From IMG/VR virus record IMGVR_UViG_3300045918_000145, positions 1 through 64,000 of that record: a stretch of 64,000 nucleotides of DNA; one strand, written 5' to 3'. Below, piece by piece: positions 1-64,000 of the stretch. The translations under genes were made by a program, and so were the position numbers. The notes below the pieces were generated by a model, which saw nothing but the letters and a program-made list of their open reading frames with translations, did no database searches and was not told the DNA's origin. How positions within the stretch are numbered: position 1 is the stretch's first letter; each line of letters opens with the position of its first letter. Source of the stretch: a virus.

Positions 1-1
1 A

Positions 2-805
2 ATGGGATACGCTCCGCCAGAGCATTTTCCACTTGAAGGATTAGATACACTACCTGCAGGTAAAGCAGGTTGGTTACTCTTCCTAGATGAATTCTCATCT
101 GCATCACTGAGCGTACAGGCAGCAGGTTATAAGCTTGTATTAGACCGTATGGTTGGTAAGTATAAGCTACATAAGAATGTGGCTATAGTATGCGCCGGTA
201 ATAAAGAAACTGATGGTGCGATAGTCAACAGAATGTCAACAGCTATGCAGTCACGTCTAGTACATCTTGAATTAGATGCTGATGTTAAAGCTTGGCTTAG
301 TTGGGCATCAGAGAACTCAATGGACTTCAGAGTAGTGAGCTACATTGAATCTCGTCCTGAGCATCTGCATCTGTTTGATCCAAATCATAACGATAAGACC
401 TTTGCTTGTCCTCGCACATGGGAATTCGTATCTAAGATCATTAAGGATAAGGAAACAAGTCCGCGATTGCTTGACATACTTATAGGTACTATCTCTGCTG
501 GCGTAGCTCATGAATTTAATGCTCATATGAGTTATTGTAGCGAATTACCTAGCATTGGTGATATAATCGCCAACCCAAATAAAATAGCTGTGCCAATTGA
601 CCCATCATTACTTTATGCAACTAGCCATATGGTAGCAGCATATTTGGACAAGGATAACGCTGAGAAGCTCATGGAGTACATCAAACGCTTACCTATAGAG
701 TTTGGTACTACTGCAATTAGATCAGCTCTCAAACGAAGCAAGGAGCTTCTTAAACTACCACCAGTAAGATCCTGGGCAAATGAAATTGCCATTGAGATAT
801 TTTAG
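2..805 (+). CDS. MoxR-type AAA+ ATPase, N4 gp25-like (5' partial)
   Basis: C-terminal 267 residues of an AAA+ ATPase; the reading frame is open to the window edge, so the N-terminus and Walker A lie outside. Visible are a Walker B (WLLFLDEF, about residues 24-31), a sensor-1-like strand ending in Asn (VAIVCAGN, about 61-68) and an arginine-containing segment (SRLVHLELD) typical of MoxR ATPases. N4-like phages pair such an ATPase (gp25) with a zinc/VWA protein (gp24); here the partner is at 6616-7791, separated by an insertion-rich region of about 5.8 kb. The pair is known in the family, but its role in infection is unclear; MoxR/VWA pairs generally act as chaperones or remodelling machines. 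The stop codon lies inside the first stem of the structured element at 801-908. Confidence 0.85.
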   Translation: MGYAPPEHFPLEGLDTLPAGKAGWLLFLDEFSSASLSVQAAGYKLVLDRMVGKYKLHKNVAIVCAGNKETDGAIVNRMSTAMQSRLVHLELDADVKAWLSWASENSMDFRVVSYIESRPEHLHLFDPNHNDKTFACPRTWEFVSKIIKDKETSPRLLDILIGTISAGVAHEFNAHMSYCSELPSIGDIIANPNKIAVPIDPSLLYATSHMVAAYLDKDNAEKLMEYIKRLPIEFGTTAIRSALKRSKELLKLPPVRSWANEIAIEIF

Positions 806-908
806 AATAATAGCCGTAGGCATTTACGAGTGAGGTAGAATATACCTGAAGCCATCGGCAAAGGTATATTCTACTGAGTGAGTGAATTCCGTAGGCTATT
901 ATTCTAAA
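801..908 (+). ncRNA. Structured intergenic element with two nested perfect stems
   Basis: A perfect 15-bp stem (801-815 with 894-908, TTTAGAATAATAGCC and its complement) encloses a perfect 13-bp stem (835-847 with 862-874, GTAGAATATACCT and its complement) whose loop can form a further GCC/GGC mini-stem (851-853 with 857-859). The element overlaps the ATPase stop codon and ends about 33 bases before the next start. There is no U-tract, so it is not a standard terminator. It could be an RNA-processing or stability element or a small RNA. Structure is seen directly; function is unknown. Confidence 0.7.
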
Positions 909-941
909 TAGAAAATAAACCATAATTAAAGGAGAAATACA

Positions 942-1502
942 ATGGCTGGACATACAGGAATACCAACACATAAAACAACACGAAGACTTCAACATGTTTT
1001 AACTAATTTAGAAGCATTTAAAAGTGTAGCTAACGGTACTGACCTAGATATTATAAATGCGATAGAAATACTAGGTATAGGTGTAGCTACAAAAGCTATT
1101 GCTGAAAAAGCAGGAGTACCGCTACATTTTGTAGTTAACGCAATCAAACGATTTGAACTAGTTGATTTTAATACACCACAACCTATTATCAACGATGAAC
1201 CAAAACAAGAAGAACCAACTACCTATGGCGAGTATACTTTTCAAAAAGATTTTCAAGGCAAAGTATGGGTATTATGGGATGAAGTAGCACCAAACTTAAA
1301 CCAATCTAAAGATATCATTGAAGACGTCTTAGCTGTAAGTGTTAGTATTCAAAGTATATCTCTAACAAAAAGTAACACCAGAGATGTGGTAACTGTTTCA
1401 TTCTATCCATACTATAAAGATGAGATAGATTTAGCAGCTCTATTTAAACAACTCAAAGCAGGAGACATCATTGGCATTACGCCAATCAAAATAGGGAACT
1501 GA
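942..1502 (+). CDS. Hypothetical phage protein (186 aa)
   Basis: Starts at an ATG with a good ribosome site (GGAG, 7 bases upstream) just after the structured element at 801-908. The N-terminal half (about residues 20-75) is helical and resembles a small helix-turn-helix (AIEILGIGVATKAIAEKAG), which could bind DNA. The C-terminal half (from about 100) looks like a compact alpha/beta domain. I do not recognise the family. It is the first gene of a tightly packed plus-strand run of small genes. Confidence 0.6.
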   Translation: MAGHTGIPTHKTTRRLQHVLTNLEAFKSVANGTDLDIINAIEILGIGVATKAIAEKAGVPLHFVVNAIKRFELVDFNTPQPIINDEPKQEEPTTYGEYTFQKDFQGKVWVLWDEVAPNLNQSKDIIEDVLAVSVSIQSISLTKSNTRDVVTVSFYPYYKDEIDLAALFKQLKAGDIIGITPIKIGN

Positions 1503-1503
1503 T

Positions 1504-1719
1504 ATGGAATGCTGTAATATTGAAATGTCAAATTTTAGTTACTACGAGAAAGACGCGGTTAATAGAACACCTCATTTCTATTGTGCAAAGTGTGGAGGAC
1601 ACTTATTCAGAGGAAAGGTATACACAGCTGAAGAATGGTTTTTCTATATTAATGGTGTGGCTTATGATAAAACAACCCACATTTTGCCATATAGACATTT
1701 ACTTAAAAAGGAGAAATAA
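1504..1719 (+). CDS. Small zinc-ribbon-like protein (71 aa)
   Basis: A 71-residue protein with paired cysteines: CC near residue 3 and CAKCGG in the middle, a plausible zinc knuckle. The start lies two bases after the previous stop and the stop overlaps the next start (TAATG), so translation is probably coupled. A second frame (1520-1732) is also open here, but it lacks the cysteine pattern and a ribosome site. Function unknown. Confidence 0.6.
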   Translation: MECCNIEMSNFSYYEKDAVNRTPHFYCAKCGGHLFRGKVYTAEEWFFYINGVAYDKTTHILPYRHLLKKEK

Positions 1720-2255
1720 TGTCAGATACTGATTTTGAAAATGGATACCAACTTGGTATAGCAGAACGAAAGATATACATTCCGCTGAAAGTTGAACTGA
1801 TGACGCTCGTGGGACTTGAAGAATCTATGGAAGCCATGAGGCTACCATTAGGCTCTAAGGGCAAAACCCTGGCTGAAGACATAGCATTAGCTTCAAAGCT
1901 AATTAAGAACGGCCCAGACCATGCTAAGGCGATGAGAGGTATCGTTGCTTACACACGTATTCAAATGCAGGTTGGATTCATGATTGAATTTGAAACCTAT
2001 AGAGCAGGGGTTGAATGCCTATCTACATCTTCTGCCATGCATACTGATCTGAAGAATATGAGTGGCCCTGAGCTTGCTGAACAGAAACAGGCAGACCTTC
2101 CTATGAAGTATTACACTCGAATAGCTACAATCAGCTATCAGGCTCTGAGGAATATGTATTTCGCTCGTAGGAATCATCGCCATCCTGATTGGCAGATATT
2201 CTGCGATTGGATTGAGCGACTACCATTTGCTCAAGAACTGATCACAGTAAAATAA
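1719..2255 (+). CDS. Conserved hypothetical phage protein (178 aa)
   Basis: Helical protein with polar signature segments (STSSAMH near residue 103, RRNHRHPDW near 150, WIERLPF near 162) of the kind strongly conserved in some phage families, though I cannot name this one. Good ribosome site (AAGGAG) and TAATG overlap with the preceding gene. The Arg/His-rich segment could be an active or nucleic-acid-binding site, but it does not match the ThyX RHR motif. Confidence 0.6.
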   Translation: MSDTDFENGYQLGIAERKIYIPLKVELMTLVGLEESMEAMRLPLGSKGKTLAEDIALASKLIKNGPDHAKAMRGIVAYTRIQMQVGFMIEFETYRAGVECLSTSSAMHTDLKNMSGPELAEQKQADLPMKYYTRIATISYQALRNMYFARRNHRHPDWQIFCDWIERLPFAQELITVK

Positions 2256-2265
2256 CGGAGGTAGC

Positions 2266-2874
2266 ATGAGAGAAGAATGGCAAGATAGATACGAATTGAT
2301 TCAGAGATTAAACAAGGCAAACGTAACAGACATTGACAAGATTCAGAAGAAGAGTTTTGGTGTTGGTGTATTAGTGTTTGTATTGGGTTTTGCTTTTGGT
2401 TGGTTCTTGATGTCTACATTTAATCACCCTATTGAATTCATCGAACATTCAGAACTGAAACCTGAGGTCAATACCTGCATGACTTCAAAGTGTCACACTA
2501 GAAAGTGGGCAATGATTCGATACTTTGAAAGCAGAAAGAATCCTCATCCAGTTGAATCTGCTACAGCTGTACTGGCTACAACTAAGCCAAAGCTCATAGC
2601 AGCTATTATAACCAAAGGAGAAAAGAACACTCCATATTGGAAACGTAACCACGGATGGAAAAATCGCCACAATGGTATGGGTGGAGTAAATGAAAAGGAC
2701 TGGGGCAAAGTACCAGCTAATCCAATAGACCAAGCCAAGCAAATTGACTGGGTAATTGATGAACTACTAGATCAGCATAAGGGCAGTAGAAAGATGGCAA
2801 TCTCACATTATGGTGGAGACTCTACCGATAATTATTGGAATCAGGTTTCAGCAGAAATAAATAAAGTTCCTTAA
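2266..2874 (+). CDS. Membrane-anchored lysozyme/transglycosylase-like protein (202 aa)
   Basis: About 28 charged residues are followed by one strong transmembrane segment (about 31-48, VGVLVFVLGFAFGWFLM) and a periplasm-facing domain. The C-terminal 120 residues resemble SLT/lysozyme-fold enzymes: LIAAIITKGEKN would hold the catalytic Glu, then HNGMGGVNEKDWGKVP, and an ISHYGGD segment in the place of the usual YNGG. A Cys-x4-Cys-His motif (CMTSKCH) sits just after the membrane segment, probably a disulfide. It lies in the early/middle region, far from the late lysis cassette, so a role in wall remodelling or superinfection is possible. The assignment rests on motif resemblance. Confidence 0.5.
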   Translation: MREEWQDRYELIQRLNKANVTDIDKIQKKSFGVGVLVFVLGFAFGWFLMSTFNHPIEFIEHSELKPEVNTCMTSKCHTRKWAMIRYFESRKNPHPVESATAVLATTKPKLIAAIITKGEKNTPYWKRNHGWKNRHNGMGGVNEKDWGKVPANPIDQAKQIDWVIDELLDQHKGSRKMAISHYGGDSTDNYWNQVSAEINKVP

Positions 2875-2884
2875 AGGATAGACA

Positions 2885-3097
2885 GTGAAAATTGAAGACT
2901 TTGAAAAAGAAGGAATTCATATCAGACCTGAAGTAAAGAAGCATTATCCTTACTTTCTTCAATGCGTAAAAAATTATGGTTCAGACACTGTTAAAACAGT
3001 TTTGGATAAAGGCAGTGATGGTAACATCAAACTAAAATTTCTTAAAAATAAAAAGGATCGTTACCAGATGATGCAATTGCTTGATATGGTGAAATAA
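2885..3097 (+). CDS. Small hypothetical protein (70 aa)
   Basis: Starts with GTG behind AAAGGATAG. It is a basic, helical 70-residue protein with no recognised motif, and the last gene before a candidate terminator and the cassette block. Confidence 0.5.
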   Translation: MKIEDFEKEGIHIRPEVKKHYPYFLQCVKNYGSDTVKTVLDKGSDGNIKLKFLKNKKDRYQMMQLLDMVK

Positions 3098-3130
3098 TTA
3101 AACTAAGTATAAAAATCAAACTATCTAAAT

Positions 3131-3163
3131 AAAAACCCAGTTTTTGGCTGGATTTTTATTTTT
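3131..3163 (+). terminator. Candidate rho-independent terminator
   Basis: AAAAACCCAG (3131-3140) pairs with CTGGATTTTT (3148-3157) across one C/A mismatch, followed by ATTTTT. It closes the transcription unit before the cassette block. Its strength is uncertain because most of the stem is A/T. Confidence 0.5.
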
Positions 3164-3172
3164 GGAGAAACC

Positions 3173-3199
3173 ATGCCTACAACAAATCACTGGTAGGCA
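3173..3199 (+). repeat. 8-bp inverted repeat containing a 7-codon ORF at the cassette-block edge
   Basis: ATGCCTAC (3173-3180) and GTAGGCAT (3192-3199) form a perfect inverted repeat; the second arm runs into attC-like site A. A phage-style ribosome site (TTGGAG) precedes the ATG, which opens a seven-codon ORF (MPTTNHW) ending directly before the site. This may be the stump of a phage gene, or a degenerate mini-cassette at the insertion junction. Confidence 0.45.
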
Positions 3200-3246
3200 T
3201 AACGGCTTGAGTTGAGCCGTACAACGGCTCGAACGTTTGGTTATGC
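3196..3246 (-). repeat. attC-like recombination site A
   Basis: On the minus strand the site reads as a canonical integron attC: R'' GCATAAAC, a 5-base spacer, L'' GTTC+GAGCCGT, a 3-base loop, L' ACGGCTC+AAC, TCAAGCC, and R' GTTATGC. The arms pair over 10 bp with one bulged base (C on the minus strand, G3230 on the plus strand) beside GTT/AAC, the extrahelical base typical of attC. The R' side closely matches the published class 1 consensus (AACTCAAGCGTTRRRY). R'' carries one extra A relative to the exact complement of R'. Confidence 0.75.
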
Positions 3247-3270
3247 GTTCAAGCAGATCGGAGGATAAGG

Positions 3271-3450
3271 ATGGTTATAATCAAGGGATTACCTGACGAA
3301 ATCAACGCCGCAATTAATCTGCTTTGGGAATATGCCGATGATGCTTGTTTGAGTGGTCGGACGAAAAAGGAATGCATCAATGAAGGATATGATTGCAAGT
3401 CTAAATCCGGTGCTCACATGCTTACGTTTTCAATTTCACGTAGAGCATAA
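3271..3450 (+). CDS. Cassette ORF 1 (59 aa, hypothetical)
   Basis: ATG behind a clear GGAGG (about 3259-3263); 59 codons end in TAA that is part of the R box of site B (GCATAAC). A stop embedded in the recombination site is typical of integron cassette genes. The protein is small, with two cysteines (ACLSGRTKKECINEGYDC), and is unrecognised. Base composition is richer in G+C than in neighbouring phage genes. The ORF runs opposite to the canonical attC orientation. Confidence 0.6.
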   Translation: MVIIKGLPDEINAAINLLWEYADDACLSGRTKKECINEGYDCKSKSGAHMLTFSISRRA

Positions 3451-3478
3451 CGAGTTGAACACAGCGGCTTGGTTATCC
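3445..3478 (-). repeat. attC-like site B, collapsed (hairpin lost)
   Basis: Outer boxes are present (minus strand: R'' GGATAAC, R' GTTATGC), but between them the L'' start GTTC is fused directly to the L' end AACTC, as if the central palindrome had been deleted. R' matches the box at the far end of the flanking cassette (GCATAAC/GTTATGC) and R'' matches site C (GGATAAC/GTTATCC), as expected if each site was made by joining two circular cassettes. Confidence 0.6.
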
Positions 3479-3508
3479 CGGTTTTCTTTGCTACCTCAAA
3501 ATAATTAC

Positions 3509-3536
3509 TTGACAACGTAAGCGCTTATGATATGAT
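3509..3536 (+). promoter_or_regulatory. Sigma70-like promoter inside cassette 2
   Basis: A consensus -35 TTGACA (3509-3514), 16-bp spacer and TATGAT -10 (3531-3536), 40 bases before the ribosome site of the ORF at 3576. It lies within the segment bounded by sites B and C, so the cassette carries its own promoter. Confidence 0.6.
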
Positions 3537-3575
3537 TGAGGCATAGAAGGCAATCACGAAGCATGGAGGCAGCAA

Positions 3576-3752
3576 ATGAAAAACTTAGGATTGTTCATGT
3601 ACCGTTCAGCAAAATCAGGATTGATCGTCACCGAACTCAATGGCATATATTATGTTTCTGACCCGAAAGGCCGCGCAGTGAATTGCAACGCATTAAACGA
3701 TCTCAAAGCAGCAAAACAGAGAGCAGACAATGGGTTAGGGGTGGGTGAATAA
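3576..3752 (+). CDS. Cassette ORF 2 (58 aa, hypothetical)
   Basis: ATG behind GGAGGC; 58 residues rich in aromatic and basic positions near the N-terminus (MKNLGLFMYRSAKSG), unrecognised. It lies downstream of a sigma70-like promoter, and the next ORF starts one base after the stop, so the two are probably coupled. G+C-richer than phage neighbours. Confidence 0.6.
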   Translation: MKNLGLFMYRSAKSGLIVTELNGIYYVSDPKGRAVNCNALNDLKAAKQRADNGLGVGE

Positions 3753-3753
3753 G

Positions 3754-3900
3754 ATGAAATGTCCACATTGCGGGGGTGAAATAGAGGTTGCTGCAATCCT
3801 CGGCAAAGAAGGCGGCAAAAAGTCAAAGCGGGTTTTAACTCCAGAGCAAGCGAAGGCAATGGTGGAAGCACGGGAAAAGAAGAAACGGGATAAGGGATAA
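3754..3900 (+). CDS. Cassette ORF 3, small zinc-knuckle protein (48 aa)
   Basis: A 48-residue protein beginning with a zinc-knuckle-like CPHCGG and ending in a highly basic helix (VEARKKKRDKG type). Similar short CxxC proteins occur on plasmids, phages and cassettes. The stop TAA forms part of site C (GGATAAC), again the cassette-like arrangement. Confidence 0.6.
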   Translation: MKCPHCGGEIEVAAILGKEGGKKSKRVLTPEQAKAMVEAREKKKRDKG

Positions 3901-3959
3901 CGGCTTCAGTTCAGGGGTGCCGGACTTATCGGCATCCCTCTGGAACGTTATGGTTATGT
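3895..3959 (-). repeat. attC-like recombination site C
   Basis: Minus-strand reading: R'' ACATAAC, 6-base spacer, L'' starting GTTC+CAG, loop, L' ending CTG+AAC, TGAAGCC, R' GTTATCC. In plus coordinates GTT (3909-3911), CAG, GGG, TGCCG pair with CGGCA, CCC, CTG, AAC (3944-3946), 14 bp with single-base bulges at 3935, 3939 and G3943. The bulge next to AAC is in the same place as in site A. The plus-strand right end has a duplicated box (GTTATG GTTATG, 3947-3958). Confidence 0.75.
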
Positions 3960-3978
3960 CGCGAAAGGGAGGAACAAC

Positions 3979-4251
3979 GTGAGCAAACAAAAACTGATAA
4001 AGGCACTTCAAGGCGTTGACGAATTTGTAAACTATTTTGCAGAGGAACGCACTCAGACGATAATCACAGATATTCGAGCCAGTATCGAAAACAGCACCAC
4101 TCTGCGCGATCAGTTTGCTATGGCGGCATCTACTGGATTAATAGCAAATAGACAAAACTACATTAGGCATGGAATGGATACGGCTGATATAGCTTTGTTT
4201 TCATACCGATTGGCAGATGCTATGCTTAAAGCAAGAGAGGAGAGTGTATGA
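3979..4251 (+). CDS. Conserved small phage protein (90 aa)
   Basis: GTG start behind GGAGG. The C-terminal half (STTLRDQFAMAASTGL then ADAMLKAREE) resembles a small protein common in phages and prophages (LRDxFAxxA...ADAMLxAR). Function unknown. The stop overlaps the next start by four bases. It lies directly downstream of site C and is probably phage DNA rather than cassette cargo. Confidence 0.65.
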   Translation: MSKQKLIKALQGVDEFVNYFAEERTQTIITDIRASIENSTTLRDQFAMAASTGLIANRQNYIRHGMDTADIALFSYRLADAMLKAREESV

Positions 4252-4757
4252 GTGAAAAATTCAAAGAGTTCATAACTAACTACAAGCCAAGATTTAGAGA
4301 TGAAAATGGCTATCCTGAATACCGAATAGAAGATATGCAGAAAGCCTTTAATGCTGGAATAGCAGGCCTCGCCAATAAATTCGAGGCAAGTGACGCTGAC
4401 GAATGGGATAGACACCTAGCAGACCTGAATGAAGAAAACAGGTCGTTGCGTGAACAACTCGCCACCGTGACAGAGCAACGGGATAACGCTAACAAAGCGT
4501 GGGAAGATTTAACGACAGTCACAGAAGAATGTATTGCACAGTGTAACACCATAAAAACGGAGAGGGATGAATTCAAAGAGTCAATGCTTGAGTGGTTTAG
4601 AACTTCTGAAATGTGGCGCACTAGAGAGCGTGATGCTGTTAAAACCATCTCATCCCAAAAGGAAGAGATGGGTAAATACCGAATGTCTATTATTGAACTT
4701 GAAGCCGACAACGCCAAGCTGTTAAACGATTGCAAGATGCTGGCTCAATGGATCTAA
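4248..4757 (+). CDS. Coiled-coil phage protein (169 aa), possibly truncated
   Basis: An N-terminal 50 residues of mixed structure is followed by a long heptad-rich coiled coil (about 55-165). The frame stops at TAA 4755-4757 but stays open for another 21 codons, encoding an ending with CECPTC and ARKYI before TAA at 4821-4823. That tail looks like a genuine zinc-knuckle C-terminus, so the stop may be a nonsense mutation or a readthrough site. Function unknown. Confidence 0.6.
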   Translation: MSEKFKEFITNYKPRFRDENGYPEYRIEDMQKAFNAGIAGLANKFEASDADEWDRHLADLNEENRSLREQLATVTEQRDNANKAWEDLTTVTEECIAQCNTIKTERDEFKESMLEWFRTSEMWRTRERDAVKTISSQKEEMGKYRMSIIELEADNAKLLNDCKMLAQWI

Positions 4758-4823
4758 GGCAGACCCGCATTTCAGAATGGTTGTGAATGCCCAACTTGCC
4801 AAACAGCGAGGAAATACATTTAA
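4758..4823 (+). pseudogene. In-frame C-terminal tail beyond the stop of the coiled-coil gene
   Basis: Same frame as the gene ending at 4757: 21 sense codons including CECPTC and a basic ARKYI end, then TAA. No start or ribosome site of its own. Best read as the lost or conditionally read C-terminus of the preceding gene. Confidence 0.4.
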
Positions 4824-4905
4824 ACATTAGCCGTGATCATCAAGCCTGCAGAGCGTTTTAATAGATTGACGTAAACTGAGGACGGATAATTCAAGGAGTA
4901 TACGT

Positions 4906-5079
4906 ATGCCAGTTAAACAACTAACTAAAGACGAGATAGCTGCAATACAGCACACTATAACTCCAATACATAGAGTACATGATATAAGCCAAAGAAGAAC
5001 ACATATATCATCTGATGCATCTAATTCTAAAATGGCTATTAAGACTAGGAGGGAATCAGTTGATAAATGGAGAAACTAA
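4906..5079 (+). CDS. Small hypothetical protein (57 aa)
   Basis: ATG 6-7 bases after AAGGAG. A basic, His- and Arg-rich 57-residue protein. Its stop overlaps the next start (TAATG), which supports both starts. Unrecognised. Confidence 0.55.
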   Translation: MPVKQLTKDEIAAIQHTITPIHRVHDISQRRTHISSDASNSKMAIKTRRESVDKWRN

Positions 5080-5546
5080 TGCGAACAGGTACTGAGTCAC
5101 CCCACGTAACAAAACTCAAAAGAAAACTTCCTCAATCATCCTACCCAGATAAAATATGCAAATGGTGTGAAACCAAACTAGTTAGAACCAGGCAAAGTCT
5201 TACCGAGTGGAATCTTATTACTACTTGCGGAAAAGGATGCGCTACTAACTGGCGTTGGTATAAATGTAGTAAAGCTCAGCATGAAATAAATGAACCACCA
5301 CTACCAGACAAGTTTTGTATGGCTTGTGATAATTTATTAGTACGTAGAGAGAATGAACATAAGCAAGCTTGGATTAAACGTAATTACTGCAGCAAAACAT
5401 GTGCCGCCTGTGGCAAGACTCGTGTAAAAGTTAAAGTACCTATTGCAGAGTTATCTGAGGAACTCCGTGTAGGAGTTAAAAGATATATTCCAGGTACGCC
5501 TGAGTTTGAAGTATTAGCCAAACAATATCTAGCAAGGGGGTTCTAA
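5079..5546 (+). CDS. Double zinc-finger-like protein (155 aa)
   Basis: Two related cysteine modules in tandem: PDKICKWCETKLV...TTCGKGC and PDKFCMACDNLLV...NYCSKTCAACG, each CxxC plus a second Cys pair, so an internal duplication of a zinc-binding unit is likely. I chose the ATG at 5079 (coupled TAATG, with GGAG about 7 bases upstream) over one at 5067. Possible nucleic-acid binding; function unknown. Confidence 0.65.
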   Translation: MRTGTESPHVTKLKRKLPQSSYPDKICKWCETKLVRTRQSLTEWNLITTCGKGCATNWRWYKCSKAQHEINEPPLPDKFCMACDNLLVRRENEHKQAWIKRNYCSKTCAACGKTRVKVKVPIAELSEELRVGVKRYIPGTPEFEVLAKQYLARGF

Positions 5547-5806
5547 TGTACGCTGAAGAAATAATATCTAAGATTGATGGACCAATATTCAAAAAACAAC
5601 GAGAGCTATTACATGCTATTATTAATAGCGGAGTATTAGCTAAAGTAGCTGTAGAACCTCTACAAGGGCTTGAAAATCTACTAGATGAAATAGCTGACTG
5701 CGCTCATGACGTGTACGGAAAAGATTGTCTATTTGCAGATCCAGAATTAGAGCGTAAAGCAGAAGAAAATCAACACGTAGAACGAATACAAACATATAAC
5801 CACTAA
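5546..5806 (+). CDS. Hypothetical protein (86 aa)
   Basis: A small acidic helical protein, coupled by TAATG to the preceding gene; a GGGG stretch just before the stop may be its ribosome site. No recognised motif. Confidence 0.5.
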   Translation: MYAEEIISKIDGPIFKKQRELLHAIINSGVLAKVAVEPLQGLENLLDEIADCAHDVYGKDCLFADPELERKAEENQHVERIQTYNH

Positions 5807-5817
5807 CGGAGGTAGTC

Positions 5818-6114
5818 ATGTTTCAAATTGAAGTTTCAACTGGCGAAGAAGGAAAAGTAACAATGCGTGGTTGCGCTGATGGCACAGTTGAACTATGTAA
5901 ATTGGTTGAGAAGAAAATAGTTAATAAAGAGACAGAAGAAGTAACCTATAGCCCTGAGCTAATAGCATATGCTTACTATGCATCCATTGAACAGGCTTTC
6001 AATAAGATTGCACGTATGCGTATAGGGTCATCCAATGCAACCTCTCTCGTAGAGCTTACGGAAGCCATAAAACAAATTCGTTTAGACATTAAACAGGAGC
6101 TAGGAGTGTTGTAA
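5818..6114 (+). CDS. Hypothetical protein (98 aa)
   Basis: ATG behind GGAGGT. An N-terminal beta-rich half and a C-terminal helical half (SLVELTEAIKQIRLDIKQEL). Stop overlaps the next start. Unrecognised. Confidence 0.55.
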   Translation: MFQIEVSTGEEGKVTMRGCADGTVELCKLVEKKIVNKETEEVTYSPELIAYAYYASIEQAFNKIARMRIGSSNATSLVELTEAIKQIRLDIKQELGVL

Positions 6115-6278
6115 TGCCAGAGAATGAAAACCAAAAATACTATGATTATCTGATTACACTACGTAATACCGGCAAGATTAATATGATGGCAGCAGTACCT
6201 TATCTTGAAAGAGATTTTGGTTTAACAAAAGAAGAAGCCAAGACAATTCTATTTGCTTGGATGAAATTACCTGATTAA
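6114..6278 (+). CDS. Small phage protein (54 aa)
   Basis: Coupled through TAATG, with AGGAG upstream. The sequence pattern (TGKINMMAAVPYLERDFGL...EEAKTILFAWMK) matches a small protein seen in many phage accessory regions. Function unknown. Confidence 0.6.
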   Translation: MPENENQKYYDYLITLRNTGKINMMAAVPYLERDFGLTKEEAKTILFAWMKLPD

Positions 6279-6284
6279 CACATA

Positions 6285-6328
6285 CGCCATACGGACATCC
6301 CACCCTACGGGTGGGTGTCCTACTGGCG
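6285..6328 (+). promoter_or_regulatory. Large leader hairpin before the gene at 6342
   Basis: CGCCA (6285-6289) pairs with TGGCG (6324-6328); GGACA and CCCACCC (6293-6305) pair with GGGTGGG and TGTCC (6309-6320) around a TAC triloop with one bulged T. About 17 bp in total. It ends before the ribosome site and has no U-tract, so attenuation or RNA stability is more likely than termination. Confidence 0.55.
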
Positions 6329-6341
6329 GATAGGAGATGTA

Positions 6342-6566
6342 ATGAAAACGGCAGAAGAAAAAGCAAGTGCATTACTTAATAAGTTAAACATACGCGGCAA
6401 ACTTTATGACAATATTAAACCTGAACTTATTATAGCATTAAAGATTCAAGATCGTGATACTCGACACGCTTGTGCTGAAGCAGTATTACAAATAAAAGGT
6501 GAGTGGTATGATAATCAGATTCGTAATGACGCACATGATGCTTGTATGAATGTACGGGCTGTATAA
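6342..6566 (+). CDS. Small helical phage protein (74 aa)
   Basis: ATG behind TAGGAG; an upstream GTG at 6315 lies inside the leader hairpin and was not used. A 74-residue helical protein (MKTAEEKASALLNKL). Followed by a strong terminator. Unrecognised. Confidence 0.55.
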   Translation: MKTAEEKASALLNKLNIRGKLYDNIKPELIIALKIQDRDTRHACAEAVLQIKGEWYDNQIRNDAHDACMNVRAV

Positions 6567-6569
6567 CTA

Positions 6570-6591
6570 TCTGCCTCCGGCAGATTTTTTG
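6570..6591 (+). terminator. Rho-independent terminator
   Basis: ATCTGCC (6570-6576), TCC loop, GGCAGAT (6580-6586), then TTTTT. It lies four bases after a stop codon and before the VWA gene. Confidence 0.8.
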
Positions 6592-6615
6592 CTTATAAAT
6601 CCAAGGAGGCTAGAT

Positions 6616-7791
6616 ATGGATGCACCTGTATATAAAGAAGCTGAACAAGCCCTTAAAGTAGCAAAGATTACACTAATGATGCAGAAAAATACTGTCTGTT
6701 ACACGACTGTAGTTTTCTCATTGAAACAAGAAATAACTGCAGATATTCCAAACATGACTACTGCAGCAACAGACGGAAAACATCTGTACATTCATCCAGA
6801 TTTCTTTATGGGTCTGTCTCCAAATGAACGTCTTACGCTATTGGCTCACGAAGCTCTACATGTACTCCTAGACCACATGCACCGCAAAGGGGATAGGGAT
6901 CATAAGCTTTTCAATATAGCCGCTGACTACGTTATCAATGGATCACTGGTGAATGCACAATATGCCTTACCTAAAGGCGGATTACATGATCATAAATATG
7001 ACGGTATGACCACCGAGCAAGTATATAAACTTCTTGAAAAGAAAAACAATCAGCAGAAACAAGAATTATTCGACAAATGTAAAGATGGATCACTGAATGG
7101 TAATGACATCACTTACCCAGATCAAGTAGACCCTGGTGAAGCTGTTACTCAGGATGAAGTAACCAAGATCATTCTACGAGCTGTGACTCAAGCTAAGGCT
7201 ATGGGTCAGCCAGCAGGTACGATGCCAGCTGAAATAGAATTGGCACTGCAGCATACCTTAAATCCACCTTTACCTTGGCATATCATTCTAAGCCATTACC
7301 TCACAGAATTTGCTAAAGAGGACTTCACTTTTAGAAGACCTAATAGACGATTCTTACCTGATTCATATTTGCCAACAGCTCACTCAGAAGCTGTATGCAA
7401 TTTAGCTATCTGCGTGGATATCTCATCATCCGTAACTGACCACGAATTCAACGTGTTCATTACTAAGATAGCTGAGATAAAGAATTCTATGAATCCACAG
7501 GAAACTACAGTTGTCTCATTCAATACTCAAATCACTGGTGTACAGAAACTGACGGCAGATGATAATCCATTGACCAAACTCAAATTCAAAGGTAGGGGTG
7601 GTACAGCTATTGCTCCCGTTCTCGAATGGGCAGCAGAAAACAAACCAACAGTAATGATCATATTTACTGATGGTGAGTTCACCCAAGTAGAGCCAAAAAA
7701 CAAAGGCGTACCTATGCTTTGGCTCATTCATGACAACCCTATGTGGAAGACTAAGTGGGGAAGAGTAATTCATTACAATATAACTAAATAG
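6616..7791 (+). CDS. Zinc-peptidase/VWA-like protein, N4 gp24-like
   Basis: 391 aa from the ATG behind AAGGAGGC. The N-terminal domain carries HEALH (His78-Glu79...His82), a zincin-type motif followed by FNIAADYVIN, as in the DUF2201 family. The C-terminal domain is von Willebrand factor A-like, with MIDAS residues DxSxS (DISSS near 269), GGTAIAP and IIFTDG. It is the usual partner of the MoxR ATPase (N4 gp24/gp25). Substrate unknown; no peptidase activity is established for the family, to my knowledge. Confidence 0.85.
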   Translation: MDAPVYKEAEQALKVAKITLMMQKNTVCYTTVVFSLKQEITADIPNMTTAATDGKHLYIHPDFFMGLSPNERLTLLAHEALHVLLDHMHRKGDRDHKLFNIAADYVINGSLVNAQYALPKGGLHDHKYDGMTTEQVYKLLEKKNNQQKQELFDKCKDGSLNGNDITYPDQVDPGEAVTQDEVTKIILRAVTQAKAMGQPAGTMPAEIELALQHTLNPPLPWHIILSHYLTEFAKEDFTFRRPNRRFLPDSYLPTAHSEAVCNLAICVDISSSVTDHEFNVFITKIAEIKNSMNPQETTVVSFNTQITGVQKLTADDNPLTKLKFKGRGGTAIAPVLEWAAENKPTVMIIFTDGEFTQVEPKNKGVPMLWLIHDNPMWKTKWGRVIHYNITK

Positions 7792-7872
7792 GTGATAGTG
7801 AGATTTATGAGGTAGATTAGACTCAAGTGTTCTTGCCATGACCACCTACTAAAAAATTAAACAGGAGAATAT

Positions 7873-8622
7873 ATGAACCCGATTAAACGCTTAAATGATC
7901 TGACACACGCAGAACTTCTGGCAATTGTATATGACTCAGAAGATTACAATAACCTAATTGATCTTGAGTGTGCTCATAGAGGTATCAGTTTGTTACCACC
8001 GTATCCTGGGCTTGAACCTAGCAAGACAGCTGCTAAACCAGATACTCAACTTTTCAAAGTAGGTAACTGGGGATTTGCAACAGTCGATGTTGCTAATGAA
8101 GTTATAAACTTTATGGTTAGCAAAGGTATATGGAAAGAAGAATCCCAATCAGGTGTTAATGTCATGATGCCTTTGGAAGAAAATAGTTATTACTATCCTG
8201 AAATCAAAAAAGCATTAGTTTACACTCAGACTGCGTATGACCAAATAAAAGATGAAGTTGATAAACAAGCCACACTCTATAAAGAGTGGAAAGAAAACAA
8301 TGACGTTTATTCAGCAATATGGAAAGAGCGCAAAGAAGTAATTAAAGACTTCAACTCTCAGCGTGACTACGCTACTGAACTGAAGAACAACATGATCAAA
8401 ACTCACAACAGTCTTCAGCGTTACCTAGTACTATCTCAGGGATCTTATCCAATAGCTGTAAGCTTCCTTAAAGAAGCTGACAAACTTGGAGACTTACGTG
8501 TTGATGAAAATGATAGTGTCTTCTACAAATGCACACGTAGACAAGAGCATTTAATTGCAACCAGGGAAACACATCAACAGAATTGTATGTCTGACCTGCT
8601 AGGTGTTGATTCACTTACGTAG
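7873..8622 (+). CDS. Hypothetical coiled-coil protein (249 aa)
   Basis: ATG behind CAGGAG. The N-terminus begins LNDLTHAELLAIVYD; residues about 115-180 form a charged coiled coil (DEVDKQATLYKEWKE). It stands between the VWA gene and the helicase, a position often filled by poorly conserved middle genes in N4-like phages. The 80 bases before it contain only weak pairing (TAGGTG 7789 with CACCTA 7843) and no clear promoter. Confidence 0.6.
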   Translation: MNPIKRLNDLTHAELLAIVYDSEDYNNLIDLECAHRGISLLPPYPGLEPSKTAAKPDTQLFKVGNWGFATVDVANEVINFMVSKGIWKEESQSGVNVMMPLEENSYYYPEIKKALVYTQTAYDQIKDEVDKQATLYKEWKENNDVYSAIWKERKEVIKDFNSQRDYATELKNNMIKTHNSLQRYLVLSQGSYPIAVSFLKEADKLGDLRVDENDSVFYKCTRRQEHLIATRETHQQNCMSDLLGVDSLT

Positions 8623-8635
8623 GTGAGGAGAAACC

Positions 8636-8968
8636 ATGTCAGAAGAAATAGTAGAAAAACCAAAGCGTAAGATATCCAACACTGAGCTGGATAATGTAAA
8701 GAACTATCTGTCTATTGAGGTAGCATATAACTTTTCAATCATACTGCCGTATAAAGAAGGAATAGCTTTTCTAGCTGCTCTTGAAAACGTAGAAAGAGTT
8801 AGTATGCCTCACTATGGACAATCACGCATTAAGTTTAATATTGAAAGATTTGAAATTAAAACTGAGATAGTTTCTCAAGCTTTTTATCGTGAACAAAAGA
8901 TGAACCACCTATTAGGAGTAACAGATGAGCAATATAATTCTCACACCATGTCAGAAGACTGCTACTGA
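8636..8968 (+). CDS. Hypothetical protein (110 aa)
   Basis: ATG behind GTGAGGAG. A basic N-terminus (EKPKRKIS) and a mixed alpha/beta body. Its 3' end overlaps the helicase gene by 44 bases in another frame, which suggests translational coupling. Unrecognised. Confidence 0.55.
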   Translation: MSEEIVEKPKRKISNTELDNVKNYLSIEVAYNFSIILPYKEGIAFLAALENVERVSMPHYGQSRIKFNIERFEIKTEIVSQAFYREQKMNHLLGVTDEQYNSHTMSEDCY

Positions 8969-10235
8969 TGCTTTCTTAGACTTCTTAGTAAGCGATGACA
9001 TATTCTTTAGTATTACTGGCCCAGCAGGTACAGGCAAATCATTTTTGATTAAACATCTACTGCAGACTTTCTATTCTAAGTATTCTGCTTATTGTTTACT
9101 ATTACAGAAAGAAGTTAAACGCTTTGATATTAGAATAACTGCTACTACTAACAAAGCAGTCAACGTAGTAGAAGACTTCTTAGGTAGTGTACATAACGAT
9201 CACGCTAATGTTGAAGTAAGCACGATCTATTCATTGCTTGGATTAAAGATTCAGAACAACTATAAAACTGGTAAACAAGAACTGGTCTTCAATAACAAAA
9301 GCGAAGGCTATTTCAATTCATTATTTGGGCCAGAGATTCCTCTGATCTTTATTGATGAGTCATCCTTTATCAGTGAAGAATTACAAACCATAATTGAAAA
9401 TACAGCTCCTAAAGATAGGGGCGTAAAAATTGTCTATATTGGAGATAAGCATCAGCTAGCTCCGGTAGGACAAAAGTTTTCAATAATGGATTCTCTGAAC
9501 TGTAGCAAAGTAGAATTGACAGAGATAGTTCGTAATGCAGGTCATATTCTTAAAACTGGTACTCAGTTTAGGCAGACAGTTGAAACAGGTATATTCAAAC
9601 CAATCAATTACAATGGAATTGATGTAGTCCACATGGATGGCCCTACTTTCCAACAGGCTGTTGAAAACTCTTTCACTGATCCAAATTGGTATCCAAATAA
9701 AAGTAAAGTACTGGCTTGGACTAACAACAGAGTACAAGAATATAACCAACATATTCGTACAGCTATGAATAAGCCAAAGCTATTCACTACAGGAGAATAC
9801 GCTGTAACTAATGAGTATATCAAAAGTAACAAGTACACCTGTGGAGTAGACTCAGAAGTCCTACTTACAAAAGTTCACTATGAACCAATCCATTTATTCA
9901 ACGTAAAAGGATTCATGGTAGAAATAGATAATGAATTTGTTGGATTCATGCCAGAGAACTTTCAAGATGCTAAAGCAGCTATGAAAGAGTTCGCTGCAGA
10001 TAAGGAATGGAAGAAGTACTTTGAGATTAAAGAGACTTGGCTTGATCTTAGAGCTGTATATTCAAGCTCTATTCATAAAGCTCAGGGATCTACTTATGAA
10101 ACAGTATTCCTTGATCTATCTGATATTGGTACTAACTGGAATGCTAATGATGTAGCTAGACTTCTTTACGTTGGCATAACTCGTGCTTCTAAACAAGTAG
10201 TCTGTTATGGCTATCTACCTGATAGATACACCTAA
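8925..10235 (+). CDS. SF1 DNA helicase (RecD/Dda-like)
   Basis: 436 aa with the ordered SF1B helicase motifs: Walker A GPAGTGKS (residues 32-39), Walker B/motif II IFIDESS, motif III IGDKHQLAPVG, motif IV region AWTNNRVQEYN, motif V SSIHKAQGSTY and motif VI LLYVGITRA. It is comparable with T4 Dda and the N4 replication helicase gp42. Expected to unwind DNA 5'-3' at the phage fork or during recombination-dependent replication. It sits immediately upstream of the polymerase gene cluster. Confidence 0.88.
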   Translation: MSNIILTPCQKTATDAFLDFLVSDDIFFSITGPAGTGKSFLIKHLLQTFYSKYSAYCLLLQKEVKRFDIRITATTNKAVNVVEDFLGSVHNDHANVEVSTIYSLLGLKIQNNYKTGKQELVFNNKSEGYFNSLFGPEIPLIFIDESSFISEELQTIIENTAPKDRGVKIVYIGDKHQLAPVGQKFSIMDSLNCSKVELTEIVRNAGHILKTGTQFRQTVETGIFKPINYNGIDVVHMDGPTFQQAVENSFTDPNWYPNKSKVLAWTNNRVQEYNQHIRTAMNKPKLFTTGEYAVTNEYIKSNKYTCGVDSEVLLTKVHYEPIHLFNVKGFMVEIDNEFVGFMPENFQDAKAAMKEFAADKEWKKYFEIKETWLDLRAVYSSSIHKAQGSTYETVFLDLSDIGTNWNANDVARLLYVGITRASKQVVCYGYLPDRYT

Positions 10236-10244
10236 AGGATATTT

Positions 10245-10805
10245 ATGACAGACACTCAAGTACTATACCAGCTACAAGAAGACGCTGTTCAGGTACTTAT
10301 GGATGAGACATTTGAACACGTAGAACGTGAAATGAATGAACAGTATCAAGCATTAGGTAAAAGAAATGCTCAACTAAACTATGCAACAGAAACCAAGTTC
10401 ATGTACGCTGGTACGCTCTATCCGACAGGTGGAGCACGATCTACAGCCTATGGCAAACGTATTCCTATTCTACATTATTCATTATTGAATGAGCTAGAAA
10501 CCATCAACAAATCTCTGACTCAAGATGACTTTCATTATATCAAAAACTTCTTTATAGCAGCAGTAAGCCAATCACATAATGCCATTGTACTAGATGCTCT
10601 ACTACCTGTAGTACTAGTAAATGCCTTAAAAGCTAAGCTTTCATGGACTCGATTTAAAGTACTTGACACAGGTGTCTATGGAGGATTACAACAAGAACCC
10701 ATTTCTGTCACTAGACAAAATATCCAGAACCTGCAAGAGCACTACAAGTCAGTCATAGCAAGAGTTCAATGTATGCTTATGGATAAGCTGTTACTACAGA
10801 AATAG
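10245..10805 (+). CDS. Hypothetical replication-region protein (186 aa)
   Basis: ATG behind AAAGGA, nine bases after the helicase and ten before the polymerase. Mostly helical with a long acidic start. Its position suggests a replication accessory role, but no motif supports one. Confidence 0.6.
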   Translation: MTDTQVLYQLQEDAVQVLMDETFEHVEREMNEQYQALGKRNAQLNYATETKFMYAGTLYPTGGARSTAYGKRIPILHYSLLNELETINKSLTQDDFHYIKNFFIAAVSQSHNAIVLDALLPVVLVNALKAKLSWTRFKVLDTGVYGGLQQEPISVTRQNIQNLQEHYKSVIARVQCMLMDKLLLQK

Positions 10806-10815
10806 AAAGGAAGCT

Positions 10816-13362
10816 ATGCGACACGCAACTTATGGTAATGACCCTTCTTCCGCATCAATCGCAATACTCGTAAAAGAAACTTCCTTCAATAGTGACGAAA
10901 TCAAAGAACACTACATAGACGCTCTTGGTGCTAACCCAGGAGCGTTTATTGCCTACAGCCTATGGTATGATGACAATGGTAAGTGTCCTGCAGCTCTAGC
11001 GAAGGATTATCTTCAGACTCTGCTATTATCTCTAAAGCAACTTGACATATCTACAATTATTGTCACAGATGCTGCGTATTTTAAATACATTACAGAATCT
11101 AAGCAATCTGCATTATCTCTAATCGGACATCACACTATCTCTAAAATAGATGGTTACGACTCCGTATTTGACGTGTGGTACGCTCCAAACTTTCATGCAG
11201 CAAAGTATAACCCCAAGACAGAGAAAGACCTCACAGAGGCTCTCAGATGCTTTAAACAGCATTTGACAGGTAATTACGAGAAACCAGGAAGTAATGTCAT
11301 CCATTTCGCAGCGTATCCTGAATCTATTTCTGCAATAACTGCATCTCTTGAGCTTTTACTTAAATACCCAGAGCTGACAGTTGACATTGAAACCAAAGGG
11401 CTTGAGTTCTGGAAATGTGGAGTAGCAACCATCGCGTTCGCGTGGGATAAACATAACTTCATATCCATACCAGTTGATCGTGGTGAGTATCCTTGTGCTG
11501 TAAAGCGTCTACTCAGGATATTCTTTGAGAACTACGAGGGTAAACTGATAGGACAGAATCTTGGATTTGACTTTAAGGTACTTACCTTTGAATTATGGAT
11601 GGATAATCTACAAGACATAAAAGGTATGATTAATGGAATCCAGATATTAACTAGAAATTTTGAGGATACAAAACTCATAGCTTATTTGGCTATTAACAAT
11701 GCTGTAGAGAACATTCTTAAGTTAAAAGTGCTCTCTGCTCCCTATATGGGTAATTATGCTGAAGAGGATATTGAGGATACTACTCTTATACCTTTAGATA
11801 AACTGCTTGAGTATAATGGTAAGGATTGTTTAGCTACTTGGTTTGTGTACGATCTTTACTATCCTAAGATGGTAGCTGATGATCAAGAGACTCTTTATAA
11901 AGAGTTATTTAAACCATCAGTGATTACCTTATTACAAACCGAGCTGGTTGGTATGCCTATTTTACCTGATAAAGTAGCTTATGCCAAGGATAAATTGAGC
12001 AAACTACAAGCTGAGTATATGGACTATCTAAACAACTCAAAGCTTATTCAAGAGTTTCAGTTAGAGGTACAGGCTAAAGCTGTAATAGAATTCACAGCTA
12101 AGGCTAAAAAGAAAGTCTTTGATATTGACGATCCAAGAGTTCAACGATTGGTGTTCAATCCAAATAGTGATCAGCAAGTAGGAAACTTACTGTATAACTA
12201 TCTTGGCTTACCAGTACTTAGTTACACAGATGCTAAACAACCGTCTACTGATGGTAAGACTTTAAAGAAGCTTCTAAACCATACAACTAATCCAGAGTAT
12301 CTCAAGATCATTGAGATGCTTAGAGGTTTAACTCAGGTATCTAAGATTCTTACTTCATTCATACCAGCCTTTGAAAATGCTGTTCAGATGCCTGATGGAA
12401 GCTGGAGACTCTATGGTAACTTCAATCTTGGAGGAACTGTTTCAGCTAGGCTATCCAGCTCTAAACCAAACCTTCAAAATTTGCCCGCCAACTCCATCTA
12501 TGGAAAACTGATTAAGGAGTGTTTCGGATGTCTCGATGGCTGGCTATTTGGAGGAGCTGACTTTAACTCTCTTGAGGACATGGTTTCAGCTCTGACTACC
12601 AGAGATACCAACAAGATGAAATGTTATCTTGATGGCTTCGATGGTCATTCACTACGAGCAGCTAGTTATTTTAAAGATCAAATGCCTGACATTACAGATA
12701 CTGTTGAATCCATTAATAGTATCGCTGAGAAGTATCCTCATCTAAGACAAGCTTCCAAAGCTCCTACTTTTCTGCTTACCTATCAGGGTACATTTCACGG
12801 TTTGATGAATAATCTTGGTTTGGATCAAGCTTCAGCATTGATCATAGAAGCAAACTACCACGAGCTTTATAAAGAAGCTGATAAGTGGGTAGATGATAGA
12901 CTGCAACAGGCATGTGTAGATGGATATGTTACAGGAGCATTTGGCTTACGTTTAAGGACACCTTTATTGAAACTCAATGGTAAGGGTAAGCTCAACTACA
13001 AAGCAGCTCAGGAAGGACGTACAGCAGGTAACATGCTTGGTCAATCCTATGGTCAGTTAAACTCCAGAGCAGCAAATGAATTCAGAGAAAGAGTATGGGC
13101 TTCAGAGTATAAATACGACATTATTCTTTGTGCTCAAATTCATGATGCAATTTATCTTATCTGGAGAAACACAGTAGGTATAACAAAATGGGTTAATGAT
13201 AATCTCATTGACTGCATGAAGTGGTGTGAACTTGTAGAGCTTCAACACCCAACAGTTAAACTAGGTGCAGCTCTTGATATATTCTATCCTGACTGGTCTA
13301 TCAAGACTACTCTCAGCAACAATGATTCCATTCAAAACATCTATGAAACATGTAAGAAATAA
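10816..13362 (+). CDS. Family A DNA polymerase with 3'-5' exonuclease (N4 gp39-like)
   Basis: 848 aa. The exonuclease domain shows Exo I VDIET (Asp190, Glu192), Exo II GQNLGFDF and Exo III YNGKDCLATW. The polymerase domain shows motif A GADFNSLED (Asp582), motif B R-x3-K-x3-F-x3-Y-x-G (RQASKAPTFLLTYQG) and motif C IHDAIY (His776-Asp777), with Ala where Glu follows HD in bacterial Pol I. All catalytic aspartates are present. The N-terminal 150 residues do not resemble a 5'-nuclease. This is the replicative polymerase of the phage. Confidence 0.93.
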   Translation: MRHATYGNDPSSASIAILVKETSFNSDEIKEHYIDALGANPGAFIAYSLWYDDNGKCPAALAKDYLQTLLLSLKQLDISTIIVTDAAYFKYITESKQSALSLIGHHTISKIDGYDSVFDVWYAPNFHAAKYNPKTEKDLTEALRCFKQHLTGNYEKPGSNVIHFAAYPESISAITASLELLLKYPELTVDIETKGLEFWKCGVATIAFAWDKHNFISIPVDRGEYPCAVKRLLRIFFENYEGKLIGQNLGFDFKVLTFELWMDNLQDIKGMINGIQILTRNFEDTKLIAYLAINNAVENILKLKVLSAPYMGNYAEEDIEDTTLIPLDKLLEYNGKDCLATWFVYDLYYPKMVADDQETLYKELFKPSVITLLQTELVGMPILPDKVAYAKDKLSKLQAEYMDYLNNSKLIQEFQLEVQAKAVIEFTAKAKKKVFDIDDPRVQRLVFNPNSDQQVGNLLYNYLGLPVLSYTDAKQPSTDGKTLKKLLNHTTNPEYLKIIEMLRGLTQVSKILTSFIPAFENAVQMPDGSWRLYGNFNLGGTVSARLSSSKPNLQNLPANSIYGKLIKECFGCLDGWLFGGADFNSLEDMVSALTTRDTNKMKCYLDGFDGHSLRAASYFKDQMPDITDTVESINSIAEKYPHLRQASKAPTFLLTYQGTFHGLMNNLGLDQASALIIEANYHELYKEADKWVDDRLQQACVDGYVTGAFGLRLRTPLLKLNGKGKLNYKAAQEGRTAGNMLGQSYGQLNSRAANEFRERVWASEYKYDIILCAQIHDAIYLIWRNTVGITKWVNDNLIDCMKWCELVELQHPTVKLGAALDIFYPDWSIKTTLSNNDSIQNIYETCKK

Positions 13363-13370
13363 GAGGTTAT

Positions 13371-13547
13371 ATGTCAATCACTGAAGAGACGCGTTTACAG
13401 ATGTTGTATCTATTAGCTCCAGTGGCATTAGATCCACAATGCATGGATAAGTTGTTAGATGAGATGGAAAAGGCAAACGGTGTAAGACCCACACCAGAAG
13501 AAATTATGAAGCATATTAATTTACTGCGATCAGTAAGAGGAGTCTAA
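13371..13547 (+). CDS. Small hypothetical protein (58 aa)
   Basis: ATG behind AGAGGT, eight bases after the polymerase stop; its stop is followed directly by the next ATG. A helical 58-residue protein. Function unknown. Confidence 0.55.
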   Translation: MSITEETRLQMLYLLAPVALDPQCMDKLLDEMEKANGVRPTPEEIMKHINLLRSVRGV

Positions 13548-14093
13548 ATGCATTACTATATTGGTATTGATAATGGAGTTACAGGATCTATTTGTATTTT
13601 AAATGAGAATGGGTCTTGTCTACACTATGCACCAACACCTGTTAAACAAACTCTCAATTACACAAAAGAGAAAGAGTTCATAATGCGTGTAGTTGTAAAA
13701 GATATGGCCGAATTACTTATGCCATATAGAGAAGGAACAGTTGTACTGGAACGCCCTATGCTTAATCCATTACGGTGGACTGCTTCTGTATCAGCTATAC
13801 GTTGTGATGAAGCTACCAGAGGAGTAATTGAAGCTCTTGGTATGAAGTTAATCTATGTAGATTCTAAAGAGTGGCAATCTGAAATGCTACCTAATAGGAA
13901 AGCTATTTCAAGACTTCCTAAAGGATCTACAAATGAAGCCAAGAAAGCTCAGGCTAAACTGACTGCAGCCTATGCAGCAGAGACTAAGAAACTGTCGCTC
14001 ATGTGTGCTCAACGACTATTTCCTAATCTTGAATTTAAGAAAGATGGAGATGCTGCTCTTATAGCTGAGTGGGTTAGAAAGAATAAATTATAA
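13548..14093 (+). CDS. RuvC-like Holliday junction resolvase
   Basis: 181 aa with the RNase H-fold endonuclease pattern: first acidic residue in IGIDNGVTG (Asp8), a Glu after a hydrophobic strand (VVLERP, about Glu68) and a late acidic residue in KKDGDAALIAEW (about Asp168). Expected to cut branched recombination or replication intermediates before packaging. The stretch STNEAKKAQAKLTAAYAAE resembles the helical region of other phage RuvC-like enzymes. Probable ribosome site AAGAGGAG. Confidence 0.8.
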   Translation: MHYYIGIDNGVTGSICILNENGSCLHYAPTPVKQTLNYTKEKEFIMRVVVKDMAELLMPYREGTVVLERPMLNPLRWTASVSAIRCDEATRGVIEALGMKLIYVDSKEWQSEMLPNRKAISRLPKGSTNEAKKAQAKLTAAYAAETKKLSLMCAQRLFPNLEFKKDGDAALIAEWVRKNKL

Positions 14094-14094
14094 G

Positions 14095-14107
14095 CAGCCT
14101 CCGGCTG
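14095..14107 (+). terminator. Short hairpin after the RuvC-like gene
   Basis: CAGCC (14095-14099), TCC loop, GGCTG (14103-14107), followed by a T-rich stretch with no real U-tract. It has the same TCC triloop as the terminator at 6570. A weak terminator, or another element. Confidence 0.35.
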
Positions 14108-14140
14108 TTCATTTGCTTGTTCAATTTAAAGGAGAATAAG

Positions 14141-14314
14141 ATGAGTGCATTAACACAAAAGCTTAAAAAAGAAATATGTGATGTATTAAAAGAGTTTACT
14201 TTAGACTCTGGTGAATGTGTATCTGAAATAATGATTGGCCCTTTTACCGATGATGGTAATTATCAAATACGAGTTACTCTTGAATCAGGTGAGGTAATTA
14301 CAGATGAAACATAG
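14141..14314 (+). CDS. Small hypothetical protein (57 aa)
   Basis: Start chosen at 14141, seven bases after AAAGGAG, rather than the ATG at 14117 that precedes the ribosome site. An acidic 57-residue protein. It overlaps the next gene by 11 bases. Unrecognised. Confidence 0.5.
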   Translation: MSALTQKLKKEICDVLKEFTLDSGECVSEIMIGPFTDDGNYQIRVTLESGEVITDET

Positions 14315-14570
14315 TGCAGCATTGAAAGTAAAACCAGGTGAGCTATTAGCTCTTAACCTAAACAAAGATGGAATACTTTGGGAAGTGGTCAGTATTATGT
14401 TTCCTACATTTACTGTTCAGGAAGCTGGTACAATCTATCGTCCTAAAGCTATTGGTTACTGGTACTTTTCTAAACCAACTAAAGCTCAGTTTAATGCATA
14501 CAATAAACGAAGGGAGAAATACTATGGGAACAGTGACTCTGAAACCAGTACAGCCAGTACCAGTTTCTGA
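14304..14570 (+). CDS. Hypothetical protein (88 aa)
   Basis: Begins inside the preceding gene and ends inside the next one. The beta-rich core (LLALNLNKDGILWEVVS) resembles a small SH3-like barrel, with a Ser/Thr-rich C-terminus. Assignment is tentative because the 3' part overlaps another reading frame. Confidence 0.5.
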   Translation: MKHSAALKVKPGELLALNLNKDGILWEVVSIMFPTFTVQEAGTIYRPKAIGYWYFSKPTKAQFNAYNKRREKYYGNSDSETSTASTSF

Positions 14571-14814
14571 AGAAGTAATTATGATAGGAACTGCACGACT
14601 AGGTACAGTTAAAACTATAACTGATCAATCTAGTTTTAAATTTCATGTAATTCTTGAATCCAAAAACATGTGGAGTATCTATCAAGGATTTGGACAAACA
14701 GTTGATGAAGCAATGCGAGATGCTATTGAGAAAAATAGAGATCGTAGGTTTCAAGAAATAAATGAACTTGAAACACTTGAAAATATCATCTGGGGGGATC
14801 ATGAAATTAACTAA
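14524..14814 (+). CDS. Hypothetical protein (96 aa)
   Basis: ATG behind AAGGGAG. A 96-residue alpha/beta protein with VYQGF/VDEAMRDAIEKNRD features, resembling small phage proteins of unknown role. It overlaps the end of the previous ORF by 47 bases and the next gene by 14. Confidence 0.5.
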   Translation: MGTVTLKPVQPVPVSEEVIMIGTARLGTVKTITDQSSFKFHVILESKNMWSIYQGFGQTVDEAMRDAIEKNRDRRFQEINELETLENIIWGDHEIN

Positions 14815-15793
14815 TAGCAAGAACATAGGTCTGTCTATGGCTGTCTTTCTAGCGCATGACGACTATGACTATGACCCAAGACCAAACGTACTCTCAGCGA
14901 CCACTCTACAGAAGTCTGTAAGACAGATCATATTGGCTAAACGTATAGAGTCAACTGACATGTCAATGGATATCAGCTCAATGGTAGCCTCTTCTTTTGG
15001 TACAGCTGTTCACGATGCTGTTGAGAAAGCATGGTCAGAGAAACGCTATATGAAGGCCATGAAGAAGCTTGGATACTCTGCAGATACCATCGCTAGAATT
15101 AAAGTTAATCCTATGCCAGAGGAACTAACAGAAGACACTATTGCTATCTATGTTGAACAACGTAGTGAGCGTAAGTTAGGTGCTTGGATTATTGTAGGTA
15201 AGTTTGACTTTGTAGGTGACGGTCAACTTGAAGACCATAAAAGCACTGGTGTCTATACCTACATGAAGAAAACCAACAATGAAAAGTATCGTCAGCAAGG
15301 ATCTGTTTATCGCTGGCTTAATCCAAAGATAATTACTCGTGATCAGATGCTTATCAATTTCATCTTTACAGACTTCTCAAAACTGAAAGCTGCTCTTGAA
15401 AAAGATAAAGGTTACCCACCAGAGCGTCTTATGGATATGCCAGTAGCTTTGATGTCATTGAGTGAAACTGAAAAATGGATTAATGATAAACTGAAACTAA
15501 TTGATACAAATTTCAATGTAGCTGAACCAGATCTTCCATTATGTAATCAGCAGGAACTCTGGCAGGATGACACAGTTTACGCTTACTACAAAAGCGGAGA
15601 TTCAGATAAGTCTACCAAGAATTTTGATAACTTTTCTGAAGCTCAGATGCGTTTAAACAAAGATGGCGGATCTGGTATTATCAAGATTCGCAAAGGTGCA
15701 GTTAAATACTGTGCTTGGTGTGTTGCTGCATCTATATGTTCACAGTGTCAGCAGCTTATTGCTGATGGTTCATTTAATCCTGAAGGAGCTTAA
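14801..15793 (+). CDS. PD-(D/E)XK nuclease, Cas4/RecB-like
   Basis: 330 aa from the ATG behind GGGGGG. Signatures of the RecB/Cas4 nuclease family: GTAVHDAVE near residue 70, VGKFDFV (Asp136), LEDHKS (about Glu144-Lys147) and RQQGSVYRW, the QxxxY motif. Near the C-terminus a four-cysteine cluster (CAWCVAASICSQC, from about 304) could hold Fe-S or zinc. A nuclease of this type accompanies the replication genes in N4-like phages and probably processes DNA ends in recombination. Confidence 0.78.
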   Translation: MKLTNSKNIGLSMAVFLAHDDYDYDPRPNVLSATTLQKSVRQIILAKRIESTDMSMDISSMVASSFGTAVHDAVEKAWSEKRYMKAMKKLGYSADTIARIKVNPMPEELTEDTIAIYVEQRSERKLGAWIIVGKFDFVGDGQLEDHKSTGVYTYMKKTNNEKYRQQGSVYRWLNPKIITRDQMLINFIFTDFSKLKAALEKDKGYPPERLMDMPVALMSLSETEKWINDKLKLIDTNFNVAEPDLPLCNQQELWQDDTVYAYYKSGDSDKSTKNFDNFSEAQMRLNKDGGSGIIKIRKGAVKYCAWCVAASICSQCQQLIADGSFNPEGA

Positions 15794-15795
15794 CT

Positions 15796-15987
15796 ATGAA
15801 ACTAAAAACGATTAAACCAATGGAGACTCGTAAAGACTCTATTAGTTTTGTAATCGAATTTGAACCAAGACTTAAACGTAATGTTGGTATTGGTTATGTT
15901 GATGAGGGTGCAGCATCACTAGATGATTTTAAAAAGCATCCAATAGTTGAACGATCTTGGCTAGACATAAAGGAGTTTTCAAAATGA
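15796..15987 (+). CDS. Small hypothetical protein (63 aa)
   Basis: ATG two bases after the nuclease stop, with AAGGAG inside the upstream gene. The beta-rich 63-residue product is unrecognised. Stop overlaps the primase start (ATGA). Confidence 0.5.
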   Translation: MKLKTIKPMETRKDSISFVIEFEPRLKRNVGIGYVDEGAASLDDFKKHPIVERSWLDIKEFSK

Positions 15988-18164
15988 AAGATCTATCCAC
16001 ACTGACATTCCATCCAACCTCAGAGAAACTGGTAGAGTTATTGTGTGAAAAGACACAGAACTCAAATCCTCAGTTCTTTCGTATGATGGTTTGCTATTAC
16101 ATCTGTAAAATGGCATCCAGCATGAGAGTAACCATTAGTACAAAAGACCGTGGCGAAATACCAATTAACTTCTACGGCATCAATCTGGGTGTTAGTGGTA
16201 TTGGTAAAGGTCATAGTACTAACATTCTTGAAGATCAAGTAATTGATAAATTCAAGGGTACTTTTTTTGATGCAACACTTGTCAAAGTAGCGGAGGCTAA
16301 CCTTAAAGTACTATCTGTTAAACGGATGAATATTCATAACAATAATCCAAACCTAACAACTCCTATGATGGATTTTGATGAAGCACATGCACAGGTTACT
16401 AAAGAGTATGAATCTCTTGGTAAGCTTGCTTTCTCATTTGACTCAGGAACTACCGCTGCTGTAAAGCAGATGAGGCATAAATTGCTCATGTCCGGTATTG
16501 GAGCTATGAATCTTGAGATGGATGAAATAGGTTCTAACCTTCTTGGTAATGTGGATGTTCTAGGAACATTCCTTGAGCTGTTTGATGTTGGTAAAGTCAA
16601 ACAGAAGTTAACCAAGAATACAAAAGAATCTGTACGATCAGAAGAGATTGACGGTAAGACTCCTACCAATCTTATGCTCTTTGGTACTCCAGCTAAACTA
16701 CTTGATGGAGCTAAGACAGAAGATGAGTTCTGGTCATTCATATCTACTGGCTACGGTAGACGTTGCTTTTTTGGCTACACTAAAGGCAGTGGTAGAAACA
16801 AAAGTCTTACTGCCAATGATGTTTATGACAAACTGACTAGTGTACAATCAGACCAACTGATGACATCGTTGTCTAATCAGTTTGCTGCTCTTGCTGCAGA
16901 AGTTAACTACAACAAGAAGCTACAGGTGTCTAAAGATGTAAGTCTACTGTTGATCAGCTACAAACTTCATTGTGAAGACCAGGCGGATAGACTAGGTGAA
17001 CATGAAGAGATGCTTAAAGCTGAACTGTCACATCGTTATTTCAAAGCTCTGAAGCTTGCAGGAGGATTCGCTTTTGTAGATGGTCATGGTGAGATTACTG
17101 AAGACAACATGTATCATGCAATAGCTATGGCTGAAGAGTCTGGTAAAGCATTTAAGCTAATGCTCAATCAAGATAAGAACTATGTCAAGCTTGCAAAGTA
17201 TATTGCCAGCATAGGCAGAGAAGTCACTCATGTTGACCTTACAGAGAGCTTATCCTTCTACAAAGGAGCACTTTCTCAGAAGTCAGATCTTATGCAACTA
17301 GCTGTAGCTTGGGGCTATAAGAATTCAGTTATTATCAAACGTAAGATTGACAACAACATTGAATTCATAACTGGTGAGAAACTGACTGAAACCAATCTTG
17401 AAGAAATGTATCTGTCACACAGTAAAGACATCGCCGTTGACTATGACAATGTACTTGCTCCATTTGATAGACTTGTTGATCTTGTTAAAATGAAAGATCA
17501 TCACTGGTGCAGTCATCATTCTACAAATGGCAGACGTTCAGAAGAGAATCTTGCACCTGGATTTAATCTGGTAGTATTGGATGTGGACGGTGGAACTAAA
17601 CTCGAAACAGTTAAAATTCTACTCAAGGATTTTAAATACATAATCCATACAACCAAACGTCACACCCCGCATGACCACAGATTCAGAGTAATCATGCCTA
17701 CCAACTACATTCTGAAATTGAATGACACGGACTTTAAAGAGTTCATGCGTAACATCTACGAATGGCTTCCATTTGACTCTGATACTGAAACTGGTCAACG
17801 TGCTCGTAAGTGGGCTACCACAGATGGTTGTGAAGTGTTTACCAATGATGGTGAATCACTTGATGCTTTACTATTTATTCCTCGTACCAGCAAGAATGAT
17901 GAGCGTCAGAAGATCATCCTCAACCACCAGGATATGACAAGCATGGAGCGTTGGTTTGTTACTAAGATGGAAACAGGTAACAGAAACAATCAGCTGATAA
18001 AATATGCTTTGATGCTGGTTGATGCCGGTTATCAATATGTTGACATTGAACTGAAAGTAAACCAGTTAAATCAGAAACTCGAATCACCACTGTCTCCTGA
18101 AGAACTAAAGACAACTGTATTTCAAACCAGTTATAAAAAATACATTCAACAGGGAGGACAATAA
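15984..18164 (+). CDS. Primase-helicase: DUF3987-like plus AEP-like primase
   Basis: 726 aa from the ATG behind AAAGGAG. The N-terminal ATPase region has a Walker A-like LGVSGIGKGHS (about 68-78), Walker B MDFDEAHA (about 129) and a DUF3987-like core (EMDEIGSNLL, ISTGYGRRCFFGY). The C-terminal third is archaeo-eukaryotic-primase-like: VVLDVDGG (about 531) would supply the metal-binding Asp pair and HRFRVIMP (about 566) the His-strand. It probably synthesises primers and unwinds DNA at the fork, like the large replication protein of N4-like phages. Confidence 0.75.
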   Translation: MKDLSTLTFHPTSEKLVELLCEKTQNSNPQFFRMMVCYYICKMASSMRVTISTKDRGEIPINFYGINLGVSGIGKGHSTNILEDQVIDKFKGTFFDATLVKVAEANLKVLSVKRMNIHNNNPNLTTPMMDFDEAHAQVTKEYESLGKLAFSFDSGTTAAVKQMRHKLLMSGIGAMNLEMDEIGSNLLGNVDVLGTFLELFDVGKVKQKLTKNTKESVRSEEIDGKTPTNLMLFGTPAKLLDGAKTEDEFWSFISTGYGRRCFFGYTKGSGRNKSLTANDVYDKLTSVQSDQLMTSLSNQFAALAAEVNYNKKLQVSKDVSLLLISYKLHCEDQADRLGEHEEMLKAELSHRYFKALKLAGGFAFVDGHGEITEDNMYHAIAMAEESGKAFKLMLNQDKNYVKLAKYIASIGREVTHVDLTESLSFYKGALSQKSDLMQLAVAWGYKNSVIIKRKIDNNIEFITGEKLTETNLEEMYLSHSKDIAVDYDNVLAPFDRLVDLVKMKDHHWCSHHSTNGRRSEENLAPGFNLVVLDVDGGTKLETVKILLKDFKYIIHTTKRHTPHDHRFRVIMPTNYILKLNDTDFKEFMRNIYEWLPFDSDTETGQRARKWATTDGCEVFTNDGESLDALLFIPRTSKNDERQKIILNHQDMTSMERWFVTKMETGNRNNQLIKYALMLVDAGYQYVDIELKVNQLNQKLESPLSPEELKTTVFQTSYKKYIQQGGQ

Positions 18165-18559
18165 TGATTTGGAATGATTACGAGATAAAAGTAAAAGCTA
18201 TTCCTAAAGAACAGTTTAATTCTAAAGAATACGTAACAGAACGCATTGGTGTCTTCGTTGGTACGCAAGTTCAAATAAACGTTGAACGAGCACGACTTGT
18301 TATAGAAGCCAAAGAAAAAGAATTGGATATCAGGACACGGTACTATGCACAATATAATGCTATCATGGCTGAATACAAAACTAAACTCTATGGTGACTAT
18401 AACCTATCAGTAGAGATACTTGATATGGCTTACGCTCATGCATACGAAAGAGGCCATTCATCAGGATACTCTGAAATAGAAGGCATCTTTTATGAAGTGA
18501 TAAGTGATTACGCAAAAGCATACGATCTTGGTTTAAAGGACGGTAGAAATGGTAAATAA
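18164..18559 (+). CDS. Hypothetical protein (131 aa)
   Basis: Overlaps the primase stop (TAATG), with GGGAGG upstream. A charged helical middle (RARLVIEAKEKELDIRTR) suggests a coiled coil. The stop overlaps the ATPase start by 11 bases. Function unknown; probably a replication accessory. Confidence 0.55.
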   Translation: MIWNDYEIKVKAIPKEQFNSKEYVTERIGVFVGTQVQINVERARLVIEAKEKELDIRTRYYAQYNAIMAEYKTKLYGDYNLSVEILDMAYAHAYERGHSSGYSEIEGIFYEVISDYAKAYDLGLKDGRNGK

Positions 18560-19268
18560 CAATCTCGTACTCATATGTGGAACAAGCGGAGGAGGCAAAT
18601 CAGCCTCACTCCGTAACATTCCTGATCCTGCAGGAGTGATCTATCTTAACTGCGAATCTGGTAAACTTCTGCCATTCGCGTCTAAGTTTAAGTCACTCAC
18701 TATCACTGATCCTATGGATGTATATCAGGCTTTCACAGAAGCTGAAAGTATGCCAGCCATACACACTATAGTAGTTGACAGTGTGACATTCCTCATGGAC
18801 ATGTTTGAGAGCGTCTATGTAATTGGCGCATCTGACACTATGAAGATGTGGGGAGAGTATCAACAGTTCTTTAAGAATCTGATGCAACAGCACGTAGCTA
18901 AATCGACTAAGAATGTCATCTTCACAGCCCATACTCTTAACGTACTCAATGAAAATGAAATGGTTGTTGAGTGTAAAGTTCCTATCAAAGGAGCACTTAA
19001 GAACAACGGATTGGAAGCCTATTTCTCAACAGTCGTTACGGCTCGTAAGATAAGCATTAAAGGACTGAAGGACTATCAGAATGAAAATCTGATTATTACT
19101 CCTGAAGAAGAGATGCTTGGTTTCAAATATGTATATCAAACCAAGATAACCAAGGAAACCATTAACCATAGGATTAGATCTTCTATGGGTCTATGGTCTA
19201 CTGCTGAAACATTCATTGATAATGATGCTCAGATTCTTTTGAATAGGTTACATAAGTATCATTCCTGA
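18549..19268 (+). CDS. RecA-fold ATPase (Sak4-like recombinase)
   Basis: 239 aa with Walker A CGTSGGGKSA (residues 10-19) and Walker B IVVDSVTF (about 75-82), the layout of the compact RecA-core Sak4-type single-strand annealing ATPases found next to phage SSB genes. N4 carries a related protein in the same block. Expected to act with the SSB at 20531 in recombination or replication. The structured non-coding region begins just after its stop. Confidence 0.75.
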   Translation: MVNNNLVLICGTSGGGKSASLRNIPDPAGVIYLNCESGKLLPFASKFKSLTITDPMDVYQAFTEAESMPAIHTIVVDSVTFLMDMFESVYVIGASDTMKMWGEYQQFFKNLMQQHVAKSTKNVIFTAHTLNVLNENEMVVECKVPIKGALKNNGLEAYFSTVVTARKISIKGLKDYQNENLIITPEEEMLGFKYVYQTKITKETINHRIRSSMGLWSTAETFIDNDAQILLNRLHKYHS

Positions 19269-19269
19269 T

Positions 19270-20150
19270 TACACGAACATCCTTGGGGCGATAACAGTCT
19301 CCCCTGAAGATATGAGATAAGGCGGCATCCATTGATACCAATAATAATGGTAGGCCATAGAAGGACTCTGGCGAAGGAAAGTCGGTAACTAAACCTGACA
19401 GCCTGGAAATAGACAGGAACGCGGTGATAGCACTAGAGAAAGAGATTGGGAGCGAAAGGCAGTGAGACTCTGCGGCTCTAGTGCTTTCATGCATTATTAC
19501 AGTTTGGGTTACACCCCAAGAACGGAGATTGCCGCGTAAGCAAAGCGTCGTTGGTATAAGGTGTAACCCAATTCAATTTGGATAAAGTGATTGAGGGCAT
19601 AAGATAGAGGCGGATTCTATTAACTTAGACGGCTGAACAATGAGCGACCTCAGCTTTATCCAAATAAATATGGCAGGGTTAGACAATGCTGAATGATTTC
19701 TCCACTCTTAATATAGATTTACGGTGTGTATCTATGAGAGAAATGTATGATACATCATTCAGTCCCGATAGGCGGGAAAACGTCAGGTGAGAGAGAAACT
19801 CATCGAGTACGGTAGAATCCGTACCTAGTGGCAATGAGACACTGCTACACAGGGATCAATACTCCAGAAGAAATGCGAGCCTATCAGCCATTATAAAAAA
19901 GTAACTCAACTCTTCCCCCTCTCGGAACACATGGGAACGCCTGACAGACTGAAGAGGTCAATGGCAGGACGTGGACTAGGCACGAAGCATGTGGGTTGAC
20001 CGTGAAACCGATAAGGATACCTAGGAAGCACACGGATGTAGGCGGAGCCTGACCGAAATCTGACGCAACAATAAGTAACAGTACACTTAGGGGCTAAAGA
20101 ATCTGTGACCTAGCTGGTATCCAGAGTGAATCCAGCAACTAAACTAAAAG
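19270..20150 (+). ncRNA. Giant structured non-coding RNA candidate (about 0.88 kb)
   Basis: No credible ORF, yet densely self-complementary. Perfect stems include: 19285-19288/19301-19304; 19336-19340/19348-19352; 19430-19438/19476-19484 (9 bp) holding 19459-19462/19470-19473; 19504-19515/19560-19571 (12 bp); 19576-19587/19654-19665 (12 bp) holding 19592-19596/19648-19652 and 19604-19608/19616-19620; 19689-19697/19754-19762 (9 bp) holding 19698-19702/19738-19742 and 19713-19718/19730-19735; 19763-19767/19773-19777; 19807-19812/19819-19824; 19928-19933/19988-19993; 19976-19980/20020-20024; 20113-20117/20132-20136. The loop at 19767-19773 pairs with 19879-19885, a pseudoknot. Size and phage location resemble the GOLLD and ROOL ornate RNA classes, but I cannot match the sequence to either. 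It could be one RNA or several in tandem; orientation is assumed from the flanking genes. Confidence 0.8.
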
Positions 20151-20158
20151 GAGTATAA

Positions 20159-20485
20159 ATGATTGAAGCGTACAAAAAAGCAATACTGAACTATGCGAAC
20201 TTCCAAGGAGTTGCGACACGTTCAGAGTACTGGCTATTCCTGTTGTGCAATGTGCTTATTGGATTCTTTATTGGATTCATTGGAGCATTAATATCACCTA
20301 ATAGTGTTGCACCTATGACAACACTATATCAATTACTTGTTCTTATGCCATCCATATCTTTGACTGTCAGGCGTACGCATGATTCAAATCATTCTGGCTG
20401 GTGGGCATTACTACCAATTGTAAATTTTATCTTTATGTTTTTTCCCTCAGTACCAAGCCGTTACAGAATAATTGAAGTTAACTAA
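20159..20485 (+). CDS. DUF805-family inner-membrane protein
   Basis: 108 aa, ATG behind AAAGGAG. Matches the DUF805 (YhaH-like) pattern: a short amphipathic start with YANFQGVATRSEYW, two or three membrane segments (about 25-45, 55-70, 80-95), and SLTVRRTHDSNHSGWWALLP, the family hallmark. These proteins are common in bacteria, function unknown. Placed between the giant RNA and the SSB gene, it is probably acquired from a host. Confidence 0.8.
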   Translation: MIEAYKKAILNYANFQGVATRSEYWLFLLCNVLIGFFIGFIGALISPNSVAPMTTLYQLLVLMPSISLTVRRTHDSNHSGWWALLPIVNFIFMFFPSVPSRYRIIEVN

Positions 20486-20491
20486 GCAGTA

Positions 20492-20509
20492 AACATCGTC
20501 CGAGATGTT
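20492..20509 (+). promoter_or_regulatory. Short hairpin before the SSB gene
   Basis: AACATC (20492-20497) pairs with GATGTT (20504-20509), loop GTCCGA, about 11 bases before the AAAGGAG of the SSB gene. No U-tract. Confidence 0.35.
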
Positions 20510-20530
20510 AAACCACAAAGGAGAAACAAA

Positions 20531-21280
20531 ATGGGATTATTCGACAAAGTATCAACCAGCAGCACAGTGAAAGCAGAAGTTGACGTAGTACGTGGTCAGA
20601 AGAAAGAGCCGTTGGCATCCAACATTTACAATGCAATAATTAAGTATGCCTACGCAATCAAATCGAAAGGAGGAGCTTTGGGAGTTACAGTTGTACTGAC
20701 TACTCCTGAAGGACGTGAACTGAAGGAAATTCAGTACATCACATCTGGTGACGCAAAAGGAAACAAAACCTATTACGAGAAAGAGAATGCTGAAACCAAA
20801 GCAATGGAACAGTTCTCACTTCCAGGTTTTAATGCTATTGATTCACTCTGTCGTCTGGTACTGGGTAAAGGAGTTCTTGAGTGTGATAACGAAAAACGCA
20901 CCATCAAACTCTACGACTACGATACAAAAACTGAATTGCCAAAAGAAGTTGATATGCTGATCGACCTCGTTGGCAAACCAGTAGCTGTAGCTGTTCTAAA
21001 TCAGATTGAAGATAAGACAGCAAAGAGTGCTCAGACTGGTGCTTATGAGCCAACTGGCAAAACCTACTCAACCAACGTAATCGACAAGTACCTTGATGCA
21101 GATGATCGTAAGACTGCTCAGGAGAAAGCCAATAACGTTGAAGCCACGTTTGCTGAAGCTTGGCTTACTAAATGGAAGGATCAAGTATCCAACCAGTCCA
21201 CAACTTCTAAAACGGCTGGACAGCCAGGTGCGCCAGCTGCTACTGGGGAGGTAGCAAAAAAGACTAACCTCTTTGGGTAG
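20531..21280 (+). CDS. Single-stranded DNA-binding protein, N4 gp45-like
   Basis: 249 aa, ATG behind AAAGGAG. It starts with MGLFDKVST and ends with a flexible Gly/Ala/Lys tail (KKTNLFG), flanking a compact domain. Size, position after the RecA-like ATPase and overall pattern agree with the N4 SSB (gp45). In N4 the SSB is needed for replication and recombination, and also activates host sigma70 RNA polymerase at late promoters; the same is inferred here for the minus-strand late genes. Confidence 0.7.
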   Translation: MGLFDKVSTSSTVKAEVDVVRGQKKEPLASNIYNAIIKYAYAIKSKGGALGVTVVLTTPEGRELKEIQYITSGDAKGNKTYYEKENAETKAMEQFSLPGFNAIDSLCRLVLGKGVLECDNEKRTIKLYDYDTKTELPKEVDMLIDLVGKPVAVAVLNQIEDKTAKSAQTGAYEPTGKTYSTNVIDKYLDADDRKTAQEKANNVEATFAEAWLTKWKDQVSNQSTTSKTAGQPGAPAATGEVAKKTNLFG

Positions 21281-21344
21281 TCTGCTAGCTTTATTGGCTC
21301 GCATACTTGCTGGCTTGACTAGATTCATTTTATATCCAACTGCA

Positions 21345-21375
21345 GTAGAGCTACGTTGCATAAACGTAGCTCTAC
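21345..21375 (+). ncRNA. Perfect 13-bp hairpin in the leader after the SSB gene
   Basis: GTAGAGCTACGTT (21345-21357) pairs perfectly with AACGTAGCTCTAC (21363-21375) around a GCATA loop. It lies in a 166-bp gap between SSB and the gene at 21447 and is not followed by a U-tract, so it is a processing, stability or regulatory element rather than a standard terminator. Confidence 0.65.
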
Positions 21376-21446
21376 TCGTTGGCAGCAAACCAAAATTACA
21401 ATTGCCATACACGCCAATGTACCAACCACCTAAAAGGAGAAGATTT

Positions 21447-21770
21447 ATGCAAGTTACTTTGAATCAGGCTGAAATTGAAAAAGCACTTATTAACTATGTA
21501 GGACAACAGGGAATCAGTATTACTGGCAAGAACGTGGATGTAACGCTCGTAGCGGGTCGTTCGCCTAATGGTATGACTGCTAGTATTAATATCTCTAACG
21601 ATGGTGTCACAGAGGCTAATATCGTTACTACTCGTACCTTTGGATCTGCTACTAATAGCAACAATATTAATTGCACTTCCGTAGTTGAAGCATCTGATGT
21701 TGCGGGTGAGCCAACACCTGTAGAAGAAGATGAAGCAGTTACTGCTCAGCGTCCTCTGTTTGGTGCATAA
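21447..21770 (+). CDS. Small hypothetical protein (107 aa)
   Basis: Start at 21447 behind AAAAGGAGAAG; the longer open frame upstream runs through the hairpin and was rejected. The beta-rich body (VDVTLVAGRSPNGMTASINIS) and acidic tail (VEEDEAVTAQRPLFGA) resemble small DNA-mimic or SSB-tail-like proteins, but no family is recognised. Stop overlaps the next start. Confidence 0.55.
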   Translation: MQVTLNQAEIEKALINYVGQQGISITGKNVDVTLVAGRSPNGMTASINISNDGVTEANIVTTRTFGSATNSNNINCTSVVEASDVAGEPTPVEEDEAVTAQRPLFGA

Positions 21771-21979
21771 TGTTCAAAACTTTATTTGATGTTATAAAAT
21801 CAGCGGTAGTGTTGTTGTTACTCATTGCAGGAATGATGACACTACCATTTTTTATTGTAGCATGTGTTGTTTTACTGGTTGGCTATGGATTATTTGTAGC
21901 CATACACGAATCAAGATTGAAGAAGGAGAGAATGAATGAAGCCAACAAAAACAAAGCAAAAACCACAGCCACTGAATAA
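21770..21979 (+). CDS. Small two-helix membrane protein (69 aa)
   Basis: Two hydrophobic segments (about 9-28 and 30-46) with a basic C-terminal tail (SRLKKERMNEANKNKAK). Coupled to the upstream gene by TAATG and overlapping the next gene by 44 bases. An inner-membrane protein of unknown role. Confidence 0.6.
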   Translation: MFKTLFDVIKSAVVLLLLIAGMMTLPFFIVACVVLLVGYGLFVAIHESRLKKERMNEANKNKAKTTATE

Positions 21980-22310
21980 CGACTTTGTTATTGCAGAAAT
22001 GGTTAAAAAGATAACAGTCATCAAGCCAATCAATACAGGAGCAAAATATGATCATGGCAAAGCAAGACATGATCTAATTACTCCTGAAATTGAAACTGAA
22101 ATGGCAGAGATTCTTACTCAAGGTGTAGATGAGTATGGTGAGGAATCTTGGAAGACTATCGAAAATCCAATTAAACGCTATACAGCAGCCTTGAAGCGTC
22201 ATACTAATGCTATGGCAAGGGGTGAATTGATTGACCCTAAATCAGGCAAATACCACGCTTCTCATATAGCAGTTAATGCTATGTTCCTACAGTACTTTCA
22301 AAATAAGTAA
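21936..22310 (+). CDS. dATP/dGTP diphosphohydrolase-like protein (DUF5664)
   Basis: 124 aa, with AAGGAGAG upstream. From about residue 36 it follows the DUF5664 phage family pattern: KYDHGKARHDLITPE, EILTQGVDEYGEESW and ALKRHTNAMARGE...HASHIAVNAMFL. This family is annotated as dATP/dGTP pyrophosphohydrolase N-terminal domain and occurs in MazG-like nucleotide pool control. Expected to be cytoplasmic and to shape dNTP pools during replication. Last plus-strand gene before the bidirectional terminator. Confidence 0.7.
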   Translation: MKPTKTKQKPQPLNNDFVIAEMVKKITVIKPINTGAKYDHGKARHDLITPEIETEMAEILTQGVDEYGEESWKTIENPIKRYTAALKRHTNAMARGELIDPKSGKYHASHIAVNAMFLQYFQNK

Positions 22311-22326
22311 TTTGAGTAATAAAAGT

Positions 22327-22352
22327 AAAAGGGCTGATCACTCAGCCCTTTT
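22327..22352. terminator. Bidirectional terminator between converging units
   Basis: AAAAGGGCTGA (22327-22337) pairs perfectly with TCAGCCCTTTT (22342-22352), loop TCAC. The A-run on one side and T-run on the other make it work in both directions, between the middle genes and the end of the vRNAP gene. Confidence 0.85.
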
Positions 22353-22354
22353 GT

Positions 22355-25300
22355 TTAATCACCCATAAGCATTTCACCTACATGTTCTAATCCATTCACA
22401 TACAGTATCTTTGGCCCGCCACTTAATAACGCTGATAGCGGATTACCTATGAATGATAGCATTCCTTTTGTTACGCCTGGTATTGAATTCAAGATATTCT
22501 GATTGCCTAACTGGTGACCAATTATGAATGTAGCCAGCGTACTAAATGGATGCTCAGCAACTACATTTTTGATATGTTTCAGAACACGCAACTGATACTT
22601 AGTAAACCACATCAAACCAACATTATTAGCATACTCAATCATCCTATGTGTAGGCGGAGCGAAATCAATAAATTCATCGGTGACTTTACTAACTGCATTA
22701 TCATGTGTCATGCCTTCTTTAGTATAGTGCTTATACAGAACGTATCTGCCAACATAGTCAGTCATTTTAACTGCATTGTTGAGCATACGGTAACCTTCAG
22801 TGTCCTCTGTCATAAATATAGTTCTACCAACCTTTTCAACCGTTGGATGCAGTTTACTCAAACCAGTATCAATGGCTTTATTTAAACCAAATTTAAACGG
22901 TGACTGTATGTGGCCTGTATCAACGTCATCTACGATTGATGGTAATAATCCAGCTGCTATCATTGCGGTAGATGGGTTAATAGCTATCTCGTTTTCAAGA
23001 CGTTTAATCTCACGAGTCATATTAGTAACCATGACACTACGCTCAGCAGCACTCAATGACTGCTTAACTGCGGTTACTTCACGTTTCTGTAATAGCACCT
23101 GTAACTTACTATTGTCAGCTTGGTAGCGTAATGCACTACTGAATGCTTCTCGTTGCAAAGGTATGATATCCTTTAAAGGAATACCTTTTGACTTGAGATA
23201 CATGACGTTACTTACATGGTTACCCCAAGTAACAAAGAAGTTACGCACAACAATATTAGCTTTCGTGAGCTTAGTAAGTTGAACCAAGAAATCCTCAATA
23301 GTCTTGGCCCTATTAGCTGTACGCCCCAGAACACTTTGCACTTGCTTATCTGAATCCACAAAGGGATTCTCAAAACCTAAAGCAAACTGCATACCCTCCA
23401 CAACAAGAGACTCGAATACATTTCTCTCTTCCTTCGTTTTACCAAACATTTCACTGATAGAATACTTACGCTGACCAAACACAAGATCAACTATATCCTG
23501 AGGTATCATCATTTCATTCTTACCCCAATATGAAAGTATCTGCTGCTTCATTTTAGGTGGGAACATATTATAGATATCACGGTAACGTGCATGATCTGAA
23601 TGTGGGCCAATCTTTACAAATGACCCAGGATATTTCTCTCTATCAGTATCCCACATATCCTTTAAAGCTATAACCACATCCTGATTTATTTCAGGCGTGA
23701 CAATTTTATCTACTCTCGTACTAGCCATAGCACCCAATATAGAATCAAACTCAGAGAATTGCTGTAAATATGTATCTTTAGCAAACTCACTCATGACGTA
23801 TCGCATGTTGGTTATATTACCTTTAGTGTCAAACTTAGGCGTAAGATAATTCTCTCCTAAATCAACACCAGTGGTACGTGCAGACGACTGAAGCATTACT
23901 TTTATTTTGGCTTCAGTAGCTCTCAAAACTTTTGCATTATTTGCATCAGCTGCAAATTCAGGATTAACCTGATTGCCTATTTGATGCTGTATATCGTAAG
24001 AGTTAACACCTTTAGTTTTGTTCTGCTGAAAGGATACAATACCTTCCTGTAAATCGTTGATCGTACCGCCACCAACGTTTGTGTAGACATAAATAGTATC
24101 CTGTACGGGATCAGTTGGATCACGTTTAAGTTCACCATTACGAGTGAACCCTTGATCAGCCAATCTTTGTTCATCATGGATTGTTCCAAATTCCATCTGA
24201 ACACGACTATTCAGAATAGTCTTTGTGTAACCTTTTTCCATTAGAGCTGGATTGTCATAAAACAGATCAGTCAGTATCTGTTCTTTTAGTAACTTATGAC
24301 TATTCAAAACATTCTCAATAGCACTGATATCTTCTTTCATCAGATTAGAAATAATCTTCTTGTCAGCCATTTTCATGTAATCCATAGATTTAACAGAAGC
24401 AGCTCTATCGAGTAACTCTACAACCTGGCTGAATGTACTGTCAGTAAGTGAACCATCAAAACCAGTCTTATTCATTAGTGCTAGATTATTAGCATTACGA
24501 TAATTGACACCTTGCTTGAAGCTGTGTCCTGTGATCATTCCATAAGCAAGGTCAGTAACTCCACCTTCAAAGAAAGTCATATACTGCTTTATACGCGCAG
24601 GATTCTTAATAACAGGAGTGAGCACTGCTTGGATTTCACCCAAGAGTCTATCTACCTCTGCCTGTCGCTGGACTTTATTGTCAATGAAGCCTCGTATAAC
24701 CTGTAGACTGTTCTTGTCCAACAGAGAGCTTATATCGCCTTTAAGTAACGTTTTACCCATAGCTGATTTTTCATGGCTTTCAAGTTTACGCTTAAAGTAC
24801 TGATTTAGAGTATCTCGTATGACCTGAGCCACATCATTTTTAGCTCCATCAAGAACTAACTTACGATTGCCAAGCATGTCATAGAAAACTCTGAAACGCT
24901 CAGTCACACCTTTCATCTCATTGAAAAGTGTAGGTACTATTCCTTGCTCTTGATCGTTATACCAAAGCATAGCCAATCGCATTTGGTGACCAATCATATT
25001 GTCAACTTCAGGAAGCTTCTTAAGCTCAGCCATCATCTTACCGATAGCTGTTGTACTCATGACCTTAGAAGCAACATCCTTAATCTTGTTATCCATTGTT
25101 ACACCAAAAGCAGTTGTTTTAGCTTCAGCCTCTCCAGCTGCTTGGAATAACACATTGGCTTGTTTATTCTCTATAAGAGACAGAGCCTTGACTAGATTCT
25201 CAAGCTCTACAGCTACATTGCTTGAGTGCTGTTGGTGATTAAAAGTAGTCTGAACAAAATCCATGATCTTAGTAAAGAGATTGACTATTGTGGTTTGAAT

Positions 25301-28300
25301 ATTCTTTTCAAATATACCTAACAGACCCTGGCGTTTCTTGATCATTTCAGGAGTAACAGATAACTTATCCAGCTCACGCTTAAAGTTTTCGTTGGTCATA
25401 CCAAAAGAAAGAAATTCATCTAATGCTGCAAAGCTTTTATCTGCACGTTGAACGGGGTTGAATACGTAATCCCAACGAGCCTTGGCAGCCACGATTTCAT
25501 GTGCATTAGCTGCATCAGTAAGATCAGCATTTGGATCATTCATAAATACCCTAAAAGCATTGTTGCCGTAGGTATCTTTGAATGAGTCATAAGCCAAGTT
25601 ATACAGATCTGAAACCTGATTACGTAACTCAGCATTCTGATTCAAACCAAAATGAGTAATGTGATGGATTAACTCATGGGCATAGACTTCAGCAGCTGAC
25701 ATTCTAATACCCTGAGTAAGCATACCAGGAGCAGGAGAACTACTCTGATTCTGTCTCTGAATATAAATCTTTTTACCAGTGTCATCCAATTTATATAAAC
25801 CACGAGTGTCTTCCAACAATGACTTATGCTCAGCTATGAATACTTGTACAGGAGTCATTACACGAGCTACGATGTCATTCAGAATACGCTTTAGATCCGC
25901 AACGTGTTCAGGTGAATTCTGTACACTGGTATGAGCTGCCTGATTGTCTAGTGCAAGAATGCTGTCAAATTTATCCACCACATTCTGAGAATCTATATTC
26001 TCCGTGTTAGGACGATTGGTTATTGGATCAACATAGTCATTCTCATTGGTTGATGTATCATTAGCAGATGATGCAAAGAACTTTTCTTGACCAAGATCTT
26101 TTAGAGAATTTATGTCTATATTAGTATTCTCAGCATCCATAGTTAACACTGAATTTGGTTTAACATTGCCAAGTTTTTTATCATCAGCAAATAATGTCTT
26201 ACTTGGATTTGATGGCTCAATAGTAACACCAATACCATTTAAAGGATATTGAGCTGACTGAGTTATATTGCCAGTTATTTCCTTTTTATTATTGGTTACT
26301 TCTTCCGCCATATGTTTTGCATCAAATGTTACTCTATTAAACAGGTTATCCAACGCTTCTTTATTTTCTGCCTCAGTATTAGTTTCACGAAACCCAGATA
26401 CTTCTCTTAAGAATTGCTGTTGAGCTGCTTTGTAAGGTATTTCATCACCAGATTCTCTAGCTTCTTGTCGTATTAAACCAACTTCCATTCTTACTTCTTC
26501 TTTGGAATATCCGTATGTGTCAAAGTTGACAACGTTATCTTTGAATAAAGCTGCAATAAGCTCAGGTTGGCTAATATCATTTGATGAAATAGCATTCTCA
26601 AGAGTTTGTTTAAGTTCCATTTCTGTATGCATATCAAACATAGCCTGACCAAGGCTGTAGTTAGAAACTACGTCAAAGAATCTTTGATTTGCACTATCTC
26701 TAACAGCTTCACTATCTTTGATACTATGAGGGAAACCGTCATGGGCATTGAGTATATCTACTCCTTCAAGACCCATTAGATGATTAGCTACCATTGAGTC
26801 AATCATCTGAATAGATCGAACCATAGCTGAAGCACCTACTTCTTTTAGGTAAGGAATACTGTCAACGTAACCCGTAAATGGAGATAAACCAGATTCTGCA
26901 GTATATGATTGTGAAACCGTAGCTGCATCAGAATAGTCCTTAGTTTTGTTACCCGCGTTATCTTTTTGCCTACCTACCTCAGCCAGTGTTAAATAACTAT
27001 GGTCATTATCAGTATTATCAGGAGTTTTAATCTTTGGAATAAGATGTTCTATACTTTTAAGAATTACTTGTAATTGAGCATTAGTTATACGTCCAACATC
27101 TTTCTTTTCAACCATTACACCTTTAGCTTTAGCCTCTGCAGCATTAGCAGCAATCTGCGCGTCTACTTTAGATTTCAGAACTAAATTGTAAACTGTAGCT
27201 GCTCTTTGAATAAGAGTATTAAATGGCTTACGGGCTTCAATGACAGGCGCATAAACTGTGTCAATGGCGTCTTCCATTGCCTGACCATAAGTTTCTCTGG
27301 TTGCTTTAGTTATAAGTTTGATGGCATCTTTATCTAATTTAAACTTTTTCAGTTTATTAATATCCAGGTTGCCATTAGTCATATATTTAGCCAAAGACAT
27401 TTCTGAACTTGGCTTACCATCATGACTATTGGTAAGAACGGCTACAGATTTAAGTATTTTTTTAAGATCAGCCTCTACTATATCTTTGGATTTATTATCA
27501 ACTACGCCTTTAATGACTTTTTCAATACCACCATAAATGCCGTCACTAATGACGTTCTCTCCGGTCAAGATCATATTCTGTTTATTGATGCCAGCACTGT
27601 ACATAGTCTGCATTGTTCTTGGCTTAGCAAGTTTACGAATAAGACTATTGATAATGCCTTCATTGACTATCTCACCCGTTTCTTTGTCAACATGTTCTGT
27701 GAATCTACCAAGTAAGGTTTCCAGAGCCATTGAATAATTATATTGTCTGTTGGCCTTATTACGAACGTCATCTTTTAGTGTTGAGTTTTTACTGTCAAGA
27801 CGTAATTGCTTTTTCATTTCAGCTATCTTCAACGCCCATTGCTGAGCCATACGTTGATAAGCATCATTGAGGTTATACTGACCAAGTAGTTTATCAAGAT
27901 TTGGTGCTGTTTTACGTCTATCAATACTCATACCGCCCATAGCCAAAGATGCTAATACTTCGCGCTTATCTGCACTATCTGGTATCAACATCATAATTCC
28001 AATGATAGGGCCATTACTTACACCATCTATTTCATTGTACATATCGGTTTTGAATAAACCTTTACCAGGGTCTTCAGACGACTTATAAGCCTCGTAACGA
28101 GCATACTCAACCAGACCCTTAAGACTATGTAGCTTTTCTTTACCAGCGACTACACCGGCTGCTATGGCACTCTTTTGAGTGTCATTCATAACGCCTGTAG
28201 CCTGATAGGTTTGAATTGCTTTTATGGCATTAGCAAACACATCTTTTTTAAGTAGATCTGTTAGTTGAGTTAATTGATTATCAACACCACCAACCTTACC

Positions 28301-30004
28301 TGATTCAATACCAAAGGATAAGGCAACTGCTTGTAGAAATGCATTGTCAGTGGCTTTATCTGTTTTTGGATTAAATTCAGTAAGCCACGAAGTAGGACTA
28401 AATAGATTCCTGTGCATCTTTGAATTCTGTGGATTAAGATTGCCAGTTTGAATCATACGCATATTGTTCATAAACTTTGCAGCTATGTAAAATAAAGTAT
28501 TTTGGTTTTCTGTCTTTCTTAAATCAGCTTGCCTCATCCAAGCTTTTAGATTCTTGAGGTCACGCTGAATACCTCTGTTAGCACCATCTACACTCTTATT
28601 ACGGGTTTCTAGCAAATGCGTATCGTCAACCATACCAATGATAGCATCTAAAGCAGAACCCTCTCCTAGAGCCTGAAACACATCCATTGAATGCTGACTT
28701 GCATCGTATGCAACATCCACATTCTTTTTAAGATTTGCTGTTTGTTTCTTGCCAACAGTACCATTTCTGCCTATAGGAGCGTTATCAGGCATAAATATTT
28801 TAGACCATGAAAAGTTAGTAGCATCTGACTCATTGTCGAACAATTTATCAAACGCACCTGGGGCATTACTCATATGTTCTTCGCCAATAGTCATATGAGT
28901 TGGAGTGTCATATTTATGATCACTCACCAGTTTTAGAAACTTAGCGGTAGATTTTCCATTCTTACCTTCATTCTTAGGATCACTATCAAAAGCTCTTTGC
29001 TCAGCTGTTTGAGGATGGAACACTTCACCAGTTTCCAGAGTCTCATTATTTTTAAGAGCTTCAATACCTCGTGTTCCGTCTTCTTTACCCGTATAGACTT
29101 CTTGGCGTTCAAAGTATGGTTTACCGTTTTTGGTCTTCATTGTTTCCATAGCTGCTATAGCCATGAAACCAAGAGACATCTCAAGACGCGCTTTGGCATT
29201 CATATCAGATGTTTCAGTTGGCTTAATAGACATACGTTGTAGTATCTTTGAACCAAGTTGTTTAGCCAAAGCCTCAGCAGGTACTCCTAATTTCATTAAA
29301 TGCTCCACTAGACTATCAGGCATTGGTTCATCTTTACCATAACCCATCAAATCTCGAAGAGATTCCGTAGTTTGACCAGTAGCAGTAGTACCGTTAGTAT
29401 GAAGCCATTCATACATTGTAGCAGCCATAGCTGTCTTAGTAGGTACGTCAAGCTTGCTAGTGTATGTATTACCTTCATAGGTGACTGATGCAGGTTCTTT
29501 TGGATTAGTTGCATCACGAAATGGTAGATACTTAATCATATCTTTAAAACGATAGAATCTATCGCCTTTAGGCTCAAAGATCTGTTCAATAGTTTGTTGG
29601 AATGGTTTATTAAAGTTGTCATTGAAATACTTGATAGATGCTATTTCTTTATCTGAAATATCATTTTCACGCAGAAGGGTAGACTTAAGCGCATTGGTTA
29701 CTGAACCAACTCTTTGAACAATGTTCTTGAGAAGTTTCTTTAAACCAACAGGCTCAAACTGGTTAAGCTCGTTGTTCGTGTCTTCTTCACGATTTGTGTA
29801 TGAATAAGCTACAGAGGACTTAATAGCCTCCTGTTGAGCACTTTTTATTACTTGGTCATACTGATCTTTAAAAGATTTCTTTTGACTCTGTAAGTCTTCT
29901 ACATGCTTCTCAAGTAGCATTGTTTTACCATTTCGTACTTGATTCTGTATTTTGGTATTAAGTTTATACTTGAGCATATTCATATTTAAACAGGATTGTG
30001 ACAT
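22355..30004 (-). CDS. N4-type virion RNA polymerase (vRNAP)
   Basis: 2549 aa, ATG behind GGGAG. Central single-subunit T7-like polymerase motifs: motif A EIDGVSNGP (about residue 658), motif B R-x3-K-x3-M-x3-Y (RKLAKPRTMQTMY, about 795) and motif C AHDG (about 1088), the catalytic Asp, Lys/Tyr and Asp. The order and spacing match the central domain of N4 gp50. In N4 this protein is packaged in the capsid, injected with DNA and transcribes early genes from hairpin promoters. This one is about 950 residues shorter than N4's. A zincin-like HELIHH (about 1446) with a downstream DEFLSFGMTN suggests an embedded metallopeptidase-like module. Last gene of the late unit. Confidence 0.88.
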   Translation of the reverse strand: MSQSCLNMNMLKYKLNTKIQNQVRNGKTMLLEKHVEDLQSQKKSFKDQYDQVIKSAQQEAIKSSVAYSYTNREEDTNNELNQFEPVGLKKLLKNIVQRVGSVTNALKSTLLRENDISDKEIASIKYFNDNFNKPFQQTIEQIFEPKGDRFYRFKDMIKYLPFRDATNPKEPASVTYEGNTYTSKLDVPTKTAMAATMYEWLHTNGTTATGQTTESLRDLMGYGKDEPMPDSLVEHLMKLGVPAEALAKQLGSKILQRMSIKPTETSDMNAKARLEMSLGFMAIAAMETMKTKNGKPYFERQEVYTGKEDGTRGIEALKNNETLETGEVFHPQTAEQRAFDSDPKNEGKNGKSTAKFLKLVSDHKYDTPTHMTIGEEHMSNAPGAFDKLFDNESDATNFSWSKIFMPDNAPIGRNGTVGKKQTANLKKNVDVAYDASQHSMDVFQALGEGSALDAIIGMVDDTHLLETRNKSVDGANRGIQRDLKNLKAWMRQADLRKTENQNTLFYIAAKFMNNMRMIQTGNLNPQNSKMHRNLFSPTSWLTEFNPKTDKATDNAFLQAVALSFGIESGKVGGVDNQLTQLTDLLKKDVFANAIKAIQTYQATGVMNDTQKSAIAAGVVAGKEKLHSLKGLVEYARYEAYKSSEDPGKGLFKTDMYNEIDGVSNGPIIGIMMLIPDSADKREVLASLAMGGMSIDRRKTAPNLDKLLGQYNLNDAYQRMAQQWALKIAEMKKQLRLDSKNSTLKDDVRNKANRQYNYSMALETLLGRFTEHVDKETGEIVNEGIINSLIRKLAKPRTMQTMYSAGINKQNMILTGENVISDGIYGGIEKVIKGVVDNKSKDIVEADLKKILKSVAVLTNSHDGKPSSEMSLAKYMTNGNLDINKLKKFKLDKDAIKLITKATRETYGQAMEDAIDTVYAPVIEARKPFNTLIQRAATVYNLVLKSKVDAQIAANAAEAKAKGVMVEKKDVGRITNAQLQVILKSIEHLIPKIKTPDNTDNDHSYLTLAEVGRQKDNAGNKTKDYSDAATVSQSYTAESGLSPFTGYVDSIPYLKEVGASAMVRSIQMIDSMVANHLMGLEGVDILNAHDGFPHSIKDSEAVRDSANQRFFDVVSNYSLGQAMFDMHTEMELKQTLENAISSNDISQPELIAALFKDNVVNFDTYGYSKEEVRMEVGLIRQEARESGDEIPYKAAQQQFLREVSGFRETNTEAENKEALDNLFNRVTFDAKHMAEEVTNNKKEITGNITQSAQYPLNGIGVTIEPSNPSKTLFADDKKLGNVKPNSVLTMDAENTNIDINSLKDLGQEKFFASSANDTSTNENDYVDPITNRPNTENIDSQNVVDKFDSILALDNQAAHTSVQNSPEHVADLKRILNDIVARVMTPVQVFIAEHKSLLEDTRGLYKLDDTGKKIYIQRQNQSSSPAPGMLTQGIRMSAAEVYAHELIHHITHFGLNQNAELRNQVSDLYNLAYDSFKDTYGNNAFRVFMNDPNADLTDAANAHEIVAAKARWDYVFNPVQRADKSFAALDEFLSFGMTNENFKRELDKLSVTPEMIKKRQGLLGIFEKNIQTTIVNLFTKIMDFVQTTFNHQQHSSNVAVELENLVKALSLIENKQANVLFQAAGEAEAKTTAFGVTMDNKIKDVASKVMSTTAIGKMMAELKKLPEVDNMIGHQMRLAMLWYNDQEQGIVPTLFNEMKGVTERFRVFYDMLGNRKLVLDGAKNDVAQVIRDTLNQYFKRKLESHEKSAMGKTLLKGDISSLLDKNSLQVIRGFIDNKVQRQAEVDRLLGEIQAVLTPVIKNPARIKQYMTFFEGGVTDLAYGMITGHSFKQGVNYRNANNLALMNKTGFDGSLTDSTFSQVVELLDRAASVKSMDYMKMADKKIISNLMKEDISAIENVLNSHKLLKEQILTDLFYDNPALMEKGYTKTILNSRVQMEFGTIHDEQRLADQGFTRNGELKRDPTDPVQDTIYVYTNVGGGTINDLQEGIVSFQQNKTKGVNSYDIQHQIGNQVNPEFAADANNAKVLRATEAKIKVMLQSSARTTGVDLGENYLTPKFDTKGNITNMRYVMSEFAKDTYLQQFSEFDSILGAMASTRVDKIVTPEINQDVVIALKDMWDTDREKYPGSFVKIGPHSDHARYRDIYNMFPPKMKQQILSYWGKNEMMIPQDIVDLVFGQRKYSISEMFGKTKEERNVFESLVVEGMQFALGFENPFVDSDKQVQSVLGRTANRAKTIEDFLVQLTKLTKANIVVRNFFVTWGNHVSNVMYLKSKGIPLKDIIPLQREAFSSALRYQADNSKLQVLLQKREVTAVKQSLSAAERSVMVTNMTREIKRLENEIAINPSTAMIAAGLLPSIVDDVDTGHIQSPFKFGLNKAIDTGLSKLHPTVEKVGRTIFMTEDTEGYRMLNNAVKMTDYVGRYVLYKHYTKEGMTHDNAVSKVTDEFIDFAPPTHRMIEYANNVGLMWFTKYQLRVLKHIKNVVAEHPFSTLATFIIGHQLGNQNILNSIPGVTKGMLSFIGNPLSALLSGGPKILYVNGLEHVGEMLMGD

Positions 30005-30029
30005 AATACACTCCCAATGGTTAAATTTA

Positions 30030-30057
30030 GAAAAGGCTTCCTTACGAAAGCCTTTTC
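30030..30057 (-). terminator. Hairpin before the vRNAP gene
   Basis: GAAAAGGCTT (30030-30039) pairs perfectly with AAGCCTTTTC (30048-30057), 8-base loop. It lies between the tiny gene at 30080 and the vRNAP start and may partly terminate late transcription. No long U-tract on the minus strand. Confidence 0.55.
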
Positions 30058-30079
30058 AGATTAGATTAATACGAAGTGC

Positions 30080-30115
30080 CTAGCACTTTTTCCCGCCACC
30101 TTTTTTCTTAGCCAT
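30080..30115 (-). CDS. Tiny Lys/Gly-rich peptide (11 aa)
   Basis: MAKKKGGGKKC, 11 residues, ATG about six bases after GGTGGTGA. Very short basic Lys/Gly peptides ending in Cys are repeatedly found among head or ejection genes of podoviruses, which makes translation plausible. Its own sigma70-like promoter lies just upstream. Confidence 0.5.
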   Translation of the reverse strand: MAKKKGGGKKC

Positions 30116-30147
30116 TTGAAATCACCACCTTTATAGTTAGTAACAGC

Positions 30148-30176
30148 TGTATAGTATATATTACGTAATATGGCAA
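30148..30176 (-). promoter_or_regulatory. Sigma70-like late promoter for the tiny gene and vRNAP
   Basis: Minus strand: TTGCCA (30176-30171), 17-bp spacer, TATACA (30153-30148). The spacer holds a perfect 12-bp palindrome TATTACGTAATA. N4 late promoters are sigma70-type, so this could give extra expression of vRNAP. Confidence 0.5.
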
Positions 30177-30180
30177 TAAT

Positions 30181-30411
30181 TTATGTTGGAGATGTAGGCC
30201 ATACTGGATTGTATGGATCACATGTTTCAGGGAAATCTCTAAGAGCTTGACGATATATTACCCATTCTGCTTTTTTCTCTGGGGTGAGGGGTGAGTCAGA
30301 ACCTTGTGTCCAATCGCATTTAAACAATAAATTATTACGAATCTCTTTATATCTTGAAATTAAATATTCGTTTTCTGTTATGTCTATATTTTTCCTAATT
30401 ATCACACTCAT
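30181..30411 (-). CDS. Tail fibre assembly/chaperone-like protein (76 aa)
   Basis: Start at 30411 (MSVIIRKN), overlapping the previous stop. The ending DWTQGSDSPLTPEKKAEW...YRQALRDFPE...PVWPTSP is the pattern of phage tail assembly chaperones that follow fibre or tip genes. Expected to help fold or attach the 739-aa tail protein upstream. Confidence 0.75.
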   Translation of the reverse strand: MSVIIRKNIDITENEYLISRYKEIRNNLLFKCDWTQGSDSPLTPEKKAEWVIYRQALRDFPETCDPYNPVWPTSPT

Positions 30412-32627
30412 CGTTTTGTCCCTAAACCTACCATAGATGCACGAATAAAATCTAAATAGTTGTACTGACCCGGTCTTGAATTTGAATAAGTAAATTGCAG
30501 GGTATAAGTCCAATTACCTACTCCGGGTGAATCATATAATGTTAAAGCACCAATCAACTGCTCAAGCGGAGGTATATCAGGATAGGTACAAACCGCTGTT
30601 TGCTGAAATAACATGGCGTTTGGCGTACCAATAATCTCTCCGTTTCTACAAAATTGTGCTGTTACGGTATACGAATTACTTAATTCAATTCCATTTGAGC
30701 TAGCCATACAACCAGCATTTATCATAAAGCTGGCATTTAAGATTACTCCGTATGCTTTGCCAATGGGCATATCAAATTCTATGGAAAGTTTGTTGATAGA
30801 ATGAGATAGATCTTCCCAACCCGAAATAAATATATCATGGTTGGTAGCAGTGTAATCATGACTTTCTAGTGGAAAAGTTACAGCATTACCCTTTATCTGC
30901 AACGTATCAACACCCAAGTCTCCTGTGGATATCTTATCGCCATCAATAGTCGTCTGGGTCGGTCTAGTCCAAATATTTGCCGCCATATTGACAGCACCCT
31001 TAGCTTTATCTGCTATAGCATTAAGTAGTGTCTGTCTGGTTGAGTATACATTAGCAAATTTACTTCTAAAAACAGTTCCATCAATTACTACGTTACTGCC
31101 TGGTATAGTACCAAAACCAGTAAGCCCACTGATATATGTGGTAAGATCTGATACGGCAGTGCCATACGCAGTGTTTTCAGTTGTTATATGATACGTTGAA
31201 GCAAGTTCTGCTATTCCCTCCACTTCGTTAGCGAGCGTGTTGTATTCTAAAAGTGCTGCCGGTTTTTCACCTGGAGTAATAATATTGTTAGAGGCGATGT
31301 CTGTTAATGTATTTAATGCTGCTGTAGCATTTGCACTAGCATTAGCGAGTATTGTAGATGCTGTGCTATCAATATCAGCTAAACTTGTTGGCTTATCTGT
31401 AAGATGAGCATACCCAGCAGACCCGCTACTAAAAGTCACTTTACCCGTAAAATCAAAGACACCACCATCAAAACTAAATTTATTATTTGCATCTTGTGCA
31501 AATTGAAATGTTCCGTTTTTATTAATTCGCCACCCAGCCGTTCCTATTACAAAATTTGAGCTTTCTATGTAATTACCTATTTTAGCGTTAGTAATATTTC
31601 CATCAGTAATCATTGCAGTTGTGATTGTTGCGTCAGCAATCAAGGCTGAATTTATATATACTTGCCCATCTGTGACAATAAATGGCACTGCTTGCTCAAG
31701 AGGATCATCAGGGTCAACTATTGAAAATCTGTCGGCCAGTATAATAAAGTCTGCATTCTCTCCATCGTTGGCTAAACCAAATCCAGCAATGTGACCATTA
31801 ACATCAGTCTTGAGAGTATATTGAGCGTATAGATTGGCTTCAACTAGTTTCCAGTGAGATGCATTATCAGGCGGAAATAAGCCAATATTAGGCGGATCAG
31901 TAAGCTTGGTAATGCATTGGTATATCTTTCCACTATAAGTGTCTGTAAGACCGCCTATCATGGCAGACTCACCTTTTTGGTATTCCTTATTATCTACCCA
32001 TAAAGGTGCAATGGTTTGTGCTCTGACTTGTGATTCTATTTGTAAGGCAGCACTTAAATCTCCAAGTGAATTACCAGTAGATGCAATAAGCGTTTCAACA
32101 TGAGTAGCTATAGCTCCATCTAGATTTGCGGTTGTTGTGTATTCATCTAATGTAAGAGCTATATTATCTCCTACTGAGGATAATAAACCATCCCTTCGTG
32201 TAGCCCATGCTGCGTCTGCAGTAGCAGTAGTAGAGTAATCAGCAAAGATTCCTGCGAGGCTATCTGTTGTTACAGCTAGTGACACCGCATTATTTAAATC
32301 CCAAACGTCACTTTCAATAGTACCAATTCTATCAATACGGCTAGCCAAGTCACCAAATAACTCTGTGGATTTAATCTGACCAGTTAATTTATTGATAAGA
32401 TACTCAGTAGTGATCAAATCAGTTACTTCATCATTAGTAGGCGTATGACCGTCCTGACCCTTTTCTGTAGCATATTTGACTATAATAGGTAAGTCAGTAT
32501 TAGATACAATAATTTGAGCGTTCTGGGTCAGATTAACTACATCAGGACTATCCAATACAGTAATGTTAGACCTATTCTGTACAAGTACTACTGGACGATC
32601 TTGTTGTATCAAAACTAAATCGTTCAT
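30408..32627 (-). CDS. Tail tip/host-specificity-type protein (739 aa)
   Basis: Extended tail protein. Residues about 190-250 resemble a carbohydrate-binding-like module (PLWVDNKEYQKGESAMIGG...YQCI). The middle carries J-like repeats (ATITTAMITDGNITNAKIGNYIESSNF; FAQDANNKFSFDGGVFDFTGKV), then a long helical stalk (AAALNTLTDIASNNIITPGEKP), also found in lambda J-type tip proteins. A beta-rich C-terminus may bind the host. A J-like tip in an N4-like podovirus is somewhat unusual. Followed by its chaperone-like gene. Confidence 0.65.
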   Translation of the reverse strand: MNDLVLIQQDRPVVLVQNRSNITVLDSPDVVNLTQNAQIIVSNTDLPIIVKYATEKGQDGHTPTNDEVTDLITTEYLINKLTGQIKSTELFGDLASRIDRIGTIESDVWDLNNAVSLAVTTDSLAGIFADYSTTATADAAWATRRDGLLSSVGDNIALTLDEYTTTANLDGAIATHVETLIASTGNSLGDLSAALQIESQVRAQTIAPLWVDNKEYQKGESAMIGGLTDTYSGKIYQCITKLTDPPNIGLFPPDNASHWKLVEANLYAQYTLKTDVNGHIAGFGLANDGENADFIILADRFSIVDPDDPLEQAVPFIVTDGQVYINSALIADATITTAMITDGNITNAKIGNYIESSNFVIGTAGWRINKNGTFQFAQDANNKFSFDGGVFDFTGKVTFSSGSAGYAHLTDKPTSLADIDSTASTILANASANATAALNTLTDIASNNIITPGEKPAALLEYNTLANEVEGIAELASTYHITTENTAYGTAVSDLTTYISGLTGFGTIPGSNVVIDGTVFRSKFANVYSTRQTLLNAIADKAKGAVNMAANIWTRPTQTTIDGDKISTGDLGVDTLQIKGNAVTFPLESHDYTATNHDIFISGWEDLSHSINKLSIEFDMPIGKAYGVILNASFMINAGCMASSNGIELSNSYTVTAQFCRNGEIIGTPNAMLFQQTAVCTYPDIPPLEQLIGALTLYDSPGVGNWTYTLQFTYSNSRPGQYNYLDFIRASMVGLGTKR

Positions 32628-32932
32628 AGAGGATTCCGCACAGAGATATGAAATTGATCAGAAGTCTGACTTCCTGAGATATCTGATCTCATCAGTTCTG
32701 CTAGATAACCACCAACAGGTAACCCACCGAAACCAATAGATACTTCTCCACGAGGCCCGTCAACAACTGTACCAGTCAACGTAGTAGTTGTTGGAGTTGT
32801 AGCAACTCGACACACAACAGTACTGGATGTAAGATCCACAACCACAGTTTCACCAGCAGGGCCAATTGTATTTTGATACTGTATAAGAGTAGATCTTGAG
32901 TCACCATGAACAATATTTAGAGTGCCAGTCAT
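32624..32932 (-). CDS. Small beta-rich structural protein (102 aa)
   Basis: 102 aa, overlapping both neighbours by four bases (ATGA couplings). Beta-rich with GPAGETVVVDLTSSTVVCRV and a GEVSIGFGGLPVGGYLAEL segment, like Ig-like tail or baseplate accessory domains in other phages. Probably a tail component placed with the tip protein. Confidence 0.6.
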   Translation of the reverse strand: MTGTLNIVHGDSRSTLIQYQNTIGPAGETVVVDLTSSTVVCRVATTPTTTTLTGTVVDGPRGEVSIGFGGLPVGGYLAELMRSDISGSQTSDQFHISVRNPL

Positions 32933-35900
32933 ATGTTATCCTTTAACACATTTGATTTAACACATTTGAGAATGTCATTAGCTTCATCTATTTGTGAATC
33001 TATATCAGCAATTGCTTCAGAGTACAATTTCATAATTGGTTTACCGTTAGCGTCTACTCCTACCTGTATTTCAATATCACCTATGTTATCAACAGCTGAC
33101 AAGTTATCTGCTACTTCAACTGGAGCTTCAGTTACTGTTTCAGGTTGAACCTGTGGAGCAACAACCTCATCAGATGTAGGTGTTACTATTGCTTCTGGTT
33201 TTGCGGTAGTCTCAGGAGCTGTTTGAGCTTCTTTGGTATATGTAATTGGTTCCAGACCAATATCCTGTCTAGCTTTATTTATAAGTTCATATACCTTCTC
33301 TATTCCAGTATTTTTAAATGCTGCTTCTGCCTTGGCAATCGCTTCGGTTTGAGTAGTATAATGACCGCCCATACGTTTGCCAATAGATGTTTCATATACC
33401 GTATAACCAAGCCCATCAGCTTTATGAGCCATGAATTTAAATTCAGATAAGCCATGAAACTCAATAAGTCTACCTTTAGTTTCAACTACCTCACCGTCTG
33501 TATTTTCATAAGAACCAACAACTAGTCTGCTGTTAGGTTTAAATCCAGCTTTGGTTGATCCATAGTCGCCTGTTTCTGTTTTACTAGCGGCGGTGACTGT
33601 TTCGGTATCTCCTTCAGGTTTGACAGTAGTTTCTGTTTGAATAGGTTTGCTTGTTTCATTTTTGCTTCCTTCATTAGCTTTATTGGATTTAATCCAAGCT
33701 TCTTTATATTTAGTACCTAACTCAGTAATATTATCCAAATAATCCTGATGGTCGTTATTCTTTTTGGCAGCTTGATAAATATCTCGTATTTCTTTCAAAC
33801 CTTTTTCAGTTACGTTGCCAGTTTTCAATTCAGCCTGTAATGCAGTTAATCTCTTCTTGCCAGTTTTTTCTACTGGCTTTTGTGGAGTGTCAACTACAGG
33901 TTTACTTTCCACAACAGGTTTTGTAGCAACTGGACTTGTCACAACAGGAACAGATTCTGTAGGCTTAATATTAGAGGCTGTAGGAGCTGTTTGAGCAACA
34001 GTGCTAGTACTTGTATTGGTTTTATTGGATAACGTCTTAAATAGACTCTTAGCCAGTTTAACCTCACTATTTAAAGCAGCAGCCTCCTCCTTGATGTTAC
34101 CTATTAAAGGATTTGCTCCTAAACCAGATCTTTGATCAATTACGAATGTTTTACCTACTGCTTTTGCTTTGGCTTGAGCCTCTGCGTAAGCCACTTGATG
34201 CTTTGCTGATAATGGAACACCTTTAGTTACATGGTCATATACAGCCTGAACCATTTCAGCTTTTGCAACATGAACATCACGAAACTTTTCTAAACCATTC
34301 AATTCAGCAGTAGCTTTTGCAGTATTATTAACCTGCGGGTTAAGGAAATGAGTTATACCCTGTATATAAGAATCAATACCTTTAAAGTCAGATCCTTTTA
34401 TACCGTGATAAATGTCATTGCTAACCTCAGCAATAGTTTTACCTGTGGTATTAGATCTAGTAGCTTTTTCTTCAATGGCTTGACGTATTGCACTGGCTTC
34501 TTTCTTATCAGCTAGTAAAGCTTTTACATCTGTGTCTAAGTCAGGTCTTTTGATAAGTTCATCAATGTTATCATTAGTTAGTTCATTCTTGTGAGCACTT
34601 GACCCAAACGACACGCTTTCAACAATCTGCGATTGTGTCGCGGTCTTTGGGTCAAGTGTCACAGCATCTCTTTCCTTGTTACGTTTTGCTTGAGCGTTGG
34701 CATATATGATGTCAACGAAACCATTCAATTTCTCTACTCTGGCTTCTTGCTCAGGCATCAATTTAGTTAAACCATCAAACTCAACTTCCTCAACTTTTGA
34801 AAGTGTCTCACCACTCTCAGTTTTACTAGCCAGTTCCTGAAGTCTTGTCATGGTTTCCAGGTATGATTTACGCTCGTGTGCTTCTATCTCTGAAGCTTTA
34901 TTATAAGCATCTGGAGTGTCATACTTAGTAAGGATCTCTGTGGCTTTGATTGGATTATAATTTGGATTAGCTGGATCAGACATTTCTACATGAGTGTCAT
35001 CAGTATGCTCTATGGTTGCTATATCCTTTTTGTAATTAGCGTCAGCCTGAGTAACATTCAATTTATTGGCTGCAACTAGAGATTCCTTTTGAATCTTAGC
35101 CATAACCTTACTCTCAGGTGTAGCACTTAAGATATTGCCTACAAATGACTTGGTTTTATCAGCAGCTATTTTTGTTCCAAAAGCTGCTCTGTCAACAACT
35201 GCACCTAAAGGGCCAGAACCAACACCACCAAGTAATTCATTGGCTAGGTTGGTAAATGTAAGTGGTTCACCTATTGAAGATGTAGCTATTGCTTCTGTTG
35301 CTGGTTCACTTAAAGCTTCACCAGTCGCATGACCTGCAAAATGACCTAGTTTAGATTTAAAACTGTGAGCCGACATTATTGCAGAAGCAACTTTGTTAAC
35401 TTCGTTTTCAGTATATTTTTCTACAGCTACTCCACTAGCTTTAGCCGCAATTGTTATAGCAGTTTGATCACCCGCAGCTACGATGATTCTGGCTTTATTT
35501 AAAGCTGCACGAGCAGGAGCACTAAATACTCGACCTAAGCCAGCACCTAATGCAGTATCTGCTGCTGCGAGAGTAGTTGAATAAGTTAATGCCTTTTCCT
35601 GCGCTGATTGAACCCATTCTTTATTCTGAGCCAATAATGCTAGGTTTTGCTTGGTAGGTGGTAATCCTATAGATTTTAATTTATCTTCGGCCAGTTCCAA
35701 GAATTTAGATGATAATGCATCTCCAGATTCAGCCGCAAACATACCAGCACCAGCACCTATGGCAGTACCTAAACCAGGAACTACACTACCAGCTGCTCCA
35801 CCTGCTGCAGCTCCAGCAGCTATGCTTGTCATGGATGAAATGGAATCAGCACCCACATTGATTACACCGCCTGGATTGGCAACCAATTCAGGTACAGCTG

Positions 35901-36411
35901 CAACCATTGCTTTAACACCATCCCATGACCAGAAGCCGTTCTTCTCTATTTTCTTTTCAACATCTAATAGAGTCTTGGCTACTGCTTTATCTTCAGAAGT
36001 ATAAATACGTCCTTTTTGTTTTTCAAAATACTTACTAGCGTTATTAGCAAAACTCGAACCTACTGAACCATCTTGATTTAAAGCATCACCAGTTATAGGT
36101 AAACGACTCACTAAGTCTTTATGCGAATCAAGTACCTTTGTGAATAAATTAGATAGATATCCACTATTATCAGAATCTTCCTGTTTTGCAGCAGCATCTA
36201 TATTTACTTTATTATATTCACTTTTATAAGCAGTATTAGAAAGAACATTATTAAAGGCTTCCCTAGTAAGTGCTTTATCTTCAGCAGACGCATTCTGATA
36301 AGTTTTATCATTACCATACATTCTATTAAAGCTAAGATTAGCTATTGCCTGTTGCGTATCCGCATCAGCACTATGCCATTCAGGGGTATCTGAAACTATA
36401 ACATCAGCCAT
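32929..36411 (-). CDS. Large internal/ejection virion protein (1160 aa)
   Basis: A long helical protein. Residues about 180-235 form a Gly/Ala-rich hydrophobic zipper (IAAGAAAGGAAGSVV, AIGAGAGMFAAE), typical of ejection proteins that insert into membranes. Coiled-coil central part, then a low-complexity Thr/Pro/Val linker (about 800-880), a small alpha/beta module near 960-1030 and an acidic end. The position between the lysozyme-like 746-aa protein and the tail tip fits an N4 internal or ejection protein. It has no enzyme motif I can see. Confidence 0.65.
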   Translation of the reverse strand: MADVIVSDTPEWHSADADTQQAIANLSFNRMYGNDKTYQNASAEDKALTREAFNNVLSNTAYKSEYNKVNIDAAAKQEDSDNSGYLSNLFTKVLDSHKDLVSRLPITGDALNQDGSVGSSFANNASKYFEKQKGRIYTSEDKAVAKTLLDVEKKIEKNGFWSWDGVKAMVAAVPELVANPGGVINVGADSISSMTSIAAGAAAGGAAGSVVPGLGTAIGAGAGMFAAESGDALSSKFLELAEDKLKSIGLPPTKQNLALLAQNKEWVQSAQEKALTYSTTLAAADTALGAGLGRVFSAPARAALNKARIIVAAGDQTAITIAAKASGVAVEKYTENEVNKVASAIMSAHSFKSKLGHFAGHATGEALSEPATEAIATSSIGEPLTFTNLANELLGGVGSGPLGAVVDRAAFGTKIAADKTKSFVGNILSATPESKVMAKIQKESLVAANKLNVTQADANYKKDIATIEHTDDTHVEMSDPANPNYNPIKATEILTKYDTPDAYNKASEIEAHERKSYLETMTRLQELASKTESGETLSKVEEVEFDGLTKLMPEQEARVEKLNGFVDIIYANAQAKRNKERDAVTLDPKTATQSQIVESVSFGSSAHKNELTNDNIDELIKRPDLDTDVKALLADKKEASAIRQAIEEKATRSNTTGKTIAEVSNDIYHGIKGSDFKGIDSYIQGITHFLNPQVNNTAKATAELNGLEKFRDVHVAKAEMVQAVYDHVTKGVPLSAKHQVAYAEAQAKAKAVGKTFVIDQRSGLGANPLIGNIKEEAAALNSEVKLAKSLFKTLSNKTNTSTSTVAQTAPTASNIKPTESVPVVTSPVATKPVVESKPVVDTPQKPVEKTGKKRLTALQAELKTGNVTEKGLKEIRDIYQAAKKNNDHQDYLDNITELGTKYKEAWIKSNKANEGSKNETSKPIQTETTVKPEGDTETVTAASKTETGDYGSTKAGFKPNSRLVVGSYENTDGEVVETKGRLIEFHGLSEFKFMAHKADGLGYTVYETSIGKRMGGHYTTQTEAIAKAEAAFKNTGIEKVYELINKARQDIGLEPITYTKEAQTAPETTAKPEAIVTPTSDEVVAPQVQPETVTEAPVEVADNLSAVDNIGDIEIQVGVDANGKPIMKLYSEAIADIDSQIDEANDILKCVKSNVLKDNI

Positions 36412-38651
36412 TAGTTATTCCTTTTAACTTTACGCTTGCTGAGATTTATAGCTACTGCGTCAACACCATCTCTAAGAGCTTCATATATAACTTTATTTCC
36501 TGCGTCATCGTTTCCAACATTTCCTGGGTTATTTGTTTTTTGTCCTAAACCAGCTGTGCCAAGACTTGAATCTGCTTTCATAACAGATAGAATCATTCTT
36601 GGAGATACATCATATTTTTTAGCAGAAGCCATAACCATTTTACCAGTGATATCACTCTTAGGAGCAACTCTTTTAATATAGTTATCAACATCTACATCTG
36701 TTTTTACGTCAGGAGTTGCATTATAAATGTTGCTAACTCTATTAACATGACCTTCTTTAGTAGCGTAATTTTTTATGTTATATCCACCAACTATACCTCT
36801 TTTAGCGTCTGTAACATTTCTTACTAGATCACCTTCGTTAGTAGAAGCTTCGGCTGTAGATGCACCACCACGCAGTTTTTCAATCATTTTTACGTCATTA
36901 TCTGCACCTACAAATTTACTTACAGTTTTTTGAGGATCTTTTACAAAATCAACAACTCCTGACAGAAAGTTTCTTACAGGAGATTTACCGGTAATAACAT
37001 TATTTATTACAGCTTCTGTTTTATCATCAGTACGCATTTCATTTACTGGTTTACTGGACTTATTACCGGCAGCACGATTAGGAGTAGTTGCTGATGCATC
37101 AGGATTAGGAGAAGCTGGTACAACAGTAGTTGTACCACCACTACCACGTAAATCTTTAATTCTCTTTGCCTCTGCTGATACCTCTGCTGTAGTAAATGGA
37201 AGAGTAGGTTTAGCAACTTCAGTCGGTTCTTTAGGATTCGCAGTTTCACCAGCAGTTTTATTACCGAAACCCATAGCCTTTTTAAACTGAGCATAAGTTG
37301 TATCAATACTTTCTGATGTCAAAGGATCAATTACCGATCTACCTCTACTCAACTGCTCATCCCTACCAGCAGCAAACATGTTCTTTCTTAGCGTTACACC
37401 ATCTTGTAACGCTTTGGCTTCAACCTCAGATACATTAATATCTGCAGCAGTTGCTGCTTTAGTAAGAGCTACTTTATTTTTATAATTTTCAGTAAGTTCA
37501 GCAACTCTTTTATTAATTTTATCGAAACCAATCTGATTTAAATCGTTACCAAAGAAACCACCACCATCGTAAGCTTCTTGAAATGATTGTAGTAGTATTG
37601 CATCAGCTTCTCCCGGAGGAACCATTTTACCTAAACTTTCACGAATTGTTCTTAACTTGCCAGATTCACTAAATGTACCTGCCCATTTTTCAATAGGATT
37701 ATTAACAATATTGCCAAGTTGATTTACAATGGATTGACTGAGGTTGCCTTTAGCATCCATCAAACCACCAGAAGACTCTACGGCTTTAAGATACTTATCC
37801 TGTACCCCGTTACTTAAAACTAATTTTAATTGATCTTTTAGAACTATAGATTTATTTTTTGCATCATTGACTCTACGAGTACCTTCTATAGCATAAGCAT
37901 CATTGTAATCCTTCATTACTGTAGTTTGATATTGAGTGAGAGTACCTGCTTTCTCTAGTTCAGCACGTAAAGCTTCACGAGCTTTTGGTTTTTCACTCTC
38001 TGGTAGATCAAGTATGGACGCTTCAATAGCCAACATACCTGCGTCATGTCCACCAGATTTTTTAGTCTTAGGATCAATCTCAGCAGCTGCATTTAAAACA
38101 TGATTAACTCGTGACTCATGTTCTTGAAGTTTAGCCGTATTTATGTTCTGAACCTCAGTGGCTTTCTTTGCTATATATCCTGGCAGCTGCTCATCAGCGA
38201 ACCCGTTAGTAGCACCCTCACCTATAAGAGTGTTCTTAAAGGCTGAAGCTGCTTTGAGAGGGTCACGACCACCTTCTGTTGTTAAGAAACCATCAGCATT
38301 ACGAGTGGCTAATTCTACAGCCTTCTTTTTAAGAATATCTGTTTGATCAGTTATGGTTTTACTAACTGTACCCATATCAATCATATTACCAAATTTCTGT
38401 TTGATAATATCCTGGTCTTCAGGTGTTGTTAACGCGGCATTCAAACCACCGGCTTGTAACTTATCCTTTAGGTAATTTTGAACATTATTAGTATTTTCCT
38501 GCTGATACTGAGCTTCTTGGTTTGTCATCAAACCTTTGATGCTACTAAGTATATCAGTCATATTAGACTTTTGGGCGTTTATACCAGCTTGCATTCCCGC
38601 AGAGGGATCAGAAACTGTAGCACCATATTTTTGATATTGCGGTTCTGACAT
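36411..38651 (-). CDS. Virion protein with C-terminal lysozyme-like domain (746 aa)
   Basis: The first 650 residues are helical and charged, ejection-protein-like. The last 90 (from about 655) resemble a peptidoglycan hydrolase: AKKYDVSPRMILSVMKADSSLGTAGLG...TNNPGNVGNDD. In relatives the catalytic residue is Glu (ESSFGT); here Asp occupies that place (ADSSLGT), so activity may be altered. The basic tail KRKVKRNN ends the protein. Expected to act during DNA entry through the wall. Confidence 0.68.
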   Translation of the reverse strand: MSEPQYQKYGATVSDPSAGMQAGINAQKSNMTDILSSIKGLMTNQEAQYQQENTNNVQNYLKDKLQAGGLNAALTTPEDQDIIKQKFGNMIDMGTVSKTITDQTDILKKKAVELATRNADGFLTTEGGRDPLKAASAFKNTLIGEGATNGFADEQLPGYIAKKATEVQNINTAKLQEHESRVNHVLNAAAEIDPKTKKSGGHDAGMLAIEASILDLPESEKPKAREALRAELEKAGTLTQYQTTVMKDYNDAYAIEGTRRVNDAKNKSIVLKDQLKLVLSNGVQDKYLKAVESSGGLMDAKGNLSQSIVNQLGNIVNNPIEKWAGTFSESGKLRTIRESLGKMVPPGEADAILLQSFQEAYDGGGFFGNDLNQIGFDKINKRVAELTENYKNKVALTKAATAADINVSEVEAKALQDGVTLRKNMFAAGRDEQLSRGRSVIDPLTSESIDTTYAQFKKAMGFGNKTAGETANPKEPTEVAKPTLPFTTAEVSAEAKRIKDLRGSGGTTTVVPASPNPDASATTPNRAAGNKSSKPVNEMRTDDKTEAVINNVITGKSPVRNFLSGVVDFVKDPQKTVSKFVGADNDVKMIEKLRGGASTAEASTNEGDLVRNVTDAKRGIVGGYNIKNYATKEGHVNRVSNIYNATPDVKTDVDVDNYIKRVAPKSDITGKMVMASAKKYDVSPRMILSVMKADSSLGTAGLGQKTNNPGNVGNDDAGNKVIYEALRDGVDAVAINLSKRKVKRNN

Positions 38652-38663
38652 AACTGCCCCTTG

Positions 38664-39185
38664 TTAGAATGAGTTTTTAACGCCCCAGTTTTTCATATAG
38701 TCAGCACGTCCTGCATCATTCGCTGTAGTACCATACATGATACCTTTAGACGCTTCTAGCCTACGACCTTCACGCTCACTGTTTCTTCGATTTAAATCAT
38801 CAGCAGAGTTCATAAAGTCTGTTTTCTGTAAAGCCATCTGATTGCCATAATAACCACGCATAAAGTCATTTTGCTTCTCTTGGTTAATAGCACTATATAC
38901 GCCTAGACCTACCTGAGCAGCTCCTAGAGCCATTCCACCTTTACCCTTCATATCAAACCAACCACCTTGAGCTTCAGGCGACCCTGGCGTGGCAGCTCCG
39001 GTTATGTGATTAACGCCATCCGTATTTACACCGTACTGATTAACACCCTTCCACCAATCTCCCATACTAACATCGGATAGTGGTATATTTTGTAGCGGAA
39101 CACCGTTTAAGGCTGCTTGCGCTCCACCTTGCGGTAAAAATCCTAAACCCATATTAGTTTTTTTAGGATCAAAAAGATTAGTCAT
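38664..39185 (-). CDS. Virion-associated protein (173 aa)
   Basis: ATG behind GGAGG. Has a Gly/Ala-rich segment (GKGGMALGAAQVGLGVY) and a charged, Asn/Arg-rich C-terminal helix. In N4-like genomes small proteins of this kind lie between the capsid and ejection genes. Probably an internal head protein; family not recognised. Confidence 0.55.
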   Translation of the reverse strand: MTNLFDPKKTNMGLGFLPQGGAQAALNGVPLQNIPLSDVSMGDWWKGVNQYGVNTDGVNHITGAATPGSPEAQGGWFDMKGKGGMALGAAQVGLGVYSAINQEKQNDFMRGYYGNQMALQKTDFMNSADDLNRRNSEREGRRLEASKGIMYGTTANDAGRADYMKNWGVKNSF

Positions 39186-39194
39186 ATTATCCTC

Positions 39195-41354
39195 CTACAC
39201 TCTAAAGTTTGAACCATACATATCTTCTGTTACCAAACGTGGTAACTTTAATCTATTGCTGAAATAATTTGGAATCTCTTCATGTAGTATATACATGGTA
39301 TTTTCAACTAATCCAAGAGTTCTTTGTATGAACGCATCAGGAGTCTCGCCAAGTACCATTCTAAATTTAACTGGTTTTACATATGACAAAGGATCTACGT
39401 CATAAGCATTCTCAAGTAGATCTTGTTTGGCTTTCAATTCTTCTCTAGCTTTATCTGCTACTGTAGTAAACGCTTCATATTCATTTGCTATATCTTTTGC
39501 TTCTGCAATAAGAAATTCATTGGCAGCTGATATTAAAGCCATGCCCATCTGTAAAGCGGTCTGAGCTGAACTCAACAGATACGTCTTCATGATGTCTGCA
39601 AGTACTCCGTACTGCTGACTTATCACAGCTATGGCAGTTAAAAGGATTGCTCCTATAACTCCCCATTGAGCACCGTATTTAACCACAATCCATTTAGCTG
39701 CATAACCCATAGCCATACTTACTAAGACTGGTACTAGAATCATCATGGCTGCTGCAGCATATGCACCAGCCACAATATTGGCACATAACGTAGCCCACCA
39801 GGCTGTCATTGTTCCCCATGACGCTATCGTTACAATAACCAATATTATAACCATAACAATAATAACTACAAATTTAAACCAACCTTCCTCGTACCATTCA
39901 ACTTTAGTTTCAACAACGCTGTTTATGACCATCAGTGTGCCATCTGTATATAAGGCATTACGACTGATTGTAGACATAGAATTAGCAATGCTATACTGAA
40001 TGGGTATTATAAGATTATGGTTTTTAGAATCAGTTTTGACTGATCTGATACCAGTCGCAATAGCTTTGTCACCATATATATAATTAGTCAAAACAAGATT
40101 ACTAACAGTTATACGTCTAATTAACGTTTTGCTTATCTTGGTGTCTAAAACCAACTTGTCAACTAAACCAAGTTGTATGGATTTAGTTGTAGTTCCCATC
40201 TTTGCTACATCTAACATGCCTTCCAAGATTTCAGATGTAACACTATCATAAGATAACTTTAGATTTAAACCATACTCTAAAAAGTCAATTCCTGCTGAGG
40301 CAGATATCTTATAGTTTGAGTAAGCATTTAACTCATGTACTCGATTAAAGAATAAATTTAAATACTGTAAACTTTCTGATTGAACTGTCTGTAGATCAAC
40401 ACCAAACATAACGTAAGCATGATCAATATCGCCCACACTAGGATTATTGTTTATTTGTGTGCCTAAATACTCAAACGGCATACGTAATATATTGAGCAGT
40501 CTTTTACTAGTTTTATATAAAGACGTATCCTTTAAAGACACGTCAGTTAGATCAACATTATTATATCTAATAGGAATTACAGGAAGAAAAGTATCTTCTT
40601 TAAACTTAGTAGTTGGTTCTGTTAACTCTGGATATAGACCAGTTGTTAAGTTGCAAAACCAAGTATATTTAGTTGGTAAGACTAAACCATCTTTGTCATA
40701 TTTTTGATATATGGCGTAAAAGCAAAGAGTATCTGCTGGTAATATAAATGTATTTTCTAACAGTACTGATTCAGAGTGAGTTGATATATCTAAAACCCAA
40801 TCAATAACTGTATCAACAATAAAACCATCTGTGTCATATATTGAAGTGTAGGTTTTAACATACACATCGTATGCAATTAATCCATATAAATCATCAACAT
40901 TTAAAGTAATTGAATTTAGCATCACCTTGTATACTTCGGTGTCTGTGTAACCAGGATAGTTTAAAACTATATTGTTTGAAGAAGAGTACTGACGTGTAAG
41001 AGTTAAAAAACGAATTACTCTAAGTTTGTTAGAATACTCCTCGTATCCTGACTCTAAACAAACAACACCCTTAGAATAACCAATATTTATTTTTATAAGG
41101 TTGGCTAACTCTACATCAGTTAGTATGTTTGGTTGAGTGGTTTTACCTGTAGGAAGTTTTAAATCATAATCTTTTTTGGCATAGTTATAACCATTGTTCA
41201 TAGGTATACTTATACCACTGACAATGCTTTTAAGAATGTTACTGGTTATACTTTCATCACCTATAATAGACGCATATACACTGCTACCTAAAGGATTCTT
41301 AGGTGCTATAGCTAAATGCATAGCAGATGTATATACGTCTATCTTAGTGCTCAT
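39195..41354 (-). CDS. Large virion protein with a membrane-channel-like region (719 aa)
   Basis: The N-terminal 490 residues are beta-rich and soluble. Residues about 495-600 contain three to four strong hydrophobic segments (FVVIIVMVIILVIVTIAS; AAAAMMILVPVLVSMAMG; VIGAILLTAIAVIS), then a helical tail and a C-terminal domain. A virion protein with a multi-pass stretch fits an ejection channel or membrane-penetrating component of the N4-like tail. It sits with the other ejection genes. Confidence 0.62.
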   Translation of the reverse strand: MSTKIDVYTSAMHLAIAPKNPLGSSVYASIIGDESITSNILKSIVSGISIPMNNGYNYAKKDYDLKLPTGKTTQPNILTDVELANLIKINIGYSKGVVCLESGYEEYSNKLRVIRFLTLTRQYSSSNNIVLNYPGYTDTEVYKVMLNSITLNVDDLYGLIAYDVYVKTYTSIYDTDGFIVDTVIDWVLDISTHSESVLLENTFILPADTLCFYAIYQKYDKDGLVLPTKYTWFCNLTTGLYPELTEPTTKFKEDTFLPVIPIRYNNVDLTDVSLKDTSLYKTSKRLLNILRMPFEYLGTQINNNPSVGDIDHAYVMFGVDLQTVQSESLQYLNLFFNRVHELNAYSNYKISASAGIDFLEYGLNLKLSYDSVTSEILEGMLDVAKMGTTTKSIQLGLVDKLVLDTKISKTLIRRITVSNLVLTNYIYGDKAIATGIRSVKTDSKNHNLIIPIQYSIANSMSTISRNALYTDGTLMVINSVVETKVEWYEEGWFKFVVIIVMVIILVIVTIASWGTMTAWWATLCANIVAGAYAAAAMMILVPVLVSMAMGYAAKWIVVKYGAQWGVIGAILLTAIAVISQQYGVLADIMKTYLLSSAQTALQMGMALISAANEFLIAEAKDIANEYEAFTTVADKAREELKAKQDLLENAYDVDPLSYVKPVKFRMVLGETPDAFIQRTLGLVENTMYILHEEIPNYFSNRLKLPRLVTEDMYGSNFRV

Positions 41355-41362
41355 TTAGTACC

Positions 41363-41926
41363 TTATGAAGGTGTAGGTGTTGCTGGAGATATCTTTGCAC
41401 CTTCACGAACTTTATTTAGTACAAGTTTTATTTCTGCTTCATTTAATCCAGCAGGTACTGTACCCGCGCTACCAGCGTCAGTACTAGCACGAACTGACCA
41501 GGTATCAACCATAATCTTAGCTAGTTTCTGCTCAGCATCTCTATCAAATCCGTCAGTCTGCTTAGCAAATAGAGCACATTGTCTACCAACTACACCAACA
41601 GAATTCAAAGGTGTTATTTTATCAAATATGGTTCTTTCAGCAGCAGTTGAATTGATGCCAATAGTTGTCGGAATAACATTACTTGTCTGAGCCAATTCAG
41701 TAGCAGTTTTCTGAGCCAGTAATGCATTCTCAGCTAGTGTCTTAGAACTAGCATCAGCCATTGCAGCATCTCTATTTTTCATCTGATTAATGGCATCAGC
41801 AATAGAGACACGCAATTGATCTATCTGAGCACGAGCTTTACCTAGTACAGGAATCCTGCCTTTAGGTGCTATATAGACCTCTGTGGAGGAGTAACTATTG
41901 GATGTAAGGATAGGTTCTAAAGCCAT
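41363..41926 (-). CDS. Structural-region protein (187 aa)
   Basis: Helical with coiled-coil potential in the middle (ARAQIDQLRVSIADAINQMK). Overlaps the upstream gene by ten bases. Similar-sized genes follow the capsid gene in N4-like phages; a head or head-tail component is likely. Confidence 0.5.
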   Translation of the reverse strand: MALEPILTSNSYSSTEVYIAPKGRIPVLGKARAQIDQLRVSIADAINQMKNRDAAMADASSKTLAENALLAQKTATELAQTSNVIPTTIGINSTAAERTIFDKITPLNSVGVVGRQCALFAKQTDGFDRDAEQKLAKIMVDTWSVRASTDAGSAGTVPAGLNEAEIKLVLNKVREGAKISPATPTPS

Positions 41927-42393
41927 GCCGCTGCTCCTTCTAACGAGACTAAAGGATCAATAGGTGTTGTTACATCAGGCACGTAATTGAATCCTAAACC
42001 TTCAGGAATACTATCGCACGTATTAGATAATTCAGTTACTGTCTGCTGGCGTACTAAACCAATCTGAGCATTAAGCAGATTAACCTGTTGTGCGTTCATA
42101 AGAAATTGTACAGAGGTTTGGAGCACTGCTGTCAGTGCTCCTAGATAAACCGTAGTGTATTCTTTACCTGTTATTCTCTGTGCATCATATTCTTGTTGAA
42201 GATGTAATTTGGTTGTTCGCATTAAAGCATCAAACACACCAATACCATCAAGAGCTTCAGTAGTTAAACTAGATAAGGGCATACCAAAACTAGGCTTAGG
42301 ATCGACTAAACCACCTTCAGCATTTGTCAGCTCTTTGGTTGTTTTATCCCAACCAGCTGGATTCATATCTAATGGTTGTAATCCTAACGTCAT
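41917..42393 (-). CDS. Structural-region protein (158 aa)
   Basis: Mostly helical (MRTTKLHLQQEYDAQRITG, NAQQVNLLNAQIGLVRQQT), with Pro-rich ends. The Asn/Gln-rich helix resembles phage head-tail or internal proteins. Function unknown. Confidence 0.55.
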   Translation of the reverse strand: MTLGLQPLDMNPAGWDKTTKELTNAEGGLVDPKPSFGMPLSSLTTEALDGIGVFDALMRTTKLHLQQEYDAQRITGKEYTTVYLGALTAVLQTSVQFLMNAQQVNLLNAQIGLVRQQTVTELSNTCDSIPEGLGFNYVPDVTTPIDPLVSLEGAAAWL

Positions 42394-42404
42394 GATATAC
42401 CCCT

Positions 42405-43004
42405 TTATTTATTTGTAATCAACTGACGCTGAGCCAGGTCTTTTAACTCTTCTGCTGACAGTGGATCGAGTATTTCAATTGAGTACTCAGGAATGAGTTT
42501 GGTTTTGGTAACAATCTTGTTGCCCACTTTTGTATCATAGTGAGAAACAAACTGTTTATTACGCAATTCCTGAAGTATAAGATTTGGTACGTGCCAACCC
42601 TGCTCTGCATTGAATGGTACAAACTTTTTGATCATACCTATCTCAGAATTACCAACAGAGACAATTTCACCCTTCATGTTAGCTTTAACCGGATTCATAC
42701 AGGCTACTCTGATACGAACCAGTTTAAGGCATTCCTGCTTACGCTGAGCTTTAAGTTGAGCTGGTGTTTCTCTCATCAATGGTACGGATGTTTCTAAAGC
42801 CATGACTTCATTATTTGTTACAATTGTATCTGCTTCTTCATCATCGTAACTATCTTCACCATCCATCTTCGCATTTACCTTTGCTTTCAAAGCTTCCAGT
42901 TTAATGTTTGGATGATACTTTACACCCATGATATCTGCGCGTTCTTTAAGCATTGCGAGTTCATCAATAACTACAACTTCTTCTGTCTCGGTTACTTCAC
43001 TCAT
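42405..43004 (-). CDS. Structural-region protein downstream of the capsid gene (199 aa)
   Basis: An acidic N-terminus is followed by a basic middle (PAQLKAQRKQECLKLVRIRV) and a beta-rich C-terminal domain with FVPFNAEQGWHVPNLILQEL. Resembles the conserved protein that follows gp56 in N4-like phages (gp55 position). Probably virion-associated. Confidence 0.6.
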   Translation of the reverse strand: MSEVTETEEVVVIDELAMLKERADIMGVKYHPNIKLEALKAKVNAKMDGEDSYDDEEADTIVTNNEVMALETSVPLMRETPAQLKAQRKQECLKLVRIRVACMNPVKANMKGEIVSVGNSEIGMIKKFVPFNAEQGWHVPNLILQELRNKQFVSHYDTKVGNKIVTKTKLIPEYSIEILDPLSAEELKDLAQRQLITNK

Positions 43005-43050
43005 TTTAAGTCTCCTTGTCCGTATTTGTGTCGGACGACTGTTGAATAGA

Positions 43051-43074
43051 GGGTAGCCCCGTTAGAGGCTACCC
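43051..43074 (-). terminator. Hairpin downstream of the major capsid gene
   Basis: GGGTAGCC (43051-43058) pairs with GGCTACCC (43067-43074), 8-base loop, followed on the minus strand by CTCTATTCAAC, no strong U-tract. A perfect 16-bp palindrome, TTAACCTATAGGTTAA, lies at 43079-43094 beside the stop. Likely an attenuator that keeps capsid protein expression above that of downstream genes. Confidence 0.5.
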
Positions 43075-43096
43075 CATGTTAACCTATAGGTTAATA

Positions 43097-44635
43097 CTAG
43101 ATTTTGGCTACTGTTTTCAGAACTGCAATACGCTCTGGACGAAGTGCCATGAAACCATAATACCACTTGATGGACATAAATCCAGTTTCACCATAAGGAT
43201 CATTTGCATAAGACTCAGGAGAACCTGGCTTAGCATGTTTGATGGTGAATTTGGAACTTGCACCACTAGTCTGGAAACCAATAGTAGTGAAGGAAGCATC
43301 ACCTACAACCAGCATAGGGAATACGTCATACTTAGCAGCAGTTGCGCGATACCCAGCATTTGTACCCTCAGCTGCTCCTACACCAGCCCAATGCATCATC
43401 TCAGGAACAACGACCATACGGAACTGACCAACAGTTCCGATCTCGCCATTAAGTACAGAACCTGCATCAGCATAATGTGCAACACTGATGAATGCCTGGT
43501 TGTTGAAATAATCTTTCATCTGTTCAACAGTCAGGGTCAATTCTGAACCAATGTACATTACGCGACCTGCACGAATGACTTTGGTATCAACCATACGTGA
43601 ACCAGAGATAACTTTGGTTGTCTTAGGGCAACGGTTGTTATCCAGTTCAACTGACAGACGAGAGAGGTCAGCGTAAGTTACTTCAGTAATACCAGAAGCA
43701 GTTACACCTGTCATGGTGCTATTGGATACGCCTCCACCAGCGTAATAAACAACGCCAGCCTGAGTAAGAAGATCCAACTGAAGAAGGTCTTCTACTATCT
43801 CATTTGCGCCAAAGATCATCTCACGATTGATGTGCATCTCAAGTTCTGAATCAGTATCGAAATCCAGAGATTCCTGAGTGTACTCATCGAAGAAACCGTA
43901 CTTCTTGAATGTACCCTCAAGCTCTACACGAGTAAAACCAACACGGTTAACACGACCACCAGTTTCTGTCAGTGTTGGGAACTTACCAGTGATAGTACCG
44001 ATGTCTTTGCTCGAACCGTAAAGATTACCAGCAGAAGAAACAACGGATGTATCAAGACCAGTAGCAGTAGTAACTGTTACACCTTTGTTGTCAGTGAAAC
44101 GGAAACCAAGATCATAAGCAGAACCTGCTCCAGTGTTAACCAGAGTAGCAAAGCCAGCATCACCAGCAGCTACAGCAAGACCAAGACCCTGAGCAACTTT
44201 GATCTGATTAGCCCAGTTGATAACTTTATCACGAGCAGCATCAGAAGCAAGAATTGCAGAAGCAGCAGTTCCGGTAAAGTAAATCTTACCACCGACATTC
44301 GTGCAACCATCAAGAATTGGAATCCAAGGAATGGAGCCATCTGCTTTGGTCATGATCAGTGTACATTCAAATACAGCACCAGCACCCAGAGCAATAACGC
44401 CAGCAGCATCAATACCCTGATCCGTAAGGTTGGCATCATCAAGCAGAGGAACATAGTGGTAACGCTTTATTTTCTTGCCCATGTTTTTAGGCATAGCAGT
44501 TGTGTCAGCCAGAGGGCTAAAATACTGATCTTTTTTAACTTCAATCAGAGCCTGTTTGATAAAATTGTCAGTACGAATCTGACTACCCACAGTGGAGGCT
44601 GTTCCGCCAACTGGGTTATTGTATTGCATTCCCAT
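43097..44635 (-). CDS. Major capsid protein, N4 gp56 family
   Basis: 512 aa, ATG behind AAAAGGAAAA. The N-terminal arm (VGSQIRTDNFIKQALIEVKKDQYFSPLADTTAMPKN, read in pieces) and the segment KKIKRYHYVPLLDDANLTDQ match the N4-gp56 major capsid family; the middle (FTRVELEGTFKKYGFFDEYTQ) belongs to the HK97-like core. It is longer than the roughly 400-residue N4 protein, mainly through an insertion around residues 85-210. Forms the icosahedral shell. Confidence 0.85.
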   Translation of the reverse strand: MGMQYNNPVGGTASTVGSQIRTDNFIKQALIEVKKDQYFSPLADTTAMPKNMGKKIKRYHYVPLLDDANLTDQGIDAAGVIALGAGAVFECTLIMTKADGSIPWIPILDGCTNVGGKIYFTGTAASAILASDAARDKVINWANQIKVAQGLGLAVAAGDAGFATLVNTGAGSAYDLGFRFTDNKGVTVTTATGLDTSVVSSAGNLYGSSKDIGTITGKFPTLTETGGRVNRVGFTRVELEGTFKKYGFFDEYTQESLDFDTDSELEMHINREMIFGANEIVEDLLQLDLLTQAGVVYYAGGGVSNSTMTGVTASGITEVTYADLSRLSVELDNNRCPKTTKVISGSRMVDTKVIRAGRVMYIGSELTLTVEQMKDYFNNQAFISVAHYADAGSVLNGEIGTVGQFRMVVVPEMMHWAGVGAAEGTNAGYRATAAKYDVFPMLVVGDASFTTIGFQTSGASSKFTIKHAKPGSPESYANDPYGETGFMSIKWYYGFMALRPERIAVLKTVAKI

Positions 44636-44657
44636 GATATTTTCCTTTTAGCATCCT

Positions 44658-45830
44658 TTAGATGCGTAGTTTATTTAGTTTCACAAAGTCTTCATCAGAC
44701 ATCTCAAGAGGATTGTAGTTATTGGTATCTTTAACTACAGTCTTCTGCTGCCGTGAAGGACTAGCAGCTTGTTTACGATTTAACCGATCCTGCTCACTTG
44801 TATCGCTGTTTGTACTAGTTTGGGTTGTCTGTTTAGTCTGATTATGATTACCATTAGTTTGGTTTACATTGGCAGTCTTGAACATACTGTTCTCATGCAT
44901 ATAAGTCCCAACTCTTTGGTAAGCATCAAAATCACTAACACCAGACAATTTACCAAGACTACGTTCATAAGCGACAGCTTCTACAACTTGGTCATAAATA
45001 CCACTTTCCATATGCATATTGATTGCCCGTATAGCTTCTGGGTTCTTAGCTATGGATGTTCTGCTCATTGAATCCCATTCTTCGCCTAAGACAGTGAGAG
45101 TTTTATTATAGACAGGGCTGGAACTAATAGATTCCAGTACCTCATCAAGTAAAAGCTCTGTGTCATTAATAGTACGAGTAGATGGGGTGTAAGATTCAGC
45201 ACCTTGTAAGTCAATAGTCATTGGGTCAACACCACTGTCTTTTAACAGTTGTGTGATTGCCTCTGGTTTCTTTTGACTTAGATCAATTAGATAATTAAGT
45301 TTAGCTTCATCAAGTAAACCATGATTTTCTAACAATTTCAACGTTTTTAAAGAAGGCTTCAATCCAGCCATCTTTTTATGATAATTTGCACCCATCTGCA
45401 TAAGTTGAATTGCATCATCAACGGACTTGATTTTCATCGTAGTACCGTTGGCTTTAAACTCAGCTAAGAGCTGCTTACCGATAGCAGCATAATCAGGCTC
45501 AGTATCAGACTCTTTAACCTTGTCATCAGTTTTATCTGATGTCGTGTCTGCTGTTTTAGTTGTATCGTCTACAACAGTCTTATCGGAGGTTGTAGTAGTA
45601 TCATCTGCTACTGGACCTTCATCGGTAGCATGTTCATCATCACCAGCGTCAGAACCTGAATCGTCATCTGATTGGTCATCTGCAGAACTATCGTCTGTAG
45701 ATGTATCAGTTGTGGTGTCTGTGGTTGTAGTTGTTTGAGTGTCTGTAGAAGGATTTGATTTAAAAGAATCAACACCCTGCTTCAGAAATTCCTCATCGGA
45801 CATTTCCAGTGCTTCAGCAGGATTAGCCAT
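44658..45830 (-). CDS. Putative scaffold/head assembly protein (390 aa)
   Basis: Directly upstream of the capsid gene, as scaffolds usually are. Residues about 30-110 are a low-complexity Asp/Thr/Ser stretch. The rest is helical, with SRTSIAKNPEAIRAINMHM. The motif LEMSDE(E/D)F(L/V)K occurs at both ends (about residues 8-17 and 377-386), so two copies of a short interaction peptide are likely. Acidic overall. Assigned by position and composition. Confidence 0.65.
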   Translation of the reverse strand: MANPAEALEMSDEEFLKQGVDSFKSNPSTDTQTTTTTDTTTDTSTDDSSADDQSDDDSGSDAGDDEHATDEGPVADDTTTTSDKTVVDDTTKTADTTSDKTDDKVKESDTEPDYAAIGKQLLAEFKANGTTMKIKSVDDAIQLMQMGANYHKKMAGLKPSLKTLKLLENHGLLDEAKLNYLIDLSQKKPEAITQLLKDSGVDPMTIDLQGAESYTPSTRTINDTELLLDEVLESISSSPVYNKTLTVLGEEWDSMSRTSIAKNPEAIRAINMHMESGIYDQVVEAVAYERSLGKLSGVSDFDAYQRVGTYMHENSMFKTANVNQTNGNHNQTKQTTQTSTNSDTSEQDRLNRKQAASPSRQQKTVVKDTNNYNPLEMSDEDFVKLNKLRI

Positions 45831-46176
45831 TAGTCAATTCCTCCTTAAGAAGCTCTTCACGAGTGTTCTCATCTTCGCCAATAGCTACTTCAGCATTAAG
45901 ACCCTGTGTATAAACAGCAATTAAATACTGCTTCAACTGACCTATAGCATTAATCTGCTGATCAACTATTTTCTGGCTCTTTTCATCCTGCATACCAGGA
46001 TGTGCTTTAAGCATTACCTGTCTAATAGCATGAGACTCAAGAAAATCTTTTTCGATCAGTTCTTTGAAATCAGGATTGCTTTGGAGTCTAACCAACCGAT
46101 CCTTACGAGCTACATCTTTTTTAGCCTGTTCAATTGTAATCTCTAACTTTGCCAACTCTTCTGCTCTTTCACTCAT
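45823..46176 (-). CDS. Small helical head-region protein (117 aa)
   Basis: Start at 46176 behind CAAGGAGATT. Entirely helical and charged (KLEITIEQAKKDVARKDR), with a coiled coil and an acidic end. The stop overlaps the scaffold start. Probably an assembly accessory; family unknown. Confidence 0.55.
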   Translation of the reverse strand: MSERAEELAKLEITIEQAKKDVARKDRLVRLQSNPDFKELIEKDFLESHAIRQVMLKAHPGMQDEKSQKIVDQQINAIGQLKQYLIAVYTQGLNAEVAIGEDENTREELLKEELTNG

Positions 46177-46241
46177 TGTGAATCTCCTTGTGTCCTCACT
46201 ATCCATTGTCGATGTGAGATGCTTGGTTTGGTGCTGCTATC

Positions 46242-46931
46242 TTAATAATTTGCCCATTGTTTAAGTCTATCAACTACGTTTAAATCATTACCTACTTGAG
46301 CAACATTTGCCCCTATTGCTATTTTGCCACCATGCTTAATAGCTTTCTCAGTAGCTCTATTCATAAAGTCGCCTTTACGTAGTTGCTTTAACATATAGGC
46401 AGATGGTCCACCAAAAAATGTAGTACCTAACTTAGTTGCTGCTGCTCCACCTGGAATTACTTGTGCCGCAGCTAATACAGCACTTTTGGTATCACCGTTT
46501 TCTATAGCAGTTTTATAGTCATCTACTGCTATTGGAATATTTACAGCACTATATGGAGTAAACTGCGCTGCAGTTCTAAGTATATTAGTTGCAGTGTCTG
46601 CCCCTTCTTGATTCCACTCTGTCTTTCCTAGTGTATCTTTAGGAGCAGCATCTATTGATTTCCATTTACCTGCTAATTCAGGATCACCATTTGGATCATA
46701 ACCGCCATCCATAGGTTGATCATCATTAGCTTTGATAATTTGATCTATTGTATTACCCGGATCGAGTCCACCGTGACCTCTTGGTATAGTAGACACATAT
46801 TCATTCTGTGGTAAACGCATTCCTTTAGTATCTACTTTCTTACTACCCCAAGACTTCATTTTATCAGGACTACCAAACTGAGCCTTTGGATAAAAGAAGT
46901 CATCCAAATTTATGGAACCAAAGTCAGCCAT
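46242..46931 (-). CDS. Head-region protein (229 aa)
   Basis: Begins two bases after the portal stop. N-terminal part polar (DDFFYPKAQFGSPDKMKSW), then a helical Ala/Gly region (TKSAVLAAAQVIPGGAAATK) that may associate with membranes. No recognised family; an internal head protein is possible. Confidence 0.5.
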   Translation of the reverse strand: MADFGSINLDDFFYPKAQFGSPDKMKSWGSKKVDTKGMRLPQNEYVSTIPRGHGGLDPGNTIDQIIKANDDQPMDGGYDPNGDPELAGKWKSIDAAPKDTLGKTEWNQEGADTATNILRTAAQFTPYSAVNIPIAVDDYKTAIENGDTKSAVLAAAQVIPGGAAATKLGTTFFGGPSAYMLKQLRKGDFMNRATEKAIKHGGKIAIGANVAQVGNDLNVVDRLKQWANY

Positions 46932-46933
46932 GA

Positions 46934-49126
46934 TTAAACTTTAGCAGGAGCGTTCTGTTGTTTAGCCATTTCTTTAACAAGAGCATTATTATCTTTGGTA
47001 TTCTGCATCTCTATGTTCTGTTGATGCTTAGTACCATCAGATTCTTGCAAATAATCCAAATCCTGCTTATCAGCCATTGATTTATGGAGTTTACCTTTGG
47101 CTTCTGCTTCACCTGTTTTAGCTTGGTTAAGTTCAGCCTGAGAAGCGTCCTTCATTCCGCGTCCTTGAACTGCCTGTGCATTAGCACCATGTTCAGCTGC
47201 AAGAGCATTTTCTTTAGCGATCTGAGCTTTAAGTAGTTCAAGTTTTAATTGTTGTTCAGCCTGTACAAATGGATCAGGTTGCGGCTGATATTTTTCAATC
47301 TGCTGTGCAAGGTCAGGCATTTTACGAAGTCTAGCAATCTTGGCTAGGATCATCTTCATAAACTCAATGTCCATACTAGGGCCAGCAGTTTGAAGCATAT
47401 ACGCAAGTTCCTGAGCCTGTGAAGCGTCTTCCTCTGCTGTACTAATACTAAGCCTTAGATCAAATTTGCCAGCCAGGTCATCACGCCTAACCTGAATAAA
47501 TTTATCATCGGTAATCCTAACCACTTCTTCAGCAGATAGGAATTCTGAGTTCATTGCTATGATCTTACGACCTACATCAATAATTCCATTAGCCAATCTT
47601 CTCAATATACCAAGCTCTCGTTTCGCTGCCGCATCCAACGCGCTACGCGCATTTGATGCTACGCTTCCGAGAGCTTGGGAATTTATACCTGAGTTGTACG
47701 CCTTTACTCCAGTGAGGCTCTCAGCCTCTGTATTCTGCACATTGAGCATGTCAAATACTGAACGAGGAATCTCAGGAAACTTATGCATGTACACACCTTG
47801 ATTAGGGTCTACATTTGCATTGAATTCATAATCCTGACCCTTCTTGAACTTACGTAGGTTAGTTACATCAAGCATGTCTTTACGCATACCAGTTTGACTA
47901 TTAGCAGACTTAGCCATTAAGTCAATAGCACCGCGAGTTACAGCTCCTATGATGTCCTGATTGTCTTTAAGCAACTCACCATCAGGCTCACCAAATACAG
48001 ACTCTCTAACAGGCATATAGACAGCCATAACGAATGGAGGTCTATGATCAGGGAATGGATTCAGTTCCATACGGATGACTGTAGTACCTACCCATGAACA
48101 GACTATCTGCTTGGTTGTGCCATCACCATCTACATCCCACTCGCCCCAGTAGGTATAAACTATGAACTGCTTACGAGCTTTGTCTTTAAAGCTAAACGTA
48201 TTAGAGTCAGCTGAGTTGGTAAAGTTTGCTGTAGTGTTTGGAGTCTCTACAGCGTCAATATTGATATTGTCAAGATTCTTATACTTACCGTCTTTCTTAA
48301 GAGATGAAAGTGAAGTCTTAAACTTTTCACCAATGAATACTGCTTTAGCTAGGTCACCACCACAAGATGGATCAATAATAATATTCTCGCTAGGAACAAT
48401 ATCTACAGTCGGATGGTTACTAGTTTCTACTTGTTTAAGAACAGTTTCCTCTCCAACTTCTCTAGCAAATAATGCTGTACCATCCTTCTGATACATATCT
48501 AAAGCATGATTCAAACCAGGCGTACTTTCATCAGCATAAGCCTCTGGATCTTCAACTCGAAGCTTTATTAACTGATCATACATCTTAGCTAACTCACCGC
48601 CAGAGTCATCTTTCATATACTCATAGGTGGGAGTAGTAACTTCTACTTCTTCAGTAACTGAAAGCCAACCAGTCTTAACTATAACTGTTCCAATATCAAC
48701 AGCATCTCGTACATAATCATCAATGAATTTAACTTTATTGATCTGAGTATTGAATTGCTGATTGAGAACTAATTCATTTTGTTTTGCTCGCTTAACGTCA
48801 CCAGCAGTTTCAGGATAAACATTATATAAGTCAGGAGTACTAAGGAACGGATCAGCTAATGAGGAGTATCTCCACTCACCTTGCTTACGAATAAGCTTAG
48901 GTGCAACATTAGATCTGCCTTCTACTTTAGTTCTAACGTTAGCTCTATTAGCAAGCCAAGCTATAACATTGCTTCTGTGAGTTTCTTGATCTATCTCAGC
49001 GTCATCAATGTTTTCTTTTAGATCAGCTATTGTTGGTTCATTTTTCCAATTGGTGAGCTTCTTGTCATTATCAGACTCAGTATCCTCTTGGTCAAGATCA
49101 TCATCAAAGCTTTCTGTATCTTGCAT
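46934..49126 (-). CDS. Portal protein, N4 gp59-like
   Basis: 730 aa. Features of podoviral portals: an acidic N-terminus, SSLADPFLSTPDLY...GDVKRAKQNELVLNQQFNTQ, DIVPSENIIIDPSCG, PFVMAVYMPVRESVFGEPDGELLKDNQDIIGAVTRGAID in pieces, and a long Gln/Ala-rich helical C-terminus (barrel). Forms the dodecameric ring at the DNA entry vertex. A sigma70-like promoter is seen upstream. Confidence 0.82.
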   Translation of the reverse strand: MQDTESFDDDLDQEDTESDNDKKLTNWKNEPTIADLKENIDDAEIDQETHRSNVIAWLANRANVRTKVEGRSNVAPKLIRKQGEWRYSSLADPFLSTPDLYNVYPETAGDVKRAKQNELVLNQQFNTQINKVKFIDDYVRDAVDIGTVIVKTGWLSVTEEVEVTTPTYEYMKDDSGGELAKMYDQLIKLRVEDPEAYADESTPGLNHALDMYQKDGTALFAREVGEETVLKQVETSNHPTVDIVPSENIIIDPSCGGDLAKAVFIGEKFKTSLSSLKKDGKYKNLDNINIDAVETPNTTANFTNSADSNTFSFKDKARKQFIVYTYWGEWDVDGDGTTKQIVCSWVGTTVIRMELNPFPDHRPPFVMAVYMPVRESVFGEPDGELLKDNQDIIGAVTRGAIDLMAKSANSQTGMRKDMLDVTNLRKFKKGQDYEFNANVDPNQGVYMHKFPEIPRSVFDMLNVQNTEAESLTGVKAYNSGINSQALGSVASNARSALDAAAKRELGILRRLANGIIDVGRKIIAMNSEFLSAEEVVRITDDKFIQVRRDDLAGKFDLRLSISTAEEDASQAQELAYMLQTAGPSMDIEFMKMILAKIARLRKMPDLAQQIEKYQPQPDPFVQAEQQLKLELLKAQIAKENALAAEHGANAQAVQGRGMKDASQAELNQAKTGEAEAKGKLHKSMADKQDLDYLQESDGTKHQQNIEMQNTKDNNALVKEMAKQQNAPAKV

Positions 49127-49160
49127 AATAGTTTCCTATGTAGAAATTATAATTTATGCT

Positions 49161-49189
49161 GCTATACCGTGGTTTGGTACACCTGTCAA
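49161..49189 (-). promoter_or_regulatory. Sigma70-like late promoter upstream of the portal gene
   Basis: Minus strand: consensus TTGACA (49189-49184), 17-bp spacer, TATAGC (49166-49161), about 35 bases before the portal start. N4 late transcription uses host sigma70 polymerase activated by the phage SSB, so an incomplete -10 is expected. Confidence 0.55.
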
Positions 49190-49744
49190 CTAAAACCGAT
49201 ATTCTAGGTTTATTTCAGCAAAACCTTCACCTTTATCTAAGGCTCTATTAACTTTGCCAGTTGCCCCACCTTGTAAGTGAATATCTTTGATCCTAAGAAT
49301 ATCTCGCTTATAATATCCTTTGAACTTCTGTTCACCATCAAAGTGTTGTTCGATCCCACCACCAATGTAATTGTTATTCTCAAAAGCAAACCAAGGAGCT
49401 TTCTTATTCTCTACCTGACTAGTTACTTCACCTGATTGAGTATCTATCTTTACAAGAACAGTGGCCCCATTTGGGGCTGGTGGAATATCAGCTGTATCAA
49501 CCCATTCTTCGTCATCCTTGATCTGAGCTTCAGGAAACTTATCTTTTACATCGCCTTTGTCTACTACTTTGACAGGAGGTTTAATTACTGGCCCATTTTT
49601 CTTAGGACTATCTACAGCTGGTTTTGGTTGTATGAAACCTTTGTCAGGAGTAGGCACTGGCTTAAACCATATAGACCATACGCCATAAATAGCAATTAGT
49701 AATATAGCCACTAGACCTGCAACGTTATTCTTTAGGTACTCCAT
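49190..49744 (-). CDS. Spanin-like envelope protein (184 aa)
   Basis: One N-terminal membrane segment (about 8-26, NVAGLVAILLIAIYGVWSIWF), a Pro/Lys-rich periplasmic stretch and a C-terminal region ending EINLEYRF, the Phe-terminated strand common at outer-membrane protein C-termini. The layout suggests a single protein linking both membranes. It sits in the lysis cassette, overlaps the holin candidate and precedes the portal gene. Assignment is by architecture only. Confidence 0.5.
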   Translation of the reverse strand: MEYLKNNVAGLVAILLIAIYGVWSIWFKPVPTPDKGFIQPKPAVDSPKKNGPVIKPPVKVVDKGDVKDKFPEAQIKDDEEWVDTADIPPAPNGATVLVKIDTQSGEVTSQVENKKAPWFAFENNNYIGGGIEQHFDGEQKFKGYYKRDILRIKDIHLQGGATGKVNRALDKGEGFAEINLEYRF

Positions 49745-49937
49745 CAGTTTTTGCTCCTGTTACTCCAAATCTACTTTTGATGACTGCTGAAATCCATTCA
49801 AATCCACCGACAGTGGCGAGGTACACTAACAGAATCCAAGGATCTACTCCGTACTTGTATCCATCCCATAGAACTAGAATGGTAGCTGTTGCACATGCTA
49901 CGTTACGCCATACTCTTGATGTGTTCACAGGACTCAT
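49725..49937 (-). CDS. Holin candidate (70 aa, two membrane segments)
   Basis: Start at 49937 behind GGGAGTGTC. Two hydrophobic segments (about 12-30 and 34-56, with WILLVYLATVGGFEWISAVI) and charged ends, the layout of class II/III holins; the TM2-like segment resembles the phage_holin_2_3 type. Overlaps the spanin-like gene. Expected to time lysis by opening the inner membrane. Confidence 0.6.
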   Translation of the reverse strand: MSPVNTSRVWRNVACATATILVLWDGYKYGVDPWILLVYLATVGGFEWISAVIKSRFGVTGAKTDGVPKE

Positions 49938-50056
49938 TTGACACTCCCTATACACTGTTTACAGATTGTGCATTCTTCCCAATCTTTACTTACCCAACCT
50001 TGTTTTGGACACATCTTCATATGATCTCTCCAGAAAGATAGATTTTGATAAGTCAT
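49934..50056 (-). CDS. Small Cys-rich protein (40 aa)
   Basis: Start at 50056, 20 bases after the endolysin stop. 40 residues with CPKQGW and ECTICKQC, a plausible zinc knuckle. A longer open frame into the endolysin gene was rejected. Stop overlaps the holin start. Weak ribosome site. Confidence 0.4.
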   Translation of the reverse strand: MTYQNLSFWRDHMKMCPKQGWVSKDWEECTICKQCIGSVK

Positions 50057-50075
50057 CAACTCTGTAAGAAAATCT

Positions 50076-50546
50076 CTATCCAACGATAATCTCCCGATTG
50101 CGCCAAGCGACTTGAACTTCCTTCCACTTCTTGTGTTCGCTGTGAGGGGCATCGAATAGATTCTTGAAGTAGAATCCTGAGCACAGTCCATGATCCACTG
50201 AAATATCAGCCGCAATCTTCCATATCTTTGTAGGAGCTTCCCACCAGATTACATCCTTATGAACCATTGGAACAATATCACGAGCAAGATTGAAATTATG
50301 AGGAGACTGCCCACCGTCAGCGCAAGTAACAAGTTCATCGGATTCATCAACCAGTCCATCATGATCGTTATCAATACCATCATGAGCTTGAATATAGAGG
50401 CCATGCTGTTCCTTTATGGATCTGTATGCTCCCGTTTTGGGAACAACCATCCATTCGTATCCTGTTTGTTTGTAGGCTTCCAAGCGAACAAGATCGCATG
50501 TAGCCAGAAAGTTATCCACCATTAGTTGATATTCTTGCTGGGTCAT
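50076..50546 (-). CDS. Endolysin, L-alanyl-D-glutamate peptidase type (M15) with EF-hand loop
   Basis: 156 aa. Zinc ligands of M15C/VanY-type peptidases: SPHNFNLARD (His83, Asp90) and DAPHSEH (Asp132, His135), with the fold's N-terminal YEWMVVPKTGAYRSIKEQ. Residues 59-70 form an EF-hand-like loop D-x-D-x-DG-x-x-D-x-x-D. The T5 endolysin is a Ca2+-dependent peptidase of this class, so calcium regulation is inferred. Cleaves the peptide stems of peptidoglycan at lysis. Confidence 0.8.
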   Translation of the reverse strand: MTQQEYQLMVDNFLATCDLVRLEAYKQTGYEWMVVPKTGAYRSIKEQHGLYIQAHDGIDNDHDGLVDESDELVTCADGGQSPHNFNLARDIVPMVHKDVIWWEAPTKIWKIAADISVDHGLCSGFYFKNLFDAPHSEHKKWKEVQVAWRNREIIVG

Positions 50547-50815
50547 TTACAAATCTCCTTTGGGTTAATACCAAGAATAAACCTTTGAAGATCCTGATCA
50601 GCATGTCGATGTTCTATCTTACCAATTCTATTTTCAAGTTCATTTATACGATTAAGTTCCCTACGTTCCTCAGAGAAATGAACATACATATTATGTTTCA
50701 CATTGAAGTCACCAAGCACTTGAGAGATAGCAAGAACAATAAGTGCAATCCAAATAAGATACCATTTAGCCCTTCTATAACGATTTCCCCATCTACTAAC
50801 TTCTGGTGTAGTCAT
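50543..50815 (-). CDS. Small membrane protein with coiled coil (90 aa)
   Basis: N-terminal basic stretch, one membrane segment (about 18-36, WYLIWIALIVLAISQVLG) and a periplasmic-side coiled coil (SEERRELNRINELENRIGKIE). Architecture resembles an i-spanin, or a phage membrane protein supporting the holin. Overlaps both neighbours by four bases. Confidence 0.55.
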   Translation of the reverse strand: MTTPEVSRWGNRYRRAKWYLIWIALIVLAISQVLGDFNVKHNMYVHFSEERRELNRINELENRIGKIEHRHADQDLQRFILGINPKEICK

Positions 50816-51156
50816 GGCTTGACTCCTTTTGATAAGGCAGTAGGAGCAATAGTATCTGTTCCAAGTGTCTTTAGAATAGATCCAGAATTCTTAAGAATTA
50901 AGATTAGTAAAACTGTTAAGCCAGCAATTAGAAATGCGTCTAAGACTTTAGTAAATCTACCCTTAAGCCAACCAGATGTTTCAGATCTGAGACGAATACA
51001 GGAAGCGTGTTCAGTTTCTATACTTTTAAGTGAAGAAACAAGTTCTTTTATCTCTGTTACTAAAGCATCAAACTTCTCAAATAGAGTAGACGTTTTTTCA
51101 TCTACAGATATTCGATGTTCTTCAAGACGTGCAACTCGCTCTTCAATTGTCGGCAT
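50812..51156 (-). CDS. Coiled-coil plus single membrane segment protein (114 aa)
   Basis: Residues 1-60 are a coiled coil (IEERVARLEEHRIS; VSSLKSIETEH), then one membrane segment (about 75-95, AFLIAGLTVLLILILKNSG). The layout resembles XhlA-type haemolysin/holin accessory proteins of phages. Lies at the head of the lysis cassette. Confidence 0.55.
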   Translation of the reverse strand: MPTIEERVARLEEHRISVDEKTSTLFEKFDALVTEIKELVSSLKSIETEHASCIRLRSETSGWLKGRFTKVLDAFLIAGLTVLLILILKNSGSILKTLGTDTIAPTALSKGVKP

Positions 51157-51170
51157 CAGTGGCTCCTAGA

Positions 51171-51338
51171 TTATACTGGTTTGGGATACTTGAGTTTTAT
51201 TGCATTACAAGTGTCAATATAGTTTTGTACTTGTACAGGATCATTCTTAACAATACCATCAATATATTCAGAGATAGGAGGATACTCCATAGCCCTTGCT
51301 ACATTGTAAGGATACAATGGATCAAGTTTTTCACTCAT
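51171..51338 (-). CDS. Small conserved tail-region protein (55 aa)
   Basis: ATG behind ATAGGAGTTTAT. 55 residues (MSEKLDPLYPYNVARAMEYP...) of the type commonly seen after tail fibre genes. Function unknown; between a fibre gene and the lysis cassette. Confidence 0.6.
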   Translation of the reverse strand: MSEKLDPLYPYNVARAMEYPPISEYIDGIVKNDPVQVQNYIDTCNAIKLKYPKPV

Positions 51339-51346
51339 ATAAACTC

Positions 51347-53032
51347 CTATCTAATTAATTTTTTTGTAAATGATAGACGCATATAATCAAAGTCAAACTG
51401 TGTAGTGTTTGCAGCACCACTACTTGCGCCAGCAAATACACCATGATACATACTAGTTACATTTGGCATATTTGAACTAGAATTATCTATTACCTCTGAG
51501 AACAATTGTGTACCATCTGCACCAAATATTTTACAGGTAACGGACTGCAGATCATCAGCTATTTTCATAGTTGCGCGATACCATGTTCCGATTGTAAAAG
51601 CGTAGTCTGCAGATGTTAATGTGACTCCGACTTTTGAAGCAAGAAATCTAATAGCTGTAGTTGAGTGCGACATGTCATAAATTAATGCTACTTGACTAGT
51701 TAATCCTCCAACTGTTAGTGAATTAAAAAATCCGGCTCGCATATATCCTGCAGTATTAGCAACGGGAATTCTAAATACGAACTCCATTTCTTCACCACCG
51801 GATAGTTGCAAAAGATCTGTACGAAACCAATAGGAACTGCCAGCTGTTGCACTATTTGCTAACCTAATAATACCTGGATGATTTGGTAATCCAACTTGTG
51901 TCGTACATGTGCCACCAACTAAAGCTTCTCCTAACCAAGGAGCGTTAGAGTTTGCTCCAGCTTGTAGAAAATCTGTTTCATATGTAAGGTTAGATGTTGC
52001 TGTAATCCAACTCCTAACTCCAGCTGTGGTAGAAGCAAGCACCTTACCGTCCACGTCTGGATTTCCTAGCGAAGGTTCCGAAGTCGATATTGTATTACAG
52101 ATCAAAGTCCAAGTTGCTGTTTGGAATTGATAAACATCTCCATTACTCTGAAGATAGAAGTCATTATTTAATGGAATATCCGTTCCAAAGTCATGCGATG
52201 CTGGTACTTCACTGCCTGTCCACCAAGTATCATTGTAGCCAAGACGAGCGTACTCGTCTACAGTCAAAGTCCACGATTCAAGATGCCCATCACCAGTGTC
52301 TCCTCCTCCAAAAAGTTTCCGTGAATCCCCACCCCACCAAGCATTTTCAATCTTGAAAGTCCCACCACTTGATAACGTGAACTGACCTCTACGCTGGTTG
52401 TAGCCATTAAGAGCATAACCACGTGTCCACGGTGTTAGATTTGATAGATCGTAGCCATGTCCGTCAGCAAGCAGGTCTGTTCTGACATAAACGTATTCAT
52501 CACCAGATAGTGTCTCTATTTCATAAGAACCTTCGACAGTAGTTGGATCAAGTTGAATGAAAAAACTATTTATCTCCTCATGTATCCTATTATCAATTAT
52601 AATTTTACGAATACTGCTACTGCCGTTGAATATAAAAGGATTAGTAGGCGTAGTACCTATCCCAGCAGGGCTTTCTGATATTTCAGTAGGAGCTAATGTT
52701 ACGATTAATGGTGACGGAACTGCACCTACATCAGCGGCTGTAATACCAGTGAGTGAAGTCGGAGTTATGGAGATTATTTTAGAAACTAAATCTCTACTCG
52801 CGGTCAACATCAAAAGTTCATCAGAAATATGTAACTGGGTGTTTGCACCAGTAAAGAGATTCTGCACACTTATATCTGTAGCGGCCCCACTATTAGCTAT
52901 ACTTACTACGGTATTGCCAACTCCATTGTAACTCGGAGTTGCTTGTACGTCAGCAGCTGTAGTCGGCAAATCAGTTATCTCAGCGAGTGTGTATTCAGTA
53001 GATGTATTATTATTTTTTATGGTAATTGACAT
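51347..53032 (-). CDS. Tail fibre protein (561 aa)
   Basis: The N-terminus starts with EITDLPTTAADVQATPSY and Ser/Thr/Asn-rich beta segments (tail attachment). The middle (about 145-310) contains GGDSRKLFGGGDTGDGHLE and a hydrophobic-core region, then a Laminin-G/concanavalin-like C-terminal domain (from about 355: SNAPWLGEAL, GYMRAGFFNSLTVGG, FDFDYMRLSF). Probably binds host surface sugar. The start overlaps the upstream gene. Confidence 0.65.
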   Translation of the reverse strand: MSITIKNNNTSTEYTLAEITDLPTTAADVQATPSYNGVGNTVVSIANSGAATDISVQNLFTGANTQLHISDELLMLTASRDLVSKIISITPTSLTGITAADVGAVPSPLIVTLAPTEISESPAGIGTTPTNPFIFNGSSSIRKIIIDNRIHEEINSFFIQLDPTTVEGSYEIETLSGDEYVYVRTDLLADGHGYDLSNLTPWTRGYALNGYNQRRGQFTLSSGGTFKIENAWWGGDSRKLFGGGDTGDGHLESWTLTVDEYARLGYNDTWWTGSEVPASHDFGTDIPLNNDFYLQSNGDVYQFQTATWTLICNTISTSEPSLGNPDVDGKVLASTTAGVRSWITATSNLTYETDFLQAGANSNAPWLGEALVGGTCTTQVGLPNHPGIIRLANSATAGSSYWFRTDLLQLSGGEEMEFVFRIPVANTAGYMRAGFFNSLTVGGLTSQVALIYDMSHSTTAIRFLASKVGVTLTSADYAFTIGTWYRATMKIADDLQSVTCKIFGADGTQLFSEVIDNSSSNMPNVTSMYHGVFAGASSGAANTTQFDFDYMRLSFTKKLIR

Positions 53033-53238
53033 GCGTACGCTCCATCAAGAAAGGTTACTGGCTGATTATCCATAAAGAACAGAGTTCCGTAAGGAAATAT
53101 AGGCTGACTTTTAAAAACATACACAGCCGAACGTTTTGCTGAACAATTTATCTTAGTAGCAACACAAGACATTACAAGTGAGACACTTGAACTTTTGCCC
53201 AATACTGTAATAAGTGATGTCTTAGCAGTTACGCTCAT
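53017..53238 (-). CDS. Small tail-region protein (73 aa)
   Basis: 73 residues, beta-rich, with two internal cysteines and PYGTLFFMDNQPVTFLDGAY at the end. Overlaps both neighbours. A fibre accessory is possible; unrecognised. Confidence 0.5.
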   Translation of the reverse strand: MSVTAKTSLITVLGKSSSVSLVMSCVATKINCSAKRSAVYVFKSQPIFPYGTLFFMDNQPVTFLDGAYACQLP

Positions 53239-53585
53239 ACGCCTTCCTGACTAACAACTAGTGTGTCTTGAATAACTTCTTTCTTAAACTTCTTATCAGA
53301 GTTTCTAATCTCAACAGTAAGAAAGTAAGTTCCATTTGGTATATTTGGACCACCATCAGAAATAGGATCAATGATGAGTCTGAACTGACCTGGGATATTA
53401 GTTGTACCATTAGTACCATCCCAAGGAATAAGAGTACCGCTAGCTACAGAAGTCAAATCTGCCAGAGCAGTTTTAACTGTCCAACTAGCAAACCATGTTC
53501 CAGGCCATACTTTATTCACTGGAGCTATACTACATTTGACATCTAACCAAAAACTATCTCCATGCTTATGAGGCCATGTAGTCAT
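53235..53585 (-). CDS. Small beta-rich tail accessory protein (116 aa)
   Basis: A beta-sandwich-like sequence (GQFRLIIDP...NGTYFLTVEIRNSDKK), similar in layout to the 102-aa protein at 32624. Probably an Ig-like tail or fibre component. ATG behind GGAG. Confidence 0.55.
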   Translation of the reverse strand: MTTWPHKHGDSFWLDVKCSIAPVNKVWPGTWFASWTVKTALADLTSVASGTLIPWDGTNGTTNIPGQFRLIIDPISDGGPNIPNGTYFLTVEIRNSDKKFKKEVIQDTLVVSQEGV

Positions 53586-53594
53586 ATCTATCTC

Positions 53595-54941
53595 CTATGC
53601 TAAATTACAATATACTCTAGGAATTGAGAATGTTATTCCTGCTATTGTTCTATCTGCTCGTACTGATGGAAGAGCAGGTACAAGAAATGTTGTAATGTCA
53701 TTAGCACTAACGCCTTCTACTACAGTTGCTCCAATCGAGTATAGAACTTCACAAATTGTAGCAGAAAATAATTCCTCTGTAACTGCTACATTGAACACCT
53801 CAATAGTCTTACCTTCCTGAGTAGCTTCAATAGCAGCTATGGATTCCTGTACGTCACCTACGAAAACTATTGATACATTATCCGATATGTTTAAAGCAAC
53901 AAGAGATTCAACTATATTTCCGGTGAATGATTTTAATACTATTTGCGTAGTAGTTATTCCTGTAACGGATTCAGTAATAGTACTGACTGTTACCTTTAAT
54001 CCATCCTGTACTGTGGTAAGCCCTGTGAGGCTCTCTAGGATAGCACCGTATACTACGGCAAGGACTGTATTGCTATGACCTGCCTGAGAGAGTGATTCTG
54101 TAACTGCACCACTAACTGAGAAGATGCCTATCGGGGTTGCATTAACTATTGAGAGCGATTCTGTTACAACTCCACCAAATGATGTTAAGCCAATAGCAAT
54201 AGCATTAGCTGAGGCTAGAGACTCATTGGCTACGCCCACATATACAGGTGTGCCTGTCTGAGTCGTATTAGATGAACTGATTGATTCAGTAATTGAATCT
54301 GATACTGTAAATATTCCTGTTTGTAAACCATCAACACTGCTAAGTGATTCTGAGATAACTGATCCAAATGTGACTAGCACAGATTGTGTACTATTGGCTG
54401 AGGATAAACTCTCGCTTACTGATGCACCAAATATAACTATACCATCCTGAACTGTAGTTGAAGACGCTATAGATTCAGTAATTGAATTCACATAAGCCAT
54501 TCCACCAATCTGAGTATCACTAACTGCTGAGAGACTCTCTGTTATTGATGGATAGAAATTAGCTTGTGTAACTTGTGCGCCATTCAGTGTGTTAGTGGAT
54601 TCAGTTATTAAAGATCCAAATGCAGCGAGAACCGTTTGTGTACCATTAACTATAGATAAAGATTCTGTTATAACTGAGGGTACTGAACTTACACCTAATT
54701 GTGTACCATCAATTGTTGATAATGACTCTATTATAGTATCTGTAAATATCTGAGTATTGGGATATGTCTGTGTGTCTAAAAGTGATGATAGTGATTCTGA
54801 TACTACTGATGTGAAAACAGTTTGTATTGATTTAGTATCAAGTAGTGCTGATATGGATTCTGTAATAGTAACATTGAATACTTGCGGGCCACCAGTTCCT
54901 GCAGCAAAAGCAGCACTAAACGCAGAACTAAAAGAACTCAT
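53595..54941 (-). CDS. Tandem 21-residue repeat virion protein (448 aa)
   Basis: After about 15 residues the protein is built of about 17-18 tandem repeats of about 21 residues with the core [I/V]-x-E-S-[L/I]-S and TQ seven residues later (for example SVITESLSIVNGTQTV). This should form a long beta-helix or stacked-strand rod. The C-terminal 70 residues differ. It sits among fibre and decoration genes, so an elongated fibre or shaft is likely. Confidence 0.6.
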   Translation of the reverse strand: MSSFSSAFSAAFAAGTGGPQVFNVTITESISALLDTKSIQTVFTSVVSESLSSLLDTQTYPNTQIFTDTIIESLSTIDGTQLGVSSVPSVITESLSIVNGTQTVLAAFGSLITESTNTLNGAQVTQANFYPSITESLSAVSDTQIGGMAYVNSITESIASSTTVQDGIVIFGASVSESLSSANSTQSVLVTFGSVISESLSSVDGLQTGIFTVSDSITESISSSNTTQTGTPVYVGVANESLASANAIAIGLTSFGGVVTESLSIVNATPIGIFSVSGAVTESLSQAGHSNTVLAVVYGAILESLTGLTTVQDGLKVTVSTITESVTGITTTQIVLKSFTGNIVESLVALNISDNVSIVFVGDVQESIAAIEATQEGKTIEVFNVAVTEELFSATICEVLYSIGATVVEGVSANDITTFLVPALPSVRADRTIAGITFSIPRVYCNLA

Positions 54942-54944
54942 AAC

Positions 54945-56228
54945 TTAGTAGTCCGATTCAAGTGACCATCTATTTAAACCAATATTACAAATAGCTGCTG
55001 TCGCGTTATTATTCACATTCACTTGTGGAGCGAGTAACGCAGTGGTCAATGGAATGTTTGTGGTAAGTGTACCAGACACAGATACACCGTTGACCATGTT
55101 GGTTATACGATAGCCTATATTGCCGCCAGGAGCACAATAAAATATTGCTTCAATTACGCTGGCAATAGTCAGTGCAAAATTTGTTGCGCCAAGGTCAATA
55201 GCAGTCATGGTAGTCGTGCCATCACCAGCACATATAAATAGGTTTCCTGCTGATGCTGCAAGAGTACAGCACACGCCAACTCTTGCTGTTACAATGGTTT
55301 TAAATTCAGAGTTAGCAACAAGAGTTAAGGAGTTGATCAAACCAACAAAGATCCTCTGCGTAACACCTATTGTTCCACCTATAGCACCCATAGTGAATCT
55401 GGATACAAAGAAGAATCCACCCGATCTGTGAGCTTCATATTGTGGGCAGAATAGTCCAGCTGCTGCTGCGGCTGTTGCAGCGGTAGGGATGTTGATGAAT
55501 CGCATCTTACCTTTAACAGTACCGTCACCAACCATCGGAATTTGAACTCCAGTTCCGGTTTGGGTGCAGGTGGTATTCATAAACGCAAAAGTAGTTGCCG
55601 CACCTACCATTGCTGATTTGAGTCCATTCAATGCGAGAATAGATTGAAATGGGTTATCCACACCAGATGGTCCAATCCATTTAGGCAAGACCCGATCAGC
55701 GATGATCTTGGCATATACTTGGAGCATTCCCGCTTTAGCAGGGGGATCTATTAACATGGGTTGATAAAACTGGATTGATGCATGAGGATATTCAGAGTAG
55801 ACCTTGTTGATTACCCAACCCGCACCGTCCCAGCATATCTGCATACCCGTATTGATAAGATTGGCAGCTGCCCAAGGAAGGGTGTATGTAGTCGTGCCGG
55901 AACCGCCTGTGAATGTAGCAGAAATAGTTAGTGACAATGAGTTAGTAGATGCCACGCAGATAAGGTCAATGGTCTGTCCAAGAACAGAACCATTGACAAC
56001 AGTAGCAATATCCGCATCACCATCACCATCAGTGGTTATGTCACATCGCTCCACATATAATACCTGTGCAGAAACACCGGCAGTGATAGTAAGCGGAACA
56101 GCAGTGCCTGTATGCGCCGCAGTGCAGGTTGATATGATTTGAATTAGGGCGGCATTCCACTCATTAACATCAGTGTTGGTAGCATCACCATCCTGGGTCT
56201 GCATATTTACAAAAGCATGTCTTGGCAT
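54945..56228 (-). CDS. Fibre/decoration-type structural protein (427 aa)
   Basis: The N-terminal 130 residues are Thr/Ser/Gly-rich beta (TTYTLPWAAANLINTGMQI), then a segment with YAKIIADRVLPKWIGPSGVD, followed by a large Ala/Thr/Gly beta domain with AGLFCPQYEAHRSGGFFF. This pattern is common in tail fibre-associated proteins of podoviruses. Likely exposed on the virion. Confidence 0.6.
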   Translation of the reverse strand: MPRHAFVNMQTQDGDATNTDVNEWNAALIQIISTCTAAHTGTAVPLTITAGVSAQVLYVERCDITTDGDGDADIATVVNGSVLGQTIDLICVASTNSLSLTISATFTGGSGTTTYTLPWAAANLINTGMQICWDGAGWVINKVYSEYPHASIQFYQPMLIDPPAKAGMLQVYAKIIADRVLPKWIGPSGVDNPFQSILALNGLKSAMVGAATTFAFMNTTCTQTGTGVQIPMVGDGTVKGKMRFINIPTAATAAAAAGLFCPQYEAHRSGGFFFVSRFTMGAIGGTIGVTQRIFVGLINSLTLVANSEFKTIVTARVGVCCTLAASAGNLFICAGDGTTTMTAIDLGATNFALTIASVIEAIFYCAPGGNIGYRITNMVNGVSVSGTLTTNIPLTTALLAPQVNVNNNATAAICNIGLNRWSLESDY

Positions 56229-56240
56229 CTATTACTCCAA

Positions 56241-56444
56241 TTATGCTATATCTTGGTTAGTAGCCTTTTCGAGTATAGACTCAAGGAAGAAGTTTTCTTT
56301 TACTTCACCATCTGCATCAGTATAACGCAGTTTAAAATAAACATCAGTCTCACCTTCAACTATCTTCGCACCAATTACTTCAGCATTTTTGATAACAAAC
56401 TTTACCTCGTTAACTCTATCACCATTCTGATATGCTAATGCCAT
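56241..56444 (-). CDS. Small structural-region protein (67 aa)
   Basis: Beta-rich 67-residue protein (GDRVNEVKFVIKNAEVIGAK), ATG behind AAAGGAG. Separated from the upstream gene by a terminator. A tail-region accessory; function unknown. Confidence 0.5.
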   Translation of the reverse strand: MALAYQNGDRVNEVKFVIKNAEVIGAKIVEGETDVYFKLRYTDADGEVKENFFLESILEKATNQDIA

Positions 56445-56455
56445 GACTATCTCCT

Positions 56456-56481
56456 TTAAAAAGAAGGGGCATTGCTGCCCC
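56456..56481 (-). terminator. Rho-independent terminator in the tail gene block
   Basis: Minus strand: GGGGC (56481-56477), loop AGCAAT, GCCCC (56470-56466), then TTCTTTTT. It follows the stop of the 228-aa protein and precedes the 67-aa gene, so it probably lowers expression of the downstream fibre genes. Confidence 0.7.
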
Positions 56482-56488
56482 CGTTCAA

Positions 56489-57175
56489 TTATGCTCTGGT
56501 TACAGAAGCGGTATAGGTTACATTCAATGTATCGTTGAGAGCAATGGTTTTAGAACCGCCAGTGAATGCGCCCGCAGAATACAGAACACCGGCAGTTGAA
56601 CCCTGAGTAGCAGCTGCACCTGAACCAGTTACGAGGAAGCAACCAAGAACTGTACCACCACCAGATGCACCAGTGAATACAACAGTGCCTGTAGCTTTAG
56701 TTGAAGTTGTACCTGGAGTTACAGAACCCCATGCTCCAGCAGATACACGAGCAGCAACAACAGTAGTAGCTGCTTCAGTGAATCCTGCATGTGAAGCCAT
56801 TGTGTCAGCATCAGTAGGTGTACCTGCTGTGTACAAACCAACGTAAGGAGCACCAAGAGTAGCACCTGAGTTACTGATTGCACCAAGTATGAAAGCCATA
56901 CCTTCACGAGTAACCAGATTCTCAATGATGTCTTCCCATTTGAATTCAACCATAGGAAGCATCTTAGCCTGAAGAACTGCAACTAGAGAAGCTATGTCAT
57001 TCTCAACAGCAATATCATACTGTTCTTTGAGTGCGGCATACTCTTCACGAAACTCATCTTTAGGTCCGTAGCATGTAACCTTATACGAACCAGCTACACC
57101 AGCAGCATCAACCGATCCTGCACCCTGAGCTACACTTGCTACTGCACTGCTATCAATATTCCCAGACTCTTCCAT
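56489..57175 (-). CDS. Virion protein with C-terminal beta domain (228 aa)
   Basis: Residues 1-95 are helical (EFREEYAALKEQYDIA, VLQAKMLPMVEFKWED). From about residue 105 it has a beta domain found in many phage structural proteins: YVGLYTAGTPTDADTMASH, FTEA, TGTVVFTGASGGGTVLGCF, LNDTLNVTYT. Its strong terminator and clean ribosome site suggest high expression. A decoration or tail appendage protein. Confidence 0.62.
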   Translation of the reverse strand: MEESGNIDSSAVASVAQGAGSVDAAGVAGSYKVTCYGPKDEFREEYAALKEQYDIAVENDIASLVAVLQAKMLPMVEFKWEDIIENLVTREGMAFILGAISNSGATLGAPYVGLYTAGTPTDADTMASHAGFTEAATTVVAARVSAGAWGSVTPGTTSTKATGTVVFTGASGGGTVLGCFLVTGSGAAATQGSTAGVLYSAGAFTGGSKTIALNDTLNVTYTASVTRA

Positions 57176-57202
57176 TTTATACTCCTTTATAACTGCTATG
57201 TA

Positions 57203-57937
57203 TTAAACCCAACCATTACTTTTAAATGTAGCTCTTTCAGTCCTATCCTGTAGAGGTAAACCATACATACCTAACTTTTGGCAAGCCAATTCATATGACT
57301 GTTCATACGTAGCACTCTTATCAGCGTTAGCAGTAGAATCATTCGCACCCATAGGTTTGAATGTCTTGGCCGCTATATATGCTACTAGAGGATCAATGAT
57401 ATTCTCATCTATGTTCAACTCATACGTATCTGGATCATACAAGGTAGACGCAACTAGTTTAGTTGGATATGACTGATACACAATATTTATTGTTTGTGCA
57501 ATGGTAATGTTTGTAATTTGTAAAGTATCTTTAGCAAGAGAAACAATTACAGGATAGAGATAAGGCTCATCAAGATTTGGCGGATTATAATTCATACGTA
57601 TTTCATTGCCACTAGAGTCATACACATTAAGGACTTTAATTATATTTAGAAAGCCTTCAGTGTAATCTGGTATTTCAATATACTGATCAACTGTTATGTT
57701 GGCTGGAATTATTGCTCGACTAGAACGTAAGTAATAGTTTCTAGTTTCAGGAGTGATATGTAAAACCAATTCATTCTCTAGTAACTTGAATCGTTTATAT
57801 ATCTCAACGATACCGAGATTGATCAGGTTACAAACCTTTTCGTAGTGCTCCTCTTTAAGCACACCATCAGTACCACTGAGAGTTGTATTAGCAAACACAC
57901 CAGTAGTGAGCATATTAAACAGATCTGTCAAAATCAT
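57203..57937 (-). CDS. Head-tail connector-like protein, N4 gp67 position (244 aa)
   Basis: A helical/beta protein beginning MILTDLFNMLTTGVFANT and containing LINLGIVEIYKRFKLLEN, a pattern seen in podoviral connector or tail-completion proteins placed next to the terminase gene. N4 has a virion protein of similar size (gp67) here. Expected to act at the portal vertex. Confidence 0.6.
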   Translation of the reverse strand: MILTDLFNMLTTGVFANTTLSGTDGVLKEEHYEKVCNLINLGIVEIYKRFKLLENELVLHITPETRNYYLRSSRAIIPANITVDQYIEIPDYTEGFLNIIKVLNVYDSSGNEIRMNYNPPNLDEPYLYPVIVSLAKDTLQITNITIAQTINIVYQSYPTKLVASTLYDPDTYELNIDENIIDPLVAYIAAKTFKPMGANDSTANADKSATYEQSYELACQKLGMYGLPLQDRTERATFKSNGWV

Positions 57938-57962
57938 AATAGTGCGTCCTTAGTATAAATTT

Positions 57963-59555
57963 TTAAACAACATACGAGGATAATCCAGAACCGTCAACTA
58001 TTTCTTCATCATCAATATCCCACATGTCACCTTTAGTCTTTGACAACTTTGTTTCTTCAGATGGTCGCCATACCTTCAATGAGGACAGCATTGATATTGT
58101 ATCCAGGCAATCATCATGCTTAGACTTCATTCCTGCAGCAGATACCAGTGACAATTCAGTGATGTGTTCTTGTACAAACGGAGTATCTTTTAACTCTTTA
58201 GGATAGAACATCAGATGAGATTTAAACCAAGGAACAACAATATTGAATCTTACCATCTTATTTGTGTTTGGTCGAATGCCCGCAGTAGTTGAATGACCTT
58301 CAGTAGCCAGATTGAAATATGAATTCCTGTCTAACATCTGTCCTTGAATCCAAGGTATAAAGCCACCTTGCTGACCGCTTACCTCAATGCCTACCTGCTG
58401 AGGACTGTACACCTGAGCCAATCTAAACAAGTCATCAATGTTCTTATCCATTGTCTGTCGTTTGCAGATACCATCAACTAGAAAGAAGAATCCTTTATTG
58501 TTCACAGCCCACACAGATATAACTGAGTAGTCAGCTGATTGTTTCTCACTGGTTGCAAAGTCAGTAGTGATATAGAAATTGAATCTGGATTTGTTTGCCA
58601 ATAAAGTTGATCGGTCATACCACAGGATATCACTGTCTTCAATTAACCGATCTTCCTCACTCATAATCCTGAGCATCAATTCCTGATTGAAGTCAGCAAT
58701 CTTACCCTGAGCTAAAGCAAAATCATATTGACGCTTTACATATAAGTAAGGAAAGCGACTATCCCATGCGCCTCTGAAATCTTCTTCAGTACAGGGAAAT
58801 TGACTACACACAGGGAACACGTTGACCTTCCATGCTCCTGACTCGACTGCCTTATATAAAGGATCCCGCGCATTGAATGGAGTGCCTGACCATATGATTT
58901 TAGATTTGGTTGGATGTAATGCGAAGTTGACAGCCTTGTTTACAGTAGCTTCTATGGACGCTATGACTGTTTCAGATCTTGCATCCTCATCAGATATCAA
59001 GTCATCCAATACAGCAAGCTGAGGACGCACACCCATCTCTTTACTACCACGAACACCTGTCTTTGCTCCGTAACCTTTGACGATAAACGTCTGACCATCT
59101 ATGTTTGTGAACTCCCACCTGATATCAGTAAGTCTGACTTCAGGAAGATAACGCATAAGGAATTCACTATTCTCACGTCTGAACTCTAAGTTCTTACGCA
59201 TGTTCTTGACACCGTTCTCAATACTGTCTGATACGTACAAAGCTAGATTGATCTTACCAAATCCAGGTATCTCACCATACACAGCAATGTACAAATACAG
59301 GTACTCAGCCATAAGTGTAGTCTTGGCTGAACCACGAAAACAAAGATTAACTATCTTCTGATCAGGCCCATGAATATTATCCAGCATCCTAAGATGAGTA
59401 ACCGGAGTTTCATGTTCTTCACCAGCTGCACCATTAACCATCTTGATAAAGTTAACAAACTCAAGAGCAAATGAGTCAGGAATATAGAATTCATCATTAC
59501 CATAATCAACAGAGTTAAGCCATTCAATAACAGTCTGCTTTAGATATCCACTCAT
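57963..59555 (-). CDS. Terminase large subunit, N4 gp68-like
   Basis: 530 aa. The ATPase domain has Walker A-like RGSAKTT (residues 74-80) and Walker B LAVLDD (about 189-194). The nuclease domain shows ITTDFATSEKQSADYSVI (about 335) and HDDCLDTI near the end, acidic residues expected to bind the metal. It packages concatemeric DNA into the prohead through the portal. Its start overlaps the preceding gene by four bases. Confidence 0.88.
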   Translation of the reverse strand: MSGYLKQTVIEWLNSVDYGNDEFYIPDSFALEFVNFIKMVNGAAGEEHETPVTHLRMLDNIHGPDQKIVNLCFRGSAKTTLMAEYLYLYIAVYGEIPGFGKINLALYVSDSIENGVKNMRKNLEFRRENSEFLMRYLPEVRLTDIRWEFTNIDGQTFIVKGYGAKTGVRGSKEMGVRPQLAVLDDLISDEDARSETVIASIEATVNKAVNFALHPTKSKIIWSGTPFNARDPLYKAVESGAWKVNVFPVCSQFPCTEEDFRGAWDSRFPYLYVKRQYDFALAQGKIADFNQELMLRIMSEEDRLIEDSDILWYDRSTLLANKSRFNFYITTDFATSEKQSADYSVISVWAVNNKGFFFLVDGICKRQTMDKNIDDLFRLAQVYSPQQVGIEVSGQQGGFIPWIQGQMLDRNSYFNLATEGHSTTAGIRPNTNKMVRFNIVVPWFKSHLMFYPKELKDTPFVQEHITELSLVSAAGMKSKHDDCLDTISMLSSLKVWRPSEETKLSKTKGDMWDIDDEEIVDGSGLSSYVV

Positions 59556-60256
59556 AGAATTGCATCCGATATGTCAGCATTAGTGATAAGTTTACTTTGA
59601 GCTACAGTCTTAACTGACATGGAACCACTCTCAATCATCTGTCTCTGCTGTCTTGCCAATGCCATAGTAGTTTCTCGTAACTCTTGAATGGTAGAGTCTT
59701 CTTTAACACCAATACTCAACTCTACTTTCTTTATCTCAGGTGGCTTGAGAGTAAGCAGTAGATTAGCAGCAGCATCACTCCTAACCTTCTCACTCTTAGC
59801 GTTCATCATCAGGTCAGCCTGTACATTGATCGCCTTCTGGTACAGAGGAGCATTCAAGATATGAGTAGGCATCATGGTTTGACCCATGAGCAATACAACC
59901 AACTTACTACTTGCATACCTTGAACATATAGCACCAATCTCAGATCTATCAACATTCCTTTGAATCAGATCATTATATCTAACAGGGAATGTCTTAGCCC
60001 AGGATGTTGTTTGATTATCACCAAGCAATCTATGACTAACAAACTTCACAGCACTCAGGTAATCAGTGATCTTAAACTTACCTTCACTCATTACACTAGT
60101 CAAGCCAATCACATTCTCTCTGAACACAGCCAGCTGTTCAGGATCAGCAATAGCAGTATTGATAACATCCACCAACTCAGGATTAATATTCTTCCTGACG
60201 TGAGGTGGCATTGCATCTCTGAATTCTTCAATGGTAATAGGATCAGCGTATGACAT
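59552..60256 (-). CDS. Terminase small subunit candidate (234 aa)
   Basis: Start at 60256 (MSYADPITIEE) behind GGAGGAG. Helical, with a coiled-coil C-terminal part (TTMALARQQRQMIE). Directly upstream of the large terminase and coupled by ATGA, the usual place of the small subunit. No clear DNA-binding motif is visible, so the role is inferred from position. Confidence 0.6.
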   Translation of the reverse strand: MSYADPITIEEFRDAMPPHVRKNINPELVDVINTAIADPEQLAVFRENVIGLTSVMSEGKFKITDYLSAVKFVSHRLLGDNQTTSWAKTFPVRYNDLIQRNVDRSEIGAICSRYASSKLVVLLMGQTMMPTHILNAPLYQKAINVQADLMMNAKSEKVRSDAAANLLLTLKPPEIKKVELSIGVKEDSTIQELRETTMALARQQRQMIESGSMSVKTVAQSKLITNADISDAIL

Positions 60257-60731
60257 TACTATCTCCTCCACACTGATTCCACAGGTGCTCTGCTTCATCA
60301 TGATCCCTACAGCGTATCAGATCTGGATTGATAACGTAAGTCTTTCTGAAGTCAGTGAAGTGATACTTTAACTTTTCATCAGTCTTATGAGGAATGAACT
60401 GACTGGTCAGACCTCGTATTAAACCAACAGACTTAAGCTCAGCAATGTTCCTACTTAGTGTTTCCTTGTCAGTCTTATCCATCTCTGTAACTGCCACGTA
60501 GTTACAAACATTATTATTCAAAGACCGATTATACTTCAAGTTATTAAACACACTGAAGGCTCGCTTACTTACTTTATCCAATAGATCAAACACATCTTCA
60601 GCCATAGTCTTCACCTTTGCATTAGTCATAGGGCCAATAACAGAGAAGGGCACACGTATCTTATTTACGCTCCTTCTCCGTATCAGTACCTCAGAGGTTT
60701 CTTCATTATACGTTACTTTACCAAAGCTCAT
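60243..60731 (-). CDS. Winged-helix DNA-binding-type protein (162 aa)
   Basis: Start at 60731, overlapping the DUF2829 stop (ATGA). Residues about 60-130 read like a winged helix: FSVFNNLKYNRSLNNNVCNYV, then TDKETLSRNIAELKSVGLIRG, with the recognition helix near 105. It resembles RepL-type replication/transcription proteins. Possibly a regulator or packaging-site binding protein. Confidence 0.55.
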   Translation of the reverse strand: MSFGKVTYNEETSEVLIRRRSVNKIRVPFSVIGPMTNAKVKTMAEDVFDLLDKVSKRAFSVFNNLKYNRSLNNNVCNYVAVTEMDKTDKETLSRNIAELKSVGLIRGLTSQFIPHKTDEKLKYHFTDFRKTYVINPDLIRCRDHDEAEHLWNQCGGDSNVIR

Positions 60732-60997
60732 CCTACGACAACCCAATCCTCAGCAAGTATATCAGTCTGTGACGCAAGCCAAGGAACAACATTATCTTGA
60801 GCAGTCTTCATAGCAAGATAAGCACTATACGGAACTAGGTCATCTTTGAATACACCATTCATTGTACCAAACTTATTACCACTAGCAGGATACACATTCT
60901 CAGGAACATAATAAATAAACATGCCCTTACCATTCCAACCAAACCTGGCTATCTTTTGCCCTTGCTTCAATAGAACTAACGCATCTCCAAAATTCAT
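60728..60997 (-). CDS. Tad2-like anti-Thoeris protein candidate (DUF2829 family)
   Basis: 89 aa, start MNFGDALVLLK behind GGAG. Full-length match to the DUF2829 pattern: KIARFGWNGKGMFIYYVP near 17-34 and YLAMKTAQDNVVPWLASQTD...LAEDW at the end. DUF2829 includes Tad2, which sequesters the Thoeris immune signal (a cyclic ADP-ribose isomer). Membership is strong; anti-Thoeris activity is inferred. It lies in a small-gene operon at the start of the late strand. Confidence 0.8.
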   Translation of the reverse strand: MNFGDALVLLKQGQKIARFGWNGKGMFIYYVPENVYPASGNKFGTMNGVFKDDLVPYSAYLAMKTAQDNVVPWLASQTDILAEDWVVVG

Positions 60998-60998
60998 G

Positions 60999-61154
60999 TT
61001 ACTTCTCCTTAGCTGACATTGCTGTGAACTCAATGTTATGAATCGCCATTGTTAGTGCTCCAATGATTTCCAGATGAGTAAGATCCCCAGTAACAGCAAT
61101 AGATAATGAGTTGTCTTCACCCATTGATACAATGATACTTCCTGTGTTAGTCAT
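60999..61154 (-). CDS. Small hypothetical protein (51 aa)
   Basis: ATG behind AAAAGGAG. 51 residues (MTNTGSIIVSMGEDN...), ends one base before the DUF2829 start, so the two are likely co-translated. Unrecognised. Confidence 0.55.
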   Translation of the reverse strand: MTNTGSIIVSMGEDNSLSIAVTGDLTHLEIIGALTMAIHNIEFTAMSAKEK

Positions 61155-61186
61155 AACCTTCTCCTTTTAGTGCTTGGTTTTATATT

Positions 61187-61211
61187 CCCATTGTAACTAT
61201 TTTACAATGGG
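61187..61211. terminator. Perfect 10-bp hairpin at the start of the minus-strand unit
   Basis: CCCATTGTAA (61187-61196) pairs with TTACAATGGG (61202-61211), loop CTATT. T-rich sequence flanks both sides. Could terminate or process transcripts from the two small genes upstream on the minus strand. Confidence 0.5.
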
Positions 61212-61371
61212 TTTATTACTTCAGGAGGTTTCTATACAAACCCGCCCTTGTAACTACCTAAAATATAATATAATTTTTTTCACTTTTTGCTATATATATA
61301 CTCTCCTGCCACTACGCACTACGTTCGCTTCGCTCACTTGTGCTCGTGTCAGTCGAGTGAATAACCCAACC
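61212..61371. other. 160-bp gap without a gene
   Basis: T-rich stretch with TATATATATA near 61290 and a G+C-richer segment at 61313-61357 (GTTCGCTTCGCTCAC). No ORF with a ribosome site; nothing further recognised. Confidence 0.4.
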
Positions 61372-61566
61372 CTACCTCTCATCAAACCATCTGCCTACAG
61401 TCTCTTGCTTCATTACGAATACCTTACCTTCATAATGAACAACAGTCATACTCATAAGAACTCCATCATCCATAGGCTGAGTAACATTCTCTAGCGTACC
61501 AAGTAACAGAAGCTCAGGCATTATGTCTTTAGGTATTACATATAACTTAGGGTCTAAATCCAACAT
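61372..61566 (-). CDS. Small hypothetical protein (64 aa)
   Basis: Overlap-coupled to the upstream gene, ATG behind GGAG. Mixed alpha/beta, ends RWFDER. Unrecognised. Confidence 0.5.
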   Translation of the reverse strand: MLDLDPKLYVIPKDIMPELLLLGTLENVTQPMDDGVLMSMTVVHYEGKVFVMKQETVGRWFDER

Positions 61567-61567
61567 A

Positions 61568-61813
61568 TCAAAACTCCGGTGGCAATACAGTCAGTATTGA
61601 GCCGTACACAATTGTATCTCTGATGATTCCATTGATATCAATCTGCTGAAACGCAGCACCCAACAGAAACAACTCAGCCTTTTCTTCCTTACTCATATTC
61701 ATAGTCAGCTCATCTATACGAGTAACACCATGCCGCTTACACAGCATACGCTTAATCCAGTAAGCTGATATCTTCTCATTGAAGTCTGATGTCAATCCAG
61801 TAAATGATTCCAT
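61568..61813 (-). CDS. Small helical hypothetical protein (81 aa)
   Basis: First gene of the minus-strand unit seen here. 81 residues, helical (MSKEEKAELFLLGAAFQQIDI). No recognised family. Confidence 0.5.
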   Translation of the reverse strand: MESFTGLTSDFNEKISAYWIKRMLCKRHGVTRIDELTMNMSKEEKAELFLLGAAFQQIDINGIIRDTIVYGSILTVLPPEF

Positions 61814-62121
61814 GTCTATAAGCTACACATCTTGTATCTATATTACAAGAGAATTCTTTCCATTGTATAATACATACACGATAGTCTAGGCTAAGTATTT
61901 GATATCACTCACATTAATGTAAAATATATGAACCGAAACTTTTTAGAAAGAAACATAATCTAGGTACGAGTCCAGTACTTGATGCGCAGCATCACAATCT
62001 AAAACCAACCCCCCCGGATCGAAAAACAATCGGCTAACGATTTTACAGTTCTATAAGCACACAGGCAAACCTTGCCACAGCTTGGTACATTGTACCTATC
62101 TTACATGTAAGGAGACATCTC
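61814..62121. other. Divergent intergenic region (308 bp), possibly near the physical ends
   Basis: Separates the minus late unit from the plus early unit. Contains TATAAT (61867-61872, plus strand, no strong -35), a C7 run (62009-62015), and early-promoter-like copy P0 (62067-62096). N4-like genomes begin with plus early genes and end with minus late genes, so genome ends or terminal repeats may lie here; none can be seen from one window. Confidence 0.4.
62067..62096 (+). promoter_or_regulatory. Early promoter-like element P0
   Basis: AAACCT (62067-62072), 11 bases, then GG starting a stem GGTAC (62084-62088), triloop ATT, GTACC (62092-62096), ahead of the gene at 62122. A 5-bp stem with 3-base loop is the form of N4 vRNAP promoters. 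Confidence 0.55.
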
Positions 62122-62349
62122 ATGAATGTCACAACTCACGAAGTAGAAGCACCTGGGCTATGCCCTTCGTTCATCAGGCCTTATCTTAAGGCTATTGAGA
62201 ACATCGGCACTATTGCCGAGAACATTACAGCAACTGGTGTTGTTGTATCACAGGCGGCACTTGCTGCTGCCGAACTGTCTAAAGCAATGATCGAATTGCG
62301 TTTAGCAGAAGTAACTGGTCAGCTTACACCACGTGCAAGCTTGACCTAA
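62122..62349 (+). CDS. Early small protein (75 aa)
   Basis: 75 residues, ATG behind AAGGAG. Helical, Ala-rich middle (AENITATGVVVSQAALAAAEL), possibly amphipathic. First gene of the early unit after P0. Unrecognised. Confidence 0.6.
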   Translation: MNVTTHEVEAPGLCPSFIRPYLKAIENIGTIAENITATGVVVSQAALAAAELSKAMIELRLAEVTGQLTPRASLT

Positions 62350-62355
62350 ACATGT

Positions 62356-62375
62356 AGCCTACCTTCGGGTAGGCT
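62356..62375 (+). terminator. Hairpin with TTCG loop
   Basis: AGCCTACC (62356-62363), TTCG, GGTAGGCT (62368-62375), then TACATTCTTT. Ends the first early unit. Confidence 0.7.
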
Positions 62376-62480
62376 TACATTCTTTGTGTCACACACAAAC
62401 ATCTAATCTACTACACACATCTACTGCACACAGCATCAGATAGTATCTTAAAGATAGTATCTGTATAGTGTATTAAGTTA

Positions 62481-62512
62481 AAACCTTTTCATAGTTTGGT
62501 AGCTTGTCTACC
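62481..62512 (+). promoter_or_regulatory. Early promoter-like element P1
   Basis: AAACCT (62481-62486), 11 bases containing CATAG, GG starting stem GGTAG (62498-62502), loop CTTGT, CTACC (62508-62512). Ahead of the gene at 62540. Confidence 0.55.
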
Positions 62513-62539
62513 TATATCTATATCTCTGGAGGTTTCACC

Positions 62540-62794
62540 ATGAAATCAATCACTATCGTTGGCGTTAATGCTATTGGCGAGCCTGTCAAGCTTGCCAAAG
62601 AAGTTGTCAGTTTCACTGACTCTAAGAACTACTTCAAAGTTACTTTGAATGTTAGTTCAGTAACTGTCACTACTCCTAAAGGAGTATATCAGTTAGAGAA
62701 GCATCCAACCCTGAATATCTATCAGGGCAAATGCGGTGATACTAAGACTCATGTGAGTCTTAAGAAGATCGTTGGCGAGATTCGTTACTGGTAA
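62540..62794 (+). CDS. Early small protein (84 aa)
   Basis: Start at 62540 behind TGGAGG. Beta-rich 84 residues (MKSITIVGVNAIGEPVKLA), with basic C-terminal half. Unrecognised; an early host-takeover protein is plausible from position alone. Confidence 0.55.
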   Translation: MKSITIVGVNAIGEPVKLAKEVVSFTDSKNYFKVTLNVSSVTVTTPKGVYQLEKHPTLNIYQGKCGDTKTHVSLKKIVGEIRYW

Positions 62795-62824
62795 GCTATT
62801 GCCCACCTTGTGTGGGCTTAGCTT
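62793..62824 (+). terminator. Nested hairpin after the second early gene
   Basis: AAGCTA (62793-62798) pairs with TAGCTT (62819-62824), and GCCCAC with GTGGGC inside. T-rich sequence follows. Confidence 0.6.
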
Positions 62825-62832
62825 CTTATTTA

Positions 62833-62859
62833 AAACCTCTTCATAGATAGGTATCTATC
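62833..62859 (+). promoter_or_regulatory. Early promoter-like element P2
   Basis: AAACCT (62833-62838), 11 bases with CATAG, GG at 62850-62851. Stem GATAG (62846-62850), loop GTAT, CTATC (62855-62859). Ahead of the two tiny ORFs at 62877 and 62965. Confidence 0.5.
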
Positions 62860-62876
62860 AAACTAAAGGAGATATT

Positions 62877-62954
62877 ATGAAATGTATCTACGTTACTCAA
62901 TGCATGTATAAAACTAAATCAGGCAATTGCGTATGCAAGCGTTGCCGTAAATAA
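62877..62954 (+). CDS. Tiny Cys-rich early peptide (25 aa)
   Basis: 25 residues with five cysteines (MKCIYVTQCMYK...CVCKRCRK), ATG behind AAAGGAGATATT. Could bind zinc or form disulfides. The identical ribosome site is reused by the next ORF. Confidence 0.5.
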   Translation: MKCIYVTQCMYKTKSGNCVCKRCRK

Positions 62955-62964
62955 AGGAGATATT

Positions 62965-63039
62965 ATGAGCATCACTATCTTTGACATCATTGCTATCGCA
63001 GTAGTGAATGTCTTGTTGTACATCCTCGTAGTTATCTAG
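62965..63039 (+). CDS. Tiny membrane peptide (24 aa)
   Basis: 24 residues, nearly all hydrophobic (MSITIFDIIAIAVVNVLLYI...), ATG behind AAAGGAGATATT. A single membrane-spanning peptide; phage early membrane peptides can affect the host membrane or superinfection. Confidence 0.5.
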   Translation: MSITIFDIIAIAVVNVLLYILVVI

Positions 63040-63056
63040 CCTAGCTTACCATCACA

Positions 63057-63086
63057 ATGCCATTGCGCTTTCATAGGCAATGGCAT
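63057..63086 (+). terminator. Perfect 10-bp hairpin
   Basis: ATGCCATTGC (63057-63066) pairs with GCAATGGCAT (63077-63086), 10-base loop. Ends the unit with the tiny ORFs. Confidence 0.6.
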
Positions 63087-63115
63087 CCTGTCTAAAGTCA
63101 CATACTTCAAAGTCA

Positions 63116-63148
63116 AAACCTTTTCATAGTCAGGATCGCTTAGGCGAT
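63116..63148 (+). promoter_or_regulatory. Early promoter-like element P3
   Basis: AAACCT (63116-63121), 11 bases with CATAG, GG, then ATCGC (63135-63139), loop TTAG, GCGAT (63144-63148). Ahead of the secreted peptide gene at 63177. Confidence 0.55.
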
Positions 63149-63176
63149 TACATCTATCCTTGCAAGGGAGTATCAA

Positions 63177-63416
63177 ATGAAGAAATTTGCATTCGTAGTA
63201 ATGGCAATCGTGTTGGCAATGTCAGTATCAGTACCATCGTATGCAGCATATAGTGCTGCAAAGAATGACTCTGCTAAGCCTGCAGCAGCCAAGTCATCGT
63301 CAGCCACTGACAGTCATGTCACTGCAGGCAAATCTGGTAAAGGTAGTAAAGGTAAGGCCGGCAAATCTGGTAGTTTCAAATCCGGTAACTTCAAGTCAGC
63401 TGGCCGTAGTAAGTAA
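63177..63416 (+). CDS. Exported Lys/Ser/Gly-rich basic protein (79 aa)
   Basis: Sec signal peptide (MKKFAFVVMAIVLAMSVSVP, then SYA before the predicted cut near residue 23) followed by a mature part dominated by Ser, Lys and Gly (GKSGKGSKGKAGKSGSFK). No family recognised. A periplasmic, strongly basic early protein is unusual for a phage. Ribosome site AAGGGAG. Confidence 0.6.
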   Translation: MKKFAFVVMAIVLAMSVSVPSYAAYSAAKNDSAKPAAAKSSSATDSHVTAGKSGKGSKGKAGKSGSFKSGNFKSAGRSK

Positions 63417-63453
63417 TAATTGGTGAGCGTTAGGGAGTGAACTAACAGCCAAG

Positions 63454-63485
63454 TAAAGCCCATTCCTATTTAGGTTTGGGCTTTA
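63454..63485 (+). terminator. Hairpin before the NADAR gene
   Basis: TAAAGCCCA (63454-63462) pairs with TGGGCTTTA (63477-63485); inner CCTA/TAGG. Followed by TACTTTAAATT. Confidence 0.6.
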
Positions 63486-63517
63486 TACTTTAAATTAAAA
63501 CTAAAGGAGAAATGTAT

Positions 63518-63931
63518 ATGAGAATCGCTGAATTTCAGGGAGAATACCGATTTTTAAGTAATTTCTGGCCTGCACAAGTCACACTGGATAATGTAGTTTA
63601 TCCATCTGTTGAATGTGCTTATCAAGCAGCTAAAACATTGATACTGGTAGATCGTAAACCATTTACATGTATGAATGCTGGACAAGCAAAACGAGCAGGT
63701 AAATCACTAATTATACGTCCTGATTGGAATCAGGTGAAACTAGCAATTATGGCTAATTTAGTTAAACAGAAATTTAATAACAACGTAGAATTGCGTGTTA
63801 AATTACTAAATACTGGTAATGATGAATTGGTTGAAGGTAACCGCTGGAATGACACCTTTTGGGGAATTTGCAATGGTAAAGGTACTAATCATCTTGGTAA
63901 AATTATCATGGATGTACGATCACAACTTTAA
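63518..63931 (+). CDS. NADAR family protein (YbiA-like)
   Basis: 137 aa; start at 63518, 7 bases after GGAGA (an ATG at 63512 is too close). NADAR signatures: GEYRFLSNFWPAQV, YPSVECAYQAAKT, RAGKSLIIRPDWNQVKLAIM, and NDTFWGICNGKGTNHLGKI. The family includes N-glycosidases acting on riboflavin intermediates and on ADP-ribose attached to guanine, which can reverse DarT-type DNA ADP-ribosylation. In a phage, counter-defence is a reasonable inference. Confidence 0.85.
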   Translation: MRIAEFQGEYRFLSNFWPAQVTLDNVVYPSVECAYQAAKTLILVDRKPFTCMNAGQAKRAGKSLIIRPDWNQVKLAIMANLVKQKFNNNVELRVKLLNTGNDELVEGNRWNDTFWGICNGKGTNHLGKIIMDVRSQL

Positions 63932-63935
63932 TCTG

Positions 63936-64000
63936 TATGAATGCCTATTTACCTGTGACAGGTAAATACCAGGCGCAAGAACTGCGCCTTGGCATTCATA
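63936..64000 (+). ncRNA. Three-way-junction RNA element
   Basis: TATGAATGCC (63936-63945) pairs with GGCATTCATA (63991-64000), 10 bp. Enclosed arms: TATTTACCTG (63946-63955)/CAGGTAAATA (63959-63968), loop TGA, and AGGCGCA (63971-63977)/TGCGCCT (63983-63989), loop AGAAC. All helices are perfect. The element abuts the window end and starts four bases after the NADAR stop. Function unknown. Confidence 0.75.

Follow-up and report, generated by a model that had tools for sequence, protein, structure and literature searches.

The 890 nt non-coding gap between the Sak4-like and DUF805 genes of this virus probably encodes a large folded RNA, belonging to a family without a match in Rfam, which lies sense to the replication operon and would act in trans as a scaffold with a docking hairpin. 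From sequence comparison, the RNA appears to be built of a conserved 5′ domain and a conserved 3′ domain containing a pseudoknot, separated by a window-specific expansion of long hairpins. Here the window means the whole 64 kb stretch of DNA that was analysed, taken out of a 71,755-base virus record.

Genomic setting of the non-coding gap

The replication genes of the window match phage families (DNA polymerase, primase, exonuclease, Sak4 and SSB), and the nearest phage records by DNA are those of N4-like phages (Schitoviridae-type). The gap extends from the Sak4 stop at 19268 to the next ATG at 20159 and is followed by the DUF805 gene and then by SSB (Table 1), so that both the placing in the replication block and the extent given in the original prediction (approx. 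0.88 kb, 19270–20150) were right, the latter within a few bases. We also found, as had been predicted, no open reading frame of at least 60 aa on the + strand inside 19269–20158; the sole ORF touching the gap is antisense, 93 aa long, at 19213–19494. No tRNA or tmRNA was called in the window by ARAGORN. Flanking the gap, there was no σ70 promoter-like site on the + strand, in a scan whose scope did not extend to N4-type phage promoters, and no intrinsic-terminator-like site. Elsewhere, the window carries repeated copies of AAAACCTYTTCATAG at 62340–63180 and, after them, small hairpins, which are candidate N4-type virion RNA polymerase promoters, and, between two genes at 751–950, a long near-perfect hairpin that is its strongest fold outlier (z −9.2).

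Table 1 Features of the gap and its neighbours (window coordinates)
Feature	Position	Strand	Basis or remark
Sak4-like ssDNA annealing protein gene, 5′ neighbour of the gap	18549..19268	+	phrog_124, E 1e-42
Whole non-coding gap, probably encoding a structured RNA	19269..20158	+	ORF, fold and Rfam results
5′ domain, 157 nt	19272..19428	+	Covariance model matches in L002, L174, L181 and L180
5′ domain helices	19280-19284/19361-19365, 19285-19292/19297-19304	+	
5′ domain helices	19322-19323/19354-19355, 19329-19333/19346-19350	+	
5′ domain helices	19369-19374/19382-19387, 19402-19405/19414-19417	+	
Signature hairpin, UGACA-G-CCUG[GAAAUAGA]CAGG-AAC	19396..19420	+	Found again in non-coding stretches of varied phages and prophages
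Window-specific hairpin, arms 19425-19438/19476-19489	19425..19489	+	14-nt arms, 93% complementary
Window-specific hairpin, arms 19504-19515/19560-19571	19504..19571	+	Perfect 12-bp arms
Window-specific hairpin, arms 19576-19587/19654-19665	19576..19665	+	Perfect 12-bp arms
Window-specific hairpin	19689..19762	+	14-nt arms, 86% complementary
3′ domain, 144 nt	19902..20045	+	R3: window 164 bits, L174 158 bits
3′ domain helices	19913-19917/19933-19937, 19940-19943/19965-19968, 19970-19973/19981-19984	+	
3′ domain pseudoknot	19977-19980/20020-20023	+	
Possible second signature hairpin, UGACA-GACU[GAAGA]GGUC	19942..19959	+	Scan with relaxed loop
DUF805 membrane protein gene, 3′ neighbour of the gap	20159..20485	+	PF05656, E 4e-21
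SSB gene, after the DUF805 gene	20531..21280	+	phrog_743, E 3e-56

The 5′ domain is conserved with compensatory change

Record L002, which was fetched by Sak4 similarity, has a 573-nt gap between sak4 and ssb, one piece of which aligns to the core of the window RNA. The closest record by Sak4, L001, has a short gap only, with a flanking hairpin, and differs from L002 by a clean indel of approx. 240 nt; the sak4–ssb gaps of near relatives are likewise short. When the window and L002 were aligned, 7 of 28 pairs had changed on both sides and none was broken. A covariance model built from the window and the L002 core (R1) matched only these two sequences among 50 N4-like records, and a pattern scan then added, from other phages, L174 (96 bits), L181 (70 bits) and L180 (45 bits), the last being a good match in the 3′ half of the domain only. 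The resulting five-sequence alignment covers several kinds of phage and, although it was fitted to the model so that structure is somewhat favoured, displays compensatory change at 12 of the 28 pairs with 94.8% of cells paired; none of 500 shuffles reached any of the measures, and the covariation signal was lost when the partners were shifted by 1–3 columns. It is on the + strand that G-U pairs occur, which agrees with transcription in the sense direction. R2, run over 369 Gammaproteobacteria and 297 Bacteroidota genomes, matched only L211 and L212, both at chance level, and neither the window RNA nor L002 had a BLAST match among phage records.

The 3′ domain and its pseudoknot

In L174, which comes from an unrelated phage, a homologue of the 3′ domain lies directly after the 5′ domain, in the same order as in the window and with the middle insert absent. 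All 17 pairs, over four helices, are kept between the two sequences, four of them with compensatory change, and one helix crosses another to form the pseudoknot. The apparent covariation of this domain rests on two sequences, from which the model R3 was itself built, and the shuffle control is correspondingly weak, with 26 of 500 shuffles reaching the score. A viral scan for the domain returned L174 only, and R3 found it nowhere beyond the window and L174 in the other records searched. The apical stem of the possible second signature hairpin is not kept in L174.

A covariance model from related phages had been named beforehand as a check, and an absence of covariation as what would count against the RNA; the models built here reveal covariation in both domains, which upholds a giant structured RNA under selection, with comparative support for approx. 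300 of the 890 nt.

Folding energy and helices

The gap folds on the + strand with an MFE of −260.7 kcal/mol, compared with a mean of −234.2 for shuffled sequences (z −4.0; 20 dinucleotide shuffles, both strands), and the reverse strand gives z −3.2. In 200-nt sliding windows the signal is confined to approx. 19350–19850 (z −1.9 to −5.2 on the + strand) and drops close to zero over the 3′ third of the gap, and other places in the window fold as well as, or better than, the gap. Folding energy is thus suggestive but not decisive, and the claim is carried by conservation with compensatory change, not by energy alone. As for the dozen or more perfect helices of up to 12 bp in the original prediction, the upper length held, in that two perfect 12-bp arms are present, but the number did not, as only eight inverted pairs were listed with a minimum length of 7 nt and a maximum span of 140 nt, the two 12-bp arms being accompanied by 14-nt arms of 93% and 86% complementarity and by several of 7 bp. 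The inter-domain segment (19429–19901, 473 nt) consists of four long hairpins and a linker without a counterpart in L174; this middle part is window-specific and its support is purely thermodynamic.

A signature hairpin recurs in diverse phages and prophages

Part of the 5′ domain is a small hairpin of the general form UGACA-stem-GAA(n)AGA-stem. Scanning genomes for this pattern gave nine loci, including ones in Pseudomonas, Paraburkholderia, Acinetobacter, Castellaniella, Spirosoma and Sphingobacterium, and BLAST of a 34-nt consensus found P1, mEp390, Stenotrophomonas and Xanthomonas Pokkenviruses (Schitoviridae) and an Ayaqvirus; both sets of finds are biased by the query, and the P1 match, taken without its genomic context, was weak (E=4). 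The least biased test gave six distinct sites in 1.26 Mb, compared with 0.0 in shuffles, the sample having been gathered through similarity to Sak4 or SSB and leaving out the window and L002. The sites are mostly intergenic and in sense orientation, in hosts that include Proteobacteria, Bacteroidota and Clostridia, a spread suggestive of a broadly conserved partner. Other N4-like phages have the hairpin in their tRNA arrays, and it also occurs in prophages of Proteobacteria and Bacteroidota; tRNA genes lie close to it in several carriers.

Some of these loci have features of their own. A Sphingobacterium paludis contig (L193, 5900–7560) has an array in which a tRNA-Glu is accompanied by expanded tRNA-like genes and the signature hairpin occurs twice. 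By eye, tRNA-like stretches with a D-arm and a T-arm, apparently lacking an anticodon arm, adjoin the hairpin at L025 4757–4885, L181 9280–9420 and L192 6930–6990. In the Pokkenvirus records L204, L205 and L208 the hairpin heads tRNA arrays that have long non-tRNA spacers, and in Stenotrophomonas phage BUCT708 (L207, 1400–2140) a single leader, for the most part non-coding, follows a repressor-like gene and holds several GGAAAGAC-type hairpins.

In P1, a conserved stretch of approx. 200 nt resembling such an RNA lies between trnI and ban (L202, 2340–2540) and has the signature hairpin at its end. BLAST of this stretch found matches in 1822 of 5426 complete E. coli genomes; among 20 matches listed, none was annotated except one labelled CRISPR. 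When four diverse copies were aligned, 8 of 27 predicted pairs had changed on both sides, and the P1 locus gave tRNA only against Rfam at gathering score. The stretch annotated as CRISPR (H155, E. coli 2012C-4502, 1868888–1868919) matches 32 nt of the P1-type RNA at 96.9% and is possibly a spacer.

A cis-acting role as the main rival

The main rival to a scaffold acting in trans is a cis role in transcription or processing, in which the hairpin-bearing RNA would be an element of the operon transcript, either for antitermination (nut/put-like) or for mRNA processing or 5′ stabilization, such as is needed wherever untranslated RNA of great length has to be made or preserved. We regard this as possible but doubtful. 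The hairpin lies sense in intergenic positions, in many cases a short way ahead of an ORF or ribosome-binding site, heads tRNA arrays and occurs in leader RNA 3′ of prophage repressors, and a precedent exists in the put RNA of HK022, a hairpin-based, cis-acting phage RNA that acts as RNA (PMC9378689). However, put, an antiterminator that binds the zinc-binding domain of RNAP β′, consists of two stem-loops in approx. 70 nt, the window RNA being far larger, and no sequence link to put was found, the signature hairpin form being absent from HK022 25–40.75 kb. The genes downstream of the RNA vary among carriers (DUF805/SSB, SSB, Tad2-like and UvrD-like helicase), which argues against gene-specific cis-regulation. 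In addition, the middle genes of N4-type phages are read by a phage polymerase, which would have no need of host antitermination. The boxB hairpin of lambda nut shares with the signature hairpin a short stem and a GAA-rich purine loop, but the signature hairpin has a longer loop, GAA(n)AGA, and the UGACA bulge.

Relation to known RNA families

The Rfam search that had been set beforehand as a test gave, for the window region against 4227 families, nothing at all over the gathering scores and, when extended to E=10, just four matches, all at chance level and none of them credible; to the same limit there was no match to ROOL, OLE, HEARO, group I or II introns, RNase P or tmRNA. A resemblance of motifs had suggested group I and II introns, RNase P and HEARO, all of which were dropped, having no model match. 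Besides chance-level matches, only tRNAs were found in L002 (E=10) and in L174, L180 and L181 (E=0.5). The same held at gathering score for L184, for the hairpin carriers L025, L182, L183 and L185–L193, and for the P1, mEp390, Pokkenvirus and BUCT708 loci, although scans at this threshold would miss sub-threshold Rfam relations in the hairpin-only carriers and P1-type loci. The GOLLD (RF02032) model exceeded its 150-bit gathering cut-off in none of 16 carrier records and had no match at E≤10 in the window record. The earlier failure to place the RNA in a known class therefore stands. A literature search on these sequences and on non-coding RNA of N4-like phages, covering few subscription papers, returned nothing relevant.

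That the RNA is a relic or mobile, for instance a degenerate intron or non-autonomous insertion element, would suit its patchy presence and the clean L001/L002 indel, but is unlikely given that the region has no intron or HEARO match in Rfam, that the RNA sits between genes and not inside one, and that covariation shows its structure to be maintained.

Among large structured RNAs, GOLLD occurs in phages and prophages, often near tRNAs, with one conserved part and a variable remainder, and ROOL, also from phages, is large, ornate and pseudoknotted and in many cases lies close to tRNA islands (PMC12286853). The window RNA resembles GOLLD in being a large phage RNA with a conserved part and a variable remainder, and ROOL in its size and pseudoknot, but its 5′ domain is the more widespread part and there is no tRNA in the window. 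RNA nanocages of the GOLLD/ROOL type are defined by a homo-oligomeric cage in cryo-EM. A distant member of either family is very improbable: the similar setting, with large phage RNAs often near tRNA genes and tRNAs in some carriers of the signature hairpin, has to be set against the absence of both from the scans above.

Proposed mechanism and implications

On the preferred reading of a trans-acting scaffold, the RNA would be transcribed together with the replication operon and fold as an independent element. In the signature hairpin, G-GAAnAGA-C caps a short stem, where it could form tandem sheared G-A pairs, and a UGACA bulge adjoins; this hairpin may then provide a shared contact to a widely conserved host component, e.g. 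the ribosome or the RNA-processing machinery. The RNA would be accessory, gained and lost as a unit among related phages. More tentatively, and with the balance slightly against it, the hairpin may mark a broad, hitherto unrecognized superfamily of phage RNAs that share one host docking element and would span leaders, tRNA-array spacers and stand-alone RNAs, with the window RNA as a large two-domain member and P1 carrying one of 200 nt.

Very few families of large structured phage RNAs are known, and the present RNA would add one more, with domains that are supported by covariation. Through the shared hairpin, this family is tied to the laboratory-tractable P1 and mEp390 and to RNA-like stretches in about one-third of complete E. 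coli genomes, which makes its function directly testable in standard strains.
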